The notes under the pieces were generated by a model. That model was not told the DNA's origin and searched no databases. It saw only the letters and a list, made by a program, of their open reading frames with translations. A program made the translations under genes and the position numbers. Of a stretch of DNA of 55,549 nt, positions 1 to 55,549 are shown piece by piece. The DNA lies in the NCBI GenBank assembly GCA_018716625.1, contig DVJQ01000021.1:1-55549 (forward strand), written 5' to 3'. This DNA comes from Candidatus Galligastranaerophilus intestinavium (GTDB lineage Bacteria > Cyanobacteriota > Vampirovibrionia > Gastranaerophilales > Gastranaerophilaceae). The first letter of the stretch is position 1. The number at the start of each line of letters is the position of its first letter.

Positions 1-162
1 ATAAATGTTACAGATATTAAGAATGTTCAACAAGTGAGAAGACTTTCAAATATTATGGATTCTATGGGGGTTTGGGAGCGTCTAAAAGCTATGGGTGCAC
101 AAAATAATGACACAATTATAGTCGAGGGAGTTGAAATGATTTACACAGACATGTACTATTAA
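1..162 (+). CDS. obg: Obg/CgtA GTPase, C-terminal end (partial)
   Basis: Open at the left edge of the window, so only the last 53 residues are present. They contain the pattern VRRLSNIMDSMGVWE, then L-K-A-M-G-A, then NDTIIVEGVE and I-Y-T-D. This matches the small C-terminal OCT domain of the ribosome-associated GTPase Obg (family pattern: V-R-R-F, later G-V, G-A-x-x-G-D-x-V). The GTPase and glycine-rich Obg domains would lie upstream, outside the window. The assignment rests on this short domain alone. The frame is open from base 1 and ends at TAA 160-162. Confidence 0.7.
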   Translation: MNVTDIKNVQQVRRLSNIMDSMGVWERLKAMGAQNNDTIIVEGVEMIYTDMYY

Positions 163-288
163 TAAATAGTTTTTTTGTATGATTTTTTTAAAAAATTGAC
201 GACAAGCAAATATAAATATATGATAATAGATATTAAGCATGTAAAAATGCGGATAGTGATAACAAATGGGTAGTATTGAGAAAAGCAA

Positions 289-1512
289 ATGTTTTTTGAG
301 GACGAAAAGGAAAATTTAGAAAATCTGGACAATCTTGAAGATTTGGATCTTGATTTAGGTGACGATGGTGATGATGAATCCATCAGCTGGGATGAACTTT
401 TAAAAGATAGTCCTACGGAAATATCTGACGACGTAGTTTCTATCGTTTCTCCCGAGCAAGCAACAAAGAGTGAGGCTAAGGTTCGGGGTGCAAAAGATAA
501 ACCCCTGAATGCAAAAGTGGATTCCATTAAAACGTCAAAGGCCTCTGCAGTTAAAGAGCAAGCCTCAACTGTCAAATCAAGTAGCACAGAACAAGGTGCT
601 GTTAAGAAGGATGCTTTTGATGTCTTTGGTGGCAGCACAAAAGATTCTCTTAAGGGTGAGCCTGATGATTTGTCTGACGAGAGTGAAAATATCTTAAAAG
701 AGTTGGATGCCATGGATGAAATTGATGATGTCGATGATGAAGATATAAAGAGTATTGGAATTGAGACAGATGAAAAGCGTCACAATATTCCTATTTTGGC
801 GGGTATTTTGTTTGCAGCAATTCTTGTTATCGGCTCTGTTGCTTACATGTTTATGGCTCCAAAGTCTATAGCACCTGTTAGCCAAACAACTCAAGAGTCC
901 CAAGTGTCTTCAATGCAGCCTCAGGTTGCAGAGCAAGAAAATCCAGACTCACAACAAAGGGGTGAGGTAAATGTGGCAGGTGAGCAAGGAGATAACATTC
1001 CTGTTGTCGATGATAATGATGCCAAAAAACTCAAGCCCGATAAAAAGGTAGTTGTTTCAGTTGAAAGTGCCGGCAGAACTAATCCATTCTTGCCTACTTT
1101 TGATGATTTTAATAATAATTTGTACTCAGGTTTACCTGCACAGGTTTTAATGCCGCCGGACAGATACGGTAACGATCAAGACGCTCAAGATCTTCTTGAA
1201 GTTTCGGTTTCAGGTATACTGTTTGACAGTGTTAAGCCTTCTGCTATTGTTACAATTAATTCTATGGATTATTTTGTACAAAAAGGTGATACTGTGGATG
1301 ATTACCTAATTGTTGATATCAACCGACAATTTGTGGTAATCAAAAAGGGTACAAATATTTATAAGGCAGGTGTAGGTGAAAGATTTAGTCAAAATATGCA
1401 AATAAGCGGTGCGGCTACATATAATAGAAACGGTACAAGGCATTATGTCAGCCCGACTGAGGATTTTACCTCGGCTTCAGACGTTGAAGTACGTGCAATT
1501 GGTCAAAATTAA
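289..1512 (+). CDS. GspC/PilP-like inner-membrane component of a type II secretion/type IV pilus system
   Basis: 407 residues in three parts. Residues 1-165 are cytoplasmic and very acidic (a D/E-rich run at 5-30 and another near 130-155). One membrane helix lies at about 167-190. The periplasmic part ends in a compact domain (about 261-375) with the 'AGRTNPFLP' entry motif and a beta-rich core (VSGILFD, YFVQKGD, YLIVDIN). That core resembles the PilP/GspC homology domain, which docks on the secretin. The secretin, ATPase and platform genes follow directly, giving the order C-D-E-F known from gsp operons. The acidic cytoplasmic extension is unusual for the family. The start is the first ATG after a 126-base gap, and its Shine-Dalgarno is weak. 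Confidence 0.72.
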   Translation: MFFEDEKENLENLDNLEDLDLDLGDDGDDESISWDELLKDSPTEISDDVVSIVSPEQATKSEAKVRGAKDKPLNAKVDSIKTSKASAVKEQASTVKSSSTEQGAVKKDAFDVFGGSTKDSLKGEPDDLSDESENILKELDAMDEIDDVDDEDIKSIGIETDEKRHNIPILAGILFAAILVIGSVAYMFMAPKSIAPVSQTTQESQVSSMQPQVAEQENPDSQQRGEVNVAGEQGDNIPVVDDNDAKKLKPDKKVVVSVESAGRTNPFLPTFDDFNNNLYSGLPAQVLMPPDRYGNDQDAQDLLEVSVSGILFDSVKPSAIVTINSMDYFVQKGDTVDDYLIVDINRQFVVIKKGTNIYKAGVGERFSQNMQISGAATYNRNGTRHYVSPTEDFTSASDVEVRAIGQN

Positions 1513-1543
1513 GTAATAAATTAATCTAGGAGTTTAAAGTATA

Positions 1544-3505
1544 ATGTTTACGCAAAAAACAAAAAGTATTATTCAGAAATTTACGGTTCTGTTGTTGTTG
1601 TTCTCGTTTGTCCAGTCTTCTTGGGCAGGGCTTGAGCTTAAATTTAACGAGAGTATAGTAAGCAACAATAACAAGATTGCGTATTCCGGTTTTACACCGG
1701 CGAATTATTACGACACGTCTGATGGTGAGTCTAATATTTTGAACATTAGCAACTACCATGATGATAAATCTCGTCTTGGCGCAGTTAACTTGAATGAAAA
1801 TACAAAAATTACAAATTCAAATGCAAGAATTAGCCTTTCTCTGCGCGAATCTGACGTAAAACAAGTTTTAAGAATGTTTGCGCAAAAGGCCGGAATGAAT
1901 GTTATTTTCCATAATTCGGTAAACGGAAAAGTTACTTTAGACTTGGTTAATGTTACTTTAAATGATGCGTTTTTAATGGTTTTGCGTTCTGCTGAGCTTA
2001 CCTATGTTCTTGATGGTAAAAATATTATAGTGGCTTCAAATGCTGAAGGCACAAAGCTTAGCTTTACAAAACAAAACCTGAGTATAATTCCTATTAAATA
2101 TGAAAGAGCTCAAAATATCGCTGACTTTTTGAATAATAATATTTTTGGCTCTAAGATTGCAGGTCTTTCAAATGAAAAAATTGTAACTTCAAACCCTGCT
2201 ACAAACGAAATATTGGTTTTTGGTACAAAAAATGACTATGAAGTTGCAAAGAAAATTGCTGAAAAACTTGATAGAAAGCCTATGATTAATACATTTAAAG
2301 TTAATCATACAACTCCCAAAGAGATGGCTATGTTGATATGTAGTACTTTTGTTGAGACAAATAAAGAGGTTTCAACTGAAGAAGAAGATGATGTAGCGGA
2401 AGATGATGGCGATAGCGATACTATAGATGATGACGAAGAAATCAAAAAAGTAAAATTGGGAAGCGGTATTGTTGCTTGTCGTGCTACAGAGACAGTTGCT
2501 CGCGGAGATTCCGAAGTCAGGACGCAAGTTGATACGCAAAATGCTATTCAAATGCTAGCTTCTGCACCTCTTGCTGTTGTTTATTTCCCTGAATTAGGTA
2601 CGATAAACATAAATGGCGGCTCTTATGAGCAAGTTAAAATGATTAAAGAGTTTATTGAGCAAAACGATAAAAAACAACCCATGGCTTATGTTGAGATGTC
2701 TGTAATTGAGCTCAACGAGTCAGGTTCTAAAGAATTTGCAAATGAATGGAGCTTGTGGACACCATTTATAAGCTTGAGTTTTGATACTTCTCAAGGCCTT
2801 GCAACAGATGCTAATCACCCTACATTCTTTATGGGTAGAAGTTATGAGGTAACTCAAGCAGGTACTGATGGTGCTACCACAAGATATACAGTCGACAAGT
2901 ACAGGGGTGATTCCACACTTGTTTACAGGTTAAAATACCTTGTCCAAAATGGCAAAGGTCGTGTTCTAACAAATCCGAAAATAATGGTTACAAACGGACA
3001 AAAATCTGTAATTGATATGACTTCAGACTACGTTAAAACTGTTAAATCGGAAATGCTAACTACAATTGATAATGCCGGTATTTCAAGAACATATGAAGTC
3101 GGCGATGACGAGGGTCTAAAAATTGAACTTGTTCCATTTATCAGTCCCGATGGTTACGTATCTTTGAATGTAAAACCAGAGTTTGCGACCATTAAAGAAA
3201 GAATTTATGCTCCAGGTCAAAGCGGTGTAGATGAACTGCAAGCTACATTGCTTCAAAGGAGAGACCTTTCATTAAATAATATAAGAATAAAAGATGGTGA
3301 AACACTTGTTCTTGCAGGTTTGATAAGAGAGAATGAAACACAACAGGTAACAAAAATCCCTGTTTTGGGTGACTTGCCTCTTGTAGGTGTATTCTTTAGA
3401 ACATCTACTAACCAAAAATCAAAAGAAGAACTGGTTATTATGATTACACCTCATATTGTTTATTCATCTGAAGATATAGCTAATATAAAGCCTGTAGACT
3501 TATAA
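1544..3505 (+). CDS. Secretin (GspD/PilQ family outer-membrane channel)
   Basis: 653 residues. A signal peptide (residues 1-28, basic start, hydrophobic core, cleavage after S-W-A) precedes an STN-type N0 domain at about 95-165 (ISLSLRESDVKQVLRMFAQ) and N1-type domains. The secretin core runs from about 430 to 645, with VLTNPKIMVTNGQ and the closing signature PVLGDLPLVGVFFR / ELVIMITPHIV. It should form the outer-membrane ring through which a pilus or substrate passes. A very acidic stretch near residues 279-303 sits between N-domains. It has an AGGAG Shine-Dalgarno and follows the GspC/PilP-like gene by 31 bases. Sequence alone does not decide between pilus and secretion function. Confidence 0.9.
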   Translation: MFTQKTKSIIQKFTVLLLLFSFVQSSWAGLELKFNESIVSNNNKIAYSGFTPANYYDTSDGESNILNISNYHDDKSRLGAVNLNENTKITNSNARISLSLRESDVKQVLRMFAQKAGMNVIFHNSVNGKVTLDLVNVTLNDAFLMVLRSAELTYVLDGKNIIVASNAEGTKLSFTKQNLSIIPIKYERAQNIADFLNNNIFGSKIAGLSNEKIVTSNPATNEILVFGTKNDYEVAKKIAEKLDRKPMINTFKVNHTTPKEMAMLICSTFVETNKEVSTEEEDDVAEDDGDSDTIDDDEEIKKVKLGSGIVACRATETVARGDSEVRTQVDTQNAIQMLASAPLAVVYFPELGTININGGSYEQVKMIKEFIEQNDKKQPMAYVEMSVIELNESGSKEFANEWSLWTPFISLSFDTSQGLATDANHPTFFMGRSYEVTQAGTDGATTRYTVDKYRGDSTLVYRLKYLVQNGKGRVLTNPKIMVTNGQKSVIDMTSDYVKTVKSEMLTTIDNAGISRTYEVGDDEGLKIELVPFISPDGYVSLNVKPEFATIKERIYAPGQSGVDELQATLLQRRDLSLNNIRIKDGETLVLAGLIRENETQQVTKIPVLGDLPLVGVFFRTSTNQKSKEELVIMITPHIVYSSEDIANIKPVDL

Positions 3506-3516
3506 TATAAATAAAA

Positions 3517-5853
3517 ATGACCAATGATTTACTAGATAAATTAATTAAAAAGATAAACTTTGAGCATGCAAATAACTTTGAACTTGCAGTTGCCAAAGAG
3601 TACTCTTTTGTTCCGATAAATGTTCAGGGCGACTCCTTCTTTGTCGCGGTGTCGCCCGATGCTGACAAAGAGAAAATCATCGAGTATGTTAAGCCAATAG
3701 TTGATAAGAAGATCGAGTTTATTTTTTTATCAAAACAAAACTTTGATACACTCTTTGATGCTTTCTTAAAAAAGTTCTCCTCAAGATTCGGCAGTGTACT
3801 CTCGGGTGAGTTTGAAAATGATCCCTTTGCAAGTGTCGAGTTTGAAGGCAGAAAAGAATTTAATAATATAAATAAAGACAGCCAAGCAGATTCTGTTGAT
3901 GACGACAATGTTGTTGATATTGACATTGACGATGAGACTGAGCTCGATGATGATGAATTGGACTTGTCAGCAGATGATACTGATGAAGAAGAATTAAATG
4001 TTGATGATAATGCTTTAGAACTTTCAGATTCCGATGAGAGCAGTCCAATTAATGATAAATCACAGGATAAAAAATCGGAAAAACCTGAAGAAAAAGTGCG
4101 TGGCAATATTAACGCCGTTGATTCGCCAACTACAAAAAAAATCGGTGAGATATTAATTGAAGAAGGGCTTATTAACAATAAGCAGCTTACAATGGCGCTT
4201 GCTGAGGCTAAAGTTCTGGGTATCCCATTAGGTTCAGTTCTTGTCAAAATGGGCTTTATAACAATTAAAGAATTAAAAGAAGCGCTTGGTGCTCAGATGG
4301 GTGTTAAGCTTGCAACAGCTGAGCAACTAAAAGCATTACCAACTGCAATTTCTATACTGCCCGAGGATTTTGTCCGAGAAAACAAGGTTATACCGCTTAG
4401 TATGACCGACAAATCCCTTGTTGTGGGTATGGTTGACCCCGGTAATTCTAAAACGATTAATGAAATTGTTTACCAGACAGGGTTAAAACCTACGGTAATT
4501 ATGGTTACCCACTATGAGTATGAGGCGTTTTTACAAACTTACTATGAAAACGAGCGTGAAGCTGCTAATAAAATGTTGCGCGAAATTGAGAGTGAGCGTG
4601 TAGAAACTTCAAATGACGATTCTCTCTGGGATCAAGTAGAAAATGAAATTCAGGATACATCGGGTAATGTTGCAAAATTTGCTAATAAAATAGTAACGCT
4701 TGCAATTGACCAGCATGCATCTGACATACATATTGAGCCACGTTTGGTAGGTTATGTTGTGCGTTTTCGTATCGACGGTACACTAAGAGAGGTTTTAAAA
4801 ATCCCTGCCAAGGTTGATTCTGCTGTTGTTTCGCGTTTTAAAGTTTTAGCACGTATGAATATCGCTGAACATAGACGTGCACAAGATGGTAACTTTTCAA
4901 TTAAGTATAAGCGTAATCAGCATGATTTTCGTGTAAATACGTTGCCTGTTGGTAATAAGGAAAAAATGGTTATCAGGATTCTTGCGCCTGCAATAACTGA
5001 TACAAACAACGATAAAGAAATTAAAATTGACGGTATTTCGCCAGATGATAAGAAAAAGATTGAATATCTTATTTCTTTGCCAAATGGTATTGTGCTTACT
5101 TCTGGTCCTACCGGTTCAGGTAAAACTACTACACTGTATTCTTTGATAAGGACATTAAATTCAGAGGATGTAAACATTACAACAATCGAAGATCCTATTG
5201 AAATAAAAATGGACGGCGTTAACCAGTCTGCCGTAAACCCAAAAGCAGGTATTACATTTGCAAACTGTTTGCGTGCAATTTTAAGACAAGACCCTGATAT
5301 TATACTTGTTGGTGAGATTCGTGACTTTGAAACTTTGGAGGTTGCAATTTCAGCATCTCTGACAGGTCACTTAGTTTTAAGTACTATTCACACAAATTCG
5401 GCTGCTGCAACAATTACAAGACTTATTGAGATGGGTGCAAAAGATTACCTTATCTCATCTACAGTTACCGGTGTTTTGGCCCAAAGACTTGTTAAAAAAC
5501 TTTGCCCTGAATGTAAAGAAGCTTATAAGCCTACTCTGGAGGAGGCAAGAAAAATCTTAACAGATCCTCAAGATATTAAGCGTTTAACAGAGGCTACAAT
5601 TTATAAAGCACGTGGCTGCCCGTATTGTAATAATACCGGTTATTATGGGCGTACCGGTGTGTTTGAAATTATGTTGATTAACAAAGAGATGAAAAAAATG
5701 ATAGCTCAGCGTGCACATGATGTAGAACTTGAGGATTATGCCATAAAGCATGGCATGAAAACTTTAAAAATGTCATGTCTGGAGCATATTTTAAACGGTG
5801 TTACTACTATAGACGAGTTTGTAAGAATTCTCGGTCTTGCAAGTGAACAGTAG
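3517..5853 (+). CDS. GspE/PilB assembly ATPase with extended N-terminus
   Basis: 778 residues, roughly 200 longer than a typical PilB/GspE. Residues 1-100 form a first N-domain. Residues 127-165 are a D/E run. Residues about 202-340 are an MshEN-type (GspE_N) domain with K-I-G-E-I-L-I-E-E-G-L-I, a family that in some members binds c-di-GMP. The motor domain carries Walker A GPTGSGKTTT near residue 530, Walker B DPDIILVGEIRD near 592, a His box (GHLVLSTIHTN) and the tetracysteine zinc site CPEC/CPYC near 663 and 701. It energises pilus or pseudopilus assembly at the inner membrane. It starts 11 bases after the secretin stop with no clear Shine-Dalgarno. Confidence 0.92.
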   Translation: MTNDLLDKLIKKINFEHANNFELAVAKEYSFVPINVQGDSFFVAVSPDADKEKIIEYVKPIVDKKIEFIFLSKQNFDTLFDAFLKKFSSRFGSVLSGEFENDPFASVEFEGRKEFNNINKDSQADSVDDDNVVDIDIDDETELDDDELDLSADDTDEEELNVDDNALELSDSDESSPINDKSQDKKSEKPEEKVRGNINAVDSPTTKKIGEILIEEGLINNKQLTMALAEAKVLGIPLGSVLVKMGFITIKELKEALGAQMGVKLATAEQLKALPTAISILPEDFVRENKVIPLSMTDKSLVVGMVDPGNSKTINEIVYQTGLKPTVIMVTHYEYEAFLQTYYENEREAANKMLREIESERVETSNDDSLWDQVENEIQDTSGNVAKFANKIVTLAIDQHASDIHIEPRLVGYVVRFRIDGTLREVLKIPAKVDSAVVSRFKVLARMNIAEHRRAQDGNFSIKYKRNQHDFRVNTLPVGNKEKMVIRILAPAITDTNNDKEIKIDGISPDDKKKIEYLISLPNGIVLTSGPTGSGKTTTLYSLIRTLNSEDVNITTIEDPIEIKMDGVNQSAVNPKAGITFANCLRAILRQDPDIILVGEIRDFETLEVAISASLTGHLVLSTIHTNSAAATITRLIEMGAKDYLISSTVTGVLAQRLVKKLCPECKEAYKPTLEEARKILTDPQDIKRLTEATIYKARGCPYCNNTGYYGRTGVFEIMLINKEMKKMIAQRAHDVELEDYAIKHGMKTLKMSCLEHILNGVTTIDEFVRILGLASEQ

Positions 5854-5861
5854 AGGTATAG

Positions 5862-7088
5862 ATGCCAACATTTTCTTACATTGCATTAAAAAATAACAAA
5901 GATATTGTCAAAGGTAAAGTAGACGCCCTAAATGTAAGGGCTGCGCGTGATGCGGTCAAAAAGATGGGGCTTTTGCCTACAAAAATTACCGATGACTCAA
6001 TTTCGGATAAAAGTACGCATAATCCTGCTGCACAGAATATATCTGTGCATAAAATAGGGTCATTTTCCCTAAAGGATAAAATTGAATTTACTCAAACGTT
6101 GCAAATACTTACATCAACAGGTATTCCAATTATTGAAACACTTGTGTTTTTAGAGAATAACGCTGAGTCAAAATCGATTCGTGCGGTTGCCCATGAATTA
6201 AGAAGAAACATTATAGCAGGAGGTCTTACCCTTGCAGAAACTCTTGAAAAGCACAGGCGAATTTTTGGCAGAGTCTATGTCGGTCTGGTAAAAGCCGGTG
6301 AGGACTCCGGTGAACTTGATAAGACACTGACTCGTATGTTAGAGTTGTTAAAAAAACAAGAAGACATCAAAAGTAAGGTAATTGGGGCACTTATTTACCC
6401 TGTGTTTGTCATCTTGTTAGCATGTGCTGTTGTAACGGTTATGCTCGTCTTTGTTTTCCCTGCTTTTAAGGATATGTTTGATACACTTGGTCGTGAGTTG
6501 CCGATTACAACACAAATATGTATGTCTTTAGGACTTTTTATCAGAAAGTTTTGGTTTGTCCCTATTGTTGCCTTGATATTTTTGGCAATTGCGGTTAAGC
6601 AAATTCTTTCAAATGATGTCACAAAACGTCCTGTTGATAATGTTTTGTTACAGGTACCTTTATTGTCCGATTTGTTAAAGTTTGCTAACTATTCAAACTT
6701 TCTTGCGGTTTTGCAAGTTGCTTATGAAGCGGGTATTCCGATTGTTGATTGCTTGTACCTTGCTAATATGACGCTTGATAACCTTGTTTTAAAAGATACT
6801 ATATTTGCTGCTACAACAAAAGTGCAACAGGGTACACATTTATCAGTTGCGCTTCGTGCTTCAAATTATATACCAAGTATGATGACTTTTATGATAGCAA
6901 CGGGTGAACAATCAGGTCGTTTGGGTGAATTGCTTCATCACTGTACTACATTTATTGACCAGAAGCTCGACGCAATAATTGACAAATTTACAAAGTTGGT
7001 AGAACCTGCAATGCTTATCTTTATCGGTGGTATTGTGCTGTTCTTGGCATTATCTCTGTATATGCCGCTTTTCGCCGCTTACGGCTAG
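5862..7088 (+). CDS. GspF/PilC inner-membrane platform protein
   Basis: 408 residues with two GspF domains. The first includes FTQTLQILTSTGIPIIETL and the second NFLAVLQVAYEAGIPIVDC. Hydrophobic segments lie near 175-195, 222-245 and at the C-terminus (LIFIGGIVLFLALSLYM). These are the cytoplasmic four-helix bundles and membrane anchors on which the ATPase acts. The N-terminal 'PTFSYIALKNNKDIVKGKVDA' region is the usual PilC leader. An AGAGG Shine-Dalgarno lies 8 bases after the ATPase stop, so the four genes look like one operon. No major pilin or prepilin peptidase gene follows. The operon ends in the repeat region. Confidence 0.92.
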   Translation: MPTFSYIALKNNKDIVKGKVDALNVRAARDAVKKMGLLPTKITDDSISDKSTHNPAAQNISVHKIGSFSLKDKIEFTQTLQILTSTGIPIIETLVFLENNAESKSIRAVAHELRRNIIAGGLTLAETLEKHRRIFGRVYVGLVKAGEDSGELDKTLTRMLELLKKQEDIKSKVIGALIYPVFVILLACAVVTVMLVFVFPAFKDMFDTLGRELPITTQICMSLGLFIRKFWFVPIVALIFLAIAVKQILSNDVTKRPVDNVLLQVPLLSDLLKFANYSNFLAVLQVAYEAGIPIVDCLYLANMTLDNLVLKDTIFAATTKVQQGTHLSVALRASNYIPSMMTFMIATGEQSGRLGELLHHCTTFIDQKLDAIIDKFTKLVEPAMLIFIGGIVLFLALSLYMPLFAAYG

Positions 7089-7097
7089 AGCACCTGC

Positions 7098-7465
7098 GAA
7101 ATAAATTTTTTACGTGGCTTGTGCCACGTTAAAATTTATGAGCAGGCATAGGTGTGTGAGCCCGAACGGGAAGGCGAGAGCCTTGCCGATAGGTTAAAAC
7201 CGTTCCACTTTAAGAAATAAATTTTTTACGTGGCTTGTGCCACACTAAAATTTATGAGCAGGCAGCGTGAGCCGGTGCGATAGTGAGCTTTTGAAAAAAG
7301 CGAACGCGCACTACGCTGCGTAAGCCGGTGCGATACGCACTACGGCGTGTTAAAAATGTGCCTTGCCGATAGGTTAAAACCGTTCCACTTTAAGAAATAA
7401 ATTTTTTACGTGGCTTGTGCCACACTAAAATTTATGAGCAGGCAGCGTGAGCCGGTGCGATAGTG
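7098..7465. repeat. Intergenic direct-repeat cluster with hairpins (gene-free region 7089-7552)
   Basis: An exact 105-base direct repeat occurs at 7181-7285 and 7361-7465, offset by 180 bases. A third partial copy (51 bases, near-identical) lies at 7098-7148. Each copy carries an A/T-rich stem around TACGTGGC-TTGT-GCCA. In the first copy the stem ACGTGGC/GCCACGT is perfect, and the outer AAATTTT arms nearly pair. The element AGCCGGTGCGATA appears three times (about 7270, 7323, 7450). The section between the copies (7286-7360) is GC-rich compared with its surroundings. I see no credible coding frame in 7089-7552. It resembles a REP/MITE-like intergenic repeat family that has duplicated in place. 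Confidence 0.85.
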
Positions 7466-7552
7466 TTTTGTGAATTATGTGTTTAGTTTTGCGTTTATTT
7501 ATATTCTTTTTATGTTATTATCTACTTGTAATGTAATTTAAGGAGTTATAAA

Positions 7553-8332
7553 ATGAGCAGAAGACCTATTATTGCAGGCAACTGGAAAATGCACAACAAC
7601 CGCGCGCAAAGCGAGGAGCTTATTTGCGGCATAAAAGATGCCATTAAAGACATCGACAAAGATTTACTTCCTGAAGTTGTTGTAGCACCTGTTTTTACGT
7701 CGCTTGATATTGTTTCAAAAAATATTAGCGATTGCGCATGTGGTAAAATCCAACTTGCGGCTCAGAACTGCTATTTTGAGCCTAAGGGTGCTTTTACGGG
7801 CGAAATTTCAATTGATATGATCAAGGATTTTGATGCAAAATTTATTATTATTGGTCACTCTGAACGTCGCCAAATTTTCGGAGAATCTGATGAATTGATT
7901 AACAAGAAAGCTATTGCTATAATTGAAGCGGGTCTTACTCCTATTATCTGTTGCGGTGAAACTCTTGAACAGCGTGAACTTGGTGTTACAGATTCTCATA
8001 TAGCTTCTCAAATTGTAAAAGCTCTTGAAAACGTTAAGCCTGCTGATGTGGCTAATGTTGTTATCGCTTATGAACCCATTTGGGCCATTGGTACAGGAAA
8101 AACTTGCGATAGCGTTGAAGCAAACAGAGTTATTAAAGTTATAAGAACAACTCTTGCACAAATTGCGGGCAAGGATAATGCTGATAAAGTAAGAATCTTA
8201 TATGGCGGTTCTGTAAAACCTGAAACAATTAAAGAGCAAATGGCTCAGTCGGATATAGATGGCGCCCTTGTTGGTGGTGCAAGTCTTAAAGCTGACAGTT
8301 TCGCTCAAATTATAAAAGGTGCAATGAAATAA
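7553..8332 (+). CDS. tpiA: Triosephosphate isomerase
   Basis: 259 residues, the usual length. It interconverts dihydroxyacetone phosphate and glyceraldehyde 3-phosphate in the cytoplasm. The substrate-binding start (IAGNWKMHNN), the catalytic histidine segment (IIIGHSERRQIFGE), the catalytic glutamate with flexible loop (AYEPIWAIGTGKT) and the C-terminal phosphate loop (ILYGGSVKP, GALVGGASL) are all intact. An AGGAG Shine-Dalgarno at 7541-7545 fixes the start. The gene is alone on its strand between the repeat cluster and a strong terminator, so it is probably monocistronic. Confidence 0.98.
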   Translation: MSRRPIIAGNWKMHNNRAQSEELICGIKDAIKDIDKDLLPEVVVAPVFTSLDIVSKNISDCACGKIQLAAQNCYFEPKGAFTGEISIDMIKDFDAKFIIIGHSERRQIFGESDELINKKAIAIIEAGLTPIICCGETLEQRELGVTDSHIASQIVKALENVKPADVANVVIAYEPIWAIGTGKTCDSVEANRVIKVIRTTLAQIAGKDNADKVRILYGGSVKPETIKEQMAQSDIDGALVGGASLKADSFAQIIKGAMK

Positions 8333-8350
8333 TTATCTAATAATGATTTA

Positions 8351-8383
8351 ATACCCTTTTTCTATTGGAAAAGGGTATTTTTT
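8351..8383 (+). terminator. Intrinsic terminator after tpiA
   Basis: A 10-bp stem ATACCCTTTT/AAAAGGGTAT with an 8-base loop, followed by a T-run. It sits between the convergent tpiA and metW stops. The T-run favours the tpiA direction. Confidence 0.85.
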
Positions 8384-8972
8384 ATTTAGAAATTACAAAG
8401 ACTGCTTCTTCTGTAAAAAAATTTGTAATTGTTCTGATTAATATTCCGCTCCTTGCCTTATTTCTTGTAAGATAAATTGATTCTTCAATTTTTATATTTC
8501 TTTTTTTGCAAAATTCAAAAAAATCATTTATGGTTAGCAAGTGTATGTTGGGTGTATTGTACCATTCATATGGAAGAGCCTTGCTTTTTGGCATTTTGCC
8601 TTTAAAGAACAAGTAAAACCTTATTTTCCAATATGCAAAATTTGGGAAGCTGACTATAGAACGCTTTGAAACTCTCAGCATCTCCTCTACTACGTATTGC
8701 GGGTTTGTTGTAGATTGCAATGTTTGGTTTAATATTGCATAATCAAAGCTCTTATCGGGAAATTGTTTCAATCCCTCATCAAGGTCACCTTGTATAATAC
8801 TTAAACCTTTTTTTAATGACTCTATTACACATTTTTCATCAATTTCTACTCCAACACCTTTTGCGTGTTTTTTGTCAACAAGCATTTTAAACAATGTCCC
8901 GTCGCCACAGCCAAGATCTAAAATTTTTGAATTATCTTTCACAAGTTCAATAATTGCACTGTAGTTTAACAT
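8382..8972 (-). CDS. metW: MetW methionine-biosynthesis partner protein
   Basis: 196 residues with a class I SAM-binding fold. Motif I is ILDLGCGDGTLFKML, the acidic second strand is VGVEIDE, and the QGDLDEGL region and the FDYAILNQTLQ motif follow. This pattern is typical of MetW, the usual partner of MetX. The MetW family is reported to be needed for, or to stimulate, homoserine acylation. The gene begins one base after the metX stop, so translation is probably coupled. A generic methyltransferase is the alternative, but the metX linkage makes that unlikely. Confidence 0.88.
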   Translation of the reverse strand: MLNYSAIIELVKDNSKILDLGCGDGTLFKMLVDKKHAKGVGVEIDEKCVIESLKKGLSIIQGDLDEGLKQFPDKSFDYAILNQTLQSTTNPQYVVEEMLRVSKRSIVSFPNFAYWKIRFYLFFKGKMPKSKALPYEWYNTPNIHLLTINDFFEFCKKRNIKIEESIYLTRNKARSGILIRTITNFFTEEAVFVISK

Positions 8973-8973
8973 T

Positions 8974-10071
8974 TTAACCCTTCAAAAAACTTTCTATTAT
9001 TTTAGTTTGTTTTTCCCATTCAATTAAAAATGCGTCATGCCCACAGCTGCTTTTTAACTCCACAAAGGAAACTTCTTTATTAATGTGGATAAGGGCATCA
9101 ACCATAATTTTTGCCTGTTGTGTTGAAAAAAGCCAATCTGATGAGAATGATATTATTAAAAATCTTGATTTTGTATTTTTAAGTGCACCTTCAAGTGAAC
9201 CGTATTTTTTCGCGGGGTCGTAGTAATCAACAGCCTTTGTTATGTACAGATAGCTGTTTGCGTCGAATCTGTCTACAAATACTCTTCCTTGATGTTCCAA
9301 GTAGCTTTCAACTTCAAAATCTACACCAAAATCAAACGAAGGTTTGTCTTTAAAATCTCTACCAAATTTGTTGTGCATTGCTTCTTCGCACAAGTAAGTT
9401 ATGTGGCCTATCATGCGAGCTATACTCAAGCCTCTTTCAGGGTGTTGTTTGTTATAATAATTGCCGTTATTGAAATTTTTGTCTGAAATTATTGCGTTTC
9501 TGCCTACAGCGTTAAAGGCAATTCCTTGAGCTGTAAGTCTTGGTGTGCATGCGATTATAATTGTCGACTTCACCATATCGGGGTACTCTATGCTCCACTC
9601 AAGAGCTTGCATACCACCCATTGAACCACCTACGACAATTAGTTTTTTTACCCCTAAATAATCTATTAGCTCTTTTTGCACTTTTACCATGTCGTTTACC
9701 GTAATAACGGGGAAATCAAGTGCATATTCTTTTCCTGTATGAGGGTTTATCGAACTTGGACCTGTTGTACCCTTGCAACCACCAAGTACATTTGAACAAA
9801 TGACAAAAAATCTTTTTGTGTCAAATGCTTTATTGTCACCAATCATTGTGTCCCACCAGCCGGGTTTTTTGTCATCTAATGAGTTGTAGTGTGCAGCATG
9901 TGCGTCTGCCGTTAGAGCATGTAGGATTAAAATTGCATTGTCGCCGTTTTTGTTCAGTTTTCCGTAAGTTTCATATGCGACTTGGATATTTTCCAATTCT
10001 TTTTCGCACTCAAGTTTAATTGGTTTATCGATTTTATAAAACTTTGTTTCAACTATAATTTTTTCTTCCAT
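8974..10071 (-). CDS. metX: Homoserine O-acetyltransferase (MetX)
   Basis: An alpha/beta-hydrolase that acylates homoserine, the first committed step of methionine synthesis. Visible features are LILHALTADAHA, the GWWDTMIG motif, SNVLGGCKGTTGP, the nucleophile elbow GGSMGGMQALEW, an aspartate in SDWLFS and the terminal histidine in CGHDAFLIE. I place the start at the ATG of M-E-E-K-I (365 residues) rather than an in-frame GTG 18 bases upstream. The ATG has an extended -10-like TGATAAAAT 8 bases before it and no Shine-Dalgarno. Acetyl versus succinyl specificity cannot be read by eye with certainty. Confidence 0.92.
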   Translation of the reverse strand: MEEKIIVETKFYKIDKPIKLECEKELENIQVAYETYGKLNKNGDNAILILHALTADAHAAHYNSLDDKKPGWWDTMIGDNKAFDTKRFFVICSNVLGGCKGTTGPSSINPHTGKEYALDFPVITVNDMVKVQKELIDYLGVKKLIVVGGSMGGMQALEWSIEYPDMVKSTIIIACTPRLTAQGIAFNAVGRNAIISDKNFNNGNYYNKQHPERGLSIARMIGHITYLCEEAMHNKFGRDFKDKPSFDFGVDFEVESYLEHQGRVFVDRFDANSYLYITKAVDYYDPAKKYGSLEGALKNTKSRFLIISFSSDWLFSTQQAKIMVDALIHINKEVSFVELKSSCGHDAFLIEWEKQTKIIESFLKG

Positions 10072-10079
10072 ACTTTTGA

Positions 10080-10085
10080 ATTTTA
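10080..10085 (-). promoter_or_regulatory. -10 box 8 nt before the metX ATG (leaderless-type)
   Basis: TG-A-TAAAAT on the minus strand followed by eight bases and the ATG at 10071, with no Shine-Dalgarno. A second candidate -10 (TATACT, 10119-10124) overlaps the upstream inverted repeat, so metXW could also have a leadered transcript. Confidence 0.4.
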
Positions 10086-10093
10086 TCACATCA

Positions 10094-10123
10094 ACTAAAG
10101 TTTATCTTTATGTAAACTTTAGT
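10094..10123. promoter_or_regulatory. 11-bp inverted repeat upstream of metXW
   Basis: The perfect arms ACTAAAGTTTA and TAAACTTTAGT are separated by 8 bases. The repeat lies in the 133-base divergent gap between metX and the HD-GYP gene and overlaps a minus-strand TATACT. It could be an operator or a hairpin in the metX leader. A second repeat (TTTTGTAA/TTACAAAA, 10129-10147) lies next to it. Confidence 0.5.
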
Positions 10124-10170
10124 ATAGATTTTGTAAAAATTACAAAAGTTTTTCAAAAATGTGCCGATAG

Positions 10171-10176
10171 TATAAT
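10171..10176 (+). promoter_or_regulatory. Probable -10 box of the HD-GYP-like gene
   Basis: A consensus TATAAT 28 bases upstream of the ATG. The leader carries an AGGA Shine-Dalgarno (ATAGGAATTTTAT). The -35 element is poor. Confidence 0.5.
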
Positions 10177-10204
10177 TACAAACAAACACGCATAGGAATT
10201 TTAT

Positions 10205-11488
10205 ATGGAAAACTTTACAAATCAAAAAAGTGAAGGTCGAGATTCTGGAGTTTCTATTTACTCTCGTTCAATTAATCTTCTTGATGATGATCCCCTTGAG
10301 GAAATTTTTGCGCTTAATCTCGGTGATTTTTTGACTGAACATCTTATAAACCCTGAACTTGCGCATAAAATAGGTGATAAGGTGCGAGATAAAAATGAAA
10401 GCCTAAAAGAACAGTTAAAAGAACTTGTTTCGATTTATTCAATAGATAAGACTTTGTCACTTTTGGGATTTAAAAATGATGAAGATTATGTTATTTATAA
10501 TTCTATAGCGAAGACCATTAAGCTTATGCTCTCGCTTGAAGGGTGCAATATTTATCTTTGCAAAAAGGGTGAGCCCTTAAAACTTTGTGGCAACAGTGAA
10601 GATAATATATACTCTAATGTAGAGGATTATATTCTAGATTGCCACAAGCAAGAAAAGGATATTGTTTTTGTGCGCGACGGAAAACAAATAAGCGTTTTCC
10701 CCATGAAAAATAACTTTGAGTGCATTGGCTCAATAGAGATTATAAGAAATATCCAAAAACCTTTGGAGGAACAATTTGTCCAACTTATAAAAATAACCGC
10801 AGGGCTTTTTGTGACATCTCTTGGTTTGCAAAAACTGATTGACGAAGTAAACAGGTTGATAGCGCAAAAAGTTGTTTCAACAAGTGAGCTTCAAAATGTT
10901 CGAGCTCAGCTTACGGCAATTATTGGCGATCTGGGTGATCAACAACAAGCTTTTGTAGAAAAATTAGCTTATGCGGTTGACTGCAAAGGTAAGTATGAAT
11001 ACAACCACTCAAGAAGAACTGCAGAGCTCTCAAGAGAGATTTGTCATTATCTTGAATTAAATGAAAAAACAACAGACTTAATATATTATGCAGGTCTTTT
11101 GCAAAATATAGGTAAAATTACCATAAGTGATGACCTGTTCTCTAAAAAAGACAGACTTACAAAACAAGAGTGGGAAAAGTTGCAAGACCATCCAAATGCC
11201 GGTGTTAGTCTTTTAATGAATATAAACTTTATGTCTGAGGTTGTTCCATATATACACTATCAGCGCGAACGTTGGAACGGCAAGGGTACGCCTGAAGGGC
11301 TAAATGGTCACTCTATTCCCTTTGGCTCAAGGATAATTGCAGTAGCAGATGCTTACTGTGCCCTTATGGAAGATAGGGTTCAAAGAAAGGCTTTGAGCAA
11401 TAAAGAAGCTCTTGAAGTGTTAAAAAGTGAGAGCGGAACAAAGTGGGACCCTGTGGTCGTAGACGCACTTGTTAAGCTAAAATCATAA
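10205..11488 (+). CDS. Degenerate HD-GYP-domain protein with a GAF-like N-terminal region
   Basis: 427 residues. Residues about 90-210 look like a GAF-type sensor fold. Residues about 255-425 align with HD-GYP c-di-GMP phosphodiesterases (HSRRTAELSREI, HPNAGVSLLM, FGSRIIAVADAY, GTKWDPVVVDALVKL). The catalytic residues are changed. The LLHDIGKI motif reads LLQNIGKI, so the HD pair is Q-N. The H-H-E-R segment reads Q-R-E-R, and the G-Y-P signature reads G-T-P. I therefore infer a non-hydrolytic regulator or scaffold, perhaps linked to the pilus ATPase's MshEN domain, though nothing here proves this. AGGA Shine-Dalgarno, with its own promoter and terminator. Confidence 0.85.
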   Translation: MENFTNQKSEGRDSGVSIYSRSINLLDDDPLEEIFALNLGDFLTEHLINPELAHKIGDKVRDKNESLKEQLKELVSIYSIDKTLSLLGFKNDEDYVIYNSIAKTIKLMLSLEGCNIYLCKKGEPLKLCGNSEDNIYSNVEDYILDCHKQEKDIVFVRDGKQISVFPMKNNFECIGSIEIIRNIQKPLEEQFVQLIKITAGLFVTSLGLQKLIDEVNRLIAQKVVSTSELQNVRAQLTAIIGDLGDQQQAFVEKLAYAVDCKGKYEYNHSRRTAELSREICHYLELNEKTTDLIYYAGLLQNIGKITISDDLFSKKDRLTKQEWEKLQDHPNAGVSLLMNINFMSEVVPYIHYQRERWNGKGTPEGLNGHSIPFGSRIIAVADAYCALMEDRVQRKALSNKEALEVLKSESGTKWDPVVVDALVKLKS

Positions 11489-11518
11489 GTTTTATGCATA
11501 AGTCAAAAAGTTAGACAG

Positions 11519-11541
11519 CTCCCTTATTCAAGGGAGTTTTT
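11519..11541 (+). terminator. Intrinsic terminator after the HD-GYP-like gene
   Basis: Stem CTCCCTT/AAGGGAG with a short loop, then a T-run. It lies in the gap to the convergent permease gene. Confidence 0.8.
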
Positions 11542-11542
11542 A

Positions 11543-13087
11543 TTATCTTTTTTGATTTTTATTTCTGTGTGCGCGGTACCCGTAGGCAAAGTATATCATA
11601 ACGCCGATTATTATCCAGATTGGGAATAAAACCGATGAAGTTTTAAGGGTTTTGAGTGAAAAAATAATCAGTCCGCCGCAAAAAACAATGCCCAAAATCG
11701 GAAACAAAGGGACAAATGGTACCTTAAAGGGTCTTTTTCTGTCAGGATCGGTTTTTCTTAATATTAGAACAATTATGCAAATTATGATAAAAGATGTAAA
11801 TGTGCCAAAATTACACAATTCTGCCGAGATGTTTAGGTCCATAAACAAAGAGCCTATAATAACCACAAGTCCGCAAACCCAAGTTAAAAGATTTGGCACT
11901 CTTGTTTTTCTGTTAACCGCTCTTAAATTTCTCGGTAAAAATTTATCGCGGCTCATGGCATAAAGTATTCTGACCGTACCAAGCTGATATACGAGCAAAA
12001 CGGAAGTCAGTCCTGCAATTGCTCCTGCGGATATGAACCCTGCAAACCAGTCTTTGCCCACATGATGCATCGCATGGGCAATAGGTGCTTGAATGTCAAT
12101 CAATTTATAAGGTACCATTCCTGTAAGTACAAGAGCAACACCTATGTATAAAACAGTACAAATGCACAATGTGCCTAAAATACCTATAGGAATATCTTTT
12201 TGCGGGTTTTTTGTTTCCTCTGCAGTTGTTGATATGGCGTCAAATCCTATATAGGCAAAGAAAATCAAAAATGCACCCATTACAACCCCTGAAAAACCGT
12301 TTGGCATAAAAGGTGTCCAATTTTCCGGCTGCACATAGTTTGCACCGACAACAATAAAAGTCGAAATTATAAAAAGATTTATCGCAACCATAACCCCTGC
12401 AAAGCGCGTAGATTCCCTGACGCCTTTTACAAGTATCAGGGTCAAAATTACCACTATAAAAATTGCCGGAAGATTTATTGCAAAAGGTATTTTATCAAAT
12501 AAAAAGGGAACTTTATCGTGAACATCAAAGCCATACTTGTCACACATTATTGTAATGGAGCGAAAGTCGTTTCTGAGCCATATAGGGAAATTTGTTATAA
12601 AGTCGGGCAAAACATGTTTAAAGCCTTTTAAAAATTGTGCAAAATACCCGCTCCATGCGCTTGCAATTGTGATATTGCCAATGGCATACTCAAGCATTAA
12701 AATCCATCCTACAAGCCAAGCCATAAACTCGCCCATAGTAACATATGTGTATGTATACGCCGAGCCTGCAATGGGTATCATAGCGGCTATTTCAGAATAG
12801 CAAAGTGCTGAAAATATACTTGCTATTGCAGCCAATACCATAGAAAGTATAATTGCAGGGCCTGCGCCTGCCCCTTCGGGTCCTCCTACAATTGCGCTGC
12901 CGATTATTGTAAAAATACCGGTACCTACAACGGCGCCTATGCCCAGAATTATAAGGTCAAATGCACTTAGTGTTTTTTTTAATTCAGACTTTTTGGCAGT
13001 TTCAACTACCTCGTCAATAGATTTTTTTTCAAGTAAATTTGATATGAAGCCTTTTAGCCATTTGGTATTTAACGCGTTATTTTTCAT
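11543..13087 (-). CDS. APC-family amino acid permease (second of a tandem pair)
   Basis: 514 residues with about twelve hydrophobic segments. The first helix carries the APC glycine motif GIGAVVGTGIFT, and the AYIGFDAISTTAEETKNPQKDIP loop is typical of cationic or broad-range amino acid transporters (YfnA/CAT-like). It should import an amino acid by cation or proton symport or exchange, but the substrate cannot be named. It is closely similar along its length to the preceding gene. I chose the ATG at 13087 (M-K-N-N) over an upstream ATG that would overlap the neighbour by 62 bases, because the N-terminus then aligns with the paralogue. The start overlaps the upstream stop by 11 bases. Confidence 0.9.
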   Translation of the reverse strand: MKNNALNTKWLKGFISNLLEKKSIDEVVETAKKSELKKTLSAFDLIILGIGAVVGTGIFTIIGSAIVGGPEGAGAGPAIILSMVLAAIASIFSALCYSEIAAMIPIAGSAYTYTYVTMGEFMAWLVGWILMLEYAIGNITIASAWSGYFAQFLKGFKHVLPDFITNFPIWLRNDFRSITIMCDKYGFDVHDKVPFLFDKIPFAINLPAIFIVVILTLILVKGVRESTRFAGVMVAINLFIISTFIVVGANYVQPENWTPFMPNGFSGVVMGAFLIFFAYIGFDAISTTAEETKNPQKDIPIGILGTLCICTVLYIGVALVLTGMVPYKLIDIQAPIAHAMHHVGKDWFAGFISAGAIAGLTSVLLVYQLGTVRILYAMSRDKFLPRNLRAVNRKTRVPNLLTWVCGLVVIIGSLFMDLNISAELCNFGTFTSFIIICIIVLILRKTDPDRKRPFKVPFVPLFPILGIVFCGGLIIFSLKTLKTSSVLFPIWIIIGVMIYFAYGYRAHRNKNQKR

Positions 13088-14648
13088 TATTTTCTGTTTT
13101 TCTTTGCTTTTTGTAGCCGTATGTAAGGTAGATTGCAATTCCTATTATGAGCCACAGCGGGAAAAGGAATCTTGATGTGGTTAAAAATTGCATGGAGTAT
13201 ATCATAAGCCCTCCACAGCAAACAATTCCAAGTATTGGAAACAGCGGAGAAAAAGGAACTCTAAAAGGTCTTTCCCTTTTTGGGTCTGTTTTTCTTAGAA
13301 TTAATACCGCAACGCAGACTATTATAAATGAAGTGAATGTCCCAAAGTTACACAATTCCGCTGCTGTTGAAATATTTAAAAACAGTGAACCAAAAATGCA
13401 GATTAGTGCTGTCATAATTGTTATAACATGAGGGGTTTTGTATTTTTTATGAACGGTTTTTAATATTGAGGGCAAGTAATTATCGCGACTCATTGCAAAT
13501 AATATTCTTGTGCCGGCAAGCATAAGTACCAGCAAAACGGAAGTTAAACCCGTAAGAGCGCCCAGAGATATTAAGCCTGCAACCCAATCTTGACCTGCTA
13601 ATCGCATAGCATGTGCAATAGGGGCGTGTGCGTCAATTTGATTAATTGGCACCATGCCTGTAAGTACTATTGCTACAAGTACATATATAATTGTACAAAC
13701 GGCAAGCGAGCCTATAATACCTATCGGGAGGTTTTTTTGCGGATTTTTTGTTTCTTCTGCAGCGGTCGCTATGGCGTCAAATCCTATATAGGCAAAGAAA
13801 ATTATAAAAGCACCCATAAAAATGCCTTCAAAACCGTTAGGGGCAAATGGTACCCAGTTTTCAGGCTTAACGTAAAAAGCGCCGGTTATAACAAAAAGGG
13901 CTATGACGGCAAGTTTTATTACAACCATAAGACCTGCCATATTTGTCGATTCTTTAATCCCCCTGATTAATATTGCAGCCATTAAAATTGTAATTAAAAG
14001 CGCAGGAAGGTTGAAAGCGACAGGTATACCCGCAATTGTCGGAATAACTCCTGTTGGGTCTATCCCCTCTTTTGCAAGTGCGCTTATTGCGCTTGAATAG
14101 TCATTTACAAGCCATACAGGCGGATTTGTAAGCCATGAAGGTAAAAAAGGAAATCCTTTTAAAAATTGTATCAAATAACCGCTCCAAGCATTTGCAACTG
14201 CAATGTAGCCGACTAAGTACTCTAACATTAATACCCAGCCGACAATCCAAGCCAAAAACTCGCCCATTGTAGCGTATGTATAAAGATAAGCCGAACCTGC
14301 AACAGGTATCATTGAAGCAAATTCACTGTAGCACATTGCAGAAAATACACATGCTAAAGATGCTAAAACCATTGATATAACAAGTGCAGGACCTGCTCCT
14401 GCGCTTTGCGGTGAGCCTGCTGCGGCAATACCCACAACGGTAAAAATCCCTGAGCCTATTATAGCCCCTACGCCCAATACTATCAAATCAAAAGCACCAA
14501 GTGTTTTTTCCAAACCACCTTTGTTGGCACTTTCAATCATTTCGTCGGGGTTCTTTGTTTTAAATAAATTTTTTACAAACCTGCCGATAGCTCCGACTTC
14601 AAGCTTTTCATTGCACGCACTGTGCAAGTTGTTGTTAATCTCTTTCAT
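13077..14648 (-). CDS. APC-family amino acid permease (first of a tandem pair)
   Basis: 523 residues with about twelve membrane segments. The first-helix motif is GVGAIIGSGIFT, followed by AYIGFDAIATAAEETKNPQKNLP and a PFRVPFSPLFPILG stretch near the end. The same blocks recur in the downstream gene, so this is a tandem duplication. Differences in loops (for example the 175-200 region) suggest diverged substrates. It lies 20 bases after glyQ and may be co-transcribed with it. No strong Shine-Dalgarno is seen close to the ATG (AGGA is about 15 bases upstream). Confidence 0.9.
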   Translation of the reverse strand: MKEINNNLHSACNEKLEVGAIGRFVKNLFKTKNPDEMIESANKGGLEKTLGAFDLIVLGVGAIIGSGIFTVVGIAAAGSPQSAGAGPALVISMVLASLACVFSAMCYSEFASMIPVAGSAYLYTYATMGEFLAWIVGWVLMLEYLVGYIAVANAWSGYLIQFLKGFPFLPSWLTNPPVWLVNDYSSAISALAKEGIDPTGVIPTIAGIPVAFNLPALLITILMAAILIRGIKESTNMAGLMVVIKLAVIALFVITGAFYVKPENWVPFAPNGFEGIFMGAFIIFFAYIGFDAIATAAEETKNPQKNLPIGIIGSLAVCTIIYVLVAIVLTGMVPINQIDAHAPIAHAMRLAGQDWVAGLISLGALTGLTSVLLVLMLAGTRILFAMSRDNYLPSILKTVHKKYKTPHVITIMTALICIFGSLFLNISTAAELCNFGTFTSFIIVCVAVLILRKTDPKRERPFRVPFSPLFPILGIVCCGGLMIYSMQFLTTSRFLFPLWLIIGIAIYLTYGYKKQRKTENNEK

Positions 14649-14668
14649 CTTTTAATGATTTTTCCTAT

Positions 14669-15544
14669 CTACTTTTTAAGTAAAGGAAAACCAAGGCTCT
14701 CCCTTTGTTTTACGTATAATTTGGCAACTTCAGCCGCCATTGTTCTTACTCTGTTAATATAGTTTACTCTCTCGTCTTTTGAAATAACACCTCTGGCGTC
14801 GAGTAAATTAAAGGTATGAGAGCATTTTAGCACCCAATCGTAAGCGGGTAAAACTATTCCTGCTTCGATACAAGAAAATGCTTCAGCTTCACACAAATCA
14901 AACATCTTGAATAACCTGTCAGCATTGGAATATTCAAAATTATATTTTGATTGTTCTATTTCGTTTTGCAGATATATATCGCCATATTTAAGCTTTTTGT
15001 TCCACATAACATCAAACACTGAGTTTACGTTTTGCAAATACATTGCAATACGCTCTAAACCGTAGGTTATCTCAAGTGCCACAGGTTTTACCTCAAGCCC
15101 GCCGACTTGTTGAAAGTATGTAAATTGTGTAATTTCCATACCATCAAGCCAAACTTCCCAACCGACACCTGCTGCCCCTAAAGTGGGACTTTCCCAGTTA
15201 TCTTCCACAAATCTCACATCATGTTTAGACAGGTCTATTCCAATTGCTTCAAGCGACTTTAAATAAATGTCCTGAGCATTATCGGGTGAGGGTTTTAAGA
15301 TTACCTGATACTGGAAATAGTGTCCTAAGCGATTTGGGTTTTCACCGTATCTTGCATCTGTCGGACGTCTGCATGGTTCAATCATTGCAACACTATACGG
15401 TTCAGGGCCCAAAGACCTTAAAAATGTTGCAGGGTTCATAGTTGATGCACCCTTTTCTATATCATAGGGTTGTTGAATGATACAGCCGTTATCTGACCAA
15501 TATTTTGATAAATTTAGTGCAAGTTCTTGAAATGTTAAAGCCAT
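14669..15544 (-). CDS. glyQ: Glycyl-tRNA synthetase alpha subunit
   Basis: 291 residues, standard length for the catalytic alpha chain of the alpha2-beta2 enzyme that charges tRNA-Gly. Family blocks visible are [82 protein letters not shown] and the ending [17 protein letters not shown]. The beta-subunit gene glyS is not next to it, although the two are often adjacent, and must lie elsewhere. Upstream is a TAGAAT 7 bases from the ATG with no Shine-Dalgarno. Confidence 0.97.
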
Positions 15545-15551
15545 AGTTTAA

Positions 15552-15557
15552 ATTCTA
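15552..15557 (-). promoter_or_regulatory. -10 box 7 nt before the glyQ ATG (leaderless-type)
   Basis: TAGAAT on the minus strand, seven bases, then ATG. It lies downstream of the aroF terminator, so glyQ needs its own promoter. No Shine-Dalgarno is present. Confidence 0.45.
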
Positions 15558-15593
15558 TTACAAGGGTAAAAATTACGCAAATAAAGATTTTAT

Positions 15594-15628
15594 AAAACGA
15601 GGGCTTTGTCGAGTTATGCCCTCGTTTT
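15594..15628 (-). terminator. Intrinsic terminator after the DAHP synthase gene
   Basis: Perfect 11-bp stem AAAACGAGGGC/GCCCTCGTTTT with a 13-base loop, 8 bases past the stop codon. Confidence 0.85.
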
Positions 15629-15635
15629 GCCGTAT

Positions 15636-16670
15636 TTACAGGTTTTTGTTATCGTAGTCAATTCTGCCGATTAATTTGTTCAACCTTTTTGCTACATCTT
15701 TAAATTGTTCTATGCTCAAGCTTTGAGCACCGTCAGAAGATGCGTGATCGGGATCGTGATGAACCTCAATCATAAGCCCATGGGCTCCTGCGATAAGTGC
15801 TGCCTTGCCCATTGGTTCAATCAAATAGCGTTTGCCCGTACCATGTGAAGGATCTACAATAATCGGTAAATGAGAGTATTTTCTTATTATCGGCACTGCG
15901 GCTATATCAAGAGTATTTCTTGTAAAGTCGTTATCAATACCTTTTATGCCTCTTTCGCACAGAATTACGTTGGGGTTGCCGTTGTATACAACATATTCGG
16001 CAGCAAGTAAAAATTCTCTTATGGTTGCAGCAGGGCCTCTTTTAATCATAACGGGTTTATCTATTTTACCCAAGGCTTTTAGCATTTTAAAGTTTTGCAT
16101 ATTTCTTGCGCCAACTTGTAAAACGTCTGCATATTTAGATACAAGCGGTATGTCCATTGTGTCCATAATTTCTGTTACAACCAAAAGCCCTGTATCTTTC
16201 CTTGCTTGAGCCAAATATTCAAGACCTTTTTCTTCAAGCCCTTGAAAATCGTAAGGCGAAGTTCTCGGTTTAAAAGCACCGCCCCTTAAAAACTGACAGC
16301 CCATTTCTCTTGCTGCCTGTGCAACTTTTAAAAGTCCTTCGTAGTCTTTTTCAACGCTGCATGGGCCTGCCATAATAACAGGTCTTTCAAGTCCGCCAAT
16401 TTTGACTCCGTTTTTAAATTCAATTATCGTATCTTCTTCTTTTGTGCTTCTTGAAACAAGTTTATAGGGCTCTTGAATGATTTTTATTTCATGAACACCG
16501 TCAATTGCATTTATGCTTGTAGGGTTTAATTTTGATTTATCACCAAGTACCGCAACAACCGTTAAGTGTTCGCCTCTGTTTATATTAACTCTTAATCCTT
16601 TTGATTGGATGTAGTCGACAACTTTGTTGATTTGGTCTTCCGTTGCCTTTGGTTCCATTACGACAATCAT
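15636..16670 (-). CDS. aroF: DAHP synthase (3-deoxy-7-phosphoheptulonate synthase), class I-beta with N-terminal regulatory domain
   Basis: 344 residues. Residues 1-75 form the ferredoxin-like domain seen in Thermotoga-type enzymes (MIVVMEPKATEDQ, then GVHEIKIIQEP), which mediates end-product control in that group. The barrel has IMAGPCSVE, LRGGAFKPRTSPYDFQG, KRGPAATIREFLLAAEY, ILCERGIKG, PIIVDPSHGTGKR and a metal-site histidine in MIEVHHDP. It joins erythrose 4-phosphate and PEP to open the shikimate pathway, which continues with aroB, aroK and aroC about 16 kb away. A GGAG Shine-Dalgarno supports the ATG at 16670 over an upstream in-frame ATG. Confidence 0.95.
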   Translation of the reverse strand: MIVVMEPKATEDQINKVVDYIQSKGLRVNINRGEHLTVVAVLGDKSKLNPTSINAIDGVHEIKIIQEPYKLVSRSTKEEDTIIEFKNGVKIGGLERPVIMAGPCSVEKDYEGLLKVAQAAREMGCQFLRGGAFKPRTSPYDFQGLEEKGLEYLAQARKDTGLLVVTEIMDTMDIPLVSKYADVLQVGARNMQNFKMLKALGKIDKPVMIKRGPAATIREFLLAAEYVVYNGNPNVILCERGIKGIDNDFTRNTLDIAAVPIIRKYSHLPIIVDPSHGTGKRYLIEPMGKAALIAGAHGLMIEVHHDPDHASSDGAQSLSIEQFKDVAKRLNKLIGRIDYDNKNL

Positions 16671-16706
16671 TTTTATACTCCAACTTAGTACTCTAACACA
16701 AAAATT

Positions 16707-16746
16707 AAAGCACAAAAGTTTAATTTTTGTGAAACTTTTGTGCTTT
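16707..16746 (-). terminator. Intrinsic terminator after the membrane-protein pair
   Basis: Perfect 15-bp stem AAAGCACAAAAGTTT/AAACTTTTGTGCTTT with a 10-base loop, followed on the minus strand by AATTTTT. It separates the 16774-18509 pair from aroF. Confidence 0.8.
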
Positions 16747-16773
16747 TAATGTTTATAAAACTTATTATTTTAT

Positions 16774-17640
16774 TTAATCGTCGTCATCTTCTTCTTTGTC
16801 GTCGTCATCTTTTTGTGTATGTGTTTCTGTTTGTTGAGTTTTATTTTCCTGCTGCGTTTGTTGGGTATTTTGTTTGTTAGTATTTGCAGCGTTTGCCATT
16901 TTGTCTTTTACGATTTTAACAATCTTGCCTGCAACCGGAACCATAAGGACGGTAACAAGGAATCTTACAACAAATGCAAAGATAGTCAGGGATTTTGCTT
17001 TTTCGACGCATTTTGTATAATCTTTTAATCCTTTTCTGAATTCTCTTGAATTTAGAATGTCTTTTGCAAGTTCTTGTATTTCTTTTTCGTTTTTATTGAG
17101 GACTTCAGGCGCTCTTTTGATTACTTCATCAAGAACTTCTCTGCCTTTTTGTTGATAAAATGCTCCTTTTACTCTATCTAATACAACGTCGCTTCCTTTA
17201 TCGATTAGGGCGGCCATAATTGTTGACACGATTGTTACCGTAATATTGTTTATCATAAGGGGCATTTTGCGTTCTTCTTCAATCTTTTCGGATTTTCTTG
17301 TGTTGTTGACATAGAAGAAAGTTATCGCAAAAGACGCTAAATCAGCCATTCTTGCGGATAGTTTTTTAAAGTTTGTACCAAGCGTTTCAATAATATTTTT
17401 TGACAATTTTGTATTGCTTAGGGTTCCTATTCCATCAGCAATTCTGTCGGTAACTTTATCATAAAAAGGACTCATTACTTCTTCTGCCTTCTTAGAGCCC
17501 TTGACGCTTATGGTTTCAAGCACATCGCTTATTGAAGATGTGATTGTGTCCTGTAATTTTTGAGGGTATTTCGCCAAAGACGCGCTTGCACCTTTAAAGT
17601 TTGCGTTGTTATTTTGCGGGTTTACGGGCGCTATTCTCAT
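16774..17640 (-). CDS. Unrecognised membrane protein with N-terminal NFKG motif and acidic tail
   Basis: 288 residues; I do not recognise a family. The N-terminus is short and polar and ends in N-A-N-F-K-G (residues 12-17). A helical, Lys-rich middle contains three hydrophobic stretches (near 100-112, 130-148 and 220-245). The tail is Gln/Asn/Thr-rich and closes with a run of Asp and Glu. The start overlaps the upstream gene's stop by 4 bases (ATGA), so the two are translationally coupled. The N-F-K-G motif recurs in loosely similar form in other small proteins in this window and may be a lineage-specific N-terminal tag. No signal peptide is seen. Confidence 0.7.
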   Translation of the reverse strand: MRIAPVNPQNNNANFKGASASLAKYPQKLQDTITSSISDVLETISVKGSKKAEEVMSPFYDKVTDRIADGIGTLSNTKLSKNIIETLGTNFKKLSARMADLASFAITFFYVNNTRKSEKIEEERKMPLMINNITVTIVSTIMAALIDKGSDVVLDRVKGAFYQQKGREVLDEVIKRAPEVLNKNEKEIQELAKDILNSREFRKGLKDYTKCVEKAKSLTIFAFVVRFLVTVLMVPVAGKIVKIVKDKMANAANTNKQNTQQTQQENKTQQTETHTQKDDDDKEEDDDD

Positions 17641-18509
17641 TTTGTAATACCTCCCATAAATTTACTGTATACTTGTTCATTGGGACCAAATTCAAGGAGT
17701 TTTTCCTGTGTTGTGTTTACCATTTGTTCTTCTTTTGGTTCTTTTTTATCTCTTTTAAATAAAAAGTTTAAAAGGTAGGGCATAAAGGCAATTGTAATTT
17801 TTGCTTTTGTAGGTGTAATAGCCATATCAGCTGCTTTTTTATAAAATGTGGAATAAGCGTCAGCCAAGTCGCCCGCTCTTAATTTTTTGCCGTTTTTTGC
17901 AACTTTTAATACTTCTTCGCCAAATTCATTAGGGTCGATAAGTTTTATATATTCAGGATCTTTTATATATTTGGGAAGATTTTTTGTAACTTTTTTAACG
18001 CCTTTTGAAACAGGGGTTAGTATTAATGTTGAGAGCGCAAAGCCCGTTACTGCGGCTACAAAGTTTTTTGTTGCCGCCGCCTGCTTGTCTTCTTCGGGAG
18101 CTCCTGGCATTGCAAGTACGCATATCGGTTTTAAAAGACCTGCAAGAAATATAGTAACAATGTTTTCAAAAAGAGCCTCGTTGTTTTTAACAAGCTCTAA
18201 AACCCATGCTACTTTTTTGCTGTTTAAGAAGTTTACTGCCCATTGTGGAGCATCTTTTACTCTTGCAAAATCCTTTCCACCTTCTTGTACAAGTTCTTTA
18301 AGGGCTTTGTTTACAATTTTTTGTGTTTCTAAACCTGCAGACCCGCCAAAGTTTACACTTTTAGCGGGTCTGTTTTTATCTGTACTTGTGTTTATGTTCA
18401 CACTATTATTGTTGTCGTAATACATCGCGCCTTGCTTGGCTCTATCTTTGCCACTGTGTATATGCGGCGAAGAATTAAAAAAATGTGATGTTAAATGCTC
18501 GATTCTCAT
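17637..18509 (-). CDS. Unrecognised membrane protein, partner of the downstream NFKG protein
   Basis: 290 residues from the first ATG. A disordered N-terminus leads to S-V-N-F-G-G-S-A-G near residue 50. Hydrophobic segments follow near 118-136, 152-175 and 246-262, and there is a basic stretch close to the C-terminus. Start choice is open. The ATG at 18509 has a TATACT box 6 bases upstream (leaderless-type), while an in-frame ATG at 18425 has an AAGG Shine-Dalgarno at good spacing. It is paired by a 4-base overlap with the next gene, so a two-component membrane complex is plausible but unproven. A long A/T tract (18527-18543) lies just upstream. Confidence 0.65.
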   Translation of the reverse strand: MRIEHLTSHFFNSSPHIHSGKDRAKQGAMYYDNNNSVNINTSTDKNRPAKSVNFGGSAGLETQKIVNKALKELVQEGGKDFARVKDAPQWAVNFLNSKKVAWVLELVKNNEALFENIVTIFLAGLLKPICVLAMPGAPEEDKQAAATKNFVAAVTGFALSTLILTPVSKGVKKVTKNLPKYIKDPEYIKLIDPNEFGEEVLKVAKNGKKLRAGDLADAYSTFYKKAADMAITPTKAKITIAFMPYLLNFLFKRDKKEPKEEQMVNTTQEKLLEFGPNEQVYSKFMGGITK

Positions 18510-18515
18510 GGTACT

Positions 18516-18521
18516 AGTATA
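18516..18521 (-). promoter_or_regulatory. -10 box 6 nt before the ATG at 18509 (leaderless-type)
   Basis: TATACT, then A-G-T-A-C-C, then ATG on the minus strand. An A8/T9 tract upstream could act as an UP element. Confidence 0.45.
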
Positions 18522-18572
18522 AAGCGAAAAAAAATTTTTTTTTGCTAGTATCGAATTATTGGTTTACAAAAC

Positions 18573-19562
18573 TTAATAATTTACCAAAACGCCCTTGTGT
18601 TCTTGTTTTAATTTTTTGTTTATATAGTTTTCTAACTTATCAACTATAATTTTTTCTAAATTTATACCGTATAAAGAATTAATTTCTTTTATAAAAAAGC
18701 ATGGACTCGTGATGTTAATTTCGATAATTTTTGAATCAATCGTATCCAGCCCTGCCATTATAACACCGTCTTGCTCCAGTTTTTTAGAAATTATATTTTC
18801 AATATTTTTTTCTTCTTTTGTAATGGCGCCGAATTTTAGATTTTTGTCACAATGTTCGTTAAATTTAAAATCGTCATTTGTGGCAACTTTTTGTACGCAA
18901 TACTCAAGAATTTCTCCGCAAATGTAGATAAGTCTTTTATCGCCCTTTTTAATGCCTGATAAAAATTCTTGCACCATAACCGTTGTTTTTCCGTTTTCTG
19001 TTGCGGTATTTATTATTGTATTTGTGTTTTTGTCCCCATGGTACAAATAAAACACTCCGCTTGAGAAACAACGGTTTAGTGGTTTTATAACTATTTCATT
19101 ATTTTCTTTTAAAAATTCTCTTATAAGATTAACATCCGATGTAACAATGTTCTTTGGTGCAATTGAGGGAAAATCGTTAATGTATAGTTTTTCATTTTTG
19201 TTTCTTATTGCATCTGGTGAATTTAAAATTAATGTCTTTTCACTCTTTACCATGCTTAATATATAAGTTGCGTTTATATAATTAATATCAACAGGGGGAT
19301 CGGGTCTAAAGAATATTACATCAAAACCGTTTAAACAAATATTTTCTAAATTGTCTTGTTTATAGAGTTCATAGTCTTTAAAGTATGTTTTTGTACAAAA
19401 GCAAAAAGGCAGGGAGTCCTTTATGTTCAACATATTTTTGGTTGCAACAAAAACTTCATTTGAGCGCCTTAAAAACTCAATATTTAGCCAGAAATTTGTT
19501 ACAAGTTTGTTGAACTCAAAATATTTGTATTCTAACTCATCTATAATAAAAAGTATTTTCAT
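18573..19562 (-). CDS. GshB-like ATP-grasp ligase (diverged glutathione synthetase)
   Basis: 329 residues that follow E. coli-type GshB along the whole chain: VIFFRPDPPVD (family R-K-D-P-P-F-D), a Y-I-N-A-T-Y-I-L helix, ILNSPDAIRNKNEKL, IVIKPLNRC, GDKRLIYICGE and IIEINITSPCF (family EINVTSP). Two glycine-rich loops of true GshB are changed. The D-G-M-G-G-A segment reads N-R-C-F-S-S, and the N-L-A-A-G-G-R-G region is replaced by H-C-D-K-N-L-K-F. ATP-grasp chemistry (carboxylate-amine ligation) is likely, but glutathione as product is uncertain. No gshA is nearby. It is divergent from a small cysteine protein across 68 bases. Confidence 0.75.
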   Translation of the reverse strand: MKILFIIDELEYKYFEFNKLVTNFWLNIEFLRRSNEVFVATKNMLNIKDSLPFCFCTKTYFKDYELYKQDNLENICLNGFDVIFFRPDPPVDINYINATYILSMVKSEKTLILNSPDAIRNKNEKLYINDFPSIAPKNIVTSDVNLIREFLKENNEIVIKPLNRCFSSGVFYLYHGDKNTNTIINTATENGKTTVMVQEFLSGIKKGDKRLIYICGEILEYCVQKVATNDDFKFNEHCDKNLKFGAITKEEKNIENIISKKLEQDGVIMAGLDTIDSKIIEINITSPCFFIKEINSLYGINLEKIIVDKLENYINKKLKQEHKGVLVNY

Positions 19563-19569
19563 AGTATAA

Positions 19570-19575
19570 ATTATA
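19570..19575 (-). promoter_or_regulatory. -10 box 7 nt before the GshB-like ATG (leaderless-type)
   Basis: TATAAT on the minus strand, seven bases, then ATG at 19562. No Shine-Dalgarno is present. Confidence 0.5.
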
Positions 19576-19595
19576 TAATAAACAAAACAAACGAT

Positions 19596-19623
19596 TTGAA
19601 AATATCAATTTGTATAGTATAAT
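19596..19623 (+). promoter_or_regulatory. Promoter TTGAAA-16-TATAAT, 7 nt before the ATG at 19631
   Basis: A good sigma-70 type promoter with -35 TTGAAA (19596-19601) and -10 TATAAT (19618-19623). The expected start of transcription falls at or within two bases of the ATG, so the mRNA should be leaderless. Confidence 0.65.
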
Positions 19624-19630
19624 CTGGACT

Positions 19631-19843
19631 ATGAAGAAATGTCCGTTTAAACTGGAACAATGCAACAGTGATTGTGCTTTGTTTGTTTCAAAAGAGGAGT
19701 TAAATGAGCTTGTTGTTAACAGACTAAAGGCAATAGGCGTGTATAGCGATAAGCTTGGCGGGTTATGCTCACTCAAGTCCATGGGACTTGCACAGTTGCG
19801 TTATATGTTTGAAAATACTACAGTATATAATAATAAAAATTAA
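19631..19843 (+). CDS. Small cysteine-containing protein
   Basis: 70 residues, family not recognised. The N-terminus has the spacing C-P-F-x4-C-x3-D-C-A-L-F, followed by a helical segment and L-G-G-L-C-S. This looks like a small metal- or Fe-S-binding motif, but only four cysteines are present. It heads a plus-strand run with a TPR protein 14 bases downstream and is divergent from the GshB-like gene. I start at the M-K-K-C-P ATG because the promoter's -10 box overlaps any longer form. Confidence 0.6.
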   Translation: MKKCPFKLEQCNSDCALFVSKEELNELVVNRLKAIGVYSDKLGGLCSLKSMGLAQLRYMFENTTVYNNKN

Positions 19844-19857
19844 GAAAGACAGACCAA

Positions 19858-20898
19858 ATGCACAAAGAGATTTTAATAGAGGATTTTAAGAAAAAAATTG
19901 AAGAATCACCGCTTTGCGATGAAAATTACAGAGCACTTGCAAATATATATGTAGCCGATGAGGATTACGAAAACGCACTGAGTGTATATGAGAAATTGCT
20001 TGATAAATTTCCTGATGATTTACAGTCGCTTGTTAATGCGGGAAGTATTTATTTTTATAAGAAAAATTATGACAAAGCGATTGATAATTATTTGAAAGCA
20101 TATAAGATTGACCCGCGCTCCTATGCGGTAAATTTTAATTTAGGTAATGTTTATGCTGAAGTCGGCAGTTTTTCAAATGCGCTAAAATATTATAATAACT
20201 CGCTTGAAATAAAACCTGAATGTGCAGATGTGTACAACGCAATCGGTTTTTTGTATCAGGATAATGGGGAATTGCAGGAAGCAAGAAGATACTACAGAAA
20301 AGCTTTAGATATTCAAGATGACTGTGCCGAATATAATATAAACCTTGCAAACATATACCAAAAAATGAACGATTTTGAGTCTGCGTGTGAGTATTACAAA
20401 AAGGCTTATGAGCTTGATAAATCTGATAAAAAAGCTTGCTTGTGTTTGGCAAATGCCTACGCGTCATTAGAAAATTTTAGTGAAGCTGAAGGGTATTTTG
20501 AAAGAACCACTCAAATGGATCCGAATTATTACCCCGCTTGGGTTTGCTGGGCAATTGCAAAAGCAGACGAAGGGGATTTGGATAAAGCTATTATATTGTT
20601 TAAGCACGCAATTGAGCTTGACGTTTCAAAACCTAACGCATACTTGTTGCTTGCAAACATATTGATAAATGAAAAGCGCTACAGCGAAGCAATTTCGCTT
20701 TATGAAAAAGCGTTAAATGTAACCGATAACAAAACAAAGATATATGTTCTTATGGCAAATGCATATATGATGTTGGATTCGCTTAAAGATGCGGCGAAGT
20801 ACTATCGTCTTGCAATGAAAGAGGATCCTGATAACCTTGAAATAAAACTTATCTACACGGATATTGCCAATAATTATATATTAAAAAAGGTTGGTTAA
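19858..20898 (+). CDS. TPR-repeat protein
   Basis: 346 residues made almost entirely of 34-residue tetratricopeptide repeats, about nine. Examples are ENALSVYEKLLDKFPDD, DKAIDNYLKAYKIDPRS, SNALKYYNNSLEIKPEC and SEAISLYEKALNVTDN. There is no signal peptide or membrane segment, so it is probably a cytoplasmic protein-protein scaffold. It follows the small cysteine protein by 14 bases and precedes a membrane protein by one base, suggesting one transcription unit. No catalytic domain is visible, so no specific function can be given. Confidence 0.88.
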   Translation: MHKEILIEDFKKKIEESPLCDENYRALANIYVADEDYENALSVYEKLLDKFPDDLQSLVNAGSIYFYKKNYDKAIDNYLKAYKIDPRSYAVNFNLGNVYAEVGSFSNALKYYNNSLEIKPECADVYNAIGFLYQDNGELQEARRYYRKALDIQDDCAEYNINLANIYQKMNDFESACEYYKKAYELDKSDKKACLCLANAYASLENFSEAEGYFERTTQMDPNYYPAWVCWAIAKADEGDLDKAIILFKHAIELDVSKPNAYLLLANILINEKRYSEAISLYEKALNVTDNKTKIYVLMANAYMMLDSLKDAAKYYRLAMKEDPDNLEIKLIYTDIANNYILKKVG

Positions 20899-20899
20899 T

Positions 20900-21316
20900 A
20901 TGCGTTCAAACGGTATAAGAGTCCAATTGATGGAGCGTATAATAAGCGCACTTTCATACATTACCTTTGGTATAGCAGGTGTTATATGGGTAATTGTGTC
21001 TTATGTGGCAAAAAACCGCATGTCCTCTTTTTGTTCATTTAACGTTTATCAATCGATATTTTTTTCTTTTTTCCTCTATATCTTGTCTTTAATATGTTCA
21101 ATAGCTGCAGGACTTTTAAGCGCGGTACCTTTTTTGGGTAAACTTGTAAACGATTTTAATTTGTTTTTTACCCAAACGCCCATATATTTTGGCTACAGCT
21201 TGTGGGGCCTTGTGATTTTTGTTATAGTATGCTATCTCGCAATATTTTCATTGCTTGGTAAATACCCTTATTTACCTTTTATATCAGATGTAATCGGAAC
21301 AAGTTTTAGGAGATAA
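20900..21316 (+). CDS. Tic20/DUF4870-like small membrane protein
   Basis: 138 residues with three to four hydrophobic helices (about 12-35, 45-75, 95-125). The N-terminal segment M-E-R-I-I-S-A-L-S-Y-I-T-F-G, then N-R-M-S-S-F-C-S-F-N-V-Y-Q-S-I-F, resembles the 'ALSYL ... H-x-x-Q-A/S' layout of Tic20-like and DUF4870 proteins. The match is by eye and modest. The ATG at 20900 overlaps the TPR stop region with TAATATG spacing. A TTG 9 bases upstream is the less likely alternative start. Role unknown. Confidence 0.65.
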   Translation: MRSNGIRVQLMERIISALSYITFGIAGVIWVIVSYVAKNRMSSFCSFNVYQSIFFSFFLYILSLICSIAAGLLSAVPFLGKLVNDFNLFFTQTPIYFGYSLWGLVIFVIVCYLAIFSLLGKYPYLPFISDVIGTSFRR

Positions 21317-21320
21317 AAAA

Positions 21321-21761
21321 ATTAAAAAAATTATAACCGTATTATGTTTTTCTGTTTTTTCACTTGCAGCTTTCGCTCAAGACAGCCCTTATGCAAACCC
21401 TGAGTTTCAAGAGGTTTTAAAACATGATGCGTATGAACCCAATTATTTTACATTAATTTTCGGGCTTGTCTTTGTTATATTTTTGATTTATTTAACGGGA
21501 TTTTTTTACCAAAAATTACTTGGGGTTAATTCAAAATTTAACAAGAAAACACTTGATTTGCCGGATGTAAACAAAGTTAAAATACTCTCTTGCACCTCAT
21601 TGGGTCAGGGGAAAAATATATATGTAGTTCAAATAAATTCAAAAACTCTTGTATTGGGTGCAACTCAAAATCAGATAAATTTGCTTAGAGAATTTAGCGA
21701 GCAAGAAACGGAAAGTTATCTTAAAGAAATTGAATTATTTGAGGAAAATACCAATGGATAG
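21321..21761 (+). CDS. FliO-like membrane protein, apparent ATT start codon
   Basis: The frame between a TAA at 21291 and the gene has no ATG, GTG or TTG before a clear signal peptide. ATT at 21321 follows AGGAG (21308-21312) by an ideal 8 bases, and gives (M)KKIITVLCFSVFSLAAFAQ as leader (146 residues). A membrane helix follows (YFTLIFGLVFVIFLIYLTG), then the cytoplasmic FliO pattern VKILSCTSLGQGKNIYVVQ and LVLGATQNQINLLREF. FliO helps assemble the FliPQR export gate, but no other flagellar gene is in the window. A conventional caller would start at the ATA/ATG further in and lose the signal peptide. The next gene's ATG lies inside its last codons. Confidence 0.72.
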   Translation: MKKIITVLCFSVFSLAAFAQDSPYANPEFQEVLKHDAYEPNYFTLIFGLVFVIFLIYLTGFFYQKLLGVNSKFNKKTLDLPDVNKVKILSCTSLGQGKNIYVVQINSKTLVLGATQNQINLLREFSEQETESYLKEIELFEENTNG

Positions 21762-22632
21762 ATTTGTAAAAATAGGCAAATATAATGTGGGTGATTTGTC
21801 CCACTGTTTTATAATTGCGGAAATAGGGATAAATCATAACGGCGATATAAACCTTGCAAAGCGTCTTGTTAAACTTGCAAAAGACAATGGCTGTGATGCC
21901 GTTAAATTTCAAAAAAGAACGGTTGAGCTTGTATACTCTAAACACGAACTTGAAATGGAGCGTCCAAATCCTTTCGGTAATACAAACGGGGACTTAAAGC
22001 GCGGACTTGAGTTCAGCTATGAACAATATCAAGAAATTGACAAATATTGCAGAGAGCATGATATACTCTGGTTTGCGTCATGTTGGGATAAGAACTCCGT
22101 TGATTTTATTGACTCTTTTAATCCGCCATGTCATAAAATTGCCTCTGCCTCCTTAACTGATGATGAATTAATTTTGCATATTAAATCAAAAGGGCGACCA
22201 ATACTTCTTGCTACAGGCATGAGTACTCAGGATGAAATTGACCATGCGCTTAGTATTTTAGGTATGGATAATCTTGTTTTAATGCACTGTACCTCTACTT
22301 ATCCAAGTTTAGAATCCGAACTTAACTTAAATGTCATACCGAATTATATTAAGCGATATAGTTGCCCGATAGGCTACAGCGGTCATGAAAAAGGTGTTTT
22401 ACCTTCTGTAATCGCTGCTTCCATGGGCGCATGTGCCATTGAGCGTCATATTACAACAGATAGAACGCTTTGGGGGTCTGATCATCCTGCAAGTCTTGAA
22501 CCCGAAGGGTTAAGACGGCTTGTGCGTGATATAAGATTGTTAAACACTATAAAAGGCGACGGTAAAAAAGTTGTCTACGAGTCTGAATTGCCTATAATTA
22601 AAAAACTGAGAAAGGTAAAAAACAATGCTTAA
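21754..22632 (+). CDS. neuB: NeuB-family nonulosonate (sialic acid-type) synthase lacking the SAF domain
   Basis: 292 residues. Conserved blocks are IIAEIGINHNGD, AVKFQKRTVELVY, WFASCWDKNSVDF, HKIASASLTDDEL, LLATGMSTQDEID, LMHCTSTYPS, IGYSGHEKGV and IERHITTDRTLWGSDHPASLEP. These belong to the barrel that condenses PEP with a hexosamine (ManNAc or a relative) to make a nine-carbon acid. The usual C-terminal SAF/antifreeze-like domain (about 60 residues) is missing. The adjacent KdsC-like phosphatase suggests a phosphorylated intermediate. A GAGG Shine-Dalgarno sets the ATG at 21754. Sialic, legionaminic, pseudaminic acid or KDN cannot be told apart here. Confidence 0.85.
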   Translation: MDRFVKIGKYNVGDLSHCFIIAEIGINHNGDINLAKRLVKLAKDNGCDAVKFQKRTVELVYSKHELEMERPNPFGNTNGDLKRGLEFSYEQYQEIDKYCREHDILWFASCWDKNSVDFIDSFNPPCHKIASASLTDDELILHIKSKGRPILLATGMSTQDEIDHALSILGMDNLVLMHCTSTYPSLESELNLNVIPNYIKRYSCPIGYSGHEKGVLPSVIAASMGACAIERHITTDRTLWGSDHPASLEPEGLRRLVRDIRLLNTIKGDGKKVVYESELPIIKKLRKVKNNA

Positions 22633-23104
22633 ATTGTCAAAAAATATAAAACTTTTTGCTTCTGATTTTGACGGAGTTTTTACAGACGGGTCTTTGTATT
22701 TGGATGAAGATTTAAAACAGGTTAAAAAGGTTAATTTTTCTGATATTATGGGTGTTTCAAGATTAATTAAAGCAGGGTACAAATTTGCAATCATTTCAGG
22801 TGAAACATCAAATATTTTAAATTATTTTAAAAATAAATTTAACATAGATGAAATCCATGGCGGAATAAGGCAAAAAGGAATTGTATTGAGCGAAATTATG
22901 CAAAAATACAATCTTAACTCCGATGAAGTTATTTATATGGGTGATGATGTAAATGATATTGCTGCTTTTGAGTGCGTAAAGTACCCGATAGCACCAAAAA
23001 ATGCTAACCCCATAGTAAAAGTTTACCCGAATATTCAAATTACCGAAAATTCCGGCGGGGCAGGCGCGTTTCGTGAAGTTGTTGAAGCGCTTTTAAATTC
23101 ATAG
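22625..23104 (+). CDS. KdsC-like HAD phosphatase
   Basis: 159 residues of the C0-type HAD family. The nucleophile motif is FASDFDGVFTDG, motif II IISGETSN, and the acidic motif YMGDDVNDIAAF, with the family ending ENSGGAGAFREVVE. Relatives release phosphate from KDO-8-P or from nonulosonate-9-P. Because it overlaps the NeuB-type gene by 8 bases and no KDO genes are adjacent, I infer a nonulosonate-9-phosphate phosphatase. Its last 23 bases contain the -35 box of the next gene. Confidence 0.88.
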   Translation: MLKLSKNIKLFASDFDGVFTDGSLYLDEDLKQVKKVNFSDIMGVSRLIKAGYKFAIISGETSNILNYFKNKFNIDEIHGGIRQKGIVLSEIMQKYNLNSDEVIYMGDDVNDIAAFECVKYPIAPKNANPIVKVYPNIQITENSGGAGAFREVVEALLNS

Positions 23105-23110
23105 TAGAAT
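23082..23110 (+). promoter_or_regulatory. Promoter TTGAAG-17-TAGAAT, 7 nt before the ATG at 23118
   Basis: The -35 TTGAAG (23082-23087) lies inside the KdsC coding end. The spacer is exactly 17 bases, -10 is TAGAAT (23105-23110), then seven bases and ATG. No Shine-Dalgarno is present, which again suggests a leaderless transcript. Confidence 0.6.
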
Positions 23111-23117
23111 TACTATC

Positions 23118-24830
23118 ATGTTTAGATTTTTTCAAAAAATTTCAAAACAGGTGAATAAGCTCAACACTTTTGTGAATGACTATAAAAGTGTTGCAAAGGA
23201 AGTTTCTCTGCCTTCATATGCTTATGTGAACTGGGGTGCGCAACTTGCTGAATCGGGCAATGAAAAAGACGCGCTAGAAAAGTTTGAACAAAGTGCCCAG
23301 ATGGTAAATTCAACCCCTGAGGCTTTTGTAAATCTTGGAATAATATTTGCAAGAAAAGGAGAGTTTGAGCAAGCAATAAAATATTTCAAAAAGGCGCTAA
23401 AAATTGATGATACCTATGCCAAGGCTTGGGCGCTGCTCGCAAGTGCATACAGTGAGGTTGATGAGGTTAGAGAGGCTAAAAAAGCTTTTAAAATTTCTCT
23501 AAAATTTGATAAAAGAAATTTTCATACATATCTTAATCAGGGGATATTTTTTGCAAAAATCGGTGAAACTCAAGAAGCCCTCTCGAGTTTAAAAAATGCT
23601 TATTTACTAAATCCAAATGAAGCGCAAAGCGTTTTTTTGTCAGGCATTTTGTATTCTCAGGCTGCCGATTATGGCAATGCAATTAAAATGTTTAAGCTTG
23701 CGATAAATATTTCTCCTTTTCATTCTGAAGCACTTTATCATCTTGCATATTGTTATTTTCAGCAAAAAAACTATGAAACTGCAATAGGTTACGCAAAAAA
23801 ATCAAGAAGCGCAAATCCAACCAAAATTGAAAATTATACAATTATGGCAGAGAGCTATATGGCGCTTGAAAATAAAGACGAGTGCTTTAAAATATATGAT
23901 GAGGCTAAAAAAGCGGGTCTTGATTCATACAAACTCTCATATTCAAAGGGTATTTGCTATCAGGCTTTTGATATGTGGGAGGAAGCTATTCACATATTTA
24001 AGACTTTAAATCAACTGGATGACAGTAATGTTGCCTCGCATTATGCACTTTCCTTGTCTTATTTAAAGCTGGATAAAAAAGAAGAAGCAAATAAAGAACT
24101 CTTAAAGGTACTTGAGCTTGACCCAAAGCACACTGTTTGCATGTTTAATCTTGCTCAACTCTACTTAAAAGAAAAAAAATGTGACGACGCAATTTTTTGG
24201 TACAAAAAATTGCTTGCAGCTGATGCAAAATTTGTAAGCGCATATTTTGGAATTGCCTGTGCATATCAGCTTAAAGGAGATATGCAAAATGCAATTAAGT
24301 ATTGGGAGAGGGCGTATGAGTATGACAATAAAAATATAGGAGCTCTTTTAAATCTTGCAAATGCGTATTTGTCCCAAAATGATTTACAAATGGCTCTCAG
24401 AAAGGCAAGAAGCGCTTATCTTGTTGACAAGAAAAATCCTGATGTTGTTATGACATATGCTATTATACTCCTTAGGGGAGATAACATATACGACGCTATG
24501 GAAAAATTCACAGAGGTGCTTGAATTAAAACCTGATTTTGTTCCTGCAAGATTTGCTTTAATTGAGTGCAAAATAAAAACAAATAAACCAAAAGAGGCGA
24601 TGGCGGAGCTTGAGAAATACAGAGATGAATACGGGCAAAAAAGAGAATTTGTTATGCTAAATCTCCTTGCATATTTAAAAATTGACGAGATGGAGCAAAA
24701 CAATTATTTATCTGGTCAAATTTTAGATATTTGTGATAAAATATTAAGTACTTATGGAGAGGACTCTTGGGTACAAAGCGTAAAAGAAGAATTTGAAAAG
24801 AAGCAAAACAACGCAGAATGTGAAGGATAA
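23118..24830 (+). CDS. Large TPR-repeat protein
   Basis: 570 residues with about a dozen tetratricopeptide repeats (for example EQAIKYFKKALKIDDTYAK, GNAIKMFKLAINISPFHSE, QNAIKYWERAYEYDNKN) after a short basic N-terminus. No signal peptide or catalytic domain is seen. It follows a sugar-acid pair and precedes lysC by two bases. TPR proteins next to surface-sugar genes are sometimes glycosylation or assembly scaffolds, but nothing specific can be claimed. It is not simply a copy of the 346-residue TPR protein at 19858. Confidence 0.88.
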   Translation: MFRFFQKISKQVNKLNTFVNDYKSVAKEVSLPSYAYVNWGAQLAESGNEKDALEKFEQSAQMVNSTPEAFVNLGIIFARKGEFEQAIKYFKKALKIDDTYAKAWALLASAYSEVDEVREAKKAFKISLKFDKRNFHTYLNQGIFFAKIGETQEALSSLKNAYLLNPNEAQSVFLSGILYSQAADYGNAIKMFKLAINISPFHSEALYHLAYCYFQQKNYETAIGYAKKSRSANPTKIENYTIMAESYMALENKDECFKIYDEAKKAGLDSYKLSYSKGICYQAFDMWEEAIHIFKTLNQLDDSNVASHYALSLSYLKLDKKEEANKELLKVLELDPKHTVCMFNLAQLYLKEKKCDDAIFWYKKLLAADAKFVSAYFGIACAYQLKGDMQNAIKYWERAYEYDNKNIGALLNLANAYLSQNDLQMALRKARSAYLVDKKNPDVVMTYAIILLRGDNIYDAMEKFTEVLELKPDFVPARFALIECKIKTNKPKEAMAELEKYRDEYGQKREFVMLNLLAYLKIDEMEQNNYLSGQILDICDKILSTYGEDSWVQSVKEEFEKKQNNAECEG

Positions 24831-24832
24831 AA

Positions 24833-26092
24833 ATGGGAATTGTAGTACAAAAGTTTGGCGGTACATCGGTTGCAGACAGTGAAAAAATAAAAAACGTTGC
24901 AGATGCGGTAATAAAAGAAAAATTAAACGGAAACAAGGTTATTGTTGTTGTTTCCGCGATGGGTCATACAACCGACAATTTAATAAAACTTTCAAAAGAA
25001 ATTACGACAACTCCGCCCGAGCGTGAAATGGATATGCTTTTGTCAACAGGAGAGCAGGTGTCAATGGCCCTGCTTGCTATGGCAATAAATCAAAAAGGAC
25101 ATAAAGCTGTCAGTTTAAATGCAATGCAGGTGGGTATCATGACAGAGCCCAACCACACAAGAGCAAGAATAATTGATATTAAACACAACAGGGTAAATTC
25201 TCATCTTGATAAAGGCGAAATTGTTATTATTGCAGGTTTCCAAGGTATTACGGAAGACGGTGAAATAACTACTCTTGGCAGGGGTGGTTCCGATACATCA
25301 GCAGTTGCGCTTGCGGCGGCATTTAAAGCTGACAGGTGTGACATATATTCTGATGTTGAGGGTGTTTATACAACAGACCCCAGAGTTGTACCTACCGCGC
25401 AAAAGTTGGATGTTATTTCCTATGAAGAAATGTTGGAACTTGCAAGAGTGGGGGCAAATGTTCTTCATCCCCGTTCTGTTGAAACCGCAAAACTTTGCGG
25501 CGTGCCGATGAGGGTGCGCAGCTCTTTTAAACTCGATGATTTAGGAACACTTATAATAGGAGTAGATAAAATGGAATTGCATAAACCTGTAACAGGGCTG
25601 GCATGTGACAGTTCTCAAGTAAGAATAGTAATTTGTGATGTCCCCGATAAACCCGGTAATGCAGGCAGATTGTTCAGCTTACTTGCAAATAAAGGTTTAA
25701 GCGTTGATATGATTATTCAATCTTATGCAAGAAGTTCAAACAATACAAATGATATTGCCTTCACAATTGACAAAACAGACTTGTCAAAATTTAACGAAGT
25801 TGTCGGAGAATTGAAAGAAGAATTAAAGCCAAGCAATTTCCACATAGACGAGGATATTGCAAAAGTTTCAATAGTTGGCGCAGGCATGATAGACAGGCCC
25901 GGTATTGCTGCAAAAATGTTTGAAACGCTTGCTCAATTGGGTATAAATATTAAAATGATTTCTACATCTGAAATTAAAATCAGCTGTCTTGTTGAAAAAT
26001 CACGTGCAAAAGAGGCCGTTGTGGCACTTTGCAATGTTTTTGAGCTGGATGGCGCTGCTGTTGCCGATGTAAAGGGCGACTTGCCTGTTTAG
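24833..26092 (+). CDS. lysC: Aspartate kinase
   Basis: 419 residues, monofunctional length. It phosphorylates aspartate to start the lysine, threonine and methionine branch that also feeds MetX. Visible are VVQKFGGTSVAD, LLSTGEQVSMALLAMA, GRGGSDTSAVALAAA, IYSDVEGVYTTDPR and ARVGANVLHPRSVE. Two ACT regulatory domains follow (residues about 260-410), with ICDVPDKPGNAGRLF and VGAGMIDRPGIAAKMF. A GAAGGA Shine-Dalgarno is present. The next gene starts at the base after its stop. Confidence 0.97.
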   Translation: MGIVVQKFGGTSVADSEKIKNVADAVIKEKLNGNKVIVVVSAMGHTTDNLIKLSKEITTTPPEREMDMLLSTGEQVSMALLAMAINQKGHKAVSLNAMQVGIMTEPNHTRARIIDIKHNRVNSHLDKGEIVIIAGFQGITEDGEITTLGRGGSDTSAVALAAAFKADRCDIYSDVEGVYTTDPRVVPTAQKLDVISYEEMLELARVGANVLHPRSVETAKLCGVPMRVRSSFKLDDLGTLIIGVDKMELHKPVTGLACDSSQVRIVICDVPDKPGNAGRLFSLLANKGLSVDMIIQSYARSSNNTNDIAFTIDKTDLSKFNEVVGELKEELKPSNFHIDEDIAKVSIVGAGMIDRPGIAAKMFETLAQLGINIKMISTSEIKISCLVEKSRAKEAVVALCNVFELDGAAVADVKGDLPV

Positions 26093-26986
26093 ATGTTTAA
26101 ACTTATTTGCGGACTGGGAAATTTGGATATTGAAAACATAAAAGCCCTTGTTAAGCTTTATGCAAAAGCAGGGGCTTGGATGTTTGACGTTTCTCCTTTT
26201 GCACTTTGGGCACTTAACGAGGCAATTGCGGAAGAAAACCTCAATCCTGATAATTTTAAATATTGCGTTTCAATCCCGCTTGATGGGGATGTTCATGGTA
26301 AAAAGGCAAAAATTCTTTCCAACAAGTGTAAAAAATGCTCAAAATGTGCTAAAAAATGCCCTCAGGGGGCAATTTCTAATTTTATTGTAGATGAGAAAAA
26401 GTGCATCGGCTGCGGAATCTGCAAAAAAGTTTGCAGCTGTAGCGCAGTTAAAATGTACGATAAAACTGATTATTTTGACAAATTAAACGAGATTTTAAAG
26501 TCTGATTTAAAACTTGACTGTGTTGAATTGCACGCCTCTGTTGGGGATAAAAAACATATTTTAAAAAAGTTGAAAAAAATTTCTAAAAAATTCAAAGGAG
26601 ATATCAGCTTGTGTATTTCAAGAAAATATTTCTCCCTAAATCAGGCAATACAATTAATTAGCGAAGCAAAAGAAATTGTGTCAGATAACAGTGCATTTTA
26701 TATTCAGGCGGATGGAAATTCAATGAACGGTGCGAACAAGGAACTCTCATCCACTATTGAATGTGTCGCTTTTGCGCTTGCACTCAAGGAATCAGGGGTT
26801 GATGAAAATACAATTATCCTGAGCGGTGGCACAAATGAATACACAAAAAAACTTTGCGATGAGCTCTCGCTAAAACCTCTTTCTATAGCTTTTGGCACTT
26901 ATGCAAGGAAAAATGTCCGTAATTTGGATGATAATGCCGCGCTTGAATTTGCAAAAAAACTTGTAGGGGCACTTGGCAGGGTTTAA
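26093..26986 (+). CDS. LdpA-like 4Fe-4S protein
   Basis: 297 residues. The N-terminus FKLICGLGNLDIENIKAL / YAKAGAWMFDVSP resembles cyanobacterial LdpA (light-dependent period), a clock-associated iron-sulfur protein. Two four-cysteine clusters follow: C-x2-C-x2-C-x3-CP (CKKCSKCAKKCPQG) and C-x2-C-x2-C-x3-C (CIGCGICKKVCSC). The C-terminal half is a barrel-like LdpA_C region (LCISRKYFS, FYIQADGNSMNG, LSGGTNEYTKKLC). The likely cellular role is redox sensing or electron transfer. No kai genes are seen. The ATG directly follows the lysC stop. Other ferredoxin-domain proteins are possible, but the flanking similarity favours LdpA. Confidence 0.65.
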   Translation: MFKLICGLGNLDIENIKALVKLYAKAGAWMFDVSPFALWALNEAIAEENLNPDNFKYCVSIPLDGDVHGKKAKILSNKCKKCSKCAKKCPQGAISNFIVDEKKCIGCGICKKVCSCSAVKMYDKTDYFDKLNEILKSDLKLDCVELHASVGDKKHILKKLKKISKKFKGDISLCISRKYFSLNQAIQLISEAKEIVSDNSAFYIQADGNSMNGANKELSSTIECVAFALALKESGVDENTIILSGGTNEYTKKLCDELSLKPLSIAFGTYARKNVRNLDDNAALEFAKKLVGALGRV

Positions 26987-26987
26987 T

Positions 26988-28295
26988 ATGTCTGATATAG
27001 TTCAAAAAGTAAAAGAATTTATTGATAATAATAACATTGAGGGTAAAATCCTCCTCGCACTTTCAGGCGGTTGCGACAGCGTGGTTTTATTACATGTTCT
27101 ATATACCTTAGGAGTTGACGTTGTTGCAATACACTTAAATCACAACTGGCGCGGTGATGAATCAAAAAGGGATGAGGAATTTTCGCGTAAATACTGTGAA
27201 AGTCTTGGTGTGGATTTTTATTCGCAAACTCTCTTGGCGGATGTTAAAAAGACGGAAAATGATGCAAGGGAAGCGCGTTACGATTTTTTTGAAAAATGTG
27301 CTAAAAAGTTTGGGGCGTCTTGCGTTTTTTTGGCGCACAATATGGATGACAATGCACAAACTGTCCTGTACAGAATTATTAAAGGAACGGGTTTAAAGGG
27401 GCTGTGCGCAATTCCAAAAATCCGCGGGATATATTGCCGCCCGCTGCTTGATATTTTGCGCTGCGATATTGAAAAATATGCAAAAGATAATAATTTGAAA
27501 TACGTATTTGACAGCTCAAATGCTGATGTTAAATATAAGAGAAATTTAATCAGAAAAGAAATTTTGCCTGTATTAAAAAAAATAAATCCGGATGTCGTGT
27601 TTGCGCTCAATAACCTTTCGAAACTTTCAATAATGCACTACGATACGGTTTTTAATGATTTGCAAAAAGTTAAGGAAGAAGTTTTGCATGATGACAAAAT
27701 TGTTTTAAGCAAATTTTTAAAACTAAAAAAAGCGCAAAAATTTGAACTGATTAATGATTATATCGGTGAAAAGCTTAAATATCGTGACTTTTCAAGGATT
27801 AAATCTTATGTTGATTTTATTGAGTCAAAGTATGACAAGTGTGCCAAGAAGTCATTGAACAGAACTTTATTTTTGGAAATTTCAGAAGGTTACGCTTTTG
27901 TTTCGGATGGAAAAAAGGAGCAAAATTTACAAGAAATTGAGGTAAAATCTCAAGGAGAATATGTTTTTGGCTCAAAAAAGATAGTTATAAAAAAGGCTCA
28001 AGGCATTGTAGATTTAAAAAATTCCGCGGTTAATTTTTTAAATCTTGATTTTAGTTCCAACCTTGTCATAAGAACAAGGAGAGAGGGTGATGTTTTTTCG
28101 CCTTTTGGAACAAAAGCCAAAAACAGAAAGTTGAAAGAATATCTTATAGATAAAAAAATACCGCGACAAAAACGGGAAAATTTGCTATTATTGGCTAGTG
28201 GATCTGAAATATTATGTATTTTAGGCATGCAGGTGAGTCAAAAAGCTGCTGTAGATGACAAAACAAATTGTTATGAAATTAGAATTTCGGAGTAA
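26988..28295 (+). CDS. tilS: tRNA(Ile)-lysidine synthase
   Basis: 435 residues. The PP-loop ATP motif is LLALSGGCDSVVLLHVL, followed by VVAIHLNHNWRGDES, AREARYDFFEKCAKK, LAHNMDDNAQTVLYR and FDSSNADVKYKRNLIRKEILP. A C-terminal tRNA-binding domain follows (VIRTRREGDVFSPFG, LIDKKIPRQKRENLLLLA). It modifies C34 of the AUA-reading tRNA-Ile. The ATG at 26988 follows the upstream stop in a TAATATG arrangement. An in-frame TTG 15 bases earlier is unlikely to be the start. tilS-hpt is a conserved bacterial gene pair. Confidence 0.95.
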   Translation: MSDIVQKVKEFIDNNNIEGKILLALSGGCDSVVLLHVLYTLGVDVVAIHLNHNWRGDESKRDEEFSRKYCESLGVDFYSQTLLADVKKTENDAREARYDFFEKCAKKFGASCVFLAHNMDDNAQTVLYRIIKGTGLKGLCAIPKIRGIYCRPLLDILRCDIEKYAKDNNLKYVFDSSNADVKYKRNLIRKEILPVLKKINPDVVFALNNLSKLSIMHYDTVFNDLQKVKEEVLHDDKIVLSKFLKLKKAQKFELINDYIGEKLKYRDFSRIKSYVDFIESKYDKCAKKSLNRTLFLEISEGYAFVSDGKKEQNLQEIEVKSQGEYVFGSKKIVIKKAQGIVDLKNSAVNFLNLDFSSNLVIRTRREGDVFSPFGTKAKNRKLKEYLIDKKIPRQKRENLLLLASGSEILCILGMQVSQKAAVDDKTNCYEIRISE

Positions 28296-28297
28296 AT

Positions 28298-28825
28298 ATG
28301 TCTGATAAAGAGTTAAAAGTTTTAATAGATGAAAAAACACTAACCCAAAGGATTGAGGAACTTGCAAACGATATAAATGATTATTATGGCGAAAAAGAAG
28401 AATTGACAATTGTTTGCGTTTTAAAGGGTGCGGTTATGTTTTTTTGCGAGCTTTCAAAACACCTTAAAATGCCCGTTAGAATGGAATTTGTGAGTCTTTC
28501 AAGTTATGGCGATGCGCAAAAGTCCTCAGGTAAGGTCTCTGCACTAAATTTATCTCTGCCTCCGCTTGAAAACAAAAATGTCCTTGTTGTTGAGGATATT
28601 ATGGATACAGGACTGACCCTTAATTTTTTATTGGATTTTATGCGCTCAAAGTGCAAGGCTAAAGACGTAAAGCTTGCTGTTATGTTTGATAAAAAGTGTG
28701 CAAGGAAATTCCCACTGAAGCCTGATTTTAGCGCATTTGATATTGATGACAAATTCATTGTCGGCTTTGGGCTTGATTATATGGAACTGCAAAGGAATTT
28801 GCCCTACATCGGGTATTATGAATAA
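28298..28825 (+). CDS. hpt: Hypoxanthine-guanine phosphoribosyltransferase
   Basis: 175 residues. The start block is ITQRIEEL-like with VCVLKGAVMFFCEL, then FVSLSSYGDAQKSSGKV, and the PRPP-binding motif VLVVEDIMDTGLTL. The end block IVGFGLDYMELQRNLPYIGYY is typical of bacterial Hpt. It salvages hypoxanthine and guanine. It lies 2 bases after tilS, and its last 10 bases overlap the convergent spmB stop region. Confidence 0.95.
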   Translation: MSDKELKVLIDEKTLTQRIEELANDINDYYGEKEELTIVCVLKGAVMFFCELSKHLKMPVRMEFVSLSSYGDAQKSSGKVSALNLSLPPLENKNVLVVEDIMDTGLTLNFLLDFMRSKCKAKDVKLAVMFDKKCARKFPLKPDFSAFDIDDKFIVGFGLDYMELQRNLPYIGYYE

Positions 28826-29352
28826 AAGAAAAATCTTGAAACCAAAATGGCAAGTACGACTCCGGTGATGTCGGCCAAGATACCCGTTAAGAGTGCATGG
28901 CGGAATTTGGTAATTCCTACTGAGCCAAAGTACACTGCTAAAACATAAAAAGTAGTTTCGGAGCTGCCTGTTATTATTGCACTTAACTTTGCGGCATAAG
29001 AGTCTGCCCCATGGGTATTTACAATTTCTCCAAACAATCCCAATGTTGCGCTTCCTGAAAGCGGTCGGGTAATTATAAGTGCGAGCGTGTCAGGCGGTAT
29101 GTTGAATTTGTCAAGGGGAGTTTTTAAAATCTTGTATATAAAATCAATTGCACCCGATGCTCTAAACATGGCAACTGCAACCATTATGGCAACAAGGTAG
29201 GGTATAATTTTAACAGCTACCCAAAAGCCTTCTTTTGCACCTTTTGTAAATGTTTCATATACTGGAACTTTTTTGCATGCGCCAAAAATTAATATTACGC
29301 TTATTATAAACGGTAAAATCCAAACTGAGAGTGTGTTTAAAATTTCTTTCAT
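28816..29352 (-). CDS. spmB: SpmB-like membrane protein (nucleoside-recognition/Gate family)
   Basis: 178 residues with about five hydrophobic helices. Family blocks visible are VAVKIIPYLVAIMVAVAMFR, ITRPLSGSATLGLFGEI and TGSSETTFYVLAVYFG. In Bacillus, SpmA and SpmB are needed for spore-core dehydration, but homologues are common in bacteria that do not sporulate, where the role is unclear (probably transport). It immediately follows spmA, with no gap between the spmA stop and the spmB ATG. No other sporulation gene is seen in this window. Confidence 0.9.
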   Translation of the reverse strand: MKEILNTLSVWILPFIISVILIFGACKKVPVYETFTKGAKEGFWVAVKIIPYLVAIMVAVAMFRASGAIDFIYKILKTPLDKFNIPPDTLALIITRPLSGSATLGLFGEIVNTHGADSYAAKLSAIITGSSETTFYVLAVYFGSVGITKFRHALLTGILADITGVVLAILVSRFFFYS

Positions 29353-29925
29353 CTAAAACACTCTCTCCAAAATTTTTGAAATAATTATTGCACAGATAAA
29401 TGTAATCGAGGTTACAATAAGTGTCGGCAATATTATCTCTGTAGGATTTTTTGCCCCTGATGCAGTTAAAATAGCAAGCACGCTTGCAGGAACAAGTTGA
29501 AATCCTGCGGTATTCATCGCAAGCAATGTGCACATGGCATTTGTTGCGACACTTTTATTATTATTTTCGTTTTGTAAATCCTGCATGGCTTTTATACCAA
29601 AAGGTGTTGCAGCATTTGTAAGCCCAAGCGCGTTTGCACTAAAATTAAGAGTTATGTTCGAAAAAGCGCCTGAATTATTTTTCACATCTTTAAAAATAAG
29701 CCTCATAAACGGCGCGGTTAATTTGGAAAAGATTTCCATAAGACCTGATACTTTTGCAATATTTACTATGCCAAGCCAAAAAGTCATAATTCCAATTAGT
29801 GAAAATGCAATTAGTACGGCACTTTGCGAAGCTTTTAACATGGCATTAACCACATCTGGCATTTTACCGTTAACGGCTGCAAAAATAAAGGATGTGATTA
29901 TTAAAAATAGCCATATAAAATTCAT
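29353..29925 (-). CDS. spmA: SpmA-like membrane protein
   Basis: 190 residues with four to five membrane segments. Blocks are MNFIWLFLIITSFIFA, SLIGIMTFWLGIVNIAKVSGLM, NFSANALGLTNAATPFGIKAM and AMNTAGFQLVPASVLAIL. The N-x-x-A-N-x-L-G-L-x-N-A-A-T motif is diagnostic. It forms a pair with SpmB. It starts one base after the stop of the 233-residue protein upstream, so the minus-strand run 30756-28816 is one operon. Confidence 0.9.
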   Translation of the reverse strand: MNFIWLFLIITSFIFAAVNGKMPDVVNAMLKASQSAVLIAFSLIGIMTFWLGIVNIAKVSGLMEIFSKLTAPFMRLIFKDVKNNSGAFSNITLNFSANALGLTNAATPFGIKAMQDLQNENNNKSVATNAMCTLLAMNTAGFQLVPASVLAILTASGAKNPTEIILPTLIVTSITFICAIIISKILERVF

Positions 29926-29926
29926 T

Positions 29927-30628
29927 TTATCCGCACAATTGGTTTATAAAATACGACTCGCCCGCAGGTGTAAGTGCATATTTTGCAACACCGTCTTCTT
30001 CAAAAGATTCTATAAAACCTCTTGTCCTTGCCTCGTTAATAATTGATAAGTCAACAAGTGAGTTTGTTGCCGGATAAAATTTTGCATTTATCATCTTTAG
30101 TGTAAAATGCGGTATGTTTAAAACCCTTTTTACATAATATGTGGTTATAATGAACTGGTTAAAAATATCATTTGCTTTATTAGAAGCAAGAAAATCGCCA
30201 AGACTCACCGGAGCTTGTTGCTCTCTTTTTTCGGGCATGTGTTCTTGTGCGTGTTTTTCTGCGCAAAATTCGGCACTATTCTCTCTGTTAGCATTAGGGC
30301 TGGCTGTTTCCTGTGCAGTGGTTATTTGGTTTGTATTTTGTTCGTATTGTGTTTTTGGATATGCTTGCTCGTTTACAATTTCAGTGTGTTGAGTGTTGTT
30401 TGTATTAAAATTTGAAACAGCACTCAAACTGTTGTTAAAAACATAGTCACTGCTTGCAGTAGAATAATTTGATTTGTCTTTTTTAAAAAAAGACAAATCA
30501 CTATTTATTTTTCTGTTTACAAAATCCTCTAAATATCTGTCCATTTCGTATGCAACAAGCCCGCCGCTTTTTGCAATAATTTGGATTTGAGTATTGTCAC
30601 GCTTTATTTTTAAACGATATGTAGCCAT
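29927..30628 (-). CDS. Unrecognised protein with small N-terminal domain, disordered linker and winged-helix-like C-terminus
   Basis: 233 residues. Residues 1-40 form a small alpha-beta unit (MATYRLKIKRDNTQIQI, then a helix with V-A-Y-E-M-D-R-Y-L-E-D-F). Residues 50-150 are Asn/Thr/Gln/Glu-rich and probably disordered. Residues 150-233 look like a winged helix (LGDFLASNKANDIFNQ, FTLKMINAKF, INEARTRGFIE, VAKYALTPAGESYF). The N-terminal unit resembles the 41-residue protein encoded just upstream. A DNA- or protein-binding regulator is a reasonable guess, no more. The Shine-Dalgarno is AAGG. Confidence 0.65.
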   Translation of the reverse strand: MATYRLKIKRDNTQIQIIAKSGGLVAYEMDRYLEDFVNRKINSDLSFFKKDKSNYSTASSDYVFNNSLSAVSNFNTNNTQHTEIVNEQAYPKTQYEQNTNQITTAQETASPNANRENSAEFCAEKHAQEHMPEKREQQAPVSLGDFLASNKANDIFNQFIITTYYVKRVLNIPHFTLKMINAKFYPATNSLVDLSIINEARTRGFIESFEEDGVAKYALTPAGESYFINQLCG

Positions 30629-30630
30629 TT

Positions 30631-30756
30631 TTAACCTTGTTTTTTAAGTATTTCTTCACGCCATTTTGCAAGCTGCTGTTCAACAAATTCAGCATCATCA
30701 GAAGATAATTCTATCTCTATCTCACCTTTTTTCATTTTAAAAACGTATTCTGCCAT
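30631..30756 (-). CDS. 41-residue small protein, first gene of the spmAB run
   Basis: A short frame M-A-E-Y-V-F-K-M-K-K, then E-I-E-I-E-L, then a helix with F-V-E-Q-Q-L-A-K-W. It is preceded by a good AGAGGG Shine-Dalgarno and followed by the next gene after two bases. Its layout (M-A-x-Y, basic residues, alternating I, then a helix) matches the first 40 residues of the downstream 233-residue protein, so the two probably share a domain. This supports it as a real gene despite its length. Confidence 0.6.
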   Translation of the reverse strand: MAEYVFKMKKGEIEIELSSDDAEFVEQQLAKWREEILKKQG

Positions 30757-30911
30757 TGTAAATTCCCTCTTTTTAATTCTATTATCATATAACCAAGACA
30801 AATTAACAAATAAATTAACAAAAATTTATATATAGAATTTGATTTTTTAAAATAAATAATTAAAGTGTTATTAAGACATAATTCGGTCGTTTGAAGGAAT
30901 ACTATTTTTTA

Positions 30912-30935
30912 CCCATCTTCTATACTGTAGATGGG
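30912..30935. repeat. 7-bp inverted repeat in the divergent gap 30757-30968
   Basis: CCCATCT and AGATGGG with a 10-base loop. There is no T-run on either strand, so it is more likely an operator or leader hairpin for the TPR gene that starts 34 bases later. Confidence 0.35.
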
Positions 30936-30968
30936 AGTATCAGGTTTAATTAAATCAGGAATGTAATT

Positions 30969-32696
30969 TTGTATAATTCAATTCATCCTATAAATATTAC
31001 ATATAGAAATCAAAGGCAGTCAAGCCCGCTTTCAGGTTCTGATGAACAAAACAAAGAGCAGGCTCCCGTATCTTATCAAAACGGCAGCAGCGGGAACAAT
31101 CGAGAGTTCCCAAACGGCACAAAAGTTGCTATAGATTATACAAAAAATACTGTTAACATCTCCCAAATAGTAACCGATTTTAAAAGTACGGTAATTGCAA
31201 TAGGTGCACCTGAGGATATTTCCCAAGAGGTTAATTCTTATCTTTCACTTGTTGAAAGAGAGTCAAAAAAAGCTAATCCGTCGCGAGATATAATTTATTC
31301 CAATTTAATAAATGCTTCAAAAATTTCTGATAATTATATTTATCAGGAACTTTCAAAGAAAAAAGGTAACGCTCCGAAAAATGTTGTAGAGGGCTGGATC
31401 GACGCTTTATTTAAACAAAAAGTCGACCTAAAGGCCGATCCCACACAAATAAACCCTGATTATCAGCTTGATATTCCAAATAAAAAGCGGGTAAAGACTG
31501 CTGCAAATGAAACTCCATCTCAAATTCAAGAAGAACAACCAAGTGCGGATGTAACAAATCAAACGCCCTCAGCTCAGGTTTTGCCTGATGATGAGCAAGC
31601 TTATGAGCCACAGATATTTGCCCGCCAAATTTCCCCTCAAGATACCCTTGATACTTATGAAAGTGCCGAGCTTCCCATACAAGACGATACTCAAACCTCT
31701 GATTTGAGTTACTATAAAAGCGAGGATAGTGACGATACAATAAGCTTTAAGACAATAGATTTGCCTGATACTCAAAATATACCTGTGCAAGAGGTATCTG
31801 TTGAGCAACCCCATACACTTGCAAATACCGATACTGCCCCTGATTTAGATGAAGTGTTGAATGAGGAAGTGAACATAGCTGAACCCCAAGTACTTCACTT
31901 TGTTAGCAATACTAAAAAGCCGATTGGGGTTGAATATATAACAAATGAGCATGATAGAGTCTTATCCGGCGCTTTAAAAGAGGCAAAAGGGTATTTGACA
32001 ATTGATGATGACCCCGCACTTGCCCTTGAAACACTTAACGATGCTCTTGGGGAAGCAAATTCCGATACAAACAAAAATTTGCGTGCCGCACTTCATTTTG
32101 AGCGCGGAAAAATTTTTGATGATTATGATTATGTAAGTTATGCGCTCAGAGATTATTACGAAGCCACAAAAACCCAAGACAATAATTTAAAGTCGCAGGC
32201 ACATCTTAAAATGGCAAGAATTTATGATGATTACGTTGATTTTGAACCTGCTGTTGAACATTATCAAAGTGCACTTGGATATAGCGGAGAGGCAAGTAAT
32301 ACAAGAGCACAAACAAAAATACTTACCGAGATGGCCACTATGTTTGCCCAAAGATATGACCTAAATTCTGCAAAAATGTTAAGCGAATTGTCGCTTGACG
32401 CGGCAAGTGAATCTCAAGATACGCTTTTGCTCTCAAAAACATACAGTGCTGCGGCAAAAAATTACGAATATTTAGGTGAAGACTTTGCTGCACTTGATTG
32501 TTATAAAAATGCATTTAAGAGTTTGAGTACGCTTGAAGATGATTCTGAGGTTTACGAGCTCCGTGCACAAAGCTATGAGGATGCTGCGGGGGTTATGGAC
32601 AGACTGGGCAATGTTTCTAAATCAGAGAATCTTTTATCAAAAGCTCGTCTATATCGCCAAAGAGCTCAGCTTGCGCAGATGTCAGAGGCAGTATAA
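30969..32696 (+). CDS. TPR protein with long disordered acidic region, TTG start
   Basis: 575 residues. A short polar N-terminus is followed by a folded stretch (about 45-140). A Pro/Gln/Asp/Glu-rich disordered region runs from about 150 to 305. TPR-like helices fill 315-560 (DPALALETLNDALGEA, EPAVEHYQSALGYSG, FAALDCYKNAFKSL). The start is TTG with AGGA 9 bases upstream. No ATG lies near the N-terminus in this frame. The last 80 bases overlap the convergent aroB coding end. Function unknown. The N-terminal M-Y-N-S-I-H-P-I-N resembles other short N-termini in this window. Confidence 0.75.
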   Translation: MYNSIHPINITYRNQRQSSPLSGSDEQNKEQAPVSYQNGSSGNNREFPNGTKVAIDYTKNTVNISQIVTDFKSTVIAIGAPEDISQEVNSYLSLVERESKKANPSRDIIYSNLINASKISDNYIYQELSKKKGNAPKNVVEGWIDALFKQKVDLKADPTQINPDYQLDIPNKKRVKTAANETPSQIQEEQPSADVTNQTPSAQVLPDDEQAYEPQIFARQISPQDTLDTYESAELPIQDDTQTSDLSYYKSEDSDDTISFKTIDLPDTQNIPVQEVSVEQPHTLANTDTAPDLDEVLNEEVNIAEPQVLHFVSNTKKPIGVEYITNEHDRVLSGALKEAKGYLTIDDDPALALETLNDALGEANSDTNKNLRAALHFERGKIFDDYDYVSYALRDYYEATKTQDNNLKSQAHLKMARIYDDYVDFEPAVEHYQSALGYSGEASNTRAQTKILTEMATMFAQRYDLNSAKMLSELSLDAASESQDTLLLSKTYSAAAKNYEYLGEDFAALDCYKNAFKSLSTLEDDSEVYELRAQSYEDAAGVMDRLGNVSKSENLLSKARLYRQRAQLAQMSEAV

Positions 32697-33681
32697 GATT
32701 TATTTTTGAATTTTTTACTTTTTTGTCGGATTTCATTATCTCAAGCGCTTTTTTTGTATTTATTTTTTTAATTTCTACAGCAAGCCCAAATTTGTCAATC
32801 AAAGAGGTTCCATAGTTGTAGTATTTTTCATCAATCAAATTTTTTAAATAAGAAGTTTTGAGTGCCATTTTTATGCCGGTTGAAACAGCTTGCCCATGGG
32901 GAGTTTTGTAGTTTGAAAGTTTTTCTATTGCATGTGCGTATGTGTGTCCGAGATTTAAAATTGCCCTCAGCCCTTTTTCTTTTTCATCCTGCTCGACAAC
33001 TGCCGCCTTTAGGCTAATGCAGGCATATATGATATCTTCAATTTTACTTTTTATCTCATCGGGTCTTGTTTTTTCAAAAAAGGAAAACAGGTTAAAATCT
33101 TCGCTTGCGCCGCAGCTTTTTTCAATAAACGCGTACTTTATGACCTCGCCCATACCACATGTAAAATCTTTTTGAGAGAGCGTGTTTAGTGTGTTTGTAT
33201 CAATTAAAACTTTTTTCGGCTGGTAAAAAGTCCCTATTAAATTTTTCCCAAAAATGCCGTTAAATCCTGTTTTACCTCCGACAGAGGAATCAACCTGAGA
33301 TAAAAGAGTTGTTGGTATTTGAATGTAATCTACGCCCCTTAGTATGCATGATGCGCAAAAGCCTGTCATATCTCCGATTACACCGCCGCCAAAAGCGATT
33401 ATGCAGTCTTTTCTTTCTATTTTGTTTTCAAGGAGTTTATTTAGTATAAATTCAACGGTTTTTAAATTTTTGTATTTTTCCCTGTCTTTTATTATAATTG
33501 TGCGTTTTTTGTCAAATTTAGCCAAAAAGTCGCCATATATTTTTGCAATTTTATCATTAGTTATAAGAAAATATCTTCTGTCTTGGAGGTAATTTTCAAT
33601 TTCATCAAGCAAGGAGTTTTTTATAATTATGGGGTAGCTTAAATCCGTTTCTTTTTTTAAATTAACGCACAATTCTCTCAT
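32617..33681 (-). CDS. aroB: 3-dehydroquinate synthase
   Basis: 354 residues. NAD-binding and metal motifs are IIAFGGGVIGDMTGFCA, YIQIPTTLLSQVDSSVGGKTGFN, GMGEVIKYAFIE, ILNLGHTYAHAIE and HGQAVSTGIKMA. It converts DAHP to 3-dehydroquinate. GAGG 7 bases before the ATG at 33681 fixes the start, and its first 20 bases overlap the aroK end. The C-terminus (about 26 residues) overlaps the TPR gene on the other strand. It is the last gene of the gmk-coaBC-nif3-aroC-aroK-aroB run. Confidence 0.96.
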   Translation of the reverse strand: MRELCVNLKKETDLSYPIIIKNSLLDEIENYLQDRRYFLITNDKIAKIYGDFLAKFDKKRTIIIKDREKYKNLKTVEFILNKLLENKIERKDCIIAFGGGVIGDMTGFCASCILRGVDYIQIPTTLLSQVDSSVGGKTGFNGIFGKNLIGTFYQPKKVLIDTNTLNTLSQKDFTCGMGEVIKYAFIEKSCGASEDFNLFSFFEKTRPDEIKSKIEDIIYACISLKAAVVEQDEKEKGLRAILNLGHTYAHAIEKLSNYKTPHGQAVSTGIKMALKTSYLKNLIDEKYYNYGTSLIDKFGLAVEIKKINTKKALEIMKSDKKVKNSKINLILPLTSAQAELFGDIDELLIKDSLI

Positions 33682-34174
33682 AAATTTCCTCTGCAATTTC
33701 TTTTACGTTTTTGTTGTTAACAGTTATTTTTTCGCCCGAGTTTTCGTATAATTTTTTTCTTTTTGATAAAATTTCCTCTATGCTTCTTTTGGGGTCGGGC
33801 GTGTTCAAAAGCGGCCTGTGTTTTTGATTTTTTATTCTTTCATATATTGTATCAGTACTTGCCTCAAGATAGAAAACATATCCTAGGGTTTGTAAAATTT
33901 TAATGTTTTCATCTTTTAAAACTATTCCTCCTCCGGTTGAGAGCACAAAAGCTTCCTGTATATTGAGTTTTTTAAGCTCTAATGTTTCGATTTGTCTGAA
34001 ATATTCTTCACCCTTTTGTTTAAAAATGTCTGATATTTTGCCGTAATTTTTCTCAATAGTTTCATCCAGATCTATAAAATTGCAATTCATAATAGTTGCA
34101 AGCTCTTTTCCGACAGTTGTTTTGCCTGCTCCCATCATGCCTGTTAAAATGATATTTTTATATTTTTTTTGCAT
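33662..34174 (-). CDS. aroK: Shikimate kinase
   Basis: 170 residues. The P-loop is LTGMMGAGKTTVGKELA, the shikimate-binding aspartate is in FIDLDETIE, then EEYFRQIETLEL, LSTGGGIVLKDEN and the lid/arginine region RPLLNTPDPKRS. It phosphorylates shikimate to shikimate 3-phosphate. Overlaps of 17 bases with aroC and 20 bases with aroB indicate translational coupling. Confidence 0.95.
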   Translation of the reverse strand: MQKKYKNIILTGMMGAGKTTVGKELATIMNCNFIDLDETIEKNYGKISDIFKQKGEEYFRQIETLELKKLNIQEAFVLSTGGGIVLKDENIKILQTLGYVFYLEASTDTIYERIKNQKHRPLLNTPDPKRSIEEILSKRKKLYENSGEKITVNNKNVKEIAEEIYERIVR

Positions 34175-35264
34175 TGTTTTTAAAATTTTTCATAACTTCT
34201 TCGTAACTGTCGCTGCCGAATTTTTCAAAAAAAGCATTTAGCACAACTATTGCACACATATTTTTTACTACAACTCCGCAAGCATCCAGCGCACAGGTGT
34301 CTGCGCGCTCGAAATGTGCGCTTGTTTGTTCCTTTGTGTTTATATTTATGGAGTTGAGGGCTTTTTTCATTGTCGGTATGGGCTTCATTGCGGCAGTAAT
34401 GACAATGTCTTCTCCGTTTGTCATACCGCCTTCTATCCCGCCTGCGTTGTTTGTTTTTCTTAAAATTCTCTCATTTTCATCTAAAAATATTTCATCATGA
34501 ACCAATGAGCCGAATCTGTCTGCACATTGTGAGCCAAGACCTATTTCAACGCTTTTTATTGCGGGAACGCTCATAACAGCCCCTGCCAGTTTCCCGTCAA
34601 GCCTTCTGTCCCAATGCATACAGCTGCCTAGTCCTATTGGAAGGTTTTTTATTGTTATTTTAACCCTGCCGCCTAAACTTTCGCCTGATTCTTGAGCCTC
34701 TTTGATTTTTGCTTCAAATTTTTCAGGTTCAATCTCGCCTCCAAGTGATACAACTTGTGAAGTCAGTTCAATGTCAAAGTTTTTCAGTATACTTTGACAA
34801 ATCGCCCCGACGGCGCAACGAGTGGCGGTTTCTCTGGCACTTGAGCGCTCAAGTATATTTCTTATATCTTTTTGATTGTATTTTATGGCACCTGCAAAAT
34901 CAGCATGCCCGGGGCGTACGCGCTCAATTTCTTTTGATTTTAAAAATTGTTTTTCATCTTCGCTTAAATCTTCGAGATTTATTTTTTCCGTACTCATCGG
35001 CAAAAGCCAGTTTTTATGGTCTATATTTTGAATTTCAATGCAAATGGGTGCGCCTGTTGTTTTTGAAAATCTTACTCCCGAGTTAAATGTTACTTTGTCG
35101 GTTTCTATTTTCATTCTTCCTCCGCGACCTAATCCGCCCTGACGAGCCCTTAGCTCGGAATTTATGAAATCAAAATCTAATTCAAAATTAGCTCCGATAC
35201 CGTCTATTATTGCATTTAGGCACTTGCCATGTGATTCTCCGGAAGTTAGAAAACGAAGTGACAT
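34158..35264 (-). CDS. aroC: Chorismate synthase
   Basis: 368 residues. Signatures visible are LTSGESHGKCLNAIIDG, ELRARQGGLGRGGRM, RPGHADFAGAIKYNQ, ARETATRCAVGAI and GGIEGGMTNGEDIV. It makes chorismate from EPSP using reduced flavin. It has an AAGGAG Shine-Dalgarno and follows the Nif3-like gene by 10 bases. With aroF, aroB and aroK it covers four pathway steps in this window. aroD, aroE and aroA are not present. Confidence 0.97.
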   Translation of the reverse strand: MSLRFLTSGESHGKCLNAIIDGIGANFELDFDFINSELRARQGGLGRGGRMKIETDKVTFNSGVRFSKTTGAPICIEIQNIDHKNWLLPMSTEKINLEDLSEDEKQFLKSKEIERVRPGHADFAGAIKYNQKDIRNILERSSARETATRCAVGAICQSILKNFDIELTSQVVSLGGEIEPEKFEAKIKEAQESGESLGGRVKITIKNLPIGLGSCMHWDRRLDGKLAGAVMSVPAIKSVEIGLGSQCADRFGSLVHDEIFLDENERILRKTNNAGGIEGGMTNGEDIVITAAMKPIPTMKKALNSININTKEQTSAHFERADTCALDACGVVVKNMCAIVVLNAFFEKFGSDSYEEVMKNFKNNAKKI

Positions 35265-35274
35265 TTTATTCTCC

Positions 35275-36012
35275 TTAAATATAAGTCCAAGGTATTTGTT
35301 CGCGTGCGATTATGGTTTCAACACCTGCTTTTGCAATAAGCCCCTGAATTAAAGGCAGGACCGGAAGTTCCGATTCAAAATGCCCGATATCGGCTACCGC
35401 AAAGCCTTCTACCTCAAGTGCGGCGTGAAATTTTATGTCGCCGGTTATATATAAATCAATGTCGTAGTCATTCAGTGTTTCAATGTATGAGCCGCCCGCG
35501 CCTGCACAAATTGCAACGTTTCTGACTGTTTGTATATTGTTTGGGTTGATAAGTTTAATTCTTTGTGAATCAAGCGATTGTTTTACGCCTAAAATGAACT
35601 CATCAAGCGCTATTTCATCTTTAAGGTGTGAAATTTTAATGTAATCGTTAACGGTAATAAGATTTTTTAACCCTAAAACCCCGCAAAGTGCATCTGTTGT
35701 TGAGCCGTAGGTTTTATCAAGATTTGTGTGCGCGCTGTATACACAAATATTGTGTTTTATTGCTTGTATTAAAATATTGTTGTCGATTTTATTCAGTTTG
35801 TGAAAAATTGGCGGATGATGTGTAACAATTAAGTCGCAATCATTTGTTATTGCTTGCTCCAGAACATCTTTTGTAAAAGAAAGAGCGACAAGTACTCTGT
35901 TTGTATAGTCGTGGTGTAAATTTATTTGCCAGCCTGTATTGTCCCAGCTTTCAGCTAAATCGGGCGAGGCGTATCTTTCTATTTTTGAAATAATTTCATC
36001 TGTTTTAATCAT
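35275..36012 (-). CDS. Nif3-like dinuclear metal-centre protein
   Basis: 245 residues of the NIF3/YqfO/YbgI family. Blocks are LAESWDNTGWQI, CDLIVTHHPPIFHKL, VYSAHTNLDKTYGSTTDAL, AICAGAGGSYIETL and the C-terminal DIGHFESE with its histidine. It lacks the PII-like insert of the long forms. The cellular function of the family is unsettled. A GGAG Shine-Dalgarno selects the ATG at 36012, which overlaps the coaBC end by 8 bases. Confidence 0.9.
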   Translation of the reverse strand: MIKTDEIISKIERYASPDLAESWDNTGWQINLHHDYTNRVLVALSFTKDVLEQAITNDCDLIVTHHPPIFHKLNKIDNNILIQAIKHNICVYSAHTNLDKTYGSTTDALCGVLGLKNLITVNDYIKISHLKDEIALDEFILGVKQSLDSQRIKLINPNNIQTVRNVAICAGAGGSYIETLNDYDIDLYITGDIKFHAALEVEGFAVADIGHFESELPVLPLIQGLIAKAGVETIIAREQIPWTYI

Positions 36013-37168
36013 ATAAAATCTCCAAAATTGCACGTGCTATATTTATTTTACTCGTTTTTTCGATTTTTTTTACATTTAATGAATCGTCAATAATCCAAAC
36101 TTCGCTTTCATTTGTTCCAAGGGCTGTTTTTACTTCGTTTGCAATAATTATATCGCAACCTTTGTCTTTTATTTTTTTCTTTGCGTTTTTAACTGCATTT
36201 TCACTTGAAAGACAAAATCCAATTGCCTTTTGGCTTTGTGATTTTTCTTTGCACATTGTTTTTAAAATATCAGGATTTTTAACAAGCTCTATCGTTAAGT
36301 TTTCCCCTGCCTGCTCTTTTGAAATTTTTGTATTTGAATAATTTTTTACACGATAATCGCTCACCGCAGCCGCCATAATAAGATAGTCTGCATTGTTTTC
36401 AATAAACTCTTTTCTTGTCGCATTAAGCATTGAAATTGTATCTTGTGCAATGACAACCTTGTAAGGCTTTTGCAGTTCTTGTGTAGATATAAGCACAACT
36501 CGGGCACCCAGTTCGTGCGCGCGATCTGCAAGTGCTCTGCCCATTTTGCCTGACGATGCGTTTGAGATAAATCTTACAGGGTCAATTGCCTCTCTTGTCC
36601 CGCCTGAAGTTATTATTATTTTTTTTCCTTTAAGAGGTTTTTTGCACTCTATTGCTTCAAAAATTTTTTTAAGTTCGCAAAGTCTGCCTTTGTTTTCTGT
36701 TCCGCAAGCTAAAAAACCATACTCGGGCTCAAGAATTTTGCAGCCTGCATTTTTAAGAGTTTCAAGGTTTTTTTGCACAAAAGGATTTTCCCACATGCCG
36801 CAATTCATAGCAGGGGCGAGTATTATCGGTTTCTTTTCCCCTATATATGCGCAAAAAACGGAACTTAGCAGGTTGTCGCAAATTCCGTTTGCAATTTTTG
36901 ATAAAGTATTTGCGCTCAAAGGTGCAATTATAAAAGCATCTGCCCAGCTGCACAGGCTTATGTGTTGAGTGTTGTCGCGCGGGCAAAACTGTTGCTCATA
37001 AACCCTGTTAGAGCTAAGTGTTTCAAGCGTTAGAGGTGTAACAAAATTTTTAGCCTCAGGGGTCATTACGACTTTTACATCGTAATTTGCCTTTTTAAAC
37101 ATTCTTATAAGTTCTGGAATTTTATATGCTGCTATTGAAGATGTTATGCCAATTAAGATATTTTTCAT
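36005..37168 (-). CDS. coaBC: Bifunctional phosphopantothenoylcysteine decarboxylase/synthetase
   Basis: 387 residues. The N-terminal CoaC flavoprotein half has GITSSIAAYKIPELIRMF, the active-site histidine in NTQHISLCSWAD, IIAPLSANTLSKIANG and LAPAMNCGMW. The CoaB half has IITSGGTREAIDPVRFISN, SSGKMGRALAD and MAAAVSDYRVK. It makes 4'-phosphopantetheine for coenzyme A. It overlaps gmk by 4 bases (ATGA). In many bacteria rpoZ lies between gmk and coaBC, and it is absent here. Confidence 0.96.
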   Translation of the reverse strand: MKNILIGITSSIAAYKIPELIRMFKKANYDVKVVMTPEAKNFVTPLTLETLSSNRVYEQQFCPRDNTQHISLCSWADAFIIAPLSANTLSKIANGICDNLLSSVFCAYIGEKKPIILAPAMNCGMWENPFVQKNLETLKNAGCKILEPEYGFLACGTENKGRLCELKKIFEAIECKKPLKGKKIIITSGGTREAIDPVRFISNASSGKMGRALADRAHELGARVVLISTQELQKPYKVVIAQDTISMLNATRKEFIENNADYLIMAAAVSDYRVKNYSNTKISKEQAGENLTIELVKNPDILKTMCKEKSQSQKAIGFCLSSENAVKNAKKKIKDKGCDIIIANEVKTALGTNESEVWIIDDSLNVKKIEKTSKINIARAILEILYD

Positions 37169-37737
37169 AACATCCTTTCTTTTTGGTAAATTTCATCTAA
37201 CTCTTTAAATGCTTTGTCTACTTTGTCGTTTACAATTGTGTATTTATAATTTTTTGTTTCACTGAGCTCTGACTTAACGACCTCAAGGCGCTTTAAAATG
37301 GCTTCTTCGCACTCTGTTTTTCTTCCTCTCAGGCGTTTTTCAAGTTCTTCCATATTTGGCGGAGTAATAAAAATCGAAACACAGTACGGGTATTGCTCCA
37401 TTACCTTTTTTGCACCCTGAACTTCAATTTCAAGCAATACATCAACCCCCTTGTTTAGGGAATTTAATACAAAATCTTTCCTTGTTCCATAGTAGTTTCC
37501 TGAGTATTGTGCCCATTCAAGAAAATTGTCTTGTTTAATTTCTTTTTCAAATTCTTCTTTTGAAATAAAAAAATAATTTACCCCGTCAACTTCTCCTGCC
37601 CTTGGTGCTCGAGTTGTTGCCGAGATTGAATATATTATGTCACCCTTATTTTTTTCAAAAAATTTCTTTAGTACAGTCCCTTTGCCAACGCCTGAGGGAC
37701 CCGTTAAAACATATAATTTTGCCTTGTGTTCTTTCAT
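37165..37737 (-). CDS. gmk: Guanylate kinase
   Basis: 190 residues. The P-loop is VLTGPSGVGKGTVLKKF, then SISATTRAPRAGEVDGVNYFF, LEWAQYSGNYYGT, LLEIEVQGAKKV and IFITPPNMEELEKRLRGR. It converts GMP to GDP. It heads the coaBC/aro run. A TATAAT lies 7 bases before the ATG and there is no Shine-Dalgarno, so the operon's first gene is probably translated from a leaderless mRNA. Confidence 0.96.
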   Translation of the reverse strand: MKEHKAKLYVLTGPSGVGKGTVLKKFFEKNKGDIIYSISATTRAPRAGEVDGVNYFFISKEEFEKEIKQDNFLEWAQYSGNYYGTRKDFVLNSLNKGVDVLLEIEVQGAKKVMEQYPYCVSIFITPPNMEELEKRLRGRKTECEEAILKRLEVVKSELSETKNYKYTIVNDKVDKAFKELDEIYQKERML

Positions 37738-37744
37738 AGGGGCT

Positions 37745-37750
37745 ATTATA
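37745..37750 (-). promoter_or_regulatory. -10 box 7 nt before the gmk ATG (leaderless-type)
   Basis: TATAAT, then A-G-C-C-C-C-T, then ATG on the minus strand. It lies just past the EF-hand gene's terminator. Confidence 0.5.
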
Positions 37751-37792
37751 CAACAGTTTTAAACAGAAAAAAAGCATATAAATTTTAAAACT

Positions 37793-37829
37793 AAAAAACC
37801 GTCAGTACCTTTTGTTGTTGACGGTTTTT
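37793..37829 (-). terminator. Intrinsic terminator after the EF-hand protein gene
   Basis: Stem AAAAACCGTCA/TGACGGTTTTT with a 14-base loop. On the minus strand it continues into a T-rich stretch. It lies 9 bases past the stop. Confidence 0.85.
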
Positions 37830-37837
37830 GGTTGTTT

Positions 37838-38494
37838 TTACAGAAAATCTTGAAATTCTCTGATGTTTCTTTGGAATTTTTCGCTGGTATAATCGGCCCC
37901 TATTGCCTGATAGCTCAATTTGCCATCAACAGAGCCGTCTATATTATCAAGTGCGGCATAAAATCCTTGCAGCTCATTTTTTTCAAGAACTCCATCACCA
38001 TCTACATCAATACCTTGAAATATTTCATTTACATATTGAGCTGCTGCTTCATATTCTTCTTCGCTTGCTTCTTTAAGGTTTGGATCGTTTAATTGTGCTG
38101 CTTTATATTCTTCAAGACTTATTCCTTCTTGCCCGTCGGTTTCCCAAGCATCCATATCTCCTTGTGCAAGTTTGCCTGTCTGTTCTGCATAAGCAGGTAT
38201 AAATGTTTCAGCGTCTGATATGTCGTATTCTCCTTCCATAAAGTCAAAGCTTTCGCCTGCTTCTTTTACGCCTTCTAAATAATCAAGCTCTGATTGCAGA
38301 TATTGAGTTTCTAAGTTACTCAGGCGTTGTTGGAGCTCACTTTTTTTTGATTGTGTCAACTCTCCTTGCATTTCTTGTGAAATTCCATCAAGTTGACTTT
38401 CAATATTTGTAAGTGCATCTGAAAATTTTGTAACATTTTGCCCATGGCTATTAAGCCAAGTCTGCATTTGGGAATGAATACCATTTGTTGACAT
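37838..38494 (-). CDS. EF-hand protein with coiled-coil N-terminus
   Basis: 218 residues. Residues 20-85 are helical and Gln/Glu/Leu-rich (probable coiled coil). The C-terminal half carries a canonical EF-hand loop, D-V-D-G-D-G-V-L-E-K-N-E (about 165-176), a second irregular loop with N-I-D-G-S-V-D-G-K-L, and a weaker one with E-T-D-G-Q-E-G-I-S-L-E-E near 130. Calcium binding is likely for the canonical loop. There is no signal peptide or membrane segment. AGAGGAAG Shine-Dalgarno, monocistronic between two terminators. Family not recognised. Confidence 0.78.
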   Translation of the reverse strand: MSTNGIHSQMQTWLNSHGQNVTKFSDALTNIESQLDGISQEMQGELTQSKKSELQQRLSNLETQYLQSELDYLEGVKEAGESFDFMEGEYDISDAETFIPAYAEQTGKLAQGDMDAWETDGQEGISLEEYKAAQLNDPNLKEASEEEYEAAAQYVNEIFQGIDVDGDGVLEKNELQGFYAALDNIDGSVDGKLSYQAIGADYTSEKFQRNIREFQDFL

Positions 38495-38583
38495 AAAAAC
38501 TTCCTCTGTCTTATAAATTTATCCTTAAATTAATAAAAAAGAGTTTTGTTTGGAAATTGACAGTTTGTAAACAAATGTAAAAA

Positions 38584-38606
38584 ACGGACTCATTTTTTGA
38601 GTCCGT
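38584..38606 (-). terminator. Intrinsic terminator after rpoD
   Basis: Stem ACGGACTCA/TGAGTCCGT with a 5-base loop, continued by T's on the minus strand. It ends the dgt-dnaG-rpoD run. Confidence 0.85.
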
Positions 38607-38614
38607 TTGTAAGT

Positions 38615-39688
38615 TTAAACTTCGATATATTCTTTTAGTCTTTTTGAGCGGTTGGGATGTCTTAGTTTTCTCAGAGCTTTTGCTTCAATTTGTCTGATAC
38701 GTTCACGAGTAACACCAAAGAGCTGGCCGACTTCTTCCAGAGTTCTTTGTCTGCCGTCATCCATACCAAAGCGCAGTCTTAAAACATCGCGCTCTCTTGC
38801 AGAAAGACTTCCTAAAACTTCTGCCAAATCTTCTCTTAGAAGCTCATGTGCAACAGTTTTAACAGGAGCATCCGCGTCTTTATCTTCAATGAAATCACCA
38901 AGACGAGAGTCTTCTTCTTTACCTATAGGGGTTTCAAGAGATAAAGGTTCTTGGGCAACTTTTATAATTTCTCTTAATTTGTTAATTGAAATTCCCATTT
39001 CAACCGATAATTCTTCCTCGGTTGGTTTTCTTGCAAGTTCTTGAGCAAGTTTTCTTGTAACTTTTTTAAGCTTGTTAATTGTTTCTACCATATGAACAGG
39101 GATTCTTATGGTTCTTGCCTGATCTGCAATTGCGCGGGTTATGGCTTGTCTTATCCACCATGTTGCATATGTTGAAAACTTGTAACCTCTTTCATGGTCA
39201 AATTTTTCCGCAGCGCGAATAAGTCCCAAATTGCCCTCCTGAATCAAGTCCAAAAAGAGCATGCCGCGTCCTACATATTTTTTTGCAATGGAAACAACAA
39301 GTCTTAAATTAGCTTGCACAAGTTTCCTTTTTGCAACAACACCGGGAGCGCCGCCTGCAACAATTTTTCTTGCAAGGTCAATTTCTTCATCTGCTGTTAA
39401 AAGTTTAATTCTGCCTATTTCTCTTAAATACATTCTGACGGGATCATCAACAGAAATTCCGCGAGGCGGTGTTATATCGCCCTCTTGAGAGTCCTCATCT
39501 TCGTCTTTTTCAAAAAAACCGCCCGATATTCCGCTCTCAAGCTGACCTATTCCATGGCTGCCGATAATATTGCTTATGTTATCCGTTTCAAGTCCGGTTG
39601 AGTCAAAATAACCGTCGTCGCCCATTAAATCCGTATTTTTATCAACTACGCTTATAACTGAATCATCGGAATTTCTTTTTCTGCTCAT
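38615..39688 (-). CDS. rpoD: Primary sigma factor RpoD (sigma-70)
   Basis: 357 residues. Region 1.2 is [16 protein letters not shown], region 2 has [40 protein letters not shown] and the -10 recognition helix [17 protein letters not shown]. Region 3 follows, and region 4 has [19 protein letters not shown] and the -35 helix [20 protein letters not shown]. The long acidic region 1.1 is reduced to about 75 residues rich in Asp, Ser and Gly. It shares one base with the dnaG stop, the classical macromolecular-synthesis linkage. Its own -10/-35 specificity fits the TATAAT-type boxes seen across the window. Confidence 0.97.
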
Positions 39689-41568
39689 TAAAATGTCTCC
39701 ATTCTGTTTGCTTCAAACTGTTGGAAAAGCAGCTCTCGCTTTTCGCTTTCACTAAGTGTACTGTCTTTAATTTTTTGTTTTAGCTCATAGTTTCTAAGCT
39801 TTTCACTTATGCTGTTAAGCCTTTCAAAAATTTCATTAACGGCTTGTATATAATTTTCATAGTCAAGATTTTCATATTGTGCTGATGCAAAAATTTCATC
39901 TGATAATTTTTTTTGCATGTCTTTATTGTTGTAAAACTCGCAAAAAACTTTTTTTGCTAGTTCATCAATATTATTTATCTCACCAAGTGCTTTGTCAATG
40001 GCTGCAATAATGGCACAATTAGCCTCACTGTGAGCTTTATATGTGCTTATTGCATGAATGTAAAAATTCTTTTTTTCAGGAGTGTTTGCGACAAAAGCAA
40101 GTTTTATGAGATTGTTTTCCATAAGATTGTATCTTGTATTTAAGTCTTTTGAAGGGTATTTTGGTTGCGTTTTGGGAGTTGCAACTTCAAATTCTTCAAA
40201 AGATTCATTTTTATATTTTGATTTTTCTATTTGAGTTTTTAATATTTCTTCATCAAGATTTATTTTAAAAGAGATGTTTTTAATATATTCGGACAAAATT
40301 ACGGGATTTTGAATTTCTGATAAAATATCAGCTATTTGTTGTACTGTTATGCTTTTTTGTTGTGGAGTGGCGTCGTTTTTGAGTTCTTCAAGTGCTTTGT
40401 TTAGCCTGTAATCAAGGAATAATGGAGCATTTTTAATATGGTTCTTGTATTCTTGTGCACCAAATTCTCTTATAAATTCATCGGGATCTTTTCCTCCGAC
40501 TTGAGATACTACGCGAATTTCGCAAACAGAATCCGAGTTGTCACTGTAGCTGGAATCGTACTGTTTGATATCTCCAAGGCTTGAGAAAATATTTTTTATT
40601 ACCTCAGCACCTGCTTTTGTTGCTTTTTGACCGGCACTGTCAGAGTCAAATGCAAGATATATTTTTCTTGAGGGGCTATAGCGTGCTATGAGTTTGATGT
40701 GTTGCGGCGTAAGAGCTGTTCCGCAAGAGGCAACCGCATTTTGAACGCCTGCAACATGGGCTGATATAACATCAAAATATCCCTCCATAATAATAACGGA
40801 GTCCTCTTGTTTTATGTAGTCTTTTGCACGATTTAGTCCGAAAAGTACATTGCTTTTGTTGTATATGGATGAATCGGGCGAGTTTAGGTATTTTGGATTT
40901 TGCCCCTCCATTATTGCACGTGCTCCAAAGGCTATTGTATTTGAATTTACATCCATTATGGGAATAATAATGCGATTTTTAAATCTGTCTAAAAAATCTC
41001 CGTTTTTCTCGTACAAAAGTCCTGCTTTGTACATTTCGTCGTTTGTGTAGCCTTTTTCTCGCAAGTGCTCTTTTAGTTCAAAATTAGAATTTGGAGCAAG
41101 CCCAAGGAAAAATTTGCCTATTGCAACTTCACCTACTCCTCTTTTTTCAAGATATTCAAGTGCGCGCTCGTTTGCTAAAAGTTTTTTGTGATAGAACTTC
41201 GTAGCCTCATCCATGGCATTTAAAAGGCGCTCTTTTTCCTGTTTGTATTTTGATGAGGAATCCTTTGAACCTTTTGGAAGCTCAATGCCAAGTGCTGCTG
41301 CCTGTTCTGCTATTACTTCTTTAAAATCCTGATTGTTAATTTTCATCAAAAAGGCAATTACATCGCCTCCTTCACCACATCCGAAGCATTTGAAAATTTG
41401 CCTTGAGGGGGTAACAACAAATGAAGGTGTCTTTTCATTGTGAAAAGGGCATAAGCCGCTGTAGTTGTGACCTGATTTTTTTAAGACAACATACTTTGAA
41501 ATCACATCTACAATATCAAGACTGTTTTTAATTTGTTCTACTGCCTGACCGTATGTTATTTCTGACAT
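39688..41568 (-). CDS. dnaG: DNA primase
   Basis: 626 residues. The zinc-binding CHC2 domain has [18 protein letters not shown] and [11 protein letters not shown]. The RNA polymerase core has [16 protein letters not shown] and FGARAIMEG, and the TOPRIM motifs are [13 protein letters not shown] and [15 protein letters not shown]. The C-terminal 150 residues form the less conserved helicase-binding region. It synthesises primers for replication. It overlaps dgt by 13 bases and rpoD by one. Confidence 0.97.
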
Positions 41569-42506
41569 ATTCCCTTGTGTGCTGCAATGGCAAACTGGTC
41601 ACTCATGCCTGCGACATAGTCAATTGCTTCCTGCTCGCCGTAAAGATTTTTGTAATACTCAAACAATTCTGAAACTATTTTCTTTATTTTGCATTCTTCC
41701 TGTTTCGTTTTATCACTAAAATAAACATTTTTAAACATCCAAGTCCTCAAATTGTTTAAAAAGTTTACACAAGGTTCTGACATTTTTATCTCACTTTGTC
41801 CGACACTGTTTAAATACATATCTTTTATTACGGTATTTATTCTTTCAAATTTAGTTGTGCCGAAGTACTCTTGAAATTCTTTTGGTATATCACTTTCTTT
41901 TATTATGTCTTCTCTTATGGCATCTTCAATATCATGGTTTAAGTAAGCAATTCTATCAGCTATTTTTACAATTTGTCCTTCAAGTGTATAAGGTTTACCT
42001 ATTCCTGTATGATTTAAAATGCCATCAAGTGTTTCTTTTGTGAGGTTTAAACCTTCTATAACTTCTACAACTCTTACCCCGTGGACATTGTGCTTAAAAC
42101 CGTTTTTTGTTATTTTCATAAGGGCTTCTTCGCCGCTGTGTCCGAATGGCGCATGTCCTAAATCATGCCCCAGTGCTATTGCTTCGGTTAAATCTTCGTT
42201 TAAGTTTAATATGTTGGAAAGAGTTCTTGAGATTTGCGAAACTTCAAGGGTGTGTGTAAGTCGAGTTCTCAAGTGATCGTTTTTGGGCGTATAAAAAACC
42301 TGAGTCTTTCTTTTAAGCCGTCTGAATGCTTTAGAGTTTATAATTCTTTCTTTATCTATTTGGAATTCTGTTCTAAAGGGGTCGTCAAATTCTTCTGTTT
42401 TGTTTCTTCCTAAAGAATTCACAGATTTTTGAGCGTATTTTGAAAGCAACTCTTCTTTTTTACATAAAAGCTTTTTAATTTCATTCAAATCGTTAACTGA
42501 AGGCAT
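41556..42506 (-). CDS. dgt: dGTP triphosphohydrolase-like HD protein
   Basis: 316 residues. The HD metal site is intact: RLTHTLEVSQISRTL, AIALGHDLGHAPFGHSGE and, further on, IADRIAYLNHDIEDA. The DDPFRTEFQIDKERI and AFRRLKRKTQVF blocks are typical of the short Dgt form. It hydrolyses dGTP (or other dNTPs) to the nucleoside and triphosphate. It heads the dgt-dnaG-rpoD operon. A TAAAAT box lies 6 bases upstream of the ATG and there is no Shine-Dalgarno. Confidence 0.93.
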   Translation of the reverse strand: MPSVNDLNEIKKLLCKKEELLSKYAQKSVNSLGRNKTEEFDDPFRTEFQIDKERIINSKAFRRLKRKTQVFYTPKNDHLRTRLTHTLEVSQISRTLSNILNLNEDLTEAIALGHDLGHAPFGHSGEEALMKITKNGFKHNVHGVRVVEVIEGLNLTKETLDGILNHTGIGKPYTLEGQIVKIADRIAYLNHDIEDAIREDIIKESDIPKEFQEYFGTTKFERINTVIKDMYLNSVGQSEIKMSEPCVNFLNNLRTWMFKNVYFSDKTKQEECKIKKIVSELFEYYKNLYGEQEAIDYVAGMSDQFAIAAHKGICQK

Positions 42507-42512
42507 ATTGAA

Positions 42513-42518
42513 ATTTTA
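42513..42518 (-). promoter_or_regulatory. -10 box 6 nt before the dgt ATG (leaderless-type)
   Basis: TAAAAT, then T-T-C-A-A-T, then ATG on the minus strand, in the 73-base divergent gap to the HEAT-repeat gene. Confidence 0.45.
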
Positions 42519-42567
42519 ACATAAAATTTATAACTGCGTATTGTTTTTTAAAATTTCTCAACTATAC

Positions 42568-42573
42568 TATAGT
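42568..42573 (+). promoter_or_regulatory. -10 candidate 6 nt before the ATG at 42580
   Basis: TATAGT, then T-A-G-G-T-T, then ATG. An overlapping TATACT (42563-42568) is the alternative and would leave a leader of a few bases. Confidence 0.35.
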
Positions 42574-42579
42574 TAGGTT

Positions 42580-43542
42580 ATGATGTTGGGTTATTTGATG
42601 AGCGAGAAAAAGTTATCAAGTGATATCATCTTTGAAATTAAAGATGAGATTAAAAAATCTCAAGATAACTTTGAGTCGATTTTTTCAGTCCTTAAAACTC
42701 AATTTGAAAAAAATGAACTATGTGAAATTTATTCAAAACTTTTGGGGGAAATTAAGACCCCTAATTTTTTACAACGGTTAATAAAAGAAATTGATAAACT
42801 AAGGCATACTAAAAACTTGGATGACTTAATTGATTTTATAATGGATTGTGATAAAAAAGATTTTAGTGACATTTCAGAATATGTAAATTTAAAAGTACTA
42901 TGTATTAAAGCCATTTCTAACTTTAAAAATACAAAAGCTGTCCCTGTACTTTTGTATTGTTTGAATGATAAAAACGGGAATTATAAATTTCGTCTTGCTG
43001 CAGCAGAGGCGCTTGGTAAAATAGGTGATAAAAATGCTGTGGAATCTTTGATTGATGTTGTGTCCGATGAGAATGAAAAGTCGGTTTATTTGCGTGAATC
43101 TGCGGCTCTTGCACTTGGAATGATTGGTGACAAGCGTGCACTGGATGCATTTATCGGTATATTGGAAGCAAAAAAAAGCTTTTTAAACAAGTTTACTTTT
43201 CTAAAAGAGAGAATTATTGAAGCCTTAAATAAAATTGATTTTTCGGGGAACAGAAGAGCAATAAATGTCCTTAAAGAATCGCTTTACGATGAATCTCCAC
43301 AGGTTAGGATTAATGCTATGGAATCTATTATGAATTCAAATATTGATGAGGCAGCAGATTTAACATGGAAAATGCTCTACGATTCGGATAGTGAAGTCAG
43401 AAAAAATGCTGTAGTGGCATTTTATAATCTTGAAGGACGTGACGGGTTGATAAAATTACTTTCTGATGAAACAATTAATGTCGATTGCAAAGAAGAAGCG
43501 CAAAATATACTTCTTGAAGCAGAGGATGATGAAGATGAATAA
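42580..43542 (+). CDS. HEAT-repeat (PBS-lyase-type) protein
   Basis: 320 residues. The N-terminal 100 residues are helical without a known motif. Residues about 110-310 hold HEAT repeats of the E/F-type: KAVPVLLYCLNDKNGNY, RLAAAEALGKIGDKNAVESL, RESAALALGMIGDKRALDAF, PQVRINAMESI, SEVRKNAVVAFYNL. Such proteins are scaffolds or phycobilin-lyase relatives, and no lyase role is implied here. Alternative start ATGs lie 3 and 18 bases in. The 3' end overlaps queC by 8 bases. Confidence 0.85.
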   Translation: MMLGYLMSEKKLSSDIIFEIKDEIKKSQDNFESIFSVLKTQFEKNELCEIYSKLLGEIKTPNFLQRLIKEIDKLRHTKNLDDLIDFIMDCDKKDFSDISEYVNLKVLCIKAISNFKNTKAVPVLLYCLNDKNGNYKFRLAAAEALGKIGDKNAVESLIDVVSDENEKSVYLRESAALALGMIGDKRALDAFIGILEAKKSFLNKFTFLKERIIEALNKIDFSGNRRAINVLKESLYDESPQVRINAMESIMNSNIDEAADLTWKMLYDSDSEVRKNAVVAFYNLEGRDGLIKLLSDETINVDCKEEAQNILLEAEDDEDE

Positions 43543-44209
43543 AAAAGCTGTAATTCTTCTCTCGGGTGGTTTAGATAGTCTTGTTAGTCTTGCTGCGGCT
43601 AAAGATTTTTGTAATGTAGAACTTGCACTGACTTTTGACTATTCCCAAAGAGCTCTTGATGAAGAAATTGAAGCGGCGTCATTAATTTCAAGGTTTTATA
43701 AAATTGAACATAAAGTTATAAAATTGCCTTTTTTGGCTGAAATTACAAATAACGCCCTTGTGGATTCGCATGCGGATTTGGAATTTGAAAAGTTAGACAA
43801 AAATAGTGCAAAAGCAGTTTGGGTGCCAAACAGAAACGGTTTGTTTTTAAATATTGCAGCGAGTTTTGCCGATTCAATGGGTTATGACTACATTATAATA
43901 GGCGCAAATAAAGAGGAAGCAGGAACTTTTAGCGACAACAGTGTTGAGTTTTTAAAAAGGGCTGATGGTTTTTTTGAGTATTCTACTTTAAAACACCCTA
44001 AAATCCTTGCTCCACTTGCAAAATTAGAAAAACACGAAATAATTAATTTTGCCCTTGATAAGAAAGTGCCGCTTGAATATTTAAAAAGTTGTTACAATTC
44101 TAAAAAACTAAGCGGAGTTAAGCATTGCGGTAAATGCGAGTCCTGTAAGCGTTTGAGGGCTGCAATTTTAAAAAGTGTTAACAAAGACTTGATAAAACTC
44201 TTTTTTTAA
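43535..44209 (+). CDS. queC: 7-cyano-7-deazaguanine (preQ0) synthase QueC
   Basis: 224 residues. The PP-loop is VILLSGGLDSLVSLAAA, followed by ALTFDYSQRALDEE, WVPNRNGLFLNIAASFAD, IIIGANKEEAGTFSDNS and the zinc-binding C-terminal cysteines C-x-x-x-K ... HCGKCESCKRLRAA. It converts 7-carboxy-7-deazaguanine to preQ0 for queuosine tRNA modification. The ATG at 43535 has GAGG about 9 bases upstream. The frame opens further upstream but lies inside the HEAT gene. queD, queE and queF are not here. Confidence 0.94.
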   Translation: MNKKAVILLSGGLDSLVSLAAAKDFCNVELALTFDYSQRALDEEIEAASLISRFYKIEHKVIKLPFLAEITNNALVDSHADLEFEKLDKNSAKAVWVPNRNGLFLNIAASFADSMGYDYIIIGANKEEAGTFSDNSVEFLKRADGFFEYSTLKHPKILAPLAKLEKHEIINFALDKKVPLEYLKSCYNSKKLSGVKHCGKCESCKRLRAAILKSVNKDLIKLFF

Positions 44210-44229
44210 ATCACAATCTAATTGTGCAT

Positions 44230-44787
44230 ATGAAAAGTCTATATATAGATAAAGAAATTAAATATACGGGAAAAGAGCTTTCTCCTCATTGGATTTATAA
44301 GAATTTCCATATTTGTTCTGATGCCATTGTGGCGTTTATTGGTGAAGTTGAAGTTAATCTTGGTGAGATGGTTGACATAGAAGACGTCATTAATAATGAA
44401 CCGATTTATTCAAAAAAAATGCTTAATTTTATAATCGAGCGTTTTGAAGTTCCTCTTAGTGAGATGGTCTGGTGCCAAAGGCTTTTTGTATCAATTATAA
44501 AAGAGGCTCTTGAAAAACGTGGAGTAAGGCTAATTAGAGATGGTGACGATCTTTTTTATAACAATAAAAAACTCTCCGTCTCTATTGCAACAAAATCTAT
44601 AACATCTTCACTTATTCACACTGCAATAAACATTGTACCTGATGGTGCGCCGATTGAGGTATCTTCACTAAGTGAGATGGGTATTGATAATATTAAAGCT
44701 TTAGCACAAGATATTATGGATGCTTTTTGTGCTGAATGCGAAAGTATTCATCTTGCAAAATGTAAAGTAAGAGGAGTTGTTGAGTAA
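44230..44787 (+). CDS. DUF366 family protein
   Basis: 185 residues. The layout SPHWIYKNFHICSDAIVAFIGEVEV, EMVDIEDV, PIYSKKMLNFIIERF, RLIRDGDDLFYNNKKLSVSIATKS and KCKVRGVVE corresponds to DUF366, a family found in cyanobacteria, archaea and others. Its role is unknown. Here it follows queC by 20 bases, which suggests a link with deazaguanine metabolism, though only by position. A GTG 6 bases upstream is an alternative start. No Shine-Dalgarno is obvious. Confidence 0.8.
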   Translation: MKSLYIDKEIKYTGKELSPHWIYKNFHICSDAIVAFIGEVEVNLGEMVDIEDVINNEPIYSKKMLNFIIERFEVPLSEMVWCQRLFVSIIKEALEKRGVRLIRDGDDLFYNNKKLSVSIATKSITSSLIHTAINIVPDGAPIEVSSLSEMGIDNIKALAQDIMDAFCAECESIHLAKCKVRGVVE

Positions 44788-44788
44788 A

Positions 44789-45502
44789 ATGAGTATGAAT
44801 TCTCCTGATTATCTTACGTATAAAAAAAGTAAAATTAATCCTGCACAGGATAAGCAGCGCTCGTCCCGTATTAGAGTTGCGTTTTGGATTTTTATAATTA
44901 CTTTTTCCATTATTTTTGCACTCGTTGTACAAGTAGTAAGAAGATATTCAACAAAAATAGACATAGAATACGGCAGAAATATTGACAGTGCTTCAAAACA
45001 AGCTGATAATTCGATTTTGTCACAAGGGTTTGGTAATGAGGCAAAAAAACTTATAGATAACAGGCTAAAATTAATACAGCTTGAAGAAAACGCACCAAGC
45101 GAAGCAAAAATTATCTCCAATGAGAAAAACGATAATGAAGTCATAGATTTGGAACAGTATGCAAAACTTAAAGAAGAAGCCTCGGGTTCTGATGTTGTAC
45201 CTTTGGGTGCAAGCATAGAAACAACAACCAACAGCGCAACTACAAATAAGCCAATAAGCATGAATGAGGCAAACGTTGAGGTTTATTCAAAAGTATTAAT
45301 AGGAAAGTATGAAACTTTTGAAGACGCGCGCTCTGCCCAAGATGCGGTAAGGGAAGTAAACAGGGGAACTACACCTTTTATTAGGAAAGTTGGTGACATT
45401 TATGCGCTTCAAGTTGGTTCTTACCAAGATTTAGAAGTTGCAAAACAAGTTGCTTCAAGGTTTAGAGCTGAAAATTTTGACGTGTGGATTTATCAACAGT
45501 AA
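44789..45502 (+). CDS. SPOR-domain membrane protein
   Basis: 237 residues. A cytoplasmic basic N-terminus is followed by a membrane helix near 30-50 (VAFWIFIITFSIIFALVV), a helical/disordered linker rich in Glu, Asn and Ser, and a C-terminal SPOR domain (about 165-237: VLIGKYETFEDARSAQDAVRE, YALQVGSYQDLEVAKQVASRF). SPOR domains bind denuded peptidoglycan at the septum, so a cell-division role is likely. AGGAG lies 12 bases before the chosen ATG. Two TTG codons and a second ATG are other possible starts. Confidence 0.85.
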   Translation: MSMNSPDYLTYKKSKINPAQDKQRSSRIRVAFWIFIITFSIIFALVVQVVRRYSTKIDIEYGRNIDSASKQADNSILSQGFGNEAKKLIDNRLKLIQLEENAPSEAKIISNEKNDNEVIDLEQYAKLKEEASGSDVVPLGASIETTTNSATTNKPISMNEANVEVYSKVLIGKYETFEDARSAQDAVREVNRGTTPFIRKVGDIYALQVGSYQDLEVAKQVASRFRAENFDVWIYQQ

Positions 45503-45573
45503 ATTTTAAGCTTGATTTTATCTATTTTTATTTTATTATTTAAATAAGACAATATCACTTGAAAGGATGAACT

Positions 45574-45765
45574 ATGTCAATCGTATGCGAAATTTGCGGA
45601 AAGAAGTCCATTAAAGCAGCTAAGATTTCCTTTTCTCATAAACAACATGTTCACAGACAACTGCCAAATTTGCACACAGTTAAGGTAAATATTAACGGTG
45701 TAGTTAAAAGAGTGCGTGCTTGTTCTTCATGTATCAGAGCGGGAAAAGTTAAGAAAGCTATATAA
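45574..45765 (+). CDS. rpmB: 50S ribosomal protein L28
   Basis: 63 residues. C-E-I-C-G-K-K at the start, HKQHVHRQLPNLHTVKVN in the middle and CSSCIRAGKVKKAI at the end give two C-x-x-C pairs, the zinc-binding form of L28. GAAAGGA Shine-Dalgarno, followed by a strong terminator. Monocistronic. Confidence 0.96.
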   Translation: MSIVCEICGKKSIKAAKISFSHKQHVHRQLPNLHTVKVNINGVVKRVRACSSCIRAGKVKKAI

Positions 45766-45781
45766 GCTTTAAAAACATTTG

Positions 45782-45825
45782 AAAATGACCATTTTGGCAG
45801 TTTTTTGTCGGAATGGTCATTTTTT
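45782..45825 (+). terminator. Intrinsic terminator after rpmB
   Basis: Stem AAAATGACCATT/AATGGTCATTTT with an 18-base loop, then T's. Confidence 0.85.
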
Positions 45826-45878
45826 GTGCGCAATTTTTTTCTTCAATATGTTTTTATTAGAATATAAGGAGAGAGATT

Positions 45879-46493
45879 ATGTCTACTGATTACGGTTCAT
45901 ATAATTTGAGAGGTTTCTGGTTTCAGCCAGATCCGGTATCTATGGATGAAGCAGACCCGATTAGGCACAATGCATTTTTGGGCAAGTATTGGGATAGTGA
46001 ATCTTATGATGAAAATCTCCCGCAAAATGACAGCAGCATATTTTCCAATTACTTTAATTATGGTCAGGATATAGACACATCAAATACATCAACATATTTT
46101 GACAGTTATTTTAATCTGGGCAAAGGTTCCGGATATGATTCAGATTATGATTCTATATTAAGCGATATAAAAAATCTTTCAAAAGGTAGTACGTCAGATA
46201 AAAAGCAATTAGAATCTCTGTATAATCAAGCAATTGACTGTGTTGGCAATTTGATTGCAGATACTATACTTGAGAGCCTTGGTGTAGATACAAAAAATCT
46301 GGGTTCAAGCTCGGGTTCATCTTCAAGCTCGGGCACGGGTTCATATTTTTCAAGCTATTTTAATCTGGGGCAAAACCTAAACACTTCATCGGGTTCATCG
46401 TCGTATTTTGATGCCTATTTTAATTTAGGGCAAAACATAAACACATCAGGCACATCTTCATATTTTGACAGCTACTTTAATCTTGATTTTTAG
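45879..46493 (+). CDS. Low-complexity protein with tandem YF-x-x-YFN-L repeats
   Basis: 204 residues, no known family. A repeated unit (S/T)-Y-F-(D/S)-x-Y-F-N-(L/Y)-G-(Q/K) occurs about five times: two copies near residues 53-85 and three from 150 to the end. Spacers are rich in Ser, Gly, Thr and Asn (N-T-S-G-T-S). A helical segment (about 105-140) separates the two groups. The chain ends in Y-F-N-L-D-F. Aromatic/Asn repeats with Ser/Gly linkers recall self-assembling or surface proteins, but there is no signal peptide. AAGGAGAG Shine-Dalgarno. The stop overlaps the rex stop by 4 bases. Confidence 0.75.
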   Translation: MSTDYGSYNLRGFWFQPDPVSMDEADPIRHNAFLGKYWDSESYDENLPQNDSSIFSNYFNYGQDIDTSNTSTYFDSYFNLGKGSGYDSDYDSILSDIKNLSKGSTSDKKQLESLYNQAIDCVGNLIADTILESLGVDTKNLGSSSGSSSSSGTGSYFSSYFNLGQNLNTSSGSSSYFDAYFNLGQNINTSGTSSYFDSYFNLDF

Positions 46494-47110
46494 TTAGAGA
46501 TTTTGTAGGAAAAATGCAGAAAATTGCCCATAAGATTTTCATTCCAAACCTCAACACCTTTTGGAACATCAAGTACTGATGGGGAAAAATTCCAGATATA
46601 TTTTATGTTTGAATTTACCAAAAAATCTGCAGTTTTTTGTGCTACACTTCTGGGGACGGTTAAAAGCACCATCTGAACACCCATTTGTTTTGCAAGTTCC
46701 GGCAATTTTGAAATGTGATAAACTTCTTTTTTGTTAATTGTAACCCCAACTTTTAGCGGGTCAACATCAAATAGAGCAAGAACATTTAACCCGTAATTTA
46801 AAAAGTTGTCATATTTTGCAAGAGCCAGCCCTAAGTTACCGGCACCGACAATAAAAGCATTTTTTGGGTGTGCAAAACCTAAGGTCGTCTCTATTGCTTT
46901 TTTTAAATCTGCAACACAATAGCCAACGCGTGATTTGCCGCTGTTTTGCAAGAGTGAAATATCTTTTCTTACCTGAGAATCGTCAATTTTTAGCAAATTT
47001 GCAATTTGTACAGATGTTATCGTGTTTATGTTTGATTCTATAAAATCGTTTAAAATGCAGTGATAAAGGGTAAGACGATTAATTGTTTTGTCGGAAATTT
47101 TTTCTTTCAT
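46490..47110 (-). CDS. rex: Redox-sensing transcriptional repressor Rex
   Basis: 206 residues. The N-terminal winged helix (ITSVQIANLLKIDDSQVRKDISLL) precedes a Rossmann domain with AFIVGAGNLGLALAKY, VLALFDVDPLKVG and LLTVPRSVAQKTADFLV. Rex binds operators when NADH is low and releases them when NADH rises. It is the second gene after adhE, separated by a terminator hairpin. A fitting Rex box lies upstream of adhE, so it probably controls adhE and, through read-through, itself. Confidence 0.94.
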   Translation of the reverse strand: MKEKISDKTINRLTLYHCILNDFIESNINTITSVQIANLLKIDDSQVRKDISLLQNSGKSRVGYCVADLKKAIETTLGFAHPKNAFIVGAGNLGLALAKYDNFLNYGLNVLALFDVDPLKVGVTINKKEVYHISKLPELAKQMGVQMVLLTVPRSVAQKTADFLVNSNIKYIWNFSPSVLDVPKGVEVWNENLMGNFLHFSYKISN

Positions 47111-47123
47111 AATCTTTAAAAAA

Positions 47124-47155
47124 TATCGGATAGCGAAATTAAACGCTATCCGATA
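47124..47155 (-). terminator. Terminator/attenuator between adhE and rex
   Basis: Perfect 12-bp stem TATCGGATAGCG/CGCTATCCGATA with an 8-base loop, then A-TTTTTT on the minus strand. It would lower rex expression relative to adhE. Confidence 0.8.
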
Positions 47156-47165
47156 AAAATATATT

Positions 47166-49802
47166 CTACACTTCGCCGTTGTAGGCTTTGATGTACATTT
47201 CTCTGATTTCTTTCATAAGAGGATATGCAGGGTTTGCGCCTGTGCATTGATCATCAAATGCAAGTTCTGTCAATTCATCTAATTTAGCATAGAATTCATC
47301 CTCACTAACACCGAGTTCTCTTATTGAAAGCGGTATATCGAGTTCTTTTTTCAAGTTGGTTATTGCGCTTAGCAACAATTCAACTTTTTCATCATCGCTG
47401 TTGCCGCCCAATCCTAAGTTGTCCGCAACCTGTGCATATTTAGCTTTGGCATTGGGGAATTTGTATTGCGGGAATGCTGCTTGTTTTCTCGGGCAGTCGT
47501 TAGAGTTGAATCGAATTACCTGATTTAACAGCATAGCGTTTGCAATACCGTGAGGAATGTTAAATGCTGCACCCAGTTTGTGAGCCATAGAGTGGCAAAC
47601 GCCAAGGAATGCGTTAGCAAATGCCATACCCGCAAGAGCTGATGCATAGTGAATTTTTTCTCTTGCGATAGGATCATCCTTACCGAATTTGTAAGAACGA
47701 GGCAAGTATCTGAAGATTAACTTAGCAGCTTCAAGAGCAGGTGAGTTTGTGAAGTTTGTTGCCATTGAGCTTGCATAAGCTTCAAGTGCGTGGCTTAATG
47801 CATCAATACCTGATGCTGCGCAAAGACCTTTTGGCATAGAATCTACAAAGTTAGGGTCGATAATTGCCATCTCAGGTGTAAGAGCGTAATCTGCAAGAGG
47901 GTATTTGATGTGAGTTTTGTCATCTGTGATAACTGCAAAAGGTGTAACTTCAGAACCTGTACCTGATGTTGTAGGAATTGCAACCATTGTAGCTTTTTTG
48001 CCAAGAGCAGGAAGGTCGCAAATTCTTTTTCTGATATCCATAAATCTCATTGCAACATCGTCAAATACTGTGTCAGGTTGTTCATACATTAACCAGATAA
48101 CTTTAGCAGCATCTATCGGTGAACCGCCGCCAAGAGCAATGATTACATCAGGTTTGTAAACGTTAACCATTTGCATAGCTTCATTAATGGTTGATAATGT
48201 CGGGTCAGGTTTAACGTCAAAGAAGATTTGGAAATCTACGCCAATTTCTTCTAAAACTTTTGTAACGTTGTAAACAGTGCCTGAGTCAAACAAGTATCTG
48301 TCTGTTACGATGAATGCTCTTTGTCTGCCTTTTAATTCACGAAGTGCCAAATCTGTAGCGCCACGTTTGAAGTAAACTTTTGGCGGAACTCTAAACCATA
48401 GCATGTTTTCTCTCCTTTCGGCTACTGTTTTGTAGTTTAACAAATGTTTAATACCAACGTTTTCGCTTACTGCGTTACCGCCCCATGAACCGCAGCCGAT
48501 AGTTAATGTCGGGTCTAATTTAAAGTTGTAAATATCACCGATTGCACCTTGAGAAGCAGGTGAGTTAATTAGAATTCTACCTGTGTGCAATGTTTTTGCA
48601 AATTTGTCGATTCTTTCTCTTTTTCTTTCATCTGTATAAAGAACTGATGTGTGACCTGCACCGCCTGCATCAACAAGTGTGAATGCAATGTTTACGGCGT
48701 CATCAAAGTCGCAAGCTCTATACATTGCAAGAACCGGAGACAATTTTTCATGTGCAAAAGGTTCATCCATTGAATAATCGCTAACTTCACCAATCAGAAC
48801 CTTTGTATCTTCGGGTACTTCAAAGCCTGCCATTTGAGCAATTTTATGAGCACTTTGACCAACTATGCCAGCATTTAATCTGCCTTCAGGGAACATTGTG
48901 TTTCTTAATGCCTGTTTTTGTTCTTCATTACAGAAATATGCACCTCTGTAAATAAATTCGTTTTTAATTTCTTCATATACGCTGTCTATAGCAATTACTG
49001 CTTGTTCTGAAGCACAAACAACGCCGTTATCAAATGTTTTTGACAAAAGAATTGAAGAAACCGCCATTTTGATGTTTGCTGTTTCATCAATTATTGCAGG
49101 AGTGTTACCGGGGCCAACACCCAATGCAGGTTTACCTGATGAGTATGCAGCTTTAACCATTCCGGGGCCGCCTGTAGCCAAAATCATATCAATTTTGGGG
49201 TGGTGCATAAGTTGGTTAGACAACTCAACAGTGGGTTCATCAACCCAACCGATAATATCTTTCGGAGCACCTGCCGCAACCGCTGCATCAAGAACGATTT
49301 GTGCAGCTTTTATTGTAGCTTTTTTTGCTCTCGGGTGGGGTGAGAAAACAATAGCGTTTCTTGTTTTAAGAGCGATAAGCGATTTAAAAATAGCTGTAGC
49401 TGTCGGGTTTGTGGTAGGAACAATACCTGCTAAAACACCGATTGGTTCGGCAACTTTTTTAATACCGTTAACTTTATCTTCTTCGATAATACCGCAAGTT
49501 TTACAATTTTTATATTTATTGTAAATGTATTCGGAAGCAAAGTGATTTTTAATAACTTTATCTTCTACAATGCCCATACCTGATTCTTCATGAGCCATTT
49601 TAGCAAGAGGAATTCTTGCTTTGTTTGCGGCTAGTGCTGCTGCTCTGAAGATTTTATCAACTTGTTCTTGAGTATAAGTTGCATAGACTCTTTGTGCAGC
49701 TTTTGCTCTTTCGATTACTTGATCTAAATCTTCAGCGCTTGTAACCGGTCGACGAGGTTCTTCGTTTTGAACCTTTTCAAGTTCCATGTTTTCTTGTGTC
49801 AT
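47166..49802 (-). CDS. adhE: Bifunctional acetaldehyde-CoA/alcohol dehydrogenase AdhE
   Basis: 878 residues. The aldehyde dehydrogenase half has IVPTTNPTATAIFKSL, ATGGPGMVKAAYSSGKP and the catalytic cysteine in DNGVVCASEQAVI. The iron-dependent alcohol dehydrogenase half has IALGGGSPIDAAKVIW, AIPTTSGTGSEVTPFAVI and the metal histidines in CHSMAHKLGAAFNIPHGIANA. It reduces acetyl-CoA to ethanol and recycles two NADH. AAGGAG 7 bases before the ATG at 49802 sets the start. The open frame continues 20 codons further but would ignore this site. It is the lead gene of the Rex-controlled unit. Confidence 0.97.
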   Translation of the reverse strand: MTQENMELEKVQNEEPRRPVTSAEDLDQVIERAKAAQRVYATYTQEQVDKIFRAAALAANKARIPLAKMAHEESGMGIVEDKVIKNHFASEYIYNKYKNCKTCGIIEEDKVNGIKKVAEPIGVLAGIVPTTNPTATAIFKSLIALKTRNAIVFSPHPRAKKATIKAAQIVLDAAVAAGAPKDIIGWVDEPTVELSNQLMHHPKIDMILATGGPGMVKAAYSSGKPALGVGPGNTPAIIDETANIKMAVSSILLSKTFDNGVVCASEQAVIAIDSVYEEIKNEFIYRGAYFCNEEQKQALRNTMFPEGRLNAGIVGQSAHKIAQMAGFEVPEDTKVLIGEVSDYSMDEPFAHEKLSPVLAMYRACDFDDAVNIAFTLVDAGGAGHTSVLYTDERKRERIDKFAKTLHTGRILINSPASQGAIGDIYNFKLDPTLTIGCGSWGGNAVSENVGIKHLLNYKTVAERRENMLWFRVPPKVYFKRGATDLALRELKGRQRAFIVTDRYLFDSGTVYNVTKVLEEIGVDFQIFFDVKPDPTLSTINEAMQMVNVYKPDVIIALGGGSPIDAAKVIWLMYEQPDTVFDDVAMRFMDIRKRICDLPALGKKATMVAIPTTSGTGSEVTPFAVITDDKTHIKYPLADYALTPEMAIIDPNFVDSMPKGLCAASGIDALSHALEAYASSMATNFTNSPALEAAKLIFRYLPRSYKFGKDDPIAREKIHYASALAGMAFANAFLGVCHSMAHKLGAAFNIPHGIANAMLLNQVIRFNSNDCPRKQAAFPQYKFPNAKAKYAQVADNLGLGGNSDDEKVELLLSAITNLKKELDIPLSIRELGVSEDEFYAKLDELTELAFDDQCTGANPAYPLMKEIREMYIKAYNGEV

Positions 49803-49894
49803 TTTGATCTCCTTATTACATAGCTCTTTTTGAGTTTGTCTTTTTTTAAACTTAAAAAACATTTGTTACCTTAATATCTTGGTGAGATTAACAT

Positions 49895-49912
49895 TCGTGA
49901 TTTATTTCACAA
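49895..49912. promoter_or_regulatory. Rex-box operator upstream of adhE
   Basis: TCGTGA-TTTATT-TCACAA matches the known Rex consensus TTGTGA-N6-TCACAA at 11 of 12 arm positions. It lies 93 bases before the adhE ATG, and rex itself is the next gene of the operon. In the same 168-base gap is the start region of the divergent membrane-protein gene, which could share the control. Confidence 0.75.
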
Positions 49913-50030
49913 TAAAATTCTAAAACAAAATATCCAAAAATGCAAGTGTATTTTCTACACATAAGGAAAAATTTATATAAACTTAATATTGGATTTAATA
50001 ACTTTTTTGATAAAATAATTTTGGTGAAGT

Positions 50031-51032
50031 ATGACAGATGTAATCTCACTTAGCGAAATATTTATGCTGACAGGTTTTTGCCTGTCGCTGTATGCATGCG
50101 TTTCAAATGACGTCATACAAACACTGGGTACTTTTTTAAGTACAACAAGAGAAAAACCGGCATGGATTATTTGGATTTTTGCAACAAGCGTCCTTGTTGT
50201 GACGTTCTTTTGCGGTTGGTACTTTAATGACGGGGATATGGCTTTTGGCAGATTGGATAGAATTCCCTTTGCACAAGAGTTTTACTGGTGGCATGTTTTG
50301 CCTCCCGTTATTTTGATTTATTTAACAAAAAAAGGTATCCCCGTTGCAACCGCTTTTTTGATTTTAAGTATTTTTTCCTCAGGTACGGTTATAAGTTTAA
50401 TGTTGGCAAAGTCGTTAATAGGCTATGTAATGGCGTTTGTTGTCTCAATTATTTTATACTTCATTATTGCGCGTCCTTTGGAGAAAAGATTTTTATACAC
50501 TAAAGATAAAAAGATATCCAAATGGTGGTATGCGGCAAAGTGGAGCGCTACCGCTTATTTGTGGTCTATGTGGCTTATGCAGGACGCTGCAAACCTTTAT
50601 GTTTATCTGCCAAGAAGGCTTGATTTTGCCCAGATGGCTGTTACTCTTTGTATTTTTGCAACTTTCCTTGCATGGGTAGTTTATAAAAGAGGCGGCGAGA
50701 TACAAAATATTGTGAAATTAAAAACGAATACTCAGGATGTGCGCTCTGCAACAATTATTGACCTTACTTATGCAACAATTCTTCTTTATTTTCAAAATGT
50801 AAATAACGTTCCGATGTCTACCACTTGGGTGTTTTTAGGACTTTTGGCGGGCAGGGAAATAGCGATGTATAACAGGTTAAGATTTGAAACTCAAAAGAAA
50901 GTTTACAAGCATGTTGCAAAAGACTTTACAAAAGCTCTGATAGGGCTTGTTGTTTCAATGGTTGTTGTGTGTATTATAAATCATTTTGATAAGATTGTTT
51001 ATATAATGCACACATATCTACATCTTGACTAA
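50031..51032 (+). CDS. PiT-like (phosphate-permease-fold) membrane protein
   Basis: 333 residues with about nine to ten membrane helices. It shows the inverted-duplication marks of the PiT family. Half one has S-N-D-V-I-Q-T-L-G-T-F-L and I-P-V-A-T-A-F-L, and half two has M-Q-D-A-A-N-L-Y and V-P-M-S-T-T-W-V-F-L-G-L-L-A-G. In true PiT proteins these positions read G-A-N-D-x-A-N-A-x-G-T and P-V-S-T-T-H. The altered residues (Q-T for N-A, no histidine after S-T-T) mean the substrate may not be phosphate. It is divergent from adhE and convergent with the Fe-S protein (overlap 15 bases). Confidence 0.68.
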   Translation: MTDVISLSEIFMLTGFCLSLYACVSNDVIQTLGTFLSTTREKPAWIIWIFATSVLVVTFFCGWYFNDGDMAFGRLDRIPFAQEFYWWHVLPPVILIYLTKKGIPVATAFLILSIFSSGTVISLMLAKSLIGYVMAFVVSIILYFIIARPLEKRFLYTKDKKISKWWYAAKWSATAYLWSMWLMQDAANLYVYLPRRLDFAQMAVTLCIFATFLAWVVYKRGGEIQNIVKLKTNTQDVRSATIIDLTYATILLYFQNVNNVPMSTTWVFLGLLAGREIAMYNRLRFETQKKVYKHVAKDFTKALIGLVVSMVVVCIINHFDKIVYIMHTYLHLD

Positions 51033-52127
51033 TTCTTTTTCTATGTTTTTTTGTGTTTCGCTGCGAGGTAAGTTTTTTGTTATAATTTCACACTTATTTA
51101 AAAACTCTGACATATCAAGTGTTGTTGGAATTTTTTTGTATCCATAGAGTATTTTACATACAAAAAGAGAAAAATTAAGACTCCAAAGGCAAGTAGGACA
51201 AGATGTCAAGACGACATCCGCCTTTGTGTTTATTATATCTAAGCCTTTTTTTATGGAGAGTGAGAAGGCAATTTTTGGGTGGCGAATAAAAAAGTCACCT
51301 CCAAAACCGCAACAATTTTGCGGATTTTCAAGCCTTGTGTAATTAACGTTTTTAATTGAGTTTAATATTTTTTCTATTTCTTCCAAATTTTTGCCCGCAC
51401 TTTTTAAATGGCATGGCATATGATAGGTTACTTTCAGATTTTTCTTAAATTGTAAATTAAAGTCTTTGTAAAAATCTGTGTAGAAAACAAGCTTTTCTCT
51501 GTTTTTCGGATTTTTGAAAGGATAATCTTTAACCGCACTGAGGCAAGTTGCACAGTCAAAAATTACCATTTCCGATTTGTCTATTATTCTTTCGTTATGT
51601 TCTACAATTTTTTCATAAATATCTGCTCTGCCTTTTGTTAGATATGGCATGCCGCAGCACAAAAAATTCCCGTTTTTAACTTTTATTCCGCTTATTTCAA
51701 ATTTGTTCTTTAGCTCTTTTGCAATACACCCTTCAAAATATAAAATTTTAGAATTTTTATCGTATTGCGGAGTTTTTTTAAAAAAGGAAAAAAATTTCAG
51801 TGATGACAATTTGAGCTTAAAAATAAAATCACTTGTGAGAATTTTGCCTGATAACGGGAGTTTTTTTTCGCTATGGAATACCCCTGTTGTGTCAACTCCC
51901 GAGGGGCAATTGAGCTTGCATTTTTCGCAATTCAAACACAAATCAAGACTTTGTAAAATTTTTCGGTTTAATTTTAAATCACCTTTTTTTATGCCCCAAA
52001 TCTGCATTAGTTTGCCTCTTGCGGTTGAGTTTTCGTTTTTAATTTCTTCATAAATCGGGCAAACACCTTGGCATAAGCCGCAGCGGGAGCATTTAAAAAT
52101 ATTTTGTTTTACTTCATTGTCATCCAT
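51018..52127 (-). CDS. GlcF-like (Fe-S)-binding oxidoreductase subunit
   Basis: 369 residues. Two 4Fe-4S motifs (CSRCGLCQGVCP and CLNCEKCKLNCP) lead to two CCG domains (LCCGMPYLTKG, CATCLSAVKD, YHMPCHLKSAG, NCCGFGGDFF, SCPTCLWSL). This is the arrangement of GlcF (glycolate oxidase Fe-S subunit) and related lactate or heterodisulfide-type electron carriers. The flavin subunit GlcD is not adjacent, so the donor is unknown. The ATG at 52127 is preceded by TATACT and six bases, with no Shine-Dalgarno. An ATG 18 bases upstream overlaps the divergent gene's promoter. Confidence 0.85.
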   Translation of the reverse strand: MDDNEVKQNIFKCSRCGLCQGVCPIYEEIKNENSTARGKLMQIWGIKKGDLKLNRKILQSLDLCLNCEKCKLNCPSGVDTTGVFHSEKKLPLSGKILTSDFIFKLKLSSLKFFSFFKKTPQYDKNSKILYFEGCIAKELKNKFEISGIKVKNGNFLCCGMPYLTKGRADIYEKIVEHNERIIDKSEMVIFDCATCLSAVKDYPFKNPKNREKLVFYTDFYKDFNLQFKKNLKVTYHMPCHLKSAGKNLEEIEKILNSIKNVNYTRLENPQNCCGFGGDFFIRHPKIAFSLSIKKGLDIINTKADVVLTSCPTCLWSLNFSLFVCKILYGYKKIPTTLDMSEFLNKCEIITKNLPRSETQKNIEKELVKM

Positions 52128-52133
52128 AATTGT

Positions 52134-52139
52134 AGTATA
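52134..52139 (-). promoter_or_regulatory. -10 box 6 nt before the GlcF-like ATG
   Basis: TATACT on the minus strand, then A-C-A-A-T-T and ATG. It shares four base pairs with the plus-strand -10 of the divergent gene. Confidence 0.5.
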
Positions 52140-52141
52140 AT
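52136..52141 (+). promoter_or_regulatory. -10 box 6 nt before the pilin-like ATG
   Basis: TATAAT, then T-C-A-A-C-T and ATG at 52148. Only 20 bases separate the two divergent start codons. The -35 element is weak. Confidence 0.5.
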
Positions 52142-52147
52142 TCAACT

Positions 52148-52318
52148 ATGAAACAAGCTCAATCTATTATTGAATTTACTTTAATAGTTGCCTTTGTACT
52201 AATATGTATCAGTGTATTTTTAAGTAATTTTAAAATGAGAGGTATTGAGCAGCAGGCGACTTTCGGGGTGAGCGAGCAGGGCTCAAGCACCGTTGTTGTG
52301 CCGCCGATGACTCCGTAG
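52148..52318 (+). CDS. Small class III/TadE-like prepilin (56 residues)
   Basis: The frame reads MKQAQSIIEFTLIVAFVLI, a short hydrophobic segment, then a polar 30-residue tail ending in V-V-V-P-P-M-T-P. The start K-x-A-Q-S-x-x-E-F-x-L-I matches the class III signal/pilin pattern (Q-x-S-x-x-E followed by about 15 hydrophobic residues) found in Flp, TadE and archaeal-type pilins. Such proteins are cut before the Q and polymerise through the hydrophobic helix. It precedes the zinc dehydrogenase by 7 bases. It is too short for normal length cut-offs. The pilin system that would process it is not adjacent. Confidence 0.65.
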   Translation: MKQAQSIIEFTLIVAFVLICISVFLSNFKMRGIEQQATFGVSEQGSSTVVVPPMTP

Positions 52319-52325
52319 GTTAAAG

Positions 52326-53300
52326 ATGAAAAGTGCAAAATTATTAAATTCTAAGGTTGAAATTATACAGATTGATAAACCGACCCTTAACACAAAGGGC
52401 GCAATAATAAAAGTTTTTGGTTGCGGGCTTTGCGGTTCGGATATTGTAAAAATCAAGCACGCTACAAAAGAAAACGAAGACAAAGTAGTTTTGGGTCATG
52501 AGGTAGTGGGGCAAATTGTTGAGATTGATTCAAACACAAATTTTAAAGTTGGAGATATTGTTGCACTTGGGCATCATTATCCATGTTTTAACTGTGAATT
52601 TTGTCGTATCGGTGCATATTCGATGTGCGAAACGTTTAAAAAGTCAAACATTTCCCCATGCGGTTTTAGTGAATTTATAAAAGTTGACGAAAACCACCTG
52701 AAATATACCGTATACAAGGTTCCAAAAAATCTTGAATATCAGGAAATTGCCTACCTTGAGCCTCTGGCATGTGTTATTCGCGCGATAAGGCGCGCGGGCT
52801 ATAAGCTTGACTCTGATAATTCAAAATCAAATTCTCTTGTAATAGGGCTCGGCTCAATCGGCTTAATTACGGCTGAGGCTCTAAAAGCCTTTGGTGTAAA
52901 GGCTTTTGGCTATGATATAAACAAGAATAGGACAGATTTTGCAAAAAAATACGGTGTAGAATACAAAAAAGATGAGTATGACTGCATTTTTATGACCTCG
53001 GGTTCATCAAAAGCAATAAATACGGCACTTGAGCATGTTAGAAACGGCGGTAAAATAATAGTATTTTCATCGGTTGAAAATGAAGCAGGATATAAAAATA
53101 ATGATATTTATTACCGAGAGTTGAGTATTATAGCAAGTTATTCCCCATCTGTTGAAGATTATAAAATATCTTATGACTTTTTGTGCAATAAAAAAGCCAA
53201 TGTTAAAGATACAAGTACTATTTACACACTTGACAATTTGCCGCTTGCGATTGAAGATAGTATTTGTGGGAGAGTTTTTAAGGCTTATATAAAAGTATGA
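52326..53300 (+). CDS. Zinc-dependent MDR alcohol/polyol dehydrogenase (first of a pair)
   Basis: 324 residues of the medium-chain dehydrogenase family. Catalytic zinc ligands are in GLCGSDIVK, LGHEVVGQIVEID and E-P-L-A-C. The structural zinc loop has four cysteines (C-F-N-C-E-F-C-x6-C). The NAD(P) Rossmann motif is LVIGLGSIGLITAEAL. It oxidises an alcohol or sugar alcohol reversibly, but the substrate cannot be stated. The second half is somewhat shorter than usual. It overlaps the next gene by 4 bases. Confidence 0.88.
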   Translation: MKSAKLLNSKVEIIQIDKPTLNTKGAIIKVFGCGLCGSDIVKIKHATKENEDKVVLGHEVVGQIVEIDSNTNFKVGDIVALGHHYPCFNCEFCRIGAYSMCETFKKSNISPCGFSEFIKVDENHLKYTVYKVPKNLEYQEIAYLEPLACVIRAIRRAGYKLDSDNSKSNSLVIGLGSIGLITAEALKAFGVKAFGYDINKNRTDFAKKYGVEYKKDEYDCIFMTSGSSKAINTALEHVRNGGKIIVFSSVENEAGYKNNDIYYRELSIIASYSPSVEDYKISYDFLCNKKANVKDTSTIYTLDNLPLAIEDSICGRVFKAYIKV

Positions 53301-54334
53301 AAATGAAAGCGGTAAGATACTACGGACCAAAAGACATTCGCTATGAAGAGGTAAATGTTAAGATGCCTGATGAAGGTGAAGTTTTGGTCAAGGTTGAGGC
53401 TGCTCTCACTTGTGGTACGGACGTAAAAACCCTAAGGCGAGGTCATCCGGTATTAATTAAAAAAACGCCGTCGGGTTTTGGACATGAGTTTGCAGGAACG
53501 ATTGTTCAATTGGGCGATGGAGTTGAAAATTTTAAAGTCGGTGACAGAGTCGTGGGCGCAAACTCTGCTCCTTGCGGCGAGTGTTTTTTTTGCAAGCGCG
53601 GTGAGGAAAATTTGTGTGAAAATCTAGACTTACTAAACGGCGCTTATGCTCAATACATAACTATTCCAAGGAGAATAGTCGAGAAGAATTTACTTATTAT
53701 TCCAAACGATGTAAGTTTCAGACGTGCAGTGTTTTGCGAACCTCTTGCAAATGTTGCGCATGGAATAGACAGAACACCCATAAAAAAGGGTGATACTGTG
53801 GGAATAGTTGGCATTGGGCCTATAGGGCTTATGTTTGCACGCCTTGCGAAGTTAAAAGGTGCAAAAGTAATTGCAATGGGCAGAAATCCCTTAAAATTAA
53901 AAATGGCTCGCGAGTTTGCTCAAGCGGATGAAGTTATCGATTTAAAAAAATATCCTGATCCCAAGGATTTAATTATGACCATGACAGAAGAAGGCAGAGG
54001 GCTTGATGTGGCAATTGAGTGCGTTGGTTTGCCTGAAATTTGGGAGAGAATGTTTGCGCTTGTTCGCAGGGGTGGCATTGTGCACCTTTTTGGCGGCTGC
54101 TCATCCGGAACAAGCGTAAACATTGACACGCGCAGACTGCACTATGATGAAGTTAATATTATAAGTGTATTTCATCATACGCCAAAATACTTCAGGCAAG
54201 CGCTCGAGCTGATATCGCAAGGGCAAGTCGATGTTGAAAAATTAATAACAAAAACTCTTCCGATGAAATATGCAAAACGTGCGCTTGAAATGCACCAAAA
54301 CGGTGAGGCTATAAAAGTTTTATTGGAAAATTAA
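53297..54334 (+). CDS. Zinc-dependent MDR alcohol/polyol dehydrogenase (second of a pair)
   Basis: 345 residues, full length for the family. Motifs are TCGTDVKTLRRGHP, GFGHEFAGTIVQLGDG, FKVGDRVVGANSAPCGECFFC, FCEPLANVAHGID, GIVGIGPIGLMFARLAKLKGA, IECVGLPEIW and HLFGGCSSGT. The four-cysteine structural zinc site is intact. It is a distant paralogue of the preceding gene. The ATGA overlap shows coupled translation. Two different MDR enzymes in a row suggest a heteromeric or sequential oxidation, but that is only an inference. Confidence 0.9.
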   Translation: MKMKAVRYYGPKDIRYEEVNVKMPDEGEVLVKVEAALTCGTDVKTLRRGHPVLIKKTPSGFGHEFAGTIVQLGDGVENFKVGDRVVGANSAPCGECFFCKRGEENLCENLDLLNGAYAQYITIPRRIVEKNLLIIPNDVSFRRAVFCEPLANVAHGIDRTPIKKGDTVGIVGIGPIGLMFARLAKLKGAKVIAMGRNPLKLKMAREFAQADEVIDLKKYPDPKDLIMTMTEEGRGLDVAIECVGLPEIWERMFALVRRGGIVHLFGGCSSGTSVNIDTRRLHYDEVNIISVFHHTPKYFRQALELISQGQVDVEKLITKTLPMKYAKRALEMHQNGEAIKVLLEN

Positions 54335-54709
54335 TTATATAAATTCGTCCAGTCTGCCTTTTACTACGGGAGTTTGTGCAGTTTTTGCACGCTCTGCGGC
54401 GTCAGAATAGGCAAAAAATATGTCATTTTGCGTTAAATGGCGGAAGAAAAGTGATATTATGCTTTTACCTTCATAAGTTTGTTTTTTGATTTTTTTGCGT
54501 ACTCTTAGCCCTATTAAAGGCGCTTCCGCACCGTCTAGTATGAAAATATCCACTTTGTCATCAATTTTGTTTTTCTCAAGCTTATTGATTGCTTCGTATA
54601 AGGTTTCAACCTCATCACGTGCAAGTTTCTGCTCGGGTTTTTGGTAAAAATCGTCTGCCAGCTTGACTTTTGATGTGAAATTTGTGTCTTGAACGCTGTT
54701 AATATACAT
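54335..54709 (-). CDS. Small unrecognised protein with N-terminal NFTSK motif
   Basis: 124 residues. The N-terminus M-Y-I-N-S-V-Q-D-T-N-F-T-S-K resembles the other 'NF' tags in this window. The middle is helical and charged (ARDEVETLYEAINKLEKNK), followed by beta-like segments (VDIFILDGAEAPLIGLRVRKK, GKSIISLFFRHL). It has an AAAGGAGG Shine-Dalgarno. Its stop directly abuts the convergent dehydrogenase stop. No family recognised. Confidence 0.7.
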   Translation of the reverse strand: MYINSVQDTNFTSKVKLADDFYQKPEQKLARDEVETLYEAINKLEKNKIDDKVDIFILDGAEAPLIGLRVRKKIKKQTYEGKSIISLFFRHLTQNDIFFAYSDAAERAKTAQTPVVKGRLDEFI

Positions 54710-54767
54710 TAAACCTCCTTTGTTTGTGGCATTATAGCATAAGGGAGATTAAAAATAAATATTTATA

Positions 54768-54795
54768 TTGACTTGTGAGCTTGAATTGGTATTAT
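54768..54795 (+). promoter_or_regulatory. Promoter TTGACT-16-TATTAT upstream of an RNA candidate
   Basis: -35 TTGACT at 54768-54773, a 16-base spacer, -10 TATTAT at 54790-54795. The expected start of transcription is about 54802. It drives the GC-rich segment and tRNA-Phe. Confidence 0.65.
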
Positions 54796-54801
54796 AGTGT
54801 T

Positions 54802-54877
54802 ATCGGCTTTCGTGCTTGGCATGTCGGAAGGCACAACCCTCGGGTGGTGCAGGCAAAGCTGAAACCAAAGTCCGGAC
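54802..54877 (+). ncRNA. GC-rich structured-RNA candidate
   Basis: This stretch is clearly richer in G and C than its surroundings and has no good reading frame. It folds on paper. A closing helix CGGCTTT (54804-54810) pairs with AAAGCTG (54855-54861), and inside it is a hairpin GCACAACC-CTCG-GGTGGTGC (54831-54850, one A-G mismatch). It ends in AAAGTCCGGAC, recalling the conserved 5' core of RNase P RNA (G-A-G-G-A-A-A-G-U-C-C), but the rest of an RNase P RNA is not visible. It could be a truncated rnpB, a leader of the tRNA transcript or an unknown RNA. The identity is open, and the 3' end is arbitrary. Confidence 0.4.
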
Positions 54878-55010
54878 AAATTAAATAAGTGATTTGCCGC
54901 GTTAGCCCTTGTTGAGTGAAACGAAACAAGAATATATTAAAAATTCACCAACTGAGCTAACAAGGATTTGAAAATTAAATAAATTGATTTGCCGCGTTAG
55001 CTCAGTTGGT
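54878..55010. repeat. Partial direct and inverted copies of the tRNA-Phe 5' half
   Basis: AAATTAAATAA, then TGATTTGCCGCGTTAGC, occurs at 54878-54906 and again at 54972-55001, where it runs into the tRNA (one-base length difference). Between them ACCAACTGAGCTAAC (54947-54961) is the exact reverse complement of tRNA bases 54996-55010. The first copy departs from the tRNA after GTTAGC. The inverted copy could pair with the D-arm of the tRNA in a long transcript. Confidence 0.75.
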
Positions 55011-55063
55011 AGAGCAAGGGACTGAAAATCCCTGTGTCCTTGGTTCAATTCCGAGACGCGGCA
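54991..55063 (+). tRNA. tRNA-Phe (anticodon GAA)
   Basis: 73 bases. The acceptor stem GCCGCGT pairs with ACGCGGC plus discriminator A. The D-loop reads AGCTCAGTTGGTAGAGC, the anticodon stem-loop GGGACTGAAAATCCC carries GAA, and the T-arm has GGTTCAATTCC. CCA is not encoded. A T-run follows directly and probably acts as terminator. Confidence 0.95.
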
Positions 55064-55549
55064 TTTTTTGTGGGATTTTAAAATTACCTTGTGTAATCTG
55101 TGGGTAATTGTTCTCATGAACAAATGTAAAGAAACAGGACAATACAGAAAAAGGGAACTTGCCTCAAAGCCCCTCTGTGTAAAAGAATTTTAGAATAATT
55201 TAGGGTTACAGAAAAGTCCGGTATGTCCGATTTTAGGGACTATTATACTCATAAATATATAAAAAGTTTGTAATAATATGCCCTAAAACCTTATTTTCGT
55301 AAGATAGCACCCGAATACAAAAATAGGACTTTTGCTATCAAAAAAGTAACACAAATTCCGTAAAAAATATTTTTCTGCCACAAAACGGAACCTTAACGGA
55401 ACTTTTTTGCGGAACCAAACGGAACCAGCAATTTTATGTATAAAAATATGGAGTATCATGTTCTGTAGTTTTTCTTATATATCTAAAAAATGATTTGATA
55501 AAACGCTTTAGTAAATCAGGGAAAGTATCCATATTTTTGAAATAATATT
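55064..55549. other. Region after tRNA-Phe without a recognisable gene
   Basis: 486 bases of AT-rich sequence at the right edge, with no reading frame I would defend. It contains small inverted repeats (AATTACC/GGTAATT near 55080-55110, AGTCC/GGACT near 55217-55243) and a block of CGGAAC repeats listed separately. It may be the upstream region of a gene beyond the window or the edge of an element inserted at the tRNA. Confidence 0.5.
55386..55426 (+). repeat. Four CGGAAC repeats at near-helical spacing
   Basis: CGGAAC occurs at 55386, 55397, 55410 and 55420, i.e. at steps of 11, 13 and 10 bases, three of the four continuing to CGGAACC. Same-face, same-direction copies are typical of a protein-binding array (iteron or integrase arm sites). 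Confidence 0.7.

Follow-up and report, generated by a model that had tools for sequence, protein, structure and literature searches.

Why is an intact tRNA gene preceded by partial copies of itself? The window, a stretch of 55,549 nt from Candidatus Galligastranaerophilus intestinavium, ends shortly behind a tRNA-Phe gene whose leader contains a sense copy of the tRNA 5' end and an antisense copy of its D-arm. The observation is real and larger than the original prediction had it. Our best explanation is that this tRNA-Phe transcript is one of a family of tRNA leaders acting in cis, present in the Gastranaerophilales.

The tRNA-Phe locus and its repeated unit

The tRNA-Phe(GAA) gene was identified on the forward strand, as were all features of the locus described here, at positions 54991-55063 (Rfam RF00005, 69.7 bits) and by ARAGORN at 54990-55064. 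The putative promoter of the tRNA transcript is a sigma-70-like consensus match, TTGACT-16-TATTAT, at 54768-54795. The match by itself is at chance level (one found, 1.0 expected), but congeners carry the same TTGACTT...TATTATA sequence ahead of their units. A promoter-proximal leader with a GC-rich hairpin region follows (leader 0, 54800-54894), ending in a degenerate BoxA, GGACAAATTAAATA (54874-54887). The GC-rich segment had been proposed to be foldable; it is present, but the predicted folding of 54800-54885 is no better than that of shuffled sequences (z = -0.43; 56 of 200 shuffles equally good). The stretch 54802-54880 is conserved only in the own genome (G000) and in G010, and the reading of it as a conserved structured RNA was rejected on both grounds. 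In several other genomes leader 0 is different, yet a BoxA-like motif is located at its end there too. The original prediction had made its case depend on conservation in relatives, which nearly fails for 54802-54880 and is found for the unit.

The unit is the repeated 95-nt block 54896-54990. It starts with P, GCCGCGTTAGC (54896-54906), a sense copy of nucleotides 1-11 of tRNA-Phe that follows the tRNA of its own species. The core hairpin CTTGTT-GAGTGAAACGA-AACAAG (54908-54930) has a loop that recurs, on different stems with compensating changes, in the units of Phe, Leu, Thr and Asp. Segment A, ACCAACTGAGCTAAC (54947-54961), is antisense to the D-arm region and complementary in 15 of 15 positions to tRNA nucleotides 6-20, GTTAGCTCAGTTGGT (54996-55010); this is the inverted copy that had been noticed at first. 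The loop between A and the tRNA contains the BoxA-like motif TTGAAAATTAAATA (54968-54981), which was also present in the 16S rRNA leader of genome G045. The truncated direct copy with its upstream flank was found as described: 54875-54906, the tRNA's leader plus its first 11 nt, has 81 % identity over 32 nt to 54970-55001, with a start-to-start spacing of 95 nt.

The unit motif was identified as BoxA from its likeness to the known consensus and from the presence of CTTTGAAAATTGAATA ahead of the 16S rRNA gene of G045, an order-level relative, where the BoxA-like TTGAAAATTGAATA is located about 110 nt before the 16S rRNA gene (L201). A search for 16S in the own MAG gave no hit, so that the BoxA agrees with "the organism's" rRNA leader in a comparison with G045 only.

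Above the gathering score, the Rfam 15 scan of the locus yielded only the tRNA family RF00005; weaker matches such as mir-3473 stem from the inverted repeat itself. The likeness to RNase P RNA suggested in the original prediction is rejected: RF00010 did not match at the gathering or a relaxed threshold, and an intact class A rnpB is encoded elsewhere in the genome (G000:C56:26076-26540, 185 bits).

The contig ends 485 nt past tRNA-Phe; this terminal part (window 55065-55549) is AT-rich, lacks a long open reading frame and is possibly a repeat or an integrated element at the break. The own genome has two tRNA-Phe loci, on contigs C69 (10993-11169) and C76 (the window), both near a zinc-type dehydrogenase gene whose product ends in ...GEAIKVLLEN. 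This gene directly precedes the promoter on C69; a reverse open reading frame of 124 amino acids intervenes in the window.

Units across tRNA genes and genomes

Of the 35 tRNA genes of the own MAG, listed with RF00005, 18 have a unit. An antisense of at least 9 nt to the own tRNA was located upstream of 16 of the 35: Phe (twice), Val-tac, Val-gac, Ala-tgc, Arg-ccg, Met, Asp, Asn, Trp, Gly-tcc, Ile, Pro-cgg, Leu-gag, Leu-caa and Leu-tag. At fMet and His, a P copy is accompanied by a weak antisense, and the remaining tRNA genes among the 35 (Thr, Lys, Cys, Ser, Glu, Tyr, Leu-taa, Gly-gcc etc.) have neither P nor antisense. In general, a unit is composed of P, a core hairpin, in most cases A, and a BoxA-like motif ahead of the tRNA, and the sequences of A and P vary with the tRNA so as to fit the gene they precede. 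The unit-bearing genes include the second tRNA-Phe (C69) and a tRNA-Val (C15, two units). A strict BoxA pattern preceded 14 of the 18 unit-bearing genes versus one of the 17 others, and this lone exception (Asp, C26) has a partial unit.

Antisense to the own tRNA of at least 9 nt was observed in 14 of 30 leaders, while 0.27 of 30 were expected from shuffles. When the leaders of the own genome were swapped among its tRNAs, the observed fit was never reached in 5000 permutations (p <= 0.0002), and dinucleotide-shuffled leaders gave an own-tRNA antisense of at least 12 nt in none of 3000 trials. For G285, a genome of another genus, the permutation test alone was weak (p = 0.07). Over all, A has at least 11 matches to its own tRNA in 60 distinct leaders with 20 anticodons, a set that includes three leaders from one Bacteroidales (Mediterranea) genome and some related leaders. 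Units without clear antisense are located at fMet, His, Ile (L069) and Val (L088), and these speak against our best explanation. Simple units at Arg (L081, L097, L131) and Met (L169, L170) are plain 5' partial tRNA copies that include the anticodon arm and lack the T-arm, followed by BoxA; antisense is absent. They possibly represent an early stage of unit evolution.

An action in trans has to be considered, in which units cut out of the transcript would serve as antisense RNAs or as sponges for tRNAs or other RNAs. The sponging of small RNAs by external transcribed spacers is known from tRNA operons. Lying upstream of the tRNA, the units are placed to be transcribed before it and would be set free by RNase P, and A is complementary to the mature tRNA. 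However, the fit of A is better to its own downstream tRNA than to others, rather than being directed at a common outside target, a folded tRNA offers a poor target in its D-arm, and the start of P at tRNA nucleotide 1 suits a competition in cis for the acceptor strand. A trans-acting role is therefore considered improbable.

Within the genus, the region was matched in 14 of 15 genomes, own included, and most of these 14 have one to four tandem units ahead of tRNA-Phe at a spacing of about 89-98 nt. The same 15-mer antisense recurs in relatives. Units within one locus are nearly identical, and the copy number varies between close relatives. Other genera of the order have homologous tandem units in one to four copies too, and the tRNAs concerned are partly different. 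These observations come from MAGs with broken arrays. Among 244 good genomes of a class-wide sample, a BoxA-spacer-tRNA pattern was detected in 46, from 14 genera of one family, and the reversed pattern in none. An inverted D-arm followed after 22-52 nt by the D-arm of a tRNA was detected in 31 of the 244 genomes (11 genera), again with no reversed pattern; nearly all of these loops contained a BoxA-like sequence. All but one of these genomes belong to the same family and one to another family of the order, and the pattern was absent from the other orders of the class in this sample. A tRNA-Ala case was observed in G048, of a third family of the order, while G045, from a sister family, showed no units among its tRNAs. 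G285 has units at Lys-ttt (18 nt antisense) and Leu-tag (15 nt) and P copies at Ile and Thr-ggt. The set of unit-bearing tRNAs thus differs between genera, which is unusual for an essential control and a second point against our best explanation.

Outside the order, only isolated cases were encountered, at three tRNA-Gly genes of a Mediterranea MAG and at a single tRNA-Ala gene in each of two Oscillospiraceae MAGs from termite guts. A survey of two of these three genomes did not show the full unit at their other tRNAs. The Gly-Leu cluster of the Mediterranea massiliensis MAG (L132; contig SUXZ01000001.1, 1-800) has three tRNA-Gly(gcc) genes with one or two units ahead of each, composed of a 36-nt 5' copy, an anticodon-arm antisense and TTTGAAAATTGAATA, the same architecture in Bacteroidota. 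In the termite-gut MAGs (L106, L117; reverse strand near the contig start), one or two tRNA-like partial copies precede tRNA-Ala; complementary ends close them, and a BoxA-like motif is present. The leader of a tRNA-Ser(cga) in another Oscillospiraceae genome (L320, G321) has a degenerate tRNA-like copy about 76 nt upstream that shares 13 nt with the tRNA, then CCAATTTAATAT. Pattern matches in Acinetobacter, Lachnospiraceae and others outside the Gastranaerophilales are mostly without P and A.

Partial copies beside intact tRNA genes recall the insertion and excision scars considered in the original prediction. An element would integrate in the D-arm or anticodon arm with its own leader and tRNA 5' end, and after its loss the 5' fragments would stay upstream. 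The leader-bearing 5' fragments upstream of intact genes are those expected for an element carrying a 5' part, several array contigs end in the repeats, and such events may underlie the tandem 5' copies. They do not account for the antisense made for each tRNA or for the recurrent core hairpins and their conservation, none of which are excision products. Neither an element nor an integrase or displaced fragment was seen beside the units. When the own genome and 58 relatives were searched at the DNA level, the copies found were located at tRNA genes or contig ends, and in IMG/VR only 12 contigs matched the BoxA-tRNA pattern. Scars of mobile elements are a quite unlikely source of the units.

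Conservation of the unit and two predicted folds

P corresponds to the cognate tRNA from nucleotide 1 to about 11-19. At tRNA-Phe it tracks the tRNA of the species as GCCGCGTTAGC, GCCGCAATAGC or GGCGCGTTAGC, the latter two in other genera. A runs without interruption, and its match to the tRNA persists in units whose P has diverged or is split by an inserted hairpin. In all 15 Phe units compared, which come from four genera, the same 12 nt of A are invariant, while the spacers flanking A average 61 % and 64 % identity; BoxA reaches 91 % and is kept in register across units. In the Phe alignment, a change of the tRNA from CGUUAGC to CAAUAGC is mirrored in A. Among the transitions in A mismatches, those keeping a G-U pair were observed (A>G three, C>T three) and the opposite ones were not (G>A and T>C zero), in small numbers. 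Two positions of A are unpaired in the isolated unit in 9-11 of the 15 sequences and still invariant, which points to the tRNA as pairing partner.

The core loop GAGUGAAACGA and its close variants were found on differing stems in 17 leaders, compared with 0.56 in shuffles; the controls gave one in reversed leaders and four on the other strand. Its stems at Phe units are CTTGTT/AACAAG, TTGGTT/AACCAA, TCGGTT/AACCGA and AGGC/GCCT, and elsewhere TATCC/GGATA (Leu), TCGGC/GCCGA (Thr) and TTGCC/GGCAA or TTGAC/GTCAA (Asp). A second common core, CTCTGCCGA-stem-GAGAGG, is k-turn-like and occurs at five tRNAs in several genera: Ile (L068, L069, L137), fMet (L037), Val (L088), Ala (L060, L140) and Thr (L205). 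Read as a k-turn, its GA/GA flanks are conserved, the outer stem not always. The Asp units of G252 (L280) and G289 (L281) read GGGATCGTAGCCCC...AACCAACTGAGCTACAACCCG, with A reaching into a near-complement of the acceptor 5' strand. By eye, CUGAUGA...GAAA in some A variants suggested a hammerhead ribozyme, but most units lack it and stem II is missing. Integron attC-like hairpins, raised by the GTTAGC...GCTAAC arms, were rejected as well; cassettes are absent, and the wobble bias points to the RNA strand that is transcribed.

The strongest rival explanation is neutral: partial tandem duplication of the leader with the 5' end of the tRNA, combined with template-switch (snap-back) synthesis at the hairpin of the D-arm, would create P-hairpin-A units of little or no function, and unequal recombination between the identical 5' copies would multiply them. 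The origin of the units may well lie in such copying. They are arranged in tandem, nearly identical per locus, variable in copy number and patchy over tRNAs and genera; the plain 5' copies at Arg and Met lack antisense, and the tRNA-Gly of Bacteroidales (L132) and the P-type tRNA-Ala cases of Oscillospiraceae (L106, L117) are isolated. As an account of the units as a whole it is fairly unlikely. By-products would not be expected to keep A invariant over four genera while its neighbours diverged, to retain the core loop on compensated stems at different tRNAs and BoxA in register, or to affect about half of the tRNA genes of one genome. That both A and the core hairpin are conserved speaks for a reason to keep the units.

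In all 54 sequences of unit plus tRNA, the predicted minimum free energy structure was 4-18 kcal/mol below the unit folded alone plus cloverleaf, in RNAfold energies that ignore tRNA modification, tertiary contacts with Mg2+, proteins and the co-transcriptional order. In most of the 54, the predicted alternative fold pairs P with the 3' acceptor strand of the tRNA and A with its 5' half; the D-arm is lost, and the anticodon and T arms stay largely intact. Both helices were present in the predicted minimum of 60 of 88 candidate units, a list that includes some chance hits from other phyla. On the Phe alignment (15 sequences), the alternative fold pairs 99.8 % of the cells with six compensated pairs, and its covariation was 0.100 versus 0.046 in shuffles, with slid controls far lower. 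The competing fold, P:A plus the native acceptor stem, fits the same 15 sequences equally (99.5 % of cells paired). The models thus predict two mutually exclusive folds, both conserved, as required for a strand exchange. Because P copies the tRNA, covariation cannot separate the two; compensated changes between P and the acceptor strand, and in the part of A that also pairs with P, are for the same reason no proof of A:tRNA pairing in the cell. The conserved property is, in these predictions, the ability to form both folds. The predicted minimum cannot be the usual outcome, because a leader that always misfolds an essential tRNA would be lethal.

The pairing of P with the tRNA 3' strand as an acceptor stem, looping out the sequence up to the second 5' copy, resembles an intron in the predicted fold: P would be the 5' exon, and the rest of the unit and the second 5' end would be spliced out. 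But the P segments of Trp, Arg-ccg, Pro-cgg, Gly-tcc and the C69 Phe gene have acceptor or D-arm changes that would spoil a tRNA, the downstream tRNA is already complete and the unit is too short for a group I or II intron. We regard splicing as highly improbable.

Of the ideas in the original prediction, a masking of the precursor tRNA by the inverted copy emerged as the best supported: the antisense shows conservation, is specific to its gene, occurs at many tRNAs and would, by prediction, displace the native fold. On balance, the units are probably conserved functional cis leaders acting on the folding or maturation of the tRNA.

A candidate leader switch and related systems

From these features we infer a regulation by the units. 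In the proposed mechanism, A would pair with P in a first fold and leave the tRNA to form its cloverleaf; in a second fold, A would pair with the 5' half of the tRNA and P would take over the role of the tRNA 5' strand in the acceptor stem, which would block normal RNase P processing and maturation. The winning fold would be set during transcription, when the nascent tRNA can be trapped by the leader. The order of transcription would favour P:A first, and the tRNA 5' end would then compete for A. The BoxA in the loop between A and the tRNA, perhaps held on RNA polymerase by NusB-S10, might decide the fold, as an RNA held on the polymerase at BoxA would hinder A:tRNA pairing. Tandem copies of the unit may tune the effect. 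For E. coli rRNA, NusB-bound boxA has been proposed to anchor the leader near the RNA polymerase exit, so that the leader meets the trailer (PMC10250234). A coupling of the leader switch to BoxA is rather doubtful. Only tentatively do we suggest the wider picture of lineage-wide cis RNA switches, in which tRNA genes have custom mimics and antisense of their own product; entry into the cloverleaf, and with it tRNA supply, would thereby be controlled during transcription and coupled via BoxA to the machinery making rRNA.

Promoters and decay are commonly regarded as the points at which tRNA synthesis is regulated. The proposed switch looks like an undescribed mode of control of tRNA production; no description of such leaders was found in the open text of PMC. 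If the mechanism is true, a leader that reroutes tRNA folding and is built separately for every tRNA would add a new level of control in widespread uncultured gut bacteria, and it raises the questions whether the folding of a pre-tRNA can act as a switch and whether the BoxA machinery of rRNA governs tRNAs too. If the units are neutral, they are still striking as recurrent, structured tandem duplications at tRNA genes.

Several known systems share parts of this architecture. T-boxes are, like the units, cis leader RNAs built around pairing with a tRNA, but they precede protein genes and read tRNA charging in trans via the anticodon and the CCA end; the units are located upstream of tRNA genes, and a T-box was rejected as the locus had no match to it in Rfam. 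The tandem repeats of E. coli tyrT, the Rfam family rtT RNA, are located in a tRNA operon and contain a tRNA piece each. This likeness is limited, as rtT repeats hold the 3' end of the tRNA, lie downstream and are without antisense or BoxA, and rtT did not match at the locus. Insertion scars and split or disrupted tRNA genes in archaea also place partial tRNA copies beside an intact gene; no element was seen here, and the inverted copy and the conserved hairpins would stay unexplained. The strand exchange of riboswitches and attenuators is matched by the segments P, A and T, with P:A and A:T mutually exclusive. In contrast to these systems, the regulated element here would be a mature RNA instead of a terminator or ribosome-binding site, and the sequence is custom for each gene; a sensor, ligand or protein partner was not found for the units. 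The leader-trailer system of the E. coli rrn operons (PMC10250234) has BoxA shortly upstream of a stable RNA, as the units have with the BoxA-like TTGAAAATTNAATA, a motif that the 16S leader of G045 shares; in both systems hairpins precede BoxA, and the 5' flank of the stable RNA has to pair with the 3' end. The units differ from it in that BoxA precedes single tRNA genes and that the leader contains a copy and an antisense of the gene product.
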